A stretch of 37,904 nt of DNA from Betaproteobacteria bacterium (GTDB lineage: Bacteria > Pseudomonadota > Gammaproteobacteria > Burkholderiales > Thiobacillaceae): contig VGVU01000002.1 of the NCBI GenBank assembly GCA_016873905.1, positions 1-37,904 on the forward strand, given 5' to 3'. Both the position numbers and the translations under genes were made by a program. The notes beneath the pieces are model-generated. The model saw only the letters and a program-made list of their open reading frames with translations, was not told the origin of the DNA and searched no databases. Below, piece by piece: positions 1-37,904 of this stretch. How positions within the stretch are numbered: position 1 is the first letter of the stretch; every line of letters starts with the position of its first letter.

Positions 1-484
1 ATTTTACGCTGTCTGGCGGCTCTCGGTTGGGTGTAAAGTCGTGCGCGAGGGCCGGATCGTCCACGCGCCTCCATTCCCCATCAATCACGCCCGGATCCAT
101 GGCACGGTCACCGCCCATGCCGCTCCCGCTGGCGCGGGACCGCGACGCTGGCGCCGGAAACACGAAGGAGGCCAGTAGCAGCACGCCGCCGATCGCATCG
201 CTGACCGGGCCCGGGATGACAAACAACAGGCCGGCAAAAAAGCGTAAACCCACAGCCGTGAGGGCGTGCCAGGGCGAGGTTCCTGACTGCAATGCACCCA
301 GAATCTGCAAGGCCCAGCCCTTCTGGACATGAAGCATCAGACCCCAGCCCAGCAAAATGGCCAGCGCAAGCCAAACCAGGGTCCAGACGCCGATGGCCTG
401 CCAGACCTGGTAAATTCCAACCGATTCCAGTATAGGGAAGGCGAGGACTATAATCGCGAACCCAAGACCAACATTAAGCCTCAT
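1..484 (-). CDS. fxsA: FxsA family membrane protein (3' end runs off the window)
   Basis: Translated by hand because it is absent from the ORF track (open at the edge): MRLNVGLGFAIIVLAFPILESVGIYQVWQAIGVWTLVWLALAILLGWGLMLHVQKGWALQI...FFAGLLFVIPGPVSDAIGGVLLLASFVFP...VIDGEWRRVDDP. This matches FxsA layout. AGGGG lies upstream of the ATG. Confidence 0.8.
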   Translation of the reverse strand, partial: MRLNVGLGFAIIVLAFPILESVGIYQVWQAIGVWTLVWLALAILLGWGLMLHVQKGWALQILGALQSGTSPWHALTAVGLRFFAGLLFVIPGPVSDAIGGVLLLASFVFPAPASRSRASGSGMGGDRAMDPGVIDGEWRRVDDPALAHDFTPNREPPDSVK

Positions 485-806
485 GGCCGAACCCCTGTTG
501 ATTGTAATGACCACCCTGCCCGACCGCGAGCAGGCCCGGACGCTGGCCCGACAAGTTGTCGAGGCACGACTGGCGGCCTGTGCGCAAGTAGGTGCTCCAA
601 TGGAGTCGTTCTATCGCTGGCAGGGCGCCGTCGAAGAGGCGCACGAGACCCCGTTGCTGTTCAAGACCGTTCCGGCACGCTATGCGGCCCTGGAGGCTTT
701 CTTGCAACAGAATCACCCTTACGCGCTGCCCGAGATCATGGCCGTGAACGATGTCCATGGCTCGTCAGCATACCTTGACTGGGTCGCCCAAGAAACCCAA
801 TCCTGA
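483..806 (+). CDS. cutA: Divalent-cation tolerance protein CutA
   Basis: 107 aa; MTTLPDREQARTLARQVVEARLAACAQV...SFYRWQGAVEEAHETPLLFKT...HPYALPEIMAV..GSSAYLDWV is typical CutA1. Confidence 0.92.
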   Translation: MAEPLLIVMTTLPDREQARTLARQVVEARLAACAQVGAPMESFYRWQGAVEEAHETPLLFKTVPARYAALEAFLQQNHPYALPEIMAVNDVHGSSAYLDWVAQETQS

Positions 807-832
807 TACACAGCCCCGATCTGGAGTGCCGC

Positions 833-3025
833 ATGCGTCCCCTGACTGTCCTGTTCCATCTTGTTGTCGCTGTCCTGTTTCATTCTGTGGCCTATGCCCA
901 GACGGAGCTGCTTGACCCCGAGAAGGCCTTCCAGATCAGCGCCCAGGTCACGGCCAAGGATCGCGTCGAGGTGCGTCTCAAGATTGAAAAGGGCTATTAC
1001 CTGTATCGCGAGAAGACCCGTGTTTCGGCTCAGGGAGCGACCCTTGGCGCCGTGGATCTACCCAAGGGCAAGGTGAAGCAAGATGAAATTTTCGGCCAGG
1101 TCGAGATCTGGCGCGACGAGGTCCGCTTCGCCCTTCCGGTCAAGGCAACGGCCCCGTACACCTTGAAGATCACTACGCAAGGCTGTGCCGATGCCGGTCT
1201 GTGTTATCCGCCCATGGATACCGAGATTCGCATCGACCCCTCGGCCCCCGTCAAGACCGCGGGCCCGAGCAAGGAAGATTTGCTGGCGCGACTGAAGGCC
1301 CTGGCCGGCGATCTGCCTCCAGGCATCCCGCAAGCCAATGCCCCGCTGTTGCCTGCCGAAGAGGCCTTCAAGCTGGCCATAAGGCGCGATGGCAACACCA
1401 TCACCGCCCAGTTTGGTGTCGCCAAGGACTATTACCTCTACCGGGACAAGGTGCACCTGACCGTCAAGCAACCGCAAGGCACCACCCTGGGCAAGATCAG
1501 CTTCCCCAAGGCCGAAGAAAAGGATGACCCCACCTTTGGCCGCATGGCGATCTACCGCCAGGACTTCACCGCCAGCGCCCAGCTCCAGGGCGGCAAACCC
1601 GGCGGAACCGTGGTTATCGAGGCCTCCTGGCAAGGCTGCAACGAGGCCTCCGGGATCTGCTATCCGCCCCTCGAACAACAATTCACCCTCACGGGCACGG
1701 GCACAACAGGCACCACCGCCAACGCCCCCGCGACCTCGGAGAGCGACTCGATTGCCAGCCTGTTCAAGGGAGGCAGTTTCTGGATGGTCGTGGCCAGTTT
1801 CTTCGGCTTTGGTCTCCTCTTGGCCTTAACCCCGTGCGTCTTCCCCATGATTCCCATCCTGTCCGGAATCATCGTCGGTCACGGAGACAAGGTCACCAAG
1901 ACACACGGCTTCCTGCTCTCTGTGGCTTATGTCCTGGGCATGGCCATAACCTACGCCGTCGCTGGAGTCGCCGCCGGTCTGTCCGGCACCCTCATCTCCA
2001 CCGCCCTGCAAACACCGTGGGCGCTGGGCACCGGCGCGGCCATCTTCGTCCTGCTGTCGCTGTCCATGTTTGGTTTCTATGAACTGCAACTCCCCAGCGC
2101 CTTGCAAAGTCGCATGACCGAGGCCAGCAACCGCCTTCATGGCGGTCACTTCACCAGCGTGTTCGGCATGGGCGCGCTTTCCGCCCTGATCGTCGGCCCC
2201 TGCGTCGCCGCACCGCTGGCCGGCGCCCTGATTTACATCGGCCAGACTGGCGATATCGTTCTGGGCGGCGTATCGCTCTTTGCCATGGCGCTGGGCATGG
2301 GCGTACCCCTGCTGCTGATCGGCCTGTCCGCCGGGGCGTTGCTGCCCAAGGCTGGCGGCTGGATGGATGCCGTCAAACGCTTTTTCGGCGTCCTGCTCCT
2401 CGCCGTCGCCATCTGGCTCATCCAGCCACTGCTACCGGCCTGGGGCAGCATGTTGCTATGGGCCGCCTTGCTGATCCCGTATGGCGTGCACCTCGGCGCG
2501 CTGGACCACACCCCGGTTGGCTGGCCACGCCTGTGGAAATCCTTCGGCGTCATCATCTTGACCGCGGGCATGGCCTTTGTTGTCGGCGTAATGGGTGGCA
2601 GCCGCGATATCCTGCAACCCTTGGCCGTGTTTGCGGGCGGTAGCTCCAGTGCGGCGGCCGGAACCCACCTCCAGTTCACGCGCGTGAAAAGCGTCGCCGA
2701 GCTCGATGCCGCCATCGCCAGGAACACCGGAAAACCGGTCATGCTCGATTTCTACGCGGACTGGTGTGTCTCGTGCAAGGAGATGGAAAACATCACCTTT
2801 GCCGATCCGCGCGTGCAAGCCGCGCTGCAAGGCGTGGTTCTGTTGCAGGCCGATGTCACCGCCAACTCCGAGGATGACAAGGCCCTGCTCAAGCGCTTCG
2901 GTCTGTTCGGCCCGCCCGGTATCCTGTTCTTCGACCGCAATGGCAAACAAAACCCCTTCAAGGTCATCGGCTATGAAAAACCCGAGGCCTTCCTGGAAAG
3001 CCTGAAGAAAGCCCTCGCATCGTGA
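833..3025 (+). CDS. dsbD: Thiol:disulfide interchange protein DsbD with two N-terminal DsbD-alpha domains
   Basis: Signal peptide; two GC..CYPP nDsbD motifs (GCADAGLCYPP, GCNEASGICYPP); transmembrane domain with LTPCVFPMIPILSGI and VGPCVAAPLAGALIYIGQTGD; C-terminal thioredoxin domain DFYADWCVSCKEME. Confidence 0.96.
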   Translation: MRPLTVLFHLVVAVLFHSVAYAQTELLDPEKAFQISAQVTAKDRVEVRLKIEKGYYLYREKTRVSAQGATLGAVDLPKGKVKQDEIFGQVEIWRDEVRFALPVKATAPYTLKITTQGCADAGLCYPPMDTEIRIDPSAPVKTAGPSKEDLLARLKALAGDLPPGIPQANAPLLPAEEAFKLAIRRDGNTITAQFGVAKDYYLYRDKVHLTVKQPQGTTLGKISFPKAEEKDDPTFGRMAIYRQDFTASAQLQGGKPGGTVVIEASWQGCNEASGICYPPLEQQFTLTGTGTTGTTANAPATSESDSIASLFKGGSFWMVVASFFGFGLLLALTPCVFPMIPILSGIIVGHGDKVTKTHGFLLSVAYVLGMAITYAVAGVAAGLSGTLISTALQTPWALGTGAAIFVLLSLSMFGFYELQLPSALQSRMTEASNRLHGGHFTSVFGMGALSALIVGPCVAAPLAGALIYIGQTGDIVLGGVSLFAMALGMGVPLLLIGLSAGALLPKAGGWMDAVKRFFGVLLLAVAIWLIQPLLPAWGSMLLWAALLIPYGVHLGALDHTPVGWPRLWKSFGVIILTAGMAFVVGVMGGSRDILQPLAVFAGGSSSAAAGTHLQFTRVKSVAELDAAIARNTGKPVMLDFYADWCVSCKEMENITFADPRVQAALQGVVLLQADVTANSEDDKALLKRFGLFGPPGILFFDRNGKQNPFKVIGYEKPEAFLESLKKALAS

Positions 3026-3558
3026 AAAACCTGTTCTGGATCGGCGCTACCGCCGTCCTCATCGTCCTGATCGGCCTCACCTGGATGGTTGCCAAGACGC
3101 CCGAGTCTCAACGCGGTACAGACACCGGCGCCGGCCCCAACACCCAGGCCTTCTGGGTGGCCACCTTCCCCGACACCCAAGGCCAGCCCCAACCCATGGC
3201 CCAGCATCGCGGCAAGGTTGTTGTCGTCAATTTCTGGGCGCCGTGGTGCCCGCCTTGCCGGGCGGAGATGCCTGGCTTCATGGCGCTGCAAAAGAAATAC
3301 GGCAAGGACGGCGTGCAATTCGTCGGTATTGCTCTCGACACCACCGCGAATGTGCAACGCTTTCTGGCGGCCAAGCCCACCAATTACCCGATCTATCTCG
3401 GTGAAATCGGCGGCAGCGAGCTCTCGCTCGCCCTGGGCAATCATGCCGATGCCCTGCCCTATACCGTCATCATCGACCGCCGTGGCGAGGCGGCCGGAAG
3501 CCAGGTCGGCATGCTCGACGAGGCGCGTCTGGAAGCGATGCTTCGGCCCCTGCTGTGA
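3022..3558 (+). CDS. TlpA/ResA-like periplasmic thiol:disulfide oxidoreductase
   Basis: N-terminal membrane anchor; VVVNFWAPWCPPCRAEMPGFMALQKKYG (CPPC). GTG start overlaps the dsbD stop (GTGA). Confidence 0.9.
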   Translation: MKNLFWIGATAVLIVLIGLTWMVAKTPESQRGTDTGAGPNTQAFWVATFPDTQGQPQPMAQHRGKVVVVNFWAPWCPPCRAEMPGFMALQKKYGKDGVQFVGIALDTTANVQRFLAAKPTNYPIYLGEIGGSELSLALGNHADALPYTVIIDRRGEAAGSQVGMLDEARLEAMLRPLL

Positions 3559-4388
3559 ACGACAGCCTCCCCCCCATCGGCAACCTGCGCGTCCAGCCGC
3601 CCAAACCCCTGCTGACCGCAGCGGGACGGGCGATTGGCGACTACGCCATGATCAGGGAGGGGGACCGTGTTCTGCTCGGCTTATCGGGCGGCAAGGACAG
3701 TCTGTCGCTGCTCCACATTCTTTTGCACCTGCGCGACAAGGCGCCGATTCGCTTTGAGATCGCCTGCTGCACCGTCGATCCGCAGTCGCCGGAATACGAT
3801 CCGTCACCGCTCAAAGACTATGTCGCCGCGCTGGGTCTCCCGTATTTCTACGAATCGCAACCCATCGTCGCCAGCGCCGAAACGCAGATGCAGGGCGACT
3901 CGTTCTGTGCCTATTGCTCGCGGATGCGGCGCGGCATCCTCTACCGCGTCGCCCGCGAAAATGGCTACGGCGTGCTGGCCCTCGCCCAGCACCTCGATGA
4001 TCTTGCCGAAACCTTCATGATGTCGGCGTTTTTCGGCGGCAAGCTGCGGACCATGGGCGCCAACTACATCAACGATGCCGGCGATGTGCGCGTCATCCGC
4101 CCGCTGGTGTACGCCCGCGAACGCCAGATGCGCGACTTTGCCACTCGCGCGCCGCTACCCGTCATCTTCGAAAACTGCCCGGCCTGTTTTTCCATGCCCA
4201 TGCAGCGCTACCAGATCAAGCAACTTCTGGCCGATCAGGAACGCCAACACCCGCAACTGTTTGCCAACCTGCTCACCGCCATGCGGCCACTGATGGGCAG
4301 TTCAACGCCCACAGCCAGTGGCGCCCATTCGGGTTCACCCAGCCCGGAAACCGTTCACATCCCGCCTAAGCGGCCAACGCGGCTGTGA
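3555..4388 (+). CDS. ttcA: TtcA-like PP-loop tRNA 2-thiocytidine synthetase
   Basis: [16 protein letters not shown]-loop, [37 protein letters not shown], second Cys pair ENCPACF. GTGA overlap with the upstream gene. Confidence 0.82.
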
Positions 4389-6003
4389 CGATCGCTTGCG
4401 CCTCCGCAACCAGCGCATCCAGATGGGCCTTGCCCTTGAAACTCTCGGCGTAGAGCTTGTAGATATCCTCCGTGCCCGACGGGCGCGCGGCAAACCAGCC
4501 GTTTGCCGTGGCCACTTTCAGGCCACCAATCGCGGCACCGTTGCCGGGGGCGTGGGTGAGGCGGGCGGTAATGGCGTCGCCGGCCAGCGTCGTGGCCGCG
4601 ACGCGTTCGGCGGTGAGTTTCTTGAAGGCCGTTTTTTGCTCGGGTGAGGCAGGCGCGTCGATGCGGATGTAATCCGGGGCACCGTATTGCGCCGCCAGGT
4701 TCTGGTAATAGCGACCTGGATCAGCCCCGGTCACCGCAGTGATCTCCGCCGCCAACAGGCCGAGAATGATCCCGTCCTTGTCCGTGGTCCAGACCGTGCC
4801 ATCGCGTTTCAGAAAGCTGGCGCCAGCCGATTCTTCACCGCCAAAACACACGCTGCCGTCGAACAGGCCCGGCGAAAACCATTTGAAGCCGACGGGCACC
4901 TCCAGCACTTTTCGCCCCAGCCCGCCGACCACGCGGTCGATCAGCGCCGACGACACCAGCGTCTTGCCCACCACCGCCTGCGCCGACCACTGCGGGCGGT
5001 GGCTCAGCAGGTAATGAATGGCGACGGCGAGAAAGTGGTTGGGGTTCATCAGGCCCACCGAGGGCGTGACAATACCGTGGCGGTCAACATCGGCGTCATT
5101 GCCCCAGGCGATGTCGAAGCGGTCTTTCAGCCCGACCAGGCTGGCCATCGCGTAAGGACTCGAACAGTCCATGCGGATCTTGCCGTCATGGTCGAGCGTC
5201 ATGAAGGCAAAGGCCGGATCGACCCGGGGATTGACCACTTCGAGTTGCAGACCGTAACGCGCCGCGATGGGCTGCCAATAGGCGACGGCCGCGCCGCCCA
5301 TCGGATCGACGCCAATGCGCACGCCCGCGGCACGGATGGCATCCATGTCAATGACCTCACCCAGCGCCTCGACATAAGGCACGACGAAATCCTCGGCGTG
5401 GGTGCTTGCGGCGGTATAAGCGTGTTCGGCGCTCACCGTGCGCACACCGACATTACCGTCGGCCAGAAGCGCGTTGGCGCGGGCCTCGATCCAGCCGGTG
5501 GCATCCGTATCGGCCGGGCCGCCGTGCGGCGGGTTGTATTTGATGCCGCCGTCCTGCGGCGGGTTATGTGAAGGGGTGATGACGAGACCATCGGCGCGTG
5601 GCCGCGCGGGGTCGGCGTTCCAGGCCAGAATCGCACGCGAGATCACCGGTGTCGGGGTGAAGCCGTCGCCAACCTGAATGCGCGTATCGACAGCGTTGGC
5701 GGCCAGCACCTGCAGCGCGGTTTTTTCGGCGGGCGCGGACAGCGCGTGGGTATCCTTGCCCAGATACAACGGGCCGGTAATGCCTTGCGCGGCGCGGTAT
5801 TCGCACACCGCCTGAACGATGGCCTCGATATGTGCCGCGTTGAAGCTCCGGGCAAAGGCGTTGCCACGATGCCCGCTGGTGCCAAAGGCGACGCGCTGGG
5901 TGGCGATATTGACATCGGGTTGATCGAGGTACGCCGCCAGTAGCGCCGCAATGTCAGTCAGAGATTCAGCGGGCGCGCGTTTCCCGGCGAGGGCATGGGC
6001 CAT
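4366..6003 (-). CDS. pgm: Phosphoglucomutase (alpha-D-glucose phosphate-specific)
   Basis: 545 aa; [10 protein letters not shown], active-site-like [64 protein letters not shown]. Confidence 0.95.
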
Positions 6004-6248
6004 GATGTGCTCCAGATTAAATGGACATGGCCATCATTTTACGCCGATCCCAAGACTCTATCGTGAAAAGCGGATCTCCCCGAGCCCAGACTGGGCACGC
6101 CACAAGGCCTCACGCAAGGCCGGCTCGCAAGACCGGTTCGGCCCGTGCCTGCTCCGCTTGAGACGATGCCCAGGCTCGGCGACAAAAACATGCCAGGCCC
6201 TGCATGGCGGGCCCTGTTCGCGTCAGCGACTCAATGACGGATGCGCGC

Positions 6249-7541
6249 TTATGGATGCACGCGATCAATCACCAATTTAACTCCCTTGGCACCCACCTTG
6301 ACCGCAGACAGCGTACCTTCCAAATCACCCTTGACCGGTTTTGGCTGACCGCTCTTGCTGACGGTGGCCACCAGCACCACTTCGGGCACCTTGGAGAGGG
6401 TCATGTCCTGCGTCATCGCCATGCTGTCATCAAGTACAAAGGCCAACGGCAAGGCACTCGCCCGCGCCTTCATCACAGCCAGGAGCGGCCCCTTCTCGCC
6501 AGCACGGGCGGAGAGAAAAACCGTGTCCTCGGGACGCACTTTGTCCTTGAGCGCAGCCGCCAATTCAACGCGACCCTCGATACGGGGGCCGGTTGAGGCC
6601 TTTGCCTTGGGCTTGGCCGGTTCTTTGCCCGGCTGGGTCAGGCCAGCCAGACCCGCTTCAGCCTTGCCGCGCGCATCGCGTTCAGCCTCGGCGATGTTCT
6701 GACCATAGCCCGACCGCTTCTCCTCATCGCTCATTTGCTTGATCAGGCTTTTCCAGTAATAGGCCGCCTGCGCCCAGTTTTCCTTCTGATAGGCATGGAT
6801 GCCTGCCAGCTCCAGGGCCTTGGGTTCAAGAGGATTCAGCTCCAGTGCGTGGCGCAAAAGACGGATAGGTTCACCCTCCAGATTCCGGTCACCGGCCAGC
6901 GCGATGGCCTCGGCGTAATGCGCCCAGACGGACGATTCCTTGGGCATCAATTCCGTGGCCTTCTTCAAGGCCGCCACCGCCGCCGGGAAACGCTCCATCG
7001 CCAGGTTGGCCATACCCCACTTCAACCAGGCCTGAGCATTCTTCGGGTCCGCCTCGGCCGCCTTCTGTAGCTTCTCGAGTTCCGCCTCGATCTGGGCCAT
7101 GTTGGCCGCCATATCTTTACCTGCATGCGGGTCCTGAGAGGCAGGGGCACTGGCCAGGGCCGGCTGAATCAATATCTCAGGCGTACCCCGCCAGACATAA
7201 AGGGCGATGGCCAGAACCGGCAACACACCTGCTACCGTCCAGCCAACCCAGCGCCCGCCACGATCGCTCGATGCCGCTACGGCCGTCTCTTGCAGGGCAT
7301 CCTCGCTCAGGCGGTCTTCCAGCTCCAGCCGGGATTGCTCAAACTGCTCGGCAGACAAGGCCCCGTTGTCCCGTTCGGACTCAAGATCCTTCAGTTGATC
7401 GCGATAGACCGCAATGTTCATGGCACGCCGCTCTGAGCCATGCGACTTCGGGGTGCGCAACAAGGGTGGCAGTACCCACACGAGCGCGACGCCCATCGCC
7501 AACACGGCGACACCGACAAAAATCCAGAGACTCTCGTTCAT
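6249..7541 (-). CDS. ccmI: Cytochrome c biogenesis protein CcmI (TPR)
   Basis: Start adjusted to MNESLWIFVGVAVLAMGVALVWVLPPLL; NIAVYRDQLKDLESERDNGALSAEQFEQSRLELEDRL, TPR region, terminal gene of the ccm operon; ATGA overlap with ccmH. Confidence 0.92.
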   Translation of the reverse strand: MNESLWIFVGVAVLAMGVALVWVLPPLLRTPKSHGSERRAMNIAVYRDQLKDLESERDNGALSAEQFEQSRLELEDRLSEDALQETAVAASSDRGGRWVGWTVAGVLPVLAIALYVWRGTPEILIQPALASAPASQDPHAGKDMAANMAQIEAELEKLQKAAEADPKNAQAWLKWGMANLAMERFPAAVAALKKATELMPKESSVWAHYAEAIALAGDRNLEGEPIRLLRHALELNPLEPKALELAGIHAYQKENWAQAAYYWKSLIKQMSDEEKRSGYGQNIAEAERDARGKAEAGLAGLTQPGKEPAKPKAKASTGPRIEGRVELAAALKDKVRPEDTVFLSARAGEKGPLLAVMKARASALPLAFVLDDSMAMTQDMTLSKVPEVVLVATVSKSGQPKPVKGDLEGTLSAVKVGAKGVKLVIDRVHP

Positions 7542-7993
7542 TCCGATTTTCCTTCCAGAATACGCGCCGCTTCGGCCCGTGCTTGAGTATTCGCCACACC
7601 TTCCGGTTGGGCGCGACGACGCTTCAATACCGTCCACCAGACCATCCCGCCCACCAGCAGGAAGAACAGCGGACCCAGCCAGAGCACCAGAGTCAGGGGT
7701 TTGAACGGGGGCTTGTAGAGCACGAAATCACCATAGCGCGCCACCAGATACTCGACCACCTGCTTGTCATCCTTGCCCTGCTTCATCTGATCGCGAATCT
7801 CGCGGCGCAGATCCTCGGCCAGCTCGGCATGTGAGCCGGCCAAACTCTCGTTTTGACAGACCAGGCAACGCAGATCCTCGGCCAGCACATTGAGGCGCCG
7901 CTCAATCTGCGGATCTTCGCCGACCGGTTGCGCCTCGCCCGCGAAGGCCTGGGTGGCCAACAGCGTGGCCATTATCATGAACAACCGCTTCAT
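7538..7993 (-). CDS. ccmH: Cytochrome c maturation protein CcmH
   Basis: Signal peptide, LRCLVCQNESLAGSHAELAEDLRREI, C-terminal transmembrane segment. Confidence 0.96.
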   Translation of the reverse strand: MKRLFMIMATLLATQAFAGEAQPVGEDPQIERRLNVLAEDLRCLVCQNESLAGSHAELAEDLRREIRDQMKQGKDDKQVVEYLVARYGDFVLYKPPFKPLTLVLWLGPLFFLLVGGMVWWTVLKRRRAQPEGVANTQARAEAARILEGKSE

Positions 7994-8511
7994 CGCGCCA
8001 ACTCCTTCAACATCGGTTCGAGTTTTTCCTTCCAGACTTCTTCGGTAATCGGCCCGGTCTGCTTGAAGCGAATGATCCCCCCTTTGTCGACAACGAAGGT
8101 CTCCGGCGTGCCGGTCACGCCATAGTCAATGCCGACGCGGCCATCCAGATCCTCTACGGTGCTCAGGTAAGGGCTGCCCAAGCGAGCCAAAAGCGCCGCC
8201 GCCTCGCGATCCTTGTCTTTCCAGTTGAGTCCGACCAGTTTGACGCCCTGCGCCTGAAGCTGCATCAGCACACCATGTTCCTGACGGCAGGACACGCACC
8301 ACGGCGCCCAGACATTGAGCATCCAGACCTGACCACGCATCTCTTCCGGGCCAAAGGTCTTGGCCGGGTTACCCACTTCCGGCAGGCGGAATGCCGGTGC
8401 GGGCTTACCGATGAATGGCGATGGCACCTCGCGCGGATTCTTGGTCAGGCCAATGGCAAAAAAGACCGCCAGGACCAGAAAAACAATCAGGGGAATGAGA
8501 CGCTTGTTCAT
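7990..8511 (-). CDS. ccmG: Thiol:disulfide interchange protein CcmG/DsbE
   Basis: FIGKPAPAFRLPEV, MLNVWAPWCVSCRQEHGVLM, YGVTGTPETFVVDKGGIIRFKQTGPI. Confidence 0.96.
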   Translation of the reverse strand: MNKRLIPLIVFLVLAVFFAIGLTKNPREVPSPFIGKPAPAFRLPEVGNPAKTFGPEEMRGQVWMLNVWAPWCVSCRQEHGVLMQLQAQGVKLVGLNWKDKDREAAALLARLGSPYLSTVEDLDGRVGIDYGVTGTPETFVVDKGGIIRFKQTGPITEEVWKEKLEPMLKELAR

Positions 8512-10442
8512 GCGGCCGCCTTATCTTTCAAGGCGATGCGATAACGACGGTCAGACGCAGCCAGCGCACCACCCAGGGACATCAGCGCCGCCGCAAACCA
8601 CAACCAGCCAATGAAAGGTTTGTAGAACAGGCGAATCGTCCAGACCTGCGGCTCAATCTCCTCGCCCATTGCCACATAAACATCGCGAAGCACGCCGTAA
8701 TCGATCCCGGCCTCCGTCATCGGCATGCCCCCGGCGTTATAGAGGCGCTTCTCGGGACGCAGGCTAAATTCCGACCCACTCTCCGACTTAACCACCAGAT
8801 GCCCGCGTGCCGCGTGGTAATTGGGGCCCTCAAACGCCTCGGCACCCTTGAAGGTGAAGGTATAACCCGCGAGCTGCGCCGTATCGCCGACCGCCATCTT
8901 CACATTGCGCTCACCCTCATAACCGGACACCAGCGCCATGCCGACGATGCCAATCGCCATCGACAGGTGCGCAAGCTGCATCCCCCAGAAACCTCGCGGC
9001 AGCGTCCACGGGCTGCCACCCCGTTTGAGTCGCTCCGTAAAGCCCAAGGCCACGCCGTAGGCAATCCACACCGCCAGACCCATGCCCAGGGCCACCCAGG
9101 GCTTGAACTCGCCAGCCGCCAGCGGCACGGCCACCGCCGCGACCACGGCCACGGCAAAGGCCAGACGCAGACGCACCACCATGTCAGGCAGGCTGGCACC
9201 CTTCCAGCGGGTCAGCGGACCGACCGCCATGAGGAAAAGAACCGGCACCATGAGCGGCACAAAGACGGCATTGAAATAGGGTGCGCCCACCGAGATCTTG
9301 CCCATGCCAAGGGCATCGAGGAACAGCGGATACAGGGTGCCCAGCAAGACCGAACCCAAGGCTGCAACCAGCACCACATTGTTGACCAGAAGCAGGGACT
9401 CCCGCGAAAACGCCGAGAAGCGGGCGCTACCGAGCATCGTCGGGGCACGCAGGGCGTAGAGCAACAAGGAGCCGCCAATCACCACCGCCAGGAAACCAAG
9501 GATGAAGGCCCCGCGGGCCGGGTCGGTGGCGAAGGCATGCACCGAGGAAAGCACCCCGGAGCGCACCAGGAAGGTGCCCAGCAGCGACAGAGAGAAGGCG
9601 GTGATTGCCAGGAGCACGGTCCAGGACTTGAAGACCCCGCGTTTCTCGGTCACCGCCAAGGAGTGGATCAGGGCCGTACCGGCCAGCCAGGGCATGAAGG
9701 AGGCGTTTTCGGTCGGATCCCAGAACCACCAGCCGCCCCAGCCGAGTTCGATATAGGCCCACCAACTGCCCAGCGCGATGCCCATGGTAAGGAAGGTCCA
9801 CGCCACCGTGGTCCACGGCCGCGACCAACGCGCCCAAGCCGCGTCCAGCTTTCCGGAAAGGAGGGCGGCGATAGCAAACGCAAACGCAACCGAAAAACCA
9901 ACATAGCCCATGTACAGCATCGGCGGGTGTAAGACCATCCCCGGATCCTGCAACAACGGGTTCAGGTCACGCCCATCGGGCGGCGCCGGCAATAGACGGT
10001 CAAACGGGTTGGAGGTAAAGAGCAGAAAGGCGAGAAAACCGACCGACACCAGGCCCATGATGCCAATCACGCGCGCGACCATGTCTTCCGGCAGACGGCG
10101 CGACAGTACGCTGACCGCCATGGTCCAGAAGGCGAGAATCAGCGTCCACAGCAACATGGAACCTTCATGCGATCCCCATGAGGCCGTAAACCGATAGACC
10201 GCCGGCAGTTGCGAGAAGGAGTTCAGCGCGACATTGCGCACCGAAAAATCATTCTGCAAGAAGGCCGTCACCAGACAGGCATAGGCCAACGCTACAAACA
10301 GAAACTGCGCCCGTGCAGCCGGTCGGGCCACCGCAAGGAAACGGGCGTTGCCGGTCTGCGCGCCGATCAGCGGCAGGACGGATTGCACCAGCGCCAGAAG
10401 CAGCGCCAGAATAAGGGAAAAATGGCCGATTTCAGGGATCAT
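8508..10442 (-). CDS. ccmF: Heme lyase subunit CcmF
   Basis: 644 aa polytopic; WWAYIELGWGGWWFWDPTENASFMPWL (WWD domain). Confidence 0.97.
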   Translation of the reverse strand: MIPEIGHFSLILALLLALVQSVLPLIGAQTGNARFLAVARPAARAQFLFVALAYACLVTAFLQNDFSVRNVALNSFSQLPAVYRFTASWGSHEGSMLLWTLILAFWTMAVSVLSRRLPEDMVARVIGIMGLVSVGFLAFLLFTSNPFDRLLPAPPDGRDLNPLLQDPGMVLHPPMLYMGYVGFSVAFAFAIAALLSGKLDAAWARWSRPWTTVAWTFLTMGIALGSWWAYIELGWGGWWFWDPTENASFMPWLAGTALIHSLAVTEKRGVFKSWTVLLAITAFSLSLLGTFLVRSGVLSSVHAFATDPARGAFILGFLAVVIGGSLLLYALRAPTMLGSARFSAFSRESLLLVNNVVLVAALGSVLLGTLYPLFLDALGMGKISVGAPYFNAVFVPLMVPVLFLMAVGPLTRWKGASLPDMVVRLRLAFAVAVVAAVAVPLAAGEFKPWVALGMGLAVWIAYGVALGFTERLKRGGSPWTLPRGFWGMQLAHLSMAIGIVGMALVSGYEGERNVKMAVGDTAQLAGYTFTFKGAEAFEGPNYHAARGHLVVKSESGSEFSLRPEKRLYNAGGMPMTEAGIDYGVLRDVYVAMGEEIEPQVWTIRLFYKPFIGWLWFAAALMSLGGALAASDRRYRIALKDKAAA

Positions 10443-10445
10443 CCG

Positions 10446-10892
10446 TTACTCCTTCAAAGTCGCTTTCGCCTTCTGCGCCTGCTCAATCGCACTCGCAGCC
10501 TCGGGCGGCATATAGTTCTCATCATGTTTGGCGAGCACCGTCGTCGCGGTAAAGCGGCCGTCTGCACCGATGCGACCCTCGGCCACGGCGCCCTTGCCTT
10601 CCTTGAACAGGTCCGGCACGACACCCTGATAGGTGACGGGAATACTGTGTGCCGTATCGGTCACCTTGAAGGTCAGCGTCATACCGTCACCGCTGCGCTG
10701 GATACTGCCCATTTCGATCAAGCCGCCAATACGGAAGGCGCGATCCTTGGGCGCTTTTCCTGCAGCCACCTCGGTGGGCGAAAAGAAGAACACCAGATTG
10801 CTGCGAAAGGCATTGAGTACCAGCATGACCACAATACCCAACACGGCCACAACCACCCCGATGGCTAAAAGTTTCTTGTGCCGGGACTTCAT
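10446..10892 (-). CDS. ccmE: Heme chaperone CcmE
   Basis: Start adjusted to [54 protein letters not shown], heme-binding [11 protein letters not shown]. Confidence 0.95.
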
Positions 10893-11065
10893 TGCGCCTC
10901 CCAGCGTTGCATGCGCTGCAACCGGTTGATCAACGACCGTTGCCCGCGCCGCAACAGCCAGACCTCCAGGGCCACACCCAGGACCGTCACGCCGAACGAA
11001 CCCCAGACATACAGCCCATATCCGCCCATGGACCAGAACGCGGTCCCGCTTTGCCACACCATCAT
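10889..11065 (-). CDS. ccmD: Heme exporter protein CcmD
   Basis: Short, one transmembrane segment: [45 protein letters not shown]; lies between ccmC and ccmE. Confidence 0.85.
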
Positions 11066-11793
11066 GCCTCCTTCAGGGCCGCTTGCGCCCAATCTGTATG
11101 TCGTTCCCGTTCCAAAATCAAGCCACGCACCCTTACAAAAGCAACGGCAATGGTATAGAGCCAAGCCGCAACAGCCATCACCAGCATACCCACCAACATG
11201 ATCGTCGCCATGGAAGGCGCCTTCGTGAGGTTGATGGACGAACCCTGATGCAAGGTGTTCCACCATGTTACCGAGAAATAGATGATCGGCACATTGACGG
11301 CCCCGACCAGGATCAAGAGCGCACCCGCGCGGTCCCCGCGCTTCGGGTCATCAATCGCGGCCCACAGGGCCATGATGCCCACATAGAGGAAGAGCAGGAT
11401 CAGTTGCGAGGTCAGGCGCGCATCCCACACCCACCAGGCGCCCCACATCGGCTTGCCCCACAAGGCGCCGGTCCAGAGGGCGAGGAAACAGAAGAGCGCC
11501 CCCGTCGGCGCCAAGGCGCGTGCCATCAGGAAGGACAGCCGGGTATTGAAGGCCAGGCCGATGGCACACCAGAAGGCCATGACCAGATAGATGAACATCG
11601 ACATCCAGGCGGTCGGAACATGGATGAAGATGATGCGGTAGGCCTCACCCTGCTGAAAATCGGTCGGCGCCACAAAGAAACTGATATAAAGCCCGATACC
11701 CGCAAGAAGAGCCGCGCCCCAGGCAAACCAGGGAATCCAGCGTCCGGCCAGGTGATAAAAAGTCGCGGGGGCTGCGTAGTGATATAGGTTCAT
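11062..11793 (-). CDS. ccmC: Heme exporter protein CcmC
   Basis: 243 aa; [43 protein letters not shown] (WWD), [11 protein letters not shown]. Confidence 0.97.
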
Positions 11794-11817
11794 GGCCGTC
11801 TCAATCCTTATTTATCT

Positions 11818-12486
11818 TTAATCCACCGAGACCCGCAGGGCCGCCCCGGTCACCCAAGGTGCCAGCAGCAGGCACAGACCCATGAAGGCCCCCAGCAGCG
11901 AGAGTTGCGCCTCCGCGCCCATCCCGGCCAAAACCCCGTCCACAGCCCCAGCGCCAAAGATCAGGGCTGGAACATACAGGGGAAGGATGAGCAAGGTCAA
12001 CAGGGTCCCGCCGCCCCGCAGACCCAAGGTCAGCGCGGCCCCCACGCCGCCCAACAAGGAAAGCACCGGGGTGCCGATCGCCAACGAGATCACGAGGGTG
12101 CCGATCGCATCCGGTGGCAGGGCAAACTGCAGCCCCAGCAAGGGCGCGATCACCAAGAGCGGCAGGCCGAAGATCAGCCAGTGGGCAATGGCCTTGCCGA
12201 GCGCCAGAATCAGCGCCGGTTGCGGTGAGAGCAACATCTGTTCGAGGCTGCCATCGCGATGATCGTCGGCATACAACCGCTGGAGTGACAGCAGGCTCGC
12301 CAACAGGGCCGCGACCCACAGCACCCCGCCCGCCACCCGGCGCAACTGCTCCGGGTCGGCCCCAATACCCAGCGGGAACATACTCACCACCATGACAAAA
12401 AAGAACTGCGAGGTCAGCCAGTCGCCTTTGCGCCGCGCCGCCAGCAAAAGATCGCGACGAATCACCGTCATCAGGAAGCGCCACAT
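11818..12486 (-). CDS. ccmB: Heme exporter protein CcmB
   Basis: 222 aa; VIRRDLLLAARRKGDWLTSQFFFVMVVSMFPLGIGADPEQLRR, DGSLEQMLLSP. Confidence 0.95.
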   Translation of the reverse strand: MWRFLMTVIRRDLLLAARRKGDWLTSQFFFVMVVSMFPLGIGADPEQLRRVAGGVLWVAALLASLLSLQRLYADDHRDGSLEQMLLSPQPALILALGKAIAHWLIFGLPLLVIAPLLGLQFALPPDAIGTLVISLAIGTPVLSLLGGVGAALTLGLRGGGTLLTLLILPLYVPALIFGAGAVDGVLAGMGAEAQLSLLGAFMGLCLLLAPWVTGAALRVSVD

Positions 12487-12489
12487 CGC

Positions 12490-13158
12490 TTACGCCTCCT
12501 CATGCGCAGATACAGACACTGGATCATCCACCTGCATGACCGGGCCGATCTGCAACGGTACCGTATCCACCCCCTGGAGCCGCAGAGGCTGGTGCGTGGT
12601 CATCACCACCATGCCACCCGCCTGAACATGCTCGCGCAGCAAGGTCTCCACCTCCGCCACCCCGCGAACATCCAGCCCGGTCAACGGCTCATCCAGAATC
12701 CACAACAGGGCGCCCGAAACCAGCAGGCCCGCCAGGGCTACCCGGCGACGCTGGCCAAAAGACAAGACCCGTGCCGGCAGATCCAGACAGGCTGCCAGTC
12801 CCATGCGCACCAAAACCGGCTCGATCTCCGCCGGTACCAACTTCTGGCCCCGCAACCCCGCATAAATCTGGACATTCTCGACCGGCGTCAGGTCATCCTT
12901 GACCCCATTGGCATGCGCCAGATACACCATGGCTTGATGATAGGTCTCGCGATTCCGGTCGATGGATTCACCATTCCAGCGCACCTCCCCCGCCGCGGGT
13001 TGCGACAAGCCACTCAGTAGCCGCAGAAAGCTGGTCTTTCCACGCCCATTGCCCCCCTGCACCAACAGTAACTGGCCGGCCTGCAGATCCATCTGCAAGC
13101 CTAAAAATAGCAGCCGGTCACCGCGTTGGCAGGTCAAATCATGAGCCGAAAGTTGCAT
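12490..13158 (-). CDS. ccmA: Heme exporter ATPase CcmA
   Basis: Start adjusted to MQLSAHDLTCQRGDRLLF; Walker A GGNGRGKTSFLRLLSGL, signature LSFGQRRRVALAGLL, Walker B LWILDEPLTGLD. Confidence 0.95.
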   Translation of the reverse strand: MQLSAHDLTCQRGDRLLFLGLQMDLQAGQLLLVQGGNGRGKTSFLRLLSGLSQPAAGEVRWNGESIDRNRETYHQAMVYLAHANGVKDDLTPVENVQIYAGLRGQKLVPAEIEPVLVRMGLAACLDLPARVLSFGQRRRVALAGLLVSGALLWILDEPLTGLDVRGVAEVETLLREHVQAGGMVVMTTHQPLRLQGVDTVPLQIGPVMQVDDPVSVSAHEEA

Positions 13159-13220
13159 CAACAAAGGATGGGTAAAAATGATCGTGGAGGATAACCGGAA
13201 ACGCTGCCGGTCTCCATGTA

Positions 13221-13233
13221 TTGTTTCAAACAA
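13221..13233. promoter_or_regulatory. Candidate operator palindrome TTGTTT-c-AAACAA upstream of ccmA
   Basis: Perfect 6-1-6 inverted repeat in the ONR-ccmA intergenic region. Confidence 0.3.
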
Positions 13234-13280
13234 GCAGATGGCGCAGCCTAGATCTATCCTGGCTAACACAATCGATGCCC

Positions 13281-13308
13281 AAAAAAAGGGGCCGGCATCA
13301 CCGGCCCC
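13281..13308 (-). terminator. Rho-independent terminator downstream of the octaheme cytochrome gene
   Basis: Minus strand reads GGGGCCGG-tgatg-CCGGCCCC-TTTTTTT. Confidence 0.85.
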
Positions 13309-13325
13309 CGCACTCTAGCTACCGA

Positions 13326-15041
13326 TTACTTCTTGGCAGCCATGGCCTCTTTCAGCATCTTGATACCGGCCTTCGAGGCATCCATCGACTTGGCCAGCGA
13401 CTCGCGTGCCTGCTCCGGGTTATGGAAGCCGTCGGAATTCTCGGCGGTCCACCATTCCCAGTACAGGGTCGCGTCATACTGATACTCCTTGGCCTTGGTC
13501 ATGGTGGCCTCATCCACGCCCTTGTCATTGGCCTTCAGCATCTCGTCGATGAGTTGGGCCAGCCAGAACTCGGCCTTGGTCATCTTGCCGCGAATGTAGT
13601 TCTGGATCGCGTCAATCTGATACTTCGACTCTTCAACGCTCCAGCCCTTGTGACACTTGGCACATGTTTCCTGGGTCATGTTACGAGCACTCTGCTGACC
13701 GTGCCATGTGTAGGGCTTGGCATCAGCCGAGGACTTGACCTTGGGCATATGGCAATCCTTACACTCAACACCGGCACGCTCGTGCTTGGAACCCCAAACG
13801 GTCTCCATTTCCGGGTGCTGGATCTTGGGCAACAACGCACCCGTGCTGGCATGCTTGAAGTCCTTGAAGTTGTACTGCTTGGTCATCACATCCTTGTAGC
13901 CCATGACATTGACCCACGGGAACAGGTTGGTGCGCGGGTCAGACATCTTGATGAACTCGGGTGCCTTGCCTGTCGCTGCATTACCCAGGTCAAAGCCCGG
14001 GCCACAGTTGTATTCCACATGGCACTGGGCACACATGACATTCGAGTCCGACTTCGACAAGAGACCAATGGCACGGAAATCCTTGCCGTCGCGCTGGAAC
14101 CAGACCTTCTTGATGGTGCTCTGGGCGCTCTTGACCGGATCCATCGGATAGGTGCCCAGCTTGCGATCAACCACAGCCTCAATCAAGCCGTCACGCACCA
14201 CGCGCGGGGCTGCCGAGTGCGGGTCATGGCACATGAAACAGTTGAGCGGATGCTTCAGGTCACGGGCAACATCAACCACCTTGGAGGTACGATCCCACTT
14301 GGCCTTCGGGTGCTTGTCGCCCATGTATTTCCAGTCCAGGATGTGGTCTTGGGTCTTACAACTCAGACACACCGGATTACCCGCTGTCACAACCTGAGAC
14401 ATGAACCGCTTCTGGTCCGAAGTGGATGGCTCCTTATCCGTCAGGATATTCCAGGCGCCCTTCACGGCCCCGTCTGCATCGCTGATATGCATCCAGTTCT
14501 TGAGCTGGAAGCGGCCACCGTAGGCGCGATCCACGATCAAGTGATCAACCAGCATGAAGGCGTGCGAACGCGGCTCGTTGTGCTCAATGGTAAAGCCGTA
14601 GCCCTCCATCAGCTTGTCGAACAGCGGCGAACGGCTCTTGAAGGCCGCCTTCTCAACCCGGGCCCCGGAGGCATGATTGAGCTTGACGAAGGAATTGTAC
14701 TGATCTGCGTGACAGGTGGCGCAAACCTGATGGTCCATCCGGGTCACAGGCCGTTTGCCCATGTCCTTTTCCTTCGCACTCTTCAGGTGATCAACCGCGT
14801 CGTGGCAGGCGGCACAGTTCACCGTGGCGTGACGACCACCGCTATGGAATTCCTCGATATTGTCGTGACAGGAATAACACTTCTTTTCCTCGATCGGGGA
14901 AATCGGTTTGGCGGCCTTGGTCGCAACCGGTTCAAAGTCACTCGGCTTCAAGGGTGCCGAGACTCCTGCGTGTGCCGTCAAAGCGAGGAGACATGCCCCC
15001 ACCCCCAGCACGCTGCGTGTAATCCACTGCGTAATGTTCAT
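13326..15041 (-). CDS. Octaheme c-type nitrite reductase (ONR/TvNiR-like; NrfA-related ammonia-forming)
   Basis: Seven CxxCH (CYSCH, CAACH, CATCH, CFMCH, CAQCH, CKDCH, CAKCH) plus one CxxCK (CLSCK) as the 4th motif; NrfA-like CAQCHVEY and QHPEMETVWGSKHERAGVECKDCHMPK; Tyr-x-Cys in HVEYNC. Start placed at MNITQWITRSVLGVGACLLALTAHA with AGAGGAG Shine-Dalgarno. Confidence 0.9.
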   Translation of the reverse strand: MNITQWITRSVLGVGACLLALTAHAGVSAPLKPSDFEPVATKAAKPISPIEEKKCYSCHDNIEEFHSGGRHATVNCAACHDAVDHLKSAKEKDMGKRPVTRMDHQVCATCHADQYNSFVKLNHASGARVEKAAFKSRSPLFDKLMEGYGFTIEHNEPRSHAFMLVDHLIVDRAYGGRFQLKNWMHISDADGAVKGAWNILTDKEPSTSDQKRFMSQVVTAGNPVCLSCKTQDHILDWKYMGDKHPKAKWDRTSKVVDVARDLKHPLNCFMCHDPHSAAPRVVRDGLIEAVVDRKLGTYPMDPVKSAQSTIKKVWFQRDGKDFRAIGLLSKSDSNVMCAQCHVEYNCGPGFDLGNAATGKAPEFIKMSDPRTNLFPWVNVMGYKDVMTKQYNFKDFKHASTGALLPKIQHPEMETVWGSKHERAGVECKDCHMPKVKSSADAKPYTWHGQQSARNMTQETCAKCHKGWSVEESKYQIDAIQNYIRGKMTKAEFWLAQLIDEMLKANDKGVDEATMTKAKEYQYDATLYWEWWTAENSDGFHNPEQARESLAKSMDASKAGIKMLKEAMAAKK

Positions 15042-15121
15042 GATATTGCTCCTCTTGGTTGCAGACACCCCGGCAGGGGCAGGTTTATGAGTCATCCGTT
15101 CATTCATCATCGCCTCCGGTC

Positions 15122-16420
15122 TCAGACAAAGGCATCAGCCATGATGTTGTTGAACCAGCCGTTGGCATACTCCGCCTCCAGCCGACGAGTGATCGGCGGC
15201 GCCTGAACCGGCGAGACCCCGCCGGCCGTCTTCACATAGATGAATTTGTTGTCTTCCACCTTGTACACATGGACCACCGAGAATCCGTAATCCGGTGCCG
15301 CCAGGCTATAACAGGTGTTGACATAGAAGGGCTCGGGGTTGGGCAAACCATTGAGCTTGGCAATGATGGCCCCCGCAGCAACCTTGGCCTGAGTGACAGC
15401 CATGTGCGCGGACTTGGGCATGTCATAGACGGGCAATTCGCCAGCGATACAGCAATCGCCCACCGGATAGATGTCCGCGTGCACCGTCGATTCCATGCTC
15501 ATCGGCTTCACCTCACACCAGCCTTGCGCATTGGCCAACCCGGCATCACGGGCAATCTTGCCCGCCTTGTGGGCCGGAATGATATTGACCACGCGCCCCT
15601 TGTGTTCGCCAAAGGTGGTGTAACAGGTGCGGGTCTTGGGATCGATCTTCACGACCTTGCCGTCGTCCTTGCCCGGAACCCATTCAATCATGCCCGGGTA
15701 AAGCGCCTTCCACGCCTGCGTAAAGAGCGCTTGCTTGGAGAAGGAATCATTTGGGTCCAGGATCAGGATCTTGGACTTGCCCTTGCCGTGATGCTTGAGG
15801 TAGTGCGCAATCTGCGCCGCACGCTCATAAGGCCCGGGCGGGCAACGGAAAGGCTTGGGCGGCGGGGCAATGATGCAGACTTCGCCATCCTTCATCGCCA
15901 TCACCTGGTCTTTCAGCAGCAGCGTCTGCGGGCCTGCCTTGTAGGCATGCGGAATCTCTTCGGAGACCGCCTGCGTATAGCCCTCCACGGCACCCCAAGT
16001 GAAATCAACGCCGGGGGCCATGATCAAGGCATCGTAGGACAAGGTAGCGCCGCCCGTCAGGGTTACCACCTTCTTGACCGGATCCACAGCCGTCACCCAA
16101 CGCTGCACGATGTTGATTCCGCGTGCGGTCAGACCGCCATAGCGGGTTTGCAGGCTTTCCAGGGTGCGATGGCCCGAGATCACTTCATTAGACAGCGGAC
16201 ACGCGGTATAAGTGGCATTGGGTTCAACCAAGGTGACATCAATCGCGGGATCCATCACTTTGATGTATTTGGCCGCTGCCGCACCACCGAACCCCCCGCC
16301 GACCACGACGACCCGGGCCTTTGCGGTCGTCGTTGCACGCGCCGCAGGAACCGTCAGGATTGAAGCCGAGCCCGCCGCCGCAAGGGACTGCAAAAATACA
16401 CGCCGATTTACACTATTCAT
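15122..16420 (-). CDS. fccB: Flavocytochrome c sulfide dehydrogenase, flavoprotein subunit FccB (Tat signal)
   Basis: NRRVFLQSLAAAGSASIL twin-arginine signal; VVVVGGGFGGAAAAKYIK FAD site; YTACPLSNEVISGHR; VGDCCIAGELPVYDMPKSAHMAV; NTCYSLAAPDYGFSVVHVY. Start at 16420 or 16423. Confidence 0.93.
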   Translation of the reverse strand: MNSVNRRVFLQSLAAAGSASILTVPAARATTTAKARVVVVGGGFGGAAAAKYIKVMDPAIDVTLVEPNATYTACPLSNEVISGHRTLESLQTRYGGLTARGINIVQRWVTAVDPVKKVVTLTGGATLSYDALIMAPGVDFTWGAVEGYTQAVSEEIPHAYKAGPQTLLLKDQVMAMKDGEVCIIAPPPKPFRCPPGPYERAAQIAHYLKHHGKGKSKILILDPNDSFSKQALFTQAWKALYPGMIEWVPGKDDGKVVKIDPKTRTCYTTFGEHKGRVVNIIPAHKAGKIARDAGLANAQGWCEVKPMSMESTVHADIYPVGDCCIAGELPVYDMPKSAHMAVTQAKVAAGAIIAKLNGLPNPEPFYVNTCYSLAAPDYGFSVVHVYKVEDNKFIYVKTAGGVSPVQAPPITRRLEAEYANGWFNNIMADAFV

Positions 16421-16430
16421 CATCGTCTCC

Positions 16431-17024
16431 TCACTGACCTTTCTGGACAGCCATGAAGTGTGACACCTCACTGACCTCGGCCGGCTCTAACTTCTGTGCG
16501 TTTTTGCGCATCTTGCGATGGGGCAGTTTGACGGCCTCATCGCGATACTTGTCCAGCTCCATCTCGAGATACATGGCCCACTGTCCATTCAGCCGTGGCG
16601 TCTCTGCATCGGTAGGCTGTCCTCCGCGCTCACCATGACAGGTGGTACAGCGATCACTCACCAGGCGGCCGTTGAAGATGACCTGATCAGGCGCGCGCTG
16701 CTCGGCAGGAACCCAAGGCTGGGCGGCGAAATATTTGGCGAGGGCGGCGATCTGCTCGTCGCTATAACCTTTAAGCAGACGACCCATGGTGGCGGAATAG
16801 CGCGTCCCATTCTTCCATTCCAACATCACCATACGCAGGTAACTTTCAGACTGTCCGCCGATGGAAGGCATTGAAGCCCCCACGCTGACACCCTTAAGTC
16901 CGTGACAGTTGTTGCAGGTGTTGGCCAAGGCCTCAATGGAACCCGAAGCCATCGCTGGCGCCACCATTGTGCTACCTGCCAGACACAACATCAGGGCACA
17001 GGCCCTTCGTATTGCTTTTTTCAT
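16431..17024 (-). CDS. fccA: Flavocytochrome c sulfide dehydrogenase, diheme cytochrome c subunit FccA
   Basis: Signal peptide; two heme motifs CNNCHGLKGVS and CTTCHGERGGQ; adjacent to and upstream of fccB. Confidence 0.9.
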   Translation of the reverse strand: MKKAIRRACALMLCLAGSTMVAPAMASGSIEALANTCNNCHGLKGVSVGASMPSIGGQSESYLRMVMLEWKNGTRYSATMGRLLKGYSDEQIAALAKYFAAQPWVPAEQRAPDQVIFNGRLVSDRCTTCHGERGGQPTDAETPRLNGQWAMYLEMELDKYRDEAVKLPHRKMRKNAQKLEPAEVSEVSHFMAVQKGQ

Positions 17025-17190
17025 CGCACTCTCCTTTTATTGCTTTCCAAGCCGAAAGAGGCACCCCTCGAGACACGACACCAGAACAGCCCACTCACCC
17101 TTAGCCAACCGGTAGCGGCAAACAACGCACCCCTACGGAGACAGATCACCCAACCCCTGCCAACTTGGCGATAGCCGGTTTATACATGGG

Positions 17191-17230
17191 ATTTTAGCAG
17201 AAACCAAATGAGCGTCTTGACTTTTATCAA
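17191..17230 (-). promoter_or_regulatory. Candidate FNR/Anr-type class II promoter of fccAB-ONR
   Basis: TTGAC-TTTT-ATCAA (17217-17230; one mismatch to TTGAT-N4-ATCAA), with minus-strand -10-like TAAAAT at 17196-17191, giving a site centre near -40 to -41.5. Confidence 0.6.
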
Positions 17231-17271
17231 GCGATCTCATTATCCGCAATTGACAACTTTATATTATTATG

Positions 17272-17288
17272 ATTTTCTAATAGAAAAT
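17272..17288. promoter_or_regulatory. AT-rich perfect palindrome ATTTTCTA-A-TAGAAAAT, candidate upstream operator
   Basis: 8-1-8 inverted repeat in the fccA upstream region. Confidence 0.35.
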
Positions 17289-17297
17289 TTGCGCGGG

Positions 17298-17341
17298 CCA
17301 AAAACAAACCGCCCCGTTCGCCGTCAGGGCAAACGGGGCGG
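17298..17341 (-). terminator. Rho-independent terminator of pbpG
   Basis: Minus strand CCGCCCCGTT...AACGGGGCGG followed by TTTGTTTTT. Confidence 0.85.
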
Positions 17342-17359
17342 TCAAGCCAACAGAGGCGA

Positions 17360-18415
17360 TCAGGCCTGGCGTCCGGGCGCATGCTTGGCGATGCGCTGCG
17401 TGGTGCCATTTTCCAGCCAGCGGCGCAGACGATTGGCGTCCCCGATACGGGAATACTTACCCTGCGCATCGAGCAACACAATGATCAGCGGCTTATCCGA
17501 GATCTTGGCCTGCATCACCAGACAGTGACCGGCCTCGTTGATATAACCCGTCTTTGAAACCCCGATGTCCCAGCCCTTGTTACGCGTCAGGGCATTGGTG
17601 TTGTTATAGGCCAGGCTATGCAGATTGCGCCGACCCGGAACCAAAATATCGTAACTTCCCAGCGTGCTGATCTCACGGATAGCCGGATAGGTGTACGCGG
17701 CTGACACCATACGGGCCAGATCCTGAGCGGTCGCGCGGTTCGAGCTGGAAAGACCTGTGCCGTCCACAAAGACGGACTCCGTCATGCCAAGACTCTTGGC
17801 CTTTTGGTTCATGGCGACGACAAAGGCCTCACGCCCACCCGGATAAGCGCGCGACAAAGCGGCTGCCGCACGGTTCTCCGAGGCAATCAGGGCCATATGC
17901 AAGAGGTCAGAGCGCGACACCGTCGCACCAATCGGGAGACGGGAGCGGGTATGTTTGAGGTGATCCACATCCGCCTCACTCACCGTAATCGCCTCTTCCT
18001 GCGGTAGCGCGGCATCCAAAACCACCATCGCCGTCATCAGCTTGGTGATCGAGGCGATCGGAGTCGTTTGATCCGGATTCTTGGCATACACCAAGGCCCC
18101 GGTCTGCTGATCAATCACCACGGCATAAGCCGAACGCAAAACCGGCAGACCATTTACGACGCGGTAATCGCCCATCTCGCGATCCATCGCGCGCTGGGCG
18201 TTCAATGCCTTGCGCGCCGCCCGCGACTTAGGAACACCACTCTTGGCCGCACGGGCTTTGTGGGCCTTGTTCTTGGCCGATTGCGACTTGACCGCCTTGT
18301 TCTTGGCCGACCGGCTGGGCTCGGCTGTCGGCTCGGCCTGAACAGGGCTGGCAAGGGCTAACGCCAACACTATCAGCAGACCCAGTCGTCCGAACACCCC
18401 TTTTGCCATTTTCAT
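17360..18415 (-). CDS. pbpG: D-alanyl-D-alanine endopeptidase (PBP7-like, serine peptidase S11)
   Basis: SITKLMTAMV (SxxK), SEN, VSKTGYINEAGHC (KTG); signal peptide; start adjusted to MKMAKGVFGRLGLL with GAGGGG upstream; Lys/Ala-rich linker SAKNKAVKSQSAKNKAHKARAAKS. Confidence 0.9.
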   Translation of the reverse strand: MKMAKGVFGRLGLLIVLALALASPVQAEPTAEPSRSAKNKAVKSQSAKNKAHKARAAKSGVPKSRAARKALNAQRAMDREMGDYRVVNGLPVLRSAYAVVIDQQTGALVYAKNPDQTTPIASITKLMTAMVVLDAALPQEEAITVSEADVDHLKHTRSRLPIGATVSRSDLLHMALIASENRAAAALSRAYPGGREAFVVAMNQKAKSLGMTESVFVDGTGLSSSNRATAQDLARMVSAAYTYPAIREISTLGSYDILVPGRRNLHSLAYNNTNALTRNKGWDIGVSKTGYINEAGHCLVMQAKISDKPLIIVLLDAQGKYSRIGDANRLRRWLENGTTQRIAKHAPGRQA

Positions 18416-18488
18416 CCCCTCAACCCACACACAAGGCCATAATCTAGCAGACAAATAAAGATATGCAAGTGTCTCCTAACAATTCACA

Positions 18489-20000
18489 TTAACTTTTCTG
18501 CCTGTCTTGCAATTTCACCCGCCATTCGTGCGGGCCCGTTTCATGCACCGAGGTGCCCTGGGCGTCCACCGCCACCGTCACCGGCATATCCACCACCTCA
18601 AATTCATGGATCGCCTCCATGCCCAACTCCGGAAAAGCCAGGATTTTTGAGGACTTGATCGCCCGTGACACCAGATACGCCGCACCGCCCACGGCGATGC
18701 AATACGCCGCGCCGTGGCGGCGGATACTCTCCACCGCCTCCGGCCCGCGCTCAGCCTTGCCAACCATACCGAACAGGCCCAACTCACCCAGCATCAGGTC
18801 GGTGAACTTGTCCATGCGCGTGGCCGTGGTCGGACCCGCCGGACCCACAGCCTCATCGCGCACCGCATCGACCGGACCGACATAATAAATGAAGCGCCCC
18901 CGGAAATCGACCGGGAGCGGCGCGCCCTTGGCAACCAACTCCGCGATCTTTTTGTGCGCCGCGTCGCGGCCCGTCAGCAGCTTGCCCGTCAGCAACAACG
19001 CATCACCGGCACGCCAACGGGCCACCTCTGCGCGGGAGAGCCCATCCAGATTGACCCGCTTCGCCCCAGCCGGGCCCTCCCACGCCACCTGCGGCCAGGC
19101 CGACAACGGAGGCGGAGCAAAATGCGCCGGGCCACTGCCATCCAGCGAGAAATGCAGATGCCGCGTCGCCGCGCAGTTAGGGATCATTGCCACCGGCAGG
19201 CTGGCCGCGTGGGTGGGGTAGTCCAGGATCTTCACATCCAGCACGGTGGTCAGCCCGCCCAGCCCCTGGGCGCCAATGCCCAGCCTATTGGCCTTGTCAA
19301 AGATCTCCAGGCGCAGTTCCTCGCTACGGTTCTGTGGCCCCCGAGCCCGCAATTCCGGCAGGTCGATGGGCGCCAGCAAGGATTCCTTCGCCAGTAACAT
19401 CGCTTTTTCCGGCGTGCCCCCGATGCCAATACCCAGCACGCCCGGCGGACACCAGCCCGCGCCCATTTCCGGCAGGCGCTCCAGCACCCAATCGACAATG
19501 GAATCCGACGGGTTCAGCACCGCAAACTGGGCCTTGTTTTCCGAGCCGCCACCCTTGGCGGCCACGCGCACCTCCAGGCGGTCTCCCGGCACCATACGCA
19601 CATGCAGCACCGCTGGGGTGTTGTCGCGGGTATTGCGCCGCGCGCCCGCCGGATCAGAAAGAACCGAGGCGCGCAGTGGGTTGACGGCATCGGTATAGGC
19701 ACGGCGCACGCCCTCATCCACCATTGCCTGCAGATCCAGGTCGCCACTAAAGCTCACCTGCATCCCGATCTCCATGAACACCACGGCCATGCCGGTGTCC
19801 TGACAAATCGGTCGCCGCCCCTCGGCGCACAGACGCGAATTCACCAGAATCTGCGCCAGCGCATCCTTGGCGGCGGGCGATGATTCCTGCTGCCAGGCCG
19901 TATGCACCGCCGCAACAAAGTCTTGCGGGTGATAGACCGCGATAAACTGGAAGGCGTCGGCAATCGACTGAATGAGGTCTTCCTGGCGAATAACAGTCAT
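18489..20000 (-). CDS. Class I (Fe-S) fumarate hydratase
   Basis: 503 aa; RRPICQDTGMAVVFMEIG, NPLRASVLSDP, GGGSENKAQFAVLNPSDSIVDWV, PPGVLGIGIGGTPEKAM, GPTTATRMDKFTDLML. Confidence 0.93.
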   Translation of the reverse strand: MTVIRQEDLIQSIADAFQFIAVYHPQDFVAAVHTAWQQESSPAAKDALAQILVNSRLCAEGRRPICQDTGMAVVFMEIGMQVSFSGDLDLQAMVDEGVRRAYTDAVNPLRASVLSDPAGARRNTRDNTPAVLHVRMVPGDRLEVRVAAKGGGSENKAQFAVLNPSDSIVDWVLERLPEMGAGWCPPGVLGIGIGGTPEKAMLLAKESLLAPIDLPELRARGPQNRSEELRLEIFDKANRLGIGAQGLGGLTTVLDVKILDYPTHAASLPVAMIPNCAATRHLHFSLDGSGPAHFAPPPLSAWPQVAWEGPAGAKRVNLDGLSRAEVARWRAGDALLLTGKLLTGRDAAHKKIAELVAKGAPLPVDFRGRFIYYVGPVDAVRDEAVGPAGPTTATRMDKFTDLMLGELGLFGMVGKAERGPEAVESIRRHGAAYCIAVGGAAYLVSRAIKSSKILAFPELGMEAIHEFEVVDMPVTVAVDAQGTSVHETGPHEWRVKLQDRQKS

Positions 20001-20125
20001 GGCAAACGGCGGGGCACGGGATACGATGGTGTCATTCTACGGGACAATCCGGCGGGATAAATGTGCTATTGCACCGATGTGCCCAACATCGCAACATTTC
20101 TCCCAAAGTCCCTCTGGAGATTCCC

Positions 20126-21001
20126 ATGCTGCGCGCCCTGTCCCTGTTTCTTGTCTGCCTGAGCCTTGGCAGCCATGCCGCCGAGGTCACCCTCCCGCAC
20201 AACGGCCTCACGCTCAACGGCCAACTGCAAACCGCCAGCGGTAAATCGCTCAAGGACGGCGTGCTCCTGATCCTGCACGGTACGCTGTCCCATAACCGCA
20301 CCGAACTCATTCAAGGGATCCAGAAGCAACTCACCGAGCGGGGCTTCAATACCCTGGCCATCAACCTCAGCCTCGGCGTCGATAACCGTCACGGAACCTA
20401 TGACTGTGCCACACCGACGCGTCATAAACACACCGATGCCCTCGACGAACTGAGCGCCTGGATGGCCTGGCTGAAAACCCAGGGAGCCGGTCCCGTCACC
20501 CTGATTGGCCATTCCCGGGGCGGCAACCAGATCGCCTGGTTCGCTGCCGAGCGTATGAACCCAGCCATCCGCAAGGTCGTGCTGCTGGCCCCACAGACCT
20601 GGCCGGCGGGTTATGCAGCAAAGATGTACCAAAAACGCTACGGCACCGAGCTGGCCCCGCTGCTGAGCCAGATGGCCCAGAGCGAGGCGAAGGCCCTGCT
20701 CGGCCAGGTGGACTTTCTGTATTGCCCGAAGACGCGCGTCAGTGCCAGCAGTTTCGTGAACTATTACACCGAAGACCGCCGCTTCGACACTCCGGGACTC
20801 TTGGCCGCAATCCGCGTCCCGGTGCTGGTCATTGCCGCCGAAGGTGACGAGATCGTCCCTGGTCTGGTTGAACGGGTCCGGCCACAGGCCGATGGCCAGC
20901 GCATCCAACTCAAGGTGTTGTCAGGGGCTGACCATTTCTTCCGCGACCTCTACAGCGAAGACGCCGTTGAGGCCATTCAGGCCTTCCTTGCCGCGCCCTA
21001 G
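20126..21001 (+). CDS. Exported alpha/beta-hydrolase family protein
   Basis: Signal peptide MLRALSLFLVCLSLGSHAAEV; LILHGTLSHNRTE; nucleophile elbow GHSRGGNQ; C-terminal GADHFF. Confidence 0.85.
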   Translation: MLRALSLFLVCLSLGSHAAEVTLPHNGLTLNGQLQTASGKSLKDGVLLILHGTLSHNRTELIQGIQKQLTERGFNTLAINLSLGVDNRHGTYDCATPTRHKHTDALDELSAWMAWLKTQGAGPVTLIGHSRGGNQIAWFAAERMNPAIRKVVLLAPQTWPAGYAAKMYQKRYGTELAPLLSQMAQSEAKALLGQVDFLYCPKTRVSASSFVNYYTEDRRFDTPGLLAAIRVPVLVIAAEGDEIVPGLVERVRPQADGQRIQLKVLSGADHFFRDLYSEDAVEAIQAFLAAP

Positions 21002-21042
21002 TGCGGGCGACCAGGGCGCTGGAGCCATTGACCGGAGGGCGG

Positions 21043-23094
21043 TCAGTCCTCTTCGTGGCGCTTAAAGCCGGCAGATAACTGCTGTTGCACCTGCGGAGGC
21101 ACCGGATCGTAATGACTGAAGGTCAAGGAATAGGCGCCTTGGCCACTGGTCACGGCCTTGAGGCGGGCCGGGAAGTTTTCCAGCTCCGCCAAGGGCACCA
21201 TGCCCGTCAGCCCCGACATGCCCCCACGCCCCGGTTGGTTGCCCAGGATGTGCCCGCGCCGCGAGGTAATTTCTGCGCCAATATCGCCGATACAGGCATC
21301 CGGTAGCGAAACCTCGATCTGCACGAAAGGCTCCAGCACGACCGGCCGTGCACCCGACATGGCCTCCCAGAAGGCCTTTTTTCCGGCCATCACGAAGGCA
21401 ATCTCCTTGCCGTCCACCGGGTGCGTCTTGCCATCGTAAACAGTCACACGCACATCCTGAAGCGGGAAACCGGCAACCGCGCCCTCGGCCATCCCCATGC
21501 GTACCCCCTTCTCCACCGCCGGGATAAAGGTCCCCGGGATCGCCCCGCCCTTGACCGCATCCACAAACTCGAAGCCCGCACCGCGCTCCAAGGGTTCGAC
21601 GCGCAGATAAACCTCGCCGAACTGGCCTGCACCACCGGTCTGCTTCTTGTGCCGACAATGACCCTCGCTGGGCTGGGTCAGGGTCTCGCGATAGGGAATG
21701 GACGGCGGATGGGTATCGACCTCCAGCTTGAACTGGGCGTACATTTTTTCCAGCACATGCTTGAGATGCATCTCGCCCAGACCACGGATGACCGCCTCGT
21801 GCGTCTGGGCATCGTGCTCGACATGGAGGCCGGGGTCGGCCTCACACAGGCGATGCAGCACATCGGCGAGTTTTTGCGCCTCCGACTGCTTCCGGGCGCG
21901 CAGCGCCAGACCGAATACCGCATGCGGAAAATCGAGCGGCTGCATGTGGATATGGTCGTCCTCCGCCGCATCGTGCAAGACATCGTCGAAATGGATGTCG
22001 TCAACCTTGCTGATGGCACAAATCTCGCCGGGACCGCAGGCCACAGCCGGGATCAGTTGCTTGCCCTGCACCCGATGCAAATGCCCCACCTTGAACGGCC
22101 GTCGCCCCTCGCCAATGAAGAGCTGACCATGCAGGGCCAGCGTGCCCTGATAGACGCGCAAGAGGGCAATCTTTCCAACATAGGGATCGATCTCCACCTT
22201 GAAGCAATGGGCCAGGGCATGCTGCGTCGAGTCGGCCGTCACCGTGAAGGGCTGTGCCGTCTCGCCCTCCCCACGCACAAAACGCGGCGGATTGCCTTCG
22301 GTCGGGTTGGGTAAGAGCCGGATAATGGCGTCGATCAGGGCCGCGCACCCCGCACCGCTGCGCGCCGAGGTAAAACAGACCGGCACCAGATGCCCCTCGC
22401 GCAAGGCCTGCTCCAAGGGGGCGTGGAGTTGTTCCGGACTCACACTGCCCTGCTCGAGATAAATGGCCATCAGATCCTCATCCACCTCGACCACCTGATC
22501 CACCAAGGCCTGGTGAGCCTCCGCGACCGATGAGAAGTCCGCCTCCCCGCCCAGATTGAAGAAACAGTCGGTCACCTGGCCAGCCCCGGCCGCCGGCAGG
22601 TTGATGGGCAGGCACTCGCGACCAAAGGCCGCCTGAATCTCGGCCAGCGTCGCCGCCAATGTCGTCGCATCCACCCCGGGAGCATCCATCTTGTTGACGA
22701 TCACCATCCGAACCAGCTTGCGGGTCTGCGCCCACTGCATCATGCGCGTCGTGGTCAAATCAATGCCGCGTGTCGCATCAACCACCACCGCCACCGTCTC
22801 CACGGCATCCAGGGCGCACATGGCCTGACCCGTGAAATCCGGATAGCCCGGGGTATCGAGCAGATGCACACGCACCCCTTCCCGCTCGAAATGCGCCGTA
22901 GCCAGCTTCAACGAATGCCCGTGCTCCTTCTCAAGGGCCTCGTAGTCGCACACCGTCGTGCCTTTTTCAACCAAACCGGCGACAGGAATGCTGCCCGTCT
23001 GCGCCAGCAGGGCCTCGATCAAGGTCGTCTTCCCGGCCCCAGCCGCACCCACAAGGGCCAGGGTACGCAAATTGAGAGGGCTAACGGCAGTCAT
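21043..23094 (-). CDS. Elongation factor G-like translational GTPase (EF-G2 type)
   Basis: GAAGAGKTTLIEAL (G1), DTPGYPDF (G3), NKMDAPG (G4), EF-G domains IV/V (RGHILG...FPARLKAVTSGQGAYSLTFSHYDPVP). Confidence 0.88.
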   Translation of the reverse strand: MTAVSPLNLRTLALVGAAGAGKTTLIEALLAQTGSIPVAGLVEKGTTVCDYEALEKEHGHSLKLATAHFEREGVRVHLLDTPGYPDFTGQAMCALDAVETVAVVVDATRGIDLTTTRMMQWAQTRKLVRMVIVNKMDAPGVDATTLAATLAEIQAAFGRECLPINLPAAGAGQVTDCFFNLGGEADFSSVAEAHQALVDQVVEVDEDLMAIYLEQGSVSPEQLHAPLEQALREGHLVPVCFTSARSGAGCAALIDAIIRLLPNPTEGNPPRFVRGEGETAQPFTVTADSTQHALAHCFKVEIDPYVGKIALLRVYQGTLALHGQLFIGEGRRPFKVGHLHRVQGKQLIPAVACGPGEICAISKVDDIHFDDVLHDAAEDDHIHMQPLDFPHAVFGLALRARKQSEAQKLADVLHRLCEADPGLHVEHDAQTHEAVIRGLGEMHLKHVLEKMYAQFKLEVDTHPPSIPYRETLTQPSEGHCRHKKQTGGAGQFGEVYLRVEPLERGAGFEFVDAVKGGAIPGTFIPAVEKGVRMGMAEGAVAGFPLQDVRVTVYDGKTHPVDGKEIAFVMAGKKAFWEAMSGARPVVLEPFVQIEVSLPDACIGDIGAEITSRRGHILGNQPGRGGMSGLTGMVPLAELENFPARLKAVTSGQGAYSLTFSHYDPVPPQVQQQLSAGFKRHEED

Positions 23095-23158
23095 GGCGAG
23101 CTCCAGAAAAGATCGGTGTCGCCAGTATAACGCTGCCGGATAATCAAAGATAATGAAG

Positions 23159-23204
23159 TCCTAAATAAATGAGGGCGTCTCGACATGACCGAGACGCCCT
23201 CATT
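23159..23204 (-). terminator. Terminator hairpin downstream of hemE
   Basis: Perfect 15-bp stem AATGAGGGCGTCTCG / CGAGACGCCCTCATT, followed on the minus strand by TATTTAG. Confidence 0.7.
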
Positions 23205-23229
23205 GCCGGGCGAGACCGCGAAGCGGGAC

Positions 23230-24294
23230 TTACAGGTGATATTGCCGGCTATGGCTGTGTACCGCCTCAACCAACGCAGTGACATGCTCCGGCGGGGTGA
23301 ACTGGGAGATCCCGTGGCCCAGGTTGAAGACATGACCCGTGCCGGTGCCATAACTGTCAATGATGCGGCGCGCCTCGGCGGCCACGGCCTCCGGCGGCGC
23401 GAACAACACGGAAGGGTCCATATTGCCTTGCAGCGCCACCCTGTCACCCACGCGGCGGCGCGCGTCACCGATATCCGTGGTCCAGTCCAGGCCCACGGCA
23501 TCACAACCACAGCCCGCGATGTGTTCCAGCCACTGACCGCCGCCCTTGGTAAAGACGATGCGCGGCACGATGCGGCCCTCGCGCTCGCGGGTCAGGCCGG
23601 CCATGATGCGCGCCATGTAGGGTAGCGAAAACTCCAGATAGGCTGCCTGCGACAGCATGCCGCCCCAGGAATCGAACACCATCACCGCCTGGGCCCCGGC
23701 CTCAATCTGCGCATTGAGATAATGGGTTACCGCCGTCGCCGTGACATCCAGGATGTGGTGAAACAGTTTCGGATGGCCATACAGCATCTTCTTGGTCTCG
23801 GCATAGGTATCGCTGCCGCTGCCCTCGACCATGTAGCAGGCCAGCGTAAACGGGCTGCCGGAAAAACCAATCAGCGGCACCGAGCCATCCAGCGCACGGC
23901 GAATCTCGCTCACCGCGTCGATGACATAGCGCAGGTGATCGTGCGGATCGGGCGCCGTCAGGTTGCGAATCTCCCACTCACTGCGCAACGGGCGTTCAAA
24001 ACGCGGCCCCTCTCCCGTCGAAAAATACAGGCCCAGACCCATCGCGTCCGGAATGGTCAGGATGTCCGAGAACAGGATGGCGGCATCAAGGTCATAACGC
24101 GCCAGGGGTTGCAGCGTCACCTCACAGGCCATATCCGGGCTCTTGCACAGCGAAAGGAAATCGCCGGCTCGGGCTCGGGTGGCGCAGTATTCCGGCAGAT
24201 AGCGGCCGGCCTGACGCATCAGCCACAGCGGGGTGTAGTCGGTCGGCTGGCGCAGCAAGGCGCGCAGAAAGGTGTCGTTCTTAAGTTGTGTCAT
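23230..24294 (-). CDS. hemE: Uroporphyrinogen decarboxylase
   Basis: 354 aa; [17 protein letters not shown]-like [61 protein letters not shown]. Confidence 0.98.
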
Positions 24295-24343
24295 TGTCTC
24301 GTCCCTGTACTCCGGCGCGCATTCTAGTCGATTGCATGCAATT

Positions 24344-24637
24344 TCAGCAGGCCAATCCTTGCGCTGCGCACAGGACCCGCTTGGCCATGGCCAAACCGAT
24401 CCATAACCAGGCCAGGATAAAAAAGGTCACAAGCGGAATATGGGCATCCAGGATTCTGCGGGGGGTCGCCCAGCGGACAAACCGCACCACCGGCCCGGTC
24501 ACGACCTGAAATAACTTGTAAAACACATTCTGATCACGGTATTTCCCCGCTAGCACGGCGAGGATCCCTTGTCCGAGCAGGGCCAGTCCAGCGACCTCAA
24601 CCAAGGCACGCGCAATTGACAGCAAATAGAGTTCCAT
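24344..24637 (-). CDS. Small conserved-type membrane protein of unknown function
   Basis: Start adjusted to [44 protein letters not shown] with GGAAGGAG Shine-Dalgarno; 2-3 hydrophobic segments. Confidence 0.75.
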
Positions 24638-24723
24638 AAAGTCTCCTTCCATCGCACATTCTAACTTGTGCCATCAAGCGCGTGCGGTGAGAATGCAGGT
24701 CCCTTGTTAAGGTGTGACATTCC

Positions 24724-25305
24724 ATGAATTTCGACCATTTCCGGTATCGGCTTCGCGCCACGCTATTCGAGTGGTTACACCAACCGGATCGCGCTCTTGA
24801 GGCGTGGATCGGCGTTCATCGCGCTGACCCGCAGGATGTCGTGGCCCCGCTGGGTATTGCCTGGATCCATGCCCAGAAAAAACGCTGGGGTGAGGCGGCC
24901 GAATGGTTCGAGCGCGCCATTGCCATACGCCCCGACCATGCGGACACCTGGTTCAATCTGGGCTATGCCCGCGAGCAACAAGGTCACCAGGAGGCCGCCC
25001 TCACGGCCTTGGCGCATGCCGTAGAGCTCAACCCAAAGCATGACCGCGCCTGGTACGGCATCGGCATGATCCATTCCCACCGTGGCGATCCCCTCGCAGC
25101 CGCCGAAAATCTACGCCATGCCGCCGATCTGCAACCCATGAACGGGGCGGCCTGGTATGCCCTTGGCATGGCTCACTACCACGCCAACCAGCCTGATCAG
25201 GTGGCCGCCGTGTTTGCGCACTGCCTGACCCACGACGGCCCGACGGCCAAGCGCCTGGCTCAGGATACGCAACGCCCTGACCTGGTACACCAGCTGCCAG
25301 GCTGA
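24724..25305 (+). CDS. Tetratricopeptide repeat protein
   Basis: 193 aa; repeated TPR units (WGEAAEWFERAIAIRPDHADTWFNLGYAREQQGHQEAALTALAHAVELNPKHDRAWYGIGMIH). Confidence 0.85.
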   Translation: MNFDHFRYRLRATLFEWLHQPDRALEAWIGVHRADPQDVVAPLGIAWIHAQKKRWGEAAEWFERAIAIRPDHADTWFNLGYAREQQGHQEAALTALAHAVELNPKHDRAWYGIGMIHSHRGDPLAAAENLRHAADLQPMNGAAWYALGMAHYHANQPDQVAAVFAHCLTHDGPTAKRLAQDTQRPDLVHQLPG

Positions 25306-25330
25306 TCCAGGCCAAACTCTTCCCGCAAGT

Positions 25331-25389
25331 AAAACGGCCCGCACAAGCGGGCCGTTTTACTTGCCGGGCCACTCCGAGGAGTGGCCCGG
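25331..25389. terminator. Tandem hairpin terminators between convergent genes
   Basis: AAAACGGCCCGC-acaa-GCGGGCCGTTTT (25331-25358), then CCGGGCCACTC-cgag-GAGTGGCCCGG (25364-25389). Confidence 0.85.
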
Positions 25390-25401
25390 ACACGGGGTGC
25401 T

Positions 25402-27591
25402 TTACGCGCCCTTGGTATCGATGTCGCCTTCCAGGCTCGGATAGCGGACATGGTTCACCAGGTCCTGGATTTCCTTGCTCGGTGCCGAGGAGATCAGCGA
25501 ACCGATGATCACGCCAAGGAAGCCCGCCGGCATACCGAACACACCCGCCGCGATCGGCTTGATGGCAAACCACTCGTTTGCGGGTACGCCGCCGAAGAAC
25601 GGGTAAGTCATGTACATGTAGTACATGCACAAACCCAGACCGGCCAGCATGCCGATAACCGCACCCAGGTAGTTGGCGCGCTTCCAGAACACGCCCAGAA
25701 CCAGCGCGGGGAAGAATGCCGAGGCTGCCAGCGAGAATGCTGCGCCCACCAGGAACAGAATGTCACCCGGCTTCAACGACGCGGTGTAGGCCGCTGCGAC
25801 AGCAACCACCAGCAACAGTGCCTTGGAGATGCTCAGGCGACGCATCGTCGAGGCGTGCGGGTCGATCATCTTGTAGTACACATCGTGCGACAGCGCGTTG
25901 GCGATGGTCAGCAGCAGGCCGTCCGCGGTGGACAGCGCAGCGGCCAGACCGCCAGCGGCAACGAGGCCCGAAATGACATACGGCAGGCCGGCAATTTCCG
26001 GCGTGGCCAGCACGATCAGGTCGCCGCCGATGGTGATTTCCGCCAACTGGATGATGCCATCCTTGTTCATGTCGACGATCTTCATCAGGCTTGCATCCAC
26101 CGCCTGCCAGTTGCTAACCCAGGCGGGCAGGGTGGCGAAGGACGAGCCCACCAGGTCGTGGTAAACCACATACTTGGCCAGCACGGCCAGGGCCGGGGCA
26201 GTGAAATAGAGCAGGAAGATGAAGAACAGCGACCAGAACACCGAGACGCGGGCTTCACGCACCGAGGGGGTGGTGTAATAGCGCATCAGGATGTGCGGCA
26301 GCGAAGCGGTACCCACCATCAGGCACAGCACCAGCGCGATGAAGTTGTTGCGCTTGTCGTTGGAGGCCTTCTGGTCCTCGGCCTTGGCCTTGGCGATGGC
26401 TTCCGCAGACGGGGTTTCACCCTTGGCTTCGGCTTCCTTCATCAGCTTCTTCTCGGCGCCCTTGCCAGCAAACGCGGTGGCGTGGCCGGGGACATTACCT
26501 GCCTTACCCTTGGCGCCCGCCTCGGCGGCCTTCCACTTGGCCTTGAGCTTGTCGATATCCGGCGGGAAGTCCTTGAGGTCTTTCTCGGCCCCCTTAACGG
26601 CCTTTTCATCGACCGGCACAGCGGCCTTCAGGTCAACCAGTTTCTGCTCAACCTTGCCCTTTTGCTCGGCATGGAAGGCGGCACCGTTACCGGCGGCCAC
26701 AGCGGCCTCGAGGGTCTTGATCTTCTCACCCCACTCGGCGGCCTTCTCCTTGTGGATCGCACGCACGGTGAGTTCGGCAGCACCCAGGGCGGAGTTGGGA
26801 TCGTTCAGTTCCTTCTCCTTGGCGGTCACCTTCTGCAGGGCCTGACCGTAGGCAACCTGCGGAACGGGGTTACCGGTAATCTGTACAGACAGCCACACCA
26901 CCGGGATCAGGTAGGCAATGATCAGAATGATGTACTGGGCCACCTGGGTCCAGGTCACCGCCCGCATACCACCGAGGAACGAGCAGACCAGGATACCGAT
27001 CAGACCGGCATACACGCCGATGGCGAACTCCAGACCCGTGAAGCGGCTGGTAATGAGGCCCACACCGTAGATCTGCGCCACCACATACACGAAGGAGCAG
27101 ATGATGGCGGCGATCACACCAATGGCGCGCGGCAGGTTGCCACCGTAACGGGCGCCGAGAAAGTCCGGAATGGTGAACTGGCCGAACTTGCGCAGGTAGG
27201 GTGCCAGGAACAGCGCCACCAGCACATAACCGCCGGTCCAGCCCATCACGAACGCGAGGCCATCGTAACCGGAGGCGTACAGAGTGCCCGCCATACCGAT
27301 GAAGGAAGCGGCAGACATCCAGTCGGCGCCGGTCGCCATGCCGTTGAACAGGGCCGGAACCCGACGGCCCGCCACATAGTATTCCGACACATCGGCCGTT
27401 TTCGACATGATGCCGATACCGGCATACAGGGCGATGGTCGCAGCCAGGAAGATATAACCGAGAACGGTATTGGAAACGCCCATCTGCTCCAGGATCGCCA
27501 GGACGATCACGAAGGCGATGAAGCCGCCCGTATAGAAGGTGTAGTAGCGCTTCAGCTGATTAAAGAAGGCCGAATTAGATTGCGTAGTCAT
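25402..27591 (-). CDS. Sodium:solute symporter, VC_2705-type large subunit with extended Lys/Ala-rich insert
   Basis: SSS-family transmembrane segments (MSKTADVSEYYVAGRRVPALFNGMATGADWMSAASFIGMAG); paired with DUF4212 partner; insert about residues 260-424 of the ORF. Start adjusted to MTTQSNSAFF. Confidence 0.9.
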   Translation of the reverse strand: MTTQSNSAFFNQLKRYYTFYTGGFIAFVIVLAILEQMGVSNTVLGYIFLAATIALYAGIGIMSKTADVSEYYVAGRRVPALFNGMATGADWMSAASFIGMAGTLYASGYDGLAFVMGWTGGYVLVALFLAPYLRKFGQFTIPDFLGARYGGNLPRAIGVIAAIICSFVYVVAQIYGVGLITSRFTGLEFAIGVYAGLIGILVCSFLGGMRAVTWTQVAQYIILIIAYLIPVVWLSVQITGNPVPQVAYGQALQKVTAKEKELNDPNSALGAAELTVRAIHKEKAAEWGEKIKTLEAAVAAGNGAAFHAEQKGKVEQKLVDLKAAVPVDEKAVKGAEKDLKDFPPDIDKLKAKWKAAEAGAKGKAGNVPGHATAFAGKGAEKKLMKEAEAKGETPSAEAIAKAKAEDQKASNDKRNNFIALVLCLMVGTASLPHILMRYYTTPSVREARVSVFWSLFFIFLLYFTAPALAVLAKYVVYHDLVGSSFATLPAWVSNWQAVDASLMKIVDMNKDGIIQLAEITIGGDLIVLATPEIAGLPYVISGLVAAGGLAAALSTADGLLLTIANALSHDVYYKMIDPHASTMRRLSISKALLLVVAVAAAYTASLKPGDILFLVGAAFSLAASAFFPALVLGVFWKRANYLGAVIGMLAGLGLCMYYMYMTYPFFGGVPANEWFAIKPIAAGVFGMPAGFLGVIIGSLISSAPSKEIQDLVNHVRYPSLEGDIDTKGA

Positions 27592-27592
27592 G

Positions 27593-27856
27593 TCAGTCTT
27601 CTCCCTCATGTACGCCATAGTCCTTGTCCATCTGATTCATACGCCGAGCGTAATACCAGATCACAACCACATAGATGATCAAGGCACCCTGTGCGCCCAT
27701 ATAGAAGGCGAACGGGAAACCCGCGATCACGATTTCGTTCAGTTCCTTTGCGAACCAGATCACCACAAAGGTGGCAACGAACCAGACAGCGAGCAACACG
27801 GCGGTAAGCCGCAGGTTTTTACTCCAATACTCCTGATGCTTCTCAGTCAGTTTCAT
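27593..27856 (-). CDS. DUF4212 small membrane subunit of sodium:solute symporter
   Basis: MKLTEKHQEYWSKNLRLTAVLLAVWFVATFVVIWFAKELNEIVIAGFPFAFYMGAQGALIIYVVVIWYYARRMNQMDKDYGV; one nucleotide from the symporter start. Confidence 0.93.
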   Translation of the reverse strand: MKLTEKHQEYWSKNLRLTAVLLAVWFVATFVVIWFAKELNEIVIAGFPFAFYMGAQGALIIYVVVIWYYARRMNQMDKDYGVHEGED

Positions 27857-27968
27857 ATCACTCCTCCAACCTAAAAACGATGTCGTCTGGTCTATCCCTC
27901 CCCAGGAATACCACCGCGTCCAGACGCCAAACACGCGACCGCCCGAGCATAACGCAAACCCCGAGGGG

Positions 27969-28014
27969 ATTTCTACGCTCCGTATTGTGGAAAACCACAA
28001 TACGGAGTGGAAAT
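27969..28014. repeat. Long inverted repeat/hairpin of unknown role
   Basis: CTCCGTATTGTGG-aaaa-CCACAATACGGAG (27978-28007) perfect 13-bp stem, extended by ATTTC/GAAAT outer arms. Confidence 0.8.
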
Positions 28015-28020
28015 CGCGCC

Positions 28021-28734
28021 TCAATTCTGTCCGCTCACCCAGCGACGAGCCTGTTCGAGGGCCTGCAGCGAATGGTAATGCTCGGAGTGCTTGTCCTTGG
28101 CCAGCGGCAAGGCCACCAGCAACAACTGGGCCGTAGCCAGTGCATCAGCCAGGGCCGAATGGCGGGCAAAATTGCCAATCCCGAAATGCCCTGTCCAGTC
28201 ATCAAGGGCGCGATATTTGTGCTGCCACTGCGGCAGAAGTTCCGGCACGACATAGGCCAGATCCAGCCAGGGATGCTTGAGGTTTAACCCCAGATACGCC
28301 CTCATGGCACGCACGATCATGGTGCGATCAAAGGCCACATGGAACGCAACCAACGGCGATGTGCCGAGAAATTCGAGGAAATCGAGCAAGGCCTCGGCAG
28401 GGGCCTGCCCTTCGCGCTGCGCCTCACCGCCAATGCCGTGGATGAGGATGTTGGCCCGGCTGCTGGCCTGATCCTGACGCAGAACCACTTCAAAGCTCTG
28501 TGCAAAATCAATGCGCCCACCCACTACCGCTACCGCACCAATGGCAATCAGGCGATCCTTTTGCAGATCCAGCCCGGTCGATTCGACATCGACCACGACA
28601 TAGCGGGCCTCAGCAAAAGGCCGCCGCAGATCCTCGGCCGGCTGGGACTGCCAAGCCTCCAGGCGTTGCTGCTGAGCCGGCAACAGTTCCAGGCCCCGCC
28701 AATGGCGGCGAAGGCGCATGAGGATATTGCTCAT
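28021..28734 (-). CDS. DnaQ-like DEDD 3'-5' exonuclease
   Basis: YVVVDVESTGLDLQKDRLIAIGAVAV, LVAFHVAFDRTMIVRA, HSALADALATAQLLL. Confidence 0.88.
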   Translation of the reverse strand: MSNILMRLRRHWRGLELLPAQQQRLEAWQSQPAEDLRRPFAEARYVVVDVESTGLDLQKDRLIAIGAVAVVGGRIDFAQSFEVVLRQDQASSRANILIHGIGGEAQREGQAPAEALLDFLEFLGTSPLVAFHVAFDRTMIVRAMRAYLGLNLKHPWLDLAYVVPELLPQWQHKYRALDDWTGHFGIGNFARHSALADALATAQLLLVALPLAKDKHSEHYHSLQALEQARRWVSGQN

Positions 28735-30614
28735 GCCTGATAGTCCATGGCCAGGCGCGACTGCAGTTTGCGGGCCTGACGGAAAGACTCCTTAAGGATG
28801 CGCCGGTCGAGGTCATTGAGCCGATCCGGATCGATATGGTTATCCAGCGTCTCGCCCGCCAGACTCTCTTCATGTTGGCGACGCAGTCGCAACAACTGCA
28901 AAAAGAAAAAGCTGGATATCCACGCCTCCACCTCGACGCTGGGAATATTGAGGGGCGCGGCGGCGGCCCGAAGCCGCGCCGCCGTCCCGCTCGCAGAGGA
29001 GCCAATGGCGAGAGCAAAAATGCGCGCCGCATCAACGAAAGGCGTGGTTCCGTTCAGCTTGAGATCCAGCGTAGCGGGGTGTTCACCCGAGGCCGAGGTC
29101 ACCACAAAGTCGCGTATCAACCCGAGCGGCGGGCGGTTGCGCAAGGCATTGACAGCCATCTGATGCAGGAAGCGCGGGGCGGCCTGGACATAATCGGCGA
29201 GCCAGGCTCGCAGCTCGGTGGCCAACGCATCCACTCCAAACAGGGGCCGTATATCGAAAAAGATACTGGCGTTCAGCAAGGCCTCGGGATCGCCCGAATC
29301 AATCCAGTGGGCAAAGGTGCTCTTCCACTCGTCCAGGGTCAGGCACCAGCGGGGATTGCTCGCCATCACCTGCCCCTTGCACAGCGGGAAACCACAGGCA
29401 TCGAGCGCCTTGTTGATTCGTTCGGACAAGGCCAGCAAACGGGCCCGCACCGTCTCCAGATCCTCCCCGGCCGGCAGAATGAAGATCAGGCCGTTATCCT
29501 GATCCGTGGACAGGGTCTGCTCCAAGCGCCCCTCTGAGCCGAAGGCCAGCCAGCAGAAGCGGTACGGACAATCCTGGCCGCATTCCAATGTAATCACGCG
29601 TTGCGTGAGCAGGTCGTTGAGCGTGGAGATAATCTGGGTCAACTGTTCCGAACCAACGCCCTGGGCCAGCATGTTGTGACCCAACTGGCGAATATCCTCA
29701 GCAAAGGTCCTCAGATCCTCAAGACGCGTGGCCGAACGAATGGCCGCCGAGATCTGGGTCACGCCAACACGCTGCAAGGAAAAGAGGTCCTTTTCCGAGA
29801 TCACACCCGTCACCCGCCCCTCCTCGGCCATCAAGACATGGCGGAATCCATGCTGAGCCATCAACAGCGCCGCCTCAAAGGCATGCGCCGACGGCGGCAG
29901 GGTCATGGGATCAGGCGTCATCACGGCCCGGATCGGGGTGGTCAGCGAGAGCCCGGGAAGAATCACGCGTCCGATCAGATCCCGCACGCTGAACACCCCA
30001 AGCGGATGCTGCGCCTCGTCCGCGATCACGATCGCGCTGATTTTTTGCGCCTGAATCGTCTGCAGCGCCTCGCCCAGCATCGTCTCCGGCAGACAGGTAA
30101 CGGGTGCGCGGCGGGCCAGACTGGACAAGGGGCTATGCAAGGACTGCCGCTCATTGCTGGAGGCCGCATAAACCCCCTGCAGACTGCGTTGCGACTGGTC
30201 CAGCAGGTTGGCGATGCGTTCGGTGCAGAACCGTGAAAAGGGCAGCGAGCGCTCTAACAGGCGGCGAAAATCTTCGGCCCCCAGCACATAGGCAAAAACA
30301 TCGCCCTGCGCCCGGAAAGTTGACACCACCGGACGGTTGCTCAGCACCGCACCAATCGGAAAGGCCTCGCCCTCGTGCAGTTCCAGCCAGGCCCCCGCCT
30401 CGCCACTCTCACCCACCACGCGGCCCTGCTTGATGATCAGCACTCGCTCCGAGACGCCCTCCGACGGTGCCAGCAAGACCTCGCCGTTGTGGTAATAAAC
30501 CAGCGACAGATGCTGAGCGAGCCAGAGCAGATCCTCTGCGGCCATGCTGTCAAAGGGGGCAAACCGTGATAAGTGCTCGACTGTAGCCGTCAACAAAGAA
30601 TTGGAACCCGACAT
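28731..30614 (-). CDS. Cyclic nucleotide-binding / CBS / DUF294 nucleotidyltransferase-like signalling protein
   Basis: 627 aa; N-terminal CNB domain (HNGEVLLAPSEGVSERVLIIKQGRV), two CBS units (AIVIADEAQHPLGVFSVRDLI; HVLMAEEGRVTGVISEKDL), DUF294 FGSEGRLEQTLSTDQDNGLI. Confidence 0.9.
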   Translation of the reverse strand: MSGSNSLLTATVEHLSRFAPFDSMAAEDLLWLAQHLSLVYYHNGEVLLAPSEGVSERVLIIKQGRVVGESGEAGAWLELHEGEAFPIGAVLSNRPVVSTFRAQGDVFAYVLGAEDFRRLLERSLPFSRFCTERIANLLDQSQRSLQGVYAASSNERQSLHSPLSSLARRAPVTCLPETMLGEALQTIQAQKISAIVIADEAQHPLGVFSVRDLIGRVILPGLSLTTPIRAVMTPDPMTLPPSAHAFEAALLMAQHGFRHVLMAEEGRVTGVISEKDLFSLQRVGVTQISAAIRSATRLEDLRTFAEDIRQLGHNMLAQGVGSEQLTQIISTLNDLLTQRVITLECGQDCPYRFCWLAFGSEGRLEQTLSTDQDNGLIFILPAGEDLETVRARLLALSERINKALDACGFPLCKGQVMASNPRWCLTLDEWKSTFAHWIDSGDPEALLNASIFFDIRPLFGVDALATELRAWLADYVQAAPRFLHQMAVNALRNRPPLGLIRDFVVTSASGEHPATLDLKLNGTTPFVDAARIFALAIGSSASGTAARLRAAAAPLNIPSVEVEAWISSFFFLQLLRLRRQHEESLAGETLDNHIDPDRLNDLDRRILKESFRQARKLQSRLAMDYQA

Positions 30615-30664
30615 CGGTTTTCCTCACCCATGAAAAGGAATCAAAGGGATATTCATGCGTCAAA

Positions 30665-31954
30665 TCAGTCTGTCGGCAGGCGTACCTCAACCTTCAACCC
30701 ACCGCCCGGAACATCGCTCAGCGCAATCTGCCCCTGACAGAGCAGGACAATCTCGCGCACAATGGCCAAGCCCAGGCCGCTCCCCAGGGCCTCATGCCCT
30801 GCCAGGCGATAAAAACGCCGGAAGACATTCCCCCGCTCTGCCGCCGGAATACCCGGGCCGGTGTCGCTCACGGTCAGCACCGCCCAGCCAGCCTCCTGCC
30901 GTAGGGCGACATCCACCCGTCCACCCGACGGCGTATAGCGCACGGCATTGTCGATCAGGTTACTGATCAAGATCCGCAACGGTTCAGTATGGCCGCGCAG
31001 GGTCACAGGGGCGCTGTCCGTCAGGCCCAAATCCACCTGATACGCCTCCGCCACGGTCGAAAAATCGGCCACCACCTGCTTAACCAAAGCGTCCATATCT
31101 ACCAGCGTCCGTTCGGCCTGCGCCTCCGGTTCGAGCCGGGCCATGGCAAGCAATTGGCTGACCAGGCGAGCGGCCCGGTCAATGCCCTCTTGCAATCGCA
31201 GCAGGGCCTGTTGACGCTCAGACGGGCTCTCCGCCCGTGCCACCATCTGTGCCTGCAATTTGAGGGCTGTCAGCGGTGTACGCAATTCGTGGGCCGCATC
31301 GGCGACAAAGCGCCGCTGCTGAGACAGGGACTTGTCCAGTCGTAAGAGCAGCGCATTCAGGGCCTCGCCCAAAGGGCGAATCTCCTCGGGCACATCCGCC
31401 ATGTTGATAGGGTGCAACATGGCCACATCACGCACCCCAATCTCGCGCCGCACCTGCTCGAGCGGCGCCAGGGCGCGCACGACGGCCATCCAGATCAATA
31501 TGCCCAGACCGGCGACCAGAATAGCCAACGGCAACAGTAGCCAGTTGGCCAGACGGGCGTAGGCAAGGACCCGATTAGCCTTGGGTGAAGCCACCTGAAT
31601 CGTCAGCCCACTGTTGTACAGGGTATAGGTACGCCACTCTTCGCCGTTCCAAGTGACCACAGCAAAACCCAGCGGCTGGCGCGGCAGTTCTATATCCGGG
31701 CGCGAGGCATAGACCAGTCTGGATCTTTCCCAAATCTGACTGATGAAACGGCCATGATCCTGAATCTCATCATCTTCACGCGTGGACTCAACCCCGTGCC
31801 GCACGATCGCGTGCGCCACCTGTTCCAAGGTGTAATCGCGAACCTTGTTAAAGCCACTCCAGGTAATGCTGTAGGTCAGCACACTCACCAGCAATCCCGT
31901 CAACACCAACGAGGTGATTTGCCAAATCAACAGCTGGCGGCGGATGGAATTCAT
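30665..31954 (-). CDS. Sensor histidine kinase, QseC-like
   Basis: Start adjusted to MNSIRRQLLIWQITSLVLTGLL; HAMP region, H-box FVADAAHELRTPLTALKLQ, N box NLIDNAVRYTP, G boxes DTGPGIP / GSGLGLAIV. Confidence 0.93.
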   Translation of the reverse strand: MNSIRRQLLIWQITSLVLTGLLVSVLTYSITWSGFNKVRDYTLEQVAHAIVRHGVESTREDDEIQDHGRFISQIWERSRLVYASRPDIELPRQPLGFAVVTWNGEEWRTYTLYNSGLTIQVASPKANRVLAYARLANWLLLPLAILVAGLGILIWMAVVRALAPLEQVRREIGVRDVAMLHPINMADVPEEIRPLGEALNALLLRLDKSLSQQRRFVADAAHELRTPLTALKLQAQMVARAESPSERQQALLRLQEGIDRAARLVSQLLAMARLEPEAQAERTLVDMDALVKQVVADFSTVAEAYQVDLGLTDSAPVTLRGHTEPLRILISNLIDNAVRYTPSGGRVDVALRQEAGWAVLTVSDTGPGIPAAERGNVFRRFYRLAGHEALGSGLGLAIVREIVLLCQGQIALSDVPGGGLKVEVRLPTD

Positions 31955-32610
31955 GGCGCGACCACCTTGTAACCGACACCCCGAACATTGCGAATCCAAT
32001 TGCCCCCCAGCTTGCGGCGCAGATTATGCAGATGCACCTCAATGGCGTTGCTGGAGACCTCCTCCTCCCAACCGTACAGGCACTCTTCCAATGACTCGCG
32101 CGACACCACCGTGCCGGGGCGAGCCATCAAGGCCTCAAGCAGAGAAAACTCGCGCTGCGACAGGGCAATGACCTGATCCGCCAAAATCACCTCGCGACGG
32201 TCCGGATCCAGAGAGAGCGCACCCAAACGCATCTCGTTTTGTCCACGACCGCTATGCCGGCGCAACAGGGCCCGCACCCTGGCCACCAGCTCATCAAGAT
32301 CGAAGGGCTTGACCAGGTAATCGTCCGCCCCAAGATTAAGCCCGGCCACGCGATCCGCCACCGTGTCCCGCGCGGTAACAACCAATACCGGCAAGGCGCG
32401 CTCAGCCTGCCGCAAGCGTTTCAGCACCGTCAACCCGTCTTTGCGAGGCAACCCGATATCCAGCACCAGCACCGCATAGTCACCCGTAGTCGCAGCCAGC
32501 TCAGCGGCCGCGCCATCCCGCGCCCAGTCCACGGCAAAACCGGCCTGCCGCAGGCCCTGCTGCATGCTCTCGCCGATCATCGGGTCATCTTCAGCCAGTA
32601 ACAGTTTCAT
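31951..32610 (-). CDS. OmpR-family response regulator, QseB-like
   Basis: MKLLLAEDDPMIGESMQQGLRQAGFAVDWARDG; LVLDIGLPRKDGL; GADDYLVKPF; winged helix VHLHNLRRKLG...IRNVRGVGYKVV. ATGA overlap with the kinase. Confidence 0.95.
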   Translation of the reverse strand: MKLLLAEDDPMIGESMQQGLRQAGFAVDWARDGAAAELAATTGDYAVLVLDIGLPRKDGLTVLKRLRQAERALPVLVVTARDTVADRVAGLNLGADDYLVKPFDLDELVARVRALLRRHSGRGQNEMRLGALSLDPDRREVILADQVIALSQREFSLLEALMARPGTVVSRESLEECLYGWEEEVSSNAIEVHLHNLRRKLGGNWIRNVRGVGYKVVAP

Positions 32611-32646
32611 TGCGATCCGCTCCTGGATGCATTATGCCGCGCCCAT

Positions 32647-32674
32647 AAAAAAACGGGGCTTGCGCCCCGTTTTT
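32647..32674. terminator. Terminator between the low-complexity gene and the response regulator
   Basis: aaaaaaACGGGGC-ttgc-GCCCCGTtttt; usable on both strands. Confidence 0.8.
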
Positions 32675-32692
32675 GTGCAACGGAAACCAGAA

Positions 32693-32959
32693 TTACTTCT
32701 TGGCAGCCGGAGCAGCGGCATCAGCCTTAGCAGCCGGAGCAGCAGCCTTGTCGTCCTTCTTGGCCTTCTTGGCCTTGGCATCAGCCTTGGCATCAGCCTT
32801 GGCATCAGCCTTGGCAGCCGGAGCAGCAGCAGCCGGAGCAGCAGCAGCCGGAGCAGCAGCAGCCGGAGCAGCAGCGGCCGGAGCAGCAGCCTTGTCAGCA
32901 GCTTGAGCGGAAGCGATCATGGAAACAGCAGCCATAATGGCGAACAGGGTACGGGTCAT
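32693..32959 (-). CDS. Exported low-complexity Ala/Pro/Lys-rich small protein
   Basis: MTRTLFAIMAAVSMIASAQAADK signal-like N-terminus, AAGGAGA Shine-Dalgarno, then (AAAAP)n, (KADA)n and AAPAAK repeats. Confidence 0.75.
   Translation of the reverse strand: MTRTLFAIMAAVSMIASAQAADKAAAPAAAAPAAAAPAAAAPAAAAPAAKADAKADAKADAKAKKAKKDDKAAAPAAKADAAAPAAKK
32771..32895. repeat. Two adjacent coding tandem repeats (12-bp ttggcatcagcc x3; 15-bp gccggagcagcagca x4)
   Basis: Read directly from sequence; units are multiples of 3. Confidence 0.85.
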
Positions 32960-33074
32960 CTTGAATCTCCTTGAATGGGTCATGCTCGCAACACCGCGAG
33001 TGCGCGGATTCTGGCGCAGCGAAAATTAAGGCCGCATTAAGATAAGGCGCCTGGAAAAAATTTTTACACCAAGC

Positions 33075-33100
33075 AAAAACCCCGCCGCAGCGGGGTTTTT
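33075..33100. terminator. Terminator downstream of groL
   Basis: AAAAACCCCGC-cgca-GCGGGGTTTTT. Confidence 0.85.
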
Positions 33101-33130
33101 GGGGCGTCGGGTGTTTTTGGTTGACCTGGA

Positions 33131-34810
<1,680 letters not shown>

Positions 34811-34822
34811 TCAGTAAAACGA

Positions 34823-35113
34823 TTATTTCTCGATGACGCCCATGACATCTTCTTCACGCATCACCAGCAGCTCTTCGCCACCAATCTTCACGGCCTGGCC
34901 GGAGTACTTTCCGAACAGCACGCGATCGCCCACCTTGAGGGCCATGGCAATAGCCTTGCCGCTGTCATCCTTCTTGCCCGGGCCCACGGCCACAACCTCA
35001 CCCTGATCGGGCTTCTCGGTAGCAGAGTCGGGGATCACGATGCCGGATGCGGTCTTGCGTTCTTCTTCCATGCGCTTGACGATCACGCGATCGTGCAGGG
35101 GGCGAATCTTCAT
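34823..35113 (-). CDS. groS: Co-chaperonin GroES
   Basis: [46 protein letters not shown]. Confidence 0.99.
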
Positions 35114-35193
35114 GAGGTTTCTCCTTACTGTGAATGGGGGGTCAATACCGGCCAGTCAGTACGCGGCCCGTTCCATCGCAATCAAACGGCCTG

Positions 35194-35220
35194 CTAGCAC
35201 TCCCTGCCTGTGAGTGCTAA
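35194..35220. promoter_or_regulatory. CIRCE element (HrcA operator)
   Basis: CTAGCACTC-CCTGCCTGT-GAGTGCTAA; one mismatch to TTAGCACTC-N9-GAGTGCTAA, upstream of groS. Confidence 0.95.
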
Positions 35221-35360
35221 TAGTAGGGCCCGGGCCCCGCTCTTTCAAGCCCCTGGAGCGCAATTATTTGTGTGCATTACGCGCTTGGCCTCCATTGCGA
35301 GTTGATAGGTGTCAATTTTCTTGCACCCATTCGCCCTTCTCTGGAGTAGAGTTCGCCATC

Positions 35361-36341
35361 ATGAGCAAAGCCAAACTCATTGATCCCTTCGGACGCCTGG
35401 TGGAATATCTCCGCCTGTCGGTGACAGATCGGTGCGATCTGCGCTGTGCCTATTGCATCCCGGAGGGTTTCAAGGGCTTTGAGGAACCCGCCGACTGGCT
35501 GACCTTCGACGAGATCGAACGCCTCATCGGCCTGTTTGCCCAAATGGGCCTGAAGCGCGTCCGTCTGACCGGTGGTGAACCGCTGTTACGCCGCAACATC
35601 ATTGATCTGACACAACGACTTGCCGCGCTCCCCGGGATTGAAGATCTTTCGCTGTCGACCAACGCCACGCAATTGGCCCGTCATGCCCCCGCGCTCAAGG
35701 CCTCTGGCGTTACCCGTCTCAATGTCAGCCTTGACAGCCTCGACCCACAACAAATCATCCGCATCGCGGGGCGCGATGCGCTGGCCGACATCCTGGCCGG
35801 ACTGGAGGCCGCACGACAAACCGGATTTGCGCCCATCAAACTCAACATGGTCGTCATGCAGGAAAATGTCGATGCCATCGACAACATGGTCAACTATTGC
35901 ATGGAGCGGGGGTTTGTGTTGCGCCTGATTGAGCTGATGCCCATGGGCGAAACGGCGCGCCGCCTTGGGTATGTTGACTTGCAACCGGTCAAGACCCGTC
36001 TGCAACAAAAATTCGATCTGATCGACACCGTCATGAACGGCGGCGGGCCCGCACGCTATCTGGGCACCCCGGACGGGCGCTTCAATGTCGGCTTCATCAC
36101 CCCCATGTCGCAACATTTTTGCGCCACCTGCAACCGCGTTCGCCTCACCGTAGATGGCGTTTTACACCTCTGCCTGGGCCAGGAAGACCGCCTTGAACTG
36201 CGCCCCTTGCTGCGTAAGGGTGCCTCGGACAGCGACCTCATTCAGGCCCTGCAAGAGGCCATCGCCCACAAGCCAGAGCGCCACGAATTCAACGAACAAC
36301 CGGCCAAGACCATTCGCTTCATGAACGCGACGGGCGGCTAG
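35361..36341 (+). CDS. moaA: GTP 3',8-cyclase MoaA
   Basis: Radical SAM CDLRCAYCIP, RLTGGEPLLRR, C-terminal cluster HFCATCNRVRLTVDGVLHLCL, terminal GG. Start adjusted to MSKAKLIDPFGR. Confidence 0.97.
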   Translation: MSKAKLIDPFGRLVEYLRLSVTDRCDLRCAYCIPEGFKGFEEPADWLTFDEIERLIGLFAQMGLKRVRLTGGEPLLRRNIIDLTQRLAALPGIEDLSLSTNATQLARHAPALKASGVTRLNVSLDSLDPQQIIRIAGRDALADILAGLEAARQTGFAPIKLNMVVMQENVDAIDNMVNYCMERGFVLRLIELMPMGETARRLGYVDLQPVKTRLQQKFDLIDTVMNGGGPARYLGTPDGRFNVGFITPMSQHFCATCNRVRLTVDGVLHLCLGQEDRLELRPLLRKGASDSDLIQALQEAIAHKPERHEFNEQPAKTIRFMNATGG

Positions 36342-36505
36342 CCCGGATATTTCATGAGATCACGCGATGATCGCGCAGGACATTGTTCGCGCAGGGAATT
36401 CTGCGATGGAGCGGCGTAGTGATTCATACGCCCGACTGAGCGGGGTTTCCTGTGTGGCCAAGGGGCAAGCGAGGGCGCGTGCAGATTCATGAAATACCCG
36501 GGCCA
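36339..36505. repeat. MITE-like element bounded by ~22-bp inverted repeats
   Basis: Left TAGCCCGGATATTTCATGAGATC (36339-36361); right end reverse complement TGGCCCGGGTATTTCATGAATC (36505-36484). Confidence 0.6.
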
Positions 36506-36546
36506 GGCAGCGCCCCATCGCCGCGCTCAGGCGCTATCCTTGGCAC

Positions 36547-37872
36547 ATGAACACCCACCTCTGGCATCCCTGCACCCAGATGCAGCATCTGGAATCCCTG
36601 CCGCCCCTCAAAATCGCCCGGGGAGAGGGCGCGTGGCTCATCGACACCGAGGGTCGGCGCCACCTTGATGCCATCTCGTCCTGGTGGGTCAACCTGTTCG
36701 GCCACTGCAATCCGCGCATCAACGCGGCCCTCATTGATCAGCTTGGCCAGATCGAACATGTCATGCTCGCCGGTTGCAGCCACACACCCGTGCTGGAATT
36801 GTCCGAACGGCTAGCCAGACTCACCGGACTCGACCACGCCTTTTACGGCTCGGACGGCGCCTCGGCGGTTGAGATCGCGCTCAAGATGAGCTTTCACACC
36901 TGGAAAAACGCCGGTCGCCCGCAAAAAACCGGCTTTGTCAGCCTGAAAAACAGTTATCACGGTGAAACGCTCGGCGCCCTGTCGGTGACCGATGTGGCGA
37001 TTTTTCGCGACACCTACGCACCACTCTTGCGCCACACCCATCAGGTTGCGTCGCCCGATGCGCGCCAGGCACAGGCCGGCGAAACGGCTGTCGATGTTGC
37101 ACGCCGCGCGGCGGCGGATCTGGAGGCGTGGCTACAACACAACGCCGACACCACCGCGGCGCTGATTGTCGAACCCCTGGTGCAATGCGCCGCCGGGATG
37201 GCCATGCACGATCCGGAATACCTGCGCCTGGCCCGGACGCTCTGCGACCGCTACGCGGTACACCTGATTGCCGACGAAATCGCTGTCGGCTTTGGCCGCA
37301 CCGGCACCCTGTTCGCCTGCGAACAGGCCGGCATCCGCCCGGATTTCATCTGTCTCTCCAAGGGCATCACCGGCGGCTATCTGCCGCTGGCCTGCGTACT
37401 CACCACCGATGCCGTGTACGACGGCTTTTACAATGCCGATGTGCGCCTTGGCTTTTTGCATTCGCACTCCTACACCGGCAACCCGCTGGCCTGCCGCGCG
37501 GCCCTGGCCGTGCTGGATATTTTCGAAGCTGAGGAGGTTCTGGCACAAAACCGCGTCAAGGCTGCCGCCTTCAACAGGCTCCTGGAACCGCTGCGCCAAC
37601 ACCCCCGCGTACGCCACTTCCGCAACAAAGGCATGATCTGGGCCTTCGATGTCGCCGATGCCGCTCCCGGTTTCGCCCGCGACTTCCACAGCAAGGCCCG
37701 TGCAAGCGGCGTGCTGTTGCGGCCCATCGGCAACACGGTCTATTTCATGCCGCCCTATGTCGTTGGCGAGGCAGAAATCGCGCTACTGGCGGAGACCTGC
37801 CTGAATCTTCTGGATCAGACCTCCAAATCGGCCGCCGTCCCCGTCATTACGGCAGCGCCGGCAGTGCCTTGA
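36547..37872 (+). CDS. bioA: Adenosylmethionine-8-amino-7-oxononanoate aminotransferase
   Basis: WHPCTQMQ, DAISSWWVNLFGHCNPRIN, FYGSDGASAVEIALKM, IADEIAVGFGRTGTLFACEQAGIRPDFICLSKGITGGYLPLA. Confidence 0.97.
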   Translation: MNTHLWHPCTQMQHLESLPPLKIARGEGAWLIDTEGRRHLDAISSWWVNLFGHCNPRINAALIDQLGQIEHVMLAGCSHTPVLELSERLARLTGLDHAFYGSDGASAVEIALKMSFHTWKNAGRPQKTGFVSLKNSYHGETLGALSVTDVAIFRDTYAPLLRHTHQVASPDARQAQAGETAVDVARRAAADLEAWLQHNADTTAALIVEPLVQCAAGMAMHDPEYLRLARTLCDRYAVHLIADEIAVGFGRTGTLFACEQAGIRPDFICLSKGITGGYLPLACVLTTDAVYDGFYNADVRLGFLHSHSYTGNPLACRAALAVLDIFEAEEVLAQNRVKAAAFNRLLEPLRQHPRVRHFRNKGMIWAFDVADAAPGFARDFHSKARASGVLLRPIGNTVYFMPPYVVGEAEIALLAETCLNLLDQTSKSAAVPVITAAPAVP

Positions 37873-37904
37873 AGCAGTGCTTTGAGTCGCTGCCTTGAAG
37901 CGCT

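Follow-up and report, generated by a model that had tools for sequence, protein, structure and literature searches.

In the described ammonia-forming systems NrfHA, NrfABCD and CymA-NrfA, nitrite is reduced to ammonium in a six-electron periplasmic reaction, and a 2025 review names no donors for NrfA other than quinol-linked ones (PMC12285233). Desulfurivibrio alkaliphilus couples the oxidation of sulfide to the reduction of nitrate or nitrite to ammonium without nrfB or nrfH, and its authors leave the electron path from sulfide unresolved (PMC5516251). Flavocytochrome c sulfide dehydrogenases (FccAB; 1fcd, 3vrd, 5n1t), for their part, are usually described as supplying the general cytochrome c pool. 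For the octaheme nitrite reductases TvNiR and TvPaR of Thioalkalivibrio (2zo5, 3sxq), no gene partner or physiological donor was described in the literature that we searched, and we found no description of fccAB paired with an octaheme or other nitrite reductase in the open-licence literature. A system linking FccAB to an octaheme nitrite reductase (ONR) would address the open question of the sulfide-to-nitrite electron path in chemolithotrophic ammonification (cf. PMC5516251, PMC12285233).

Here, we analyse a stretch of 37,904 nucleotides (the window; assembly GCA_016873905.1, contig VGVU01000002.1) from a member of the Thiobacillaceae, in which fccA and fccB precede an onr gene. Our comparisons suggest, at a probability of about 0.6, that FccAB serves ONR as a dedicated source of sulfide electrons within an FNR-regulated unit, as one case of a family-wide cassette habit.

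Results

The fccA-fccB-onr locus

FccB matched the FCSD_central and FCSD-flav_bind domains far above the cut-off, as well as the solved flavin subunits of flavocytochrome c, 5n1t being the best match (Table 1). The FAD-binding cysteine and the redox cysteine pair were present in all FccB proteins compared (83/83). With its flavin-binding domains, these cysteines and an FccA encoded alongside, the protein has the sequence hallmarks of flavocytochrome c, and its actual substrate is presumably sulfide. The octaheme protein aligns with TvNiR over residues 69-592 and contains seven CXXCH motifs plus the active-site CXXCK (CLSCK). Six TvNiR catalytic residues were checked, namely the catalytic Arg, Tyr, His and Gln, the heme-ligand Lys and the Cys partner of the Tyr: all are present (R131, K188, Y303, C305, Q360 and H361) and invariant across 13 relatives.

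Table 1. Position of the features of the fccA-fccB-onr region in the window.
Feature	Position	Strand	Remarks
Upstream intrinsic terminator	17307-17343	minus	belongs to D-Ala-D-Ala carboxypeptidase-like gene; 16-pair stem and T-run
FNR/ANR-type box TTGATAAAAGTCAA	17217-17230	minus	perfect match; 0.09 expected per window; kept upstream of fccA in relatives
Probable -10 element TAAAAT	17191-17196	minus	20 nt past the box, class II FNR geometry; read from sequence
fccA	16431-17024	minus	diheme cytochrome subunit of flavocytochrome c sulfide dehydrogenase; two CXXCH; matches 3vrd_A, 1fcd_C
fccB	15122-16423	minus	flavoprotein subunit; PF21706, PF09242; 5n1t E 2e-129; FAD-Cys 74, redox Cys 193/370
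fccB-onr gap	15042-15121	minus	own genus: in-frame leader (ATG 15110); relatives: 10-codon mini-ORF and hairpin
onr	13326-15041	minus	TvNiR-type octaheme nitrite reductase; 2zo5 E 9e-224; CXXCK heme and catalytic residues
Intrinsic terminator 3' of onr	13287-13309	minus	10-pair stem and T-run
Cytochrome c maturation genes, ccmA to ccmI-like	6249-13269	minus	downstream of onr terminator; conserved neighbour

The original prediction placed fccA, fccB and the octaheme gene head-to-tail on the minus strand, ending at a strong terminator, and both the order of the open reading frames (13326-15110 for the octaheme one) and the terminator bear this out. The fccB gene starts at ATG 16423 or 16420, 7-10 bp from fccA; a longer GTG frame reaches 16471 and overlaps fccA. 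The spacing between fccB and onr is 80 bp with the ONR start at ATG 15041, which has a good Shine-Dalgarno sequence and is followed by a signal peptide, and 11 bp if the in-frame upstream ATG 15110 is used. An independent promoter or terminator in this interval would speak against an operon: scanning it revealed neither a terminator-like nor a sigma70-like site. The mini-ORF found there in relatives shows weak codon-position conservation, its third positions being barely more variable, and the consensus fold of the hairpin has seven pairs, of which two show compensatory changes; its covariation term is unfavourable. On the upstream side, a terminator insulates the unit from the preceding gene. 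We infer that fccA, fccB and onr are co-transcribed as a single unit, and that the ccm genes probably form a separate one. Of these, ccmABC have tblastn matches in syntenic relatives; the other ccm names are presumptive, assigned from the gene calls by sequence recognition.

A conserved FNR-type promoter and few quinol donors

The box upstream of fccA follows the FNR/ANR pattern TTGAY-N4-RTCAA, and in relatives a TAC[TC]AT element stands at about the same distance from it as the probable -10 element does here. The genome itself encodes HTH_Crp_2 regulators, i.e. of the FNR family. Box, class II placement and regulator together predict that the unit is bound by FNR/ANR and belongs to its regulon. 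Such a box precedes 26 of the 31 testable fccAB-octaheme operons, whereas among the remaining fccAB loci 7 of 51 have one, in counts that ignore shared ancestry. In the genome under study, it is also found at nap, nirS/norC and moaA.

No NrfH/NapC gene adjoins onr, nor did NrfBCD turn up in a search of the genes next to it, in agreement with the earlier claim that the reductase lacks a neighbouring quinol dehydrogenase gene; moreover, five genomes of the genus yielded no PF03264 match over the cut-off. A full-length NapC/NrfH-type quinol dehydrogenase was found in only 3 of 34 ONR-bearing Thiobacillaceae genomes (incomplete drafts among them). ONR is not the sole nitrite sink, as nirS and norCB are present; cbb3-type oxidases are, like NirS, alternative electron sinks. 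The genome also encodes a second FccAB, of the monoheme type.

Diheme fccAB copies beside many redox enzymes

Copies of fccAB with intact sulfide-active cysteines were found beside ONR, a HAO-family octaheme, NapAB, a Phs/Arr-like molybdoenzyme, a pentaheme, a nonaheme-cytochrome b fusion and Mtr-like decaheme conduits; in some loci, a HAO-type octaheme or an Mtr-type set fills the slot of ONR itself. Single genomes carry several private copies, each by a different acceptor. On the FccB tree the partner labels require 18 changes, and onr-linked and otherwise-linked copies from one genome are sisters. Diheme FccAB thus behaves as a duplicating cassette with frequent partner change, judging from the tree and the neighbourhoods. 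Sulfide genes next to a nitrite reductase, with close copies next to other respiratory enzymes, suggest a plug-in source of electrons that avoids the usual quinone route.

The main rival to a dedicated input is that FNR co-induces fccAB and onr at low oxygen, while FccAB reduces the common cytochrome c pool and ONR is supplied by this pool or by a quinol/bc1 route; what the genes have in common would be their timing, not a dedicated path. This would fit the box in common with nap and nirS/norC, the sinks offered by cbb3-type oxidases and NirS, and ONR working elsewhere without fccAB nearby. However, the monoheme FccAB is already there for general use, the private copies lie by different acceptors, and the box is mostly absent from non-octaheme fccAB loci. 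The pairings are therefore not explained by shared timing alone, and we regard this reading as possible but rather unlikely. Quite improbable is a role in protection or sulfur cycling, in which FccAB clears sulfide that poisons ONR, or re-oxidises sulfide made by ONR from sulfite, nitrite reduction being fed elsewhere. TvNiR does reduce sulfite to sulfide in vitro (PMC5433712), but such a role would explain neither why fccAB copies adjoin NapAB, molybdoenzymes, cytochrome b fusions and Mtr-like conduits nor why the unit has its FNR control in common with nap and nirS. The sulfite/sulfide cycle suggested in the original prediction found no support specific to the fccA-fccB-onr locus.

Conservation of the pairing

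The original prediction hinged on the pairing being kept in relatives, and it is: of the 33 ONR-bearing Thiobacillaceae genomes that can be judged, 30 have fccB immediately upstream of onr, as do two lineages from beyond the family (L072, L078). Because this order is retained in relatives with FccB only 53-65% identical, the pairing is not due to chance. Some Thiobacillus carry napAGHB-fccAB-onr-ccm clusters. Most ONR outside the Thiobacillaceae have no fccAB nearby; an even sample of the class contained only two ONR genomes besides that of the window, neither with fccAB nearby, and in the Rhodocyclaceae a nonaheme-cytochrome b fusion replaces fccAB upstream of onr. Conversely, three fccAB-ccm loci in one genus lack onr (L221-L223). 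Thus, neither partner strictly needs the other.

The pair is part of a wide synteny block, fum-dac-fccAB-onr-ccm, and onr adjoins ccm genes in other families too. That fccAB is an old ccm neighbour and that onr was inserted between the two because both depend on heme maturation, without any joint function, would fit the block, the onr-ccm adjacency elsewhere and the loci lacking onr, but it is highly improbable given that fccAB-onr survives an altered upstream side (L239, L242, L248) and missing downstream ccm (L248, L251, L072, L078), that the FNR box follows the octaheme-linked copies and that partner changes recur on the FccB tree. Synteny driven purely by ccm was set aside on account of the loci without downstream ccm.

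Discussion

This study establishes the gene content, catalytic residues and gene order of the locus, its FNR-type box, the near-absence of NapC/NrfH and the partner changes on the FccB tree. The apparent operon and functional link of the original prediction are well supported by the kept pairing, the conserved promoter before fccA, the lack of an fccB-onr terminator, the scarcity of NapC/NrfH-type donors and the recurrence of the same FccAB type beside other periplasmic redox enzymes.

The electron path that we infer would be as follows. In this sulfur-oxidising and nitrate-respiring bacterium of the Thiobacillaceae, FNR would switch on fccA-fccB-onr as one periplasmic transcription unit. FccB would oxidise sulfide and hand the electrons to diheme FccA, which would feed ONR directly or via a small cytochrome c; ONR would then turn nitrite delivered by the Nap/Nar nitrate reductases into ammonium. 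FccAB would thereby take the place that a quinol dehydrogenase (NrfH, CymA or NrfBCD) has in the ammonia-forming nitrite reductases known so far. The same duplicable diheme-FccAB cassette may have been put beside various periplasmic redox enzymes as their dedicated sulfide input. Since the potential of NrfA-type hemes is often low and FccA hemes lie near 0 V, the first transfer might run uphill.

More tentatively, diheme FccAB of the Thiobacillaceae may be a modular electron input that has been copied repeatedly and joined to acceptors of its own (ONR, HAO-type octaheme, NapAB, Phs/Arr-like molybdoenzyme, Mtr-like conduit), which would allow quinone-independent periplasmic sulfide respiration; FccAB-ONR might then be the first donor system for ammonia-forming nitrite reduction that draws on sulfide. 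Should FccAB supply ONR, sulfide can be oxidised and nitrogen retained as ammonium while the quinone pool is bypassed. This would alter how much energy is predicted to be gained, and how far denitrification or ammonification is expected to prevail, in sulfidic lakes, groundwater and bioreactors. Moreover, one FccAB type with many acceptors offers a ready comparative system to ask whether neighbourhood predicts the electron partner.

The ONR described here resembles TvNiR/TvPaR over the whole mature chain, in heme motifs, in catalytic residues and in its sulfur-oxidiser hosts, but its gene lies in an FNR-boxed unit with fccAB; in one Thioalkalivibrio MAG (L079), fccAB is divergent to onr. FccAB shares the conserved cysteines of the known flavin subunits, and its FccA is diheme as in 1fcd/3vrd; in contrast to those systems, it is paired with a terminal reductase. 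The predicted activity of ONR is that of the Nrf systems, whereas their donors are quinol-linked and the genus under study has no NapC/NrfH-type gene over the cut-off. D. alkaliphilus performs sulfide-driven ammonification, but its genome lacks flavocytochrome c (PMC5516251). Finally, fccAB is also clustered with another periplasmic redox enzyme, thiocyanate dehydrogenase, in Thioalkalivibrio; there the enzyme yields sulfur for oxidation (PMC5328954), whereas the partners of FccAB described here look like electron acceptors.

Genes and boundaries of the fccAB-onr unit

As the original prediction had it, fccA, fccB and an octaheme cytochrome gene (onr) lie head-to-tail on the minus strand, and the unit ends at a terminator. 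The gaps measure 7-10 bases between fccA and fccB and 80 bases between fccB and onr (11 with an upstream in-frame ATG). A sequence scan between fccB and onr found neither a terminator-like nor a sigma70-like site, in line with the proposed operon. This FccB retains the Cys that binds FAD as well as the two redox Cys, as do 83/83 FccB compared. The cytochrome aligns with TvNiR along almost the whole mature chain (E 9e-224), carries seven CXXCH motifs and one CXXCK, and has all of R131, K188, Y303, C305, Q360 and H361 of TvNiR. Together with the domain and structure matches, these residues and motifs point to a flavocytochrome c sulfide dehydrogenase (FccAB) and an octaheme nitrite reductase (ONR) that both look intact.

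In relatives, the fccB-onr gap holds a mini-ORF of 9-11 codons, whose consensus resembles MTDARETTDV and whose Shine-Dalgarno is strong, then a GC hairpin (L033, L034, L036, L038, L043, L044, L241, L244, L248, L251, L260, L261, L277; also L213, L229). Coding constraint on this mini-ORF is weak; in the window's genus it forms an in-frame N-terminal leader of ONR.

Coordinates of features in the window and of clusters at related loci
Feature	Position	Strand	Remarks
Upstream terminator	17343-17307	minus	after gene preceding fccA
FNR-type box TTGATAAAAGTCAA	17230-17217	minus	perfect match, ahead of fccA
fccA	16431-17024	minus	two CXXCH; matches flavocytochrome c heme subunit
fccB	15122-16423	minus	FCSD_central and FCSD-flav_bind domains; matches solved flavocytochrome c flavin subunits
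fccB-onr gap, with leader	15042-15121
onr	13326-15041 (to 15110 from upstream ATG)	minus	octaheme cytochrome
Downstream terminator	13309-13287	minus	after onr
Second FNR-type box	35302-35315		perfect; 53 bp upstream of moaA
Thiobacillus nap cluster	L242:2-12001; L245:2-12001	one direction	napA-napG-napH-napB-fccA-fccB-onr-ccm
Mtr-like cluster	L247:1653-12001		napGHB-fccAB, NapC-like cytochrome, decaheme MtrA-like, 749-aa MtrB-like protein, ccm

A probable FNR-type promoter

A TAAAAT lies 20 nt beyond the FNR-type box ahead of fccA, a spacing that would correspond to class II FNR promoter geometry. Perfect boxes are expected 0.09 times per window; the one other, before moaA, would fit anaerobic control of molybdopterin synthesis. 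The organism's own draft genome encodes FNR/CRP-family regulators, and the same box also precedes nap and sits between nirS and norC. Among the loci fetched, the box lies within 450 bp of fccA in 24/29 testable fccAB-onr operons and 2/2 HAO-type octaheme operons, but at only 7/51 other fccAB loci (Fisher p 2e-10 against octaheme-linked loci, treated as independent, with shared ancestry ignored). In three of the five boxless fccAB-onr operons napB comes just before fccA, which probably places the promoter further out; one more (L244, the contig of L055) has a single-mismatch box.

Conservation of the pairing

ONR is present in 34/117 family genomes. The conservation in relatives on which the proposed operon depended was borne out, since 30 of the 33 judgeable genomes have fccB immediately before onr (G053, with onr at a contig edge, is outside the 33). 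The exceptions are three: in G046 fccAB and onr lie apart within one cluster; in G014 and G028 the ONR is only 51% identical and located elsewhere. The pairing is kept with different upstream genes (L239, L242, L248) and without the downstream cytochrome c maturation (ccm) genes (L248, L251, L072, L078). Among the best 80 named loci, fccB immediately precedes onr in 31, two of them in a gammaproteobacterium (L072) and a distant betaproteobacterium (L078); in 38 whose upstream sequence is long enough to tell, it does not. In a Thioalkalivibrio MAG (L079) fccAB is more distant and divergent. The pairing therefore belongs to the Thiobacillaceae, with a few cases outside. One MAG record titled Bordetella parapertussis (L048, CAMDCO010000019.1) holds the same cluster at 94% identity and full synteny, and is almost certainly a misassigned Thiobacillaceae MAG.

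Electron supply to ONR

The draft genome (1.4 Mb, 92% complete) carries narG with a NarK-like gene, napDAGHB without napC, nirS, norCB, two cbb3-type oxidases and two sulfite-reductase-family genes sized like dsrAB, several named by sequence recognition. From this inventory, the organism is a sulfur oxidiser equipped for nitrogen-oxide respiration, in which ONR provides a further nitrite sink. Known donors of the related NrfA (NrfH, CymA, and NrfB with NrfCD) are all quinol-linked (PMC12285233). No NapC/NrfH-family gene scored above cut-off in five draft genomes of the window's genus, and a full-length one occurs in only 3/34 ONR-bearing family genomes; single absences weigh little because the drafts are incomplete. 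At two Rhodocyclaceae loci (L098, L099) onr is immediately preceded by a gene for a nonaheme-cytochrome b fusion, a type of protein that in Thiobacillaceae adjoins fccAB elsewhere in the genome instead. That this place is held by a membrane cytochrome b protein in the one group and by FccAB in the other fits FccAB as the predicted ONR donor.

Sulfide would be oxidised at FccB, with electrons passing via FAD to both FccA hemes and on to ONR, where nitrite would be reduced to ammonium under oxygen limitation. With sulfide/sulfur near -0.27 V and nitrite/ammonium near +0.34 V, the overall driving force is ample. Both half-reactions being periplasmic, the route itself would pump no protons; judging from this topology, its likely value without oxygen would be to get rid of sulfide electrons and nitrite, or to provide ammonium. 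Direct FccA-to-ONR transfer is the weakest step of this proposal, and here the main rival enters: co-induction, in which FccAB and ONR both connect to one common cytochrome c pool. A second FccAB, elsewhere in the window's genome (L206), has a monoheme FccA, and the occurrence of several private fccAB copies per genome beside a monoheme FccAB for general use favours, but does not prove, dedicated pairing. A putative electron path from FccAB to ONR is strongly suggested.

fccAB beside other redox partners

A search across the family gave about 80 FccB loci that belong to the window's type or come close to it, and the genes around them were read.

Redox partners found beside diheme fccAB
Partner	Loci	Remarks
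ONR	about 30	diheme fccAB
HAO-family octaheme	L213, L229	between fccAB and ccm, the usual ONR place; best structure 4qo5
NapAB	L216, L218, L232, L246	diheme fccAB; NapA above cut-off
Phs/Arr-like molybdoenzyme with Fe-S and diheme subunits	L215, L217, L226, L240	after fccAB
Pentaheme cytochrome	L233-L237, L259	diheme fccAB
Nonaheme-cytochrome b fusion	12: L214, L224, L225, L227, L228, L230, L252-L254, L256, L257, L278	mostly divergent from fccAB
Mtr-like decaheme conduits	L258 (decaheme Mtr-like pair), L247	diheme fccAB

The fusion joins a nonaheme c domain to a cytochrome b561-like membrane domain; PDB comparison gave no useful relative. At L217 and L226 a CRP-family regulator and a two-component system lie upstream of the fccAB-molybdoenzyme set. 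The L247 set, its Mtr and NapC-like names (as at L258) coming from heme counts and sequence recognition, would be an extracellular-type electron conduit where relatives carry ONR. The Thiobacillus nap cluster would constitute a nitrate-to-ammonium pathway with a sulfide module inside.

Mapped onto the FccB tree, the partners imply 18 label changes; counting well-supported branches only, the onr label still needs 10 (by a quick method). The closest branch to the onr-linked FccB of G130 and of G101 is the molybdoenzyme- or pentaheme-linked copy from the same genome, its sister, and in G023 the HAO-linked (L229) and Mtr-linked (L258) FccB are identical in protein sequence, a case of recent duplication or gene conversion. 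Together, these patterns argue that FccAB has been copied and re-paired repeatedly.

In the open-licence papers searched, neither an fccAB-onr unit under FNR control nor fccAB in the role of a re-pairing cassette was described; the subscription literature may differ. Sulfide-driven ammonification is already known (PMC5516251), and fccAB has been recorded beside thiocyanate dehydrogenase (PMC5328954). Judged by those papers, fccAB-onr is a new arrangement of individually known enzymes.
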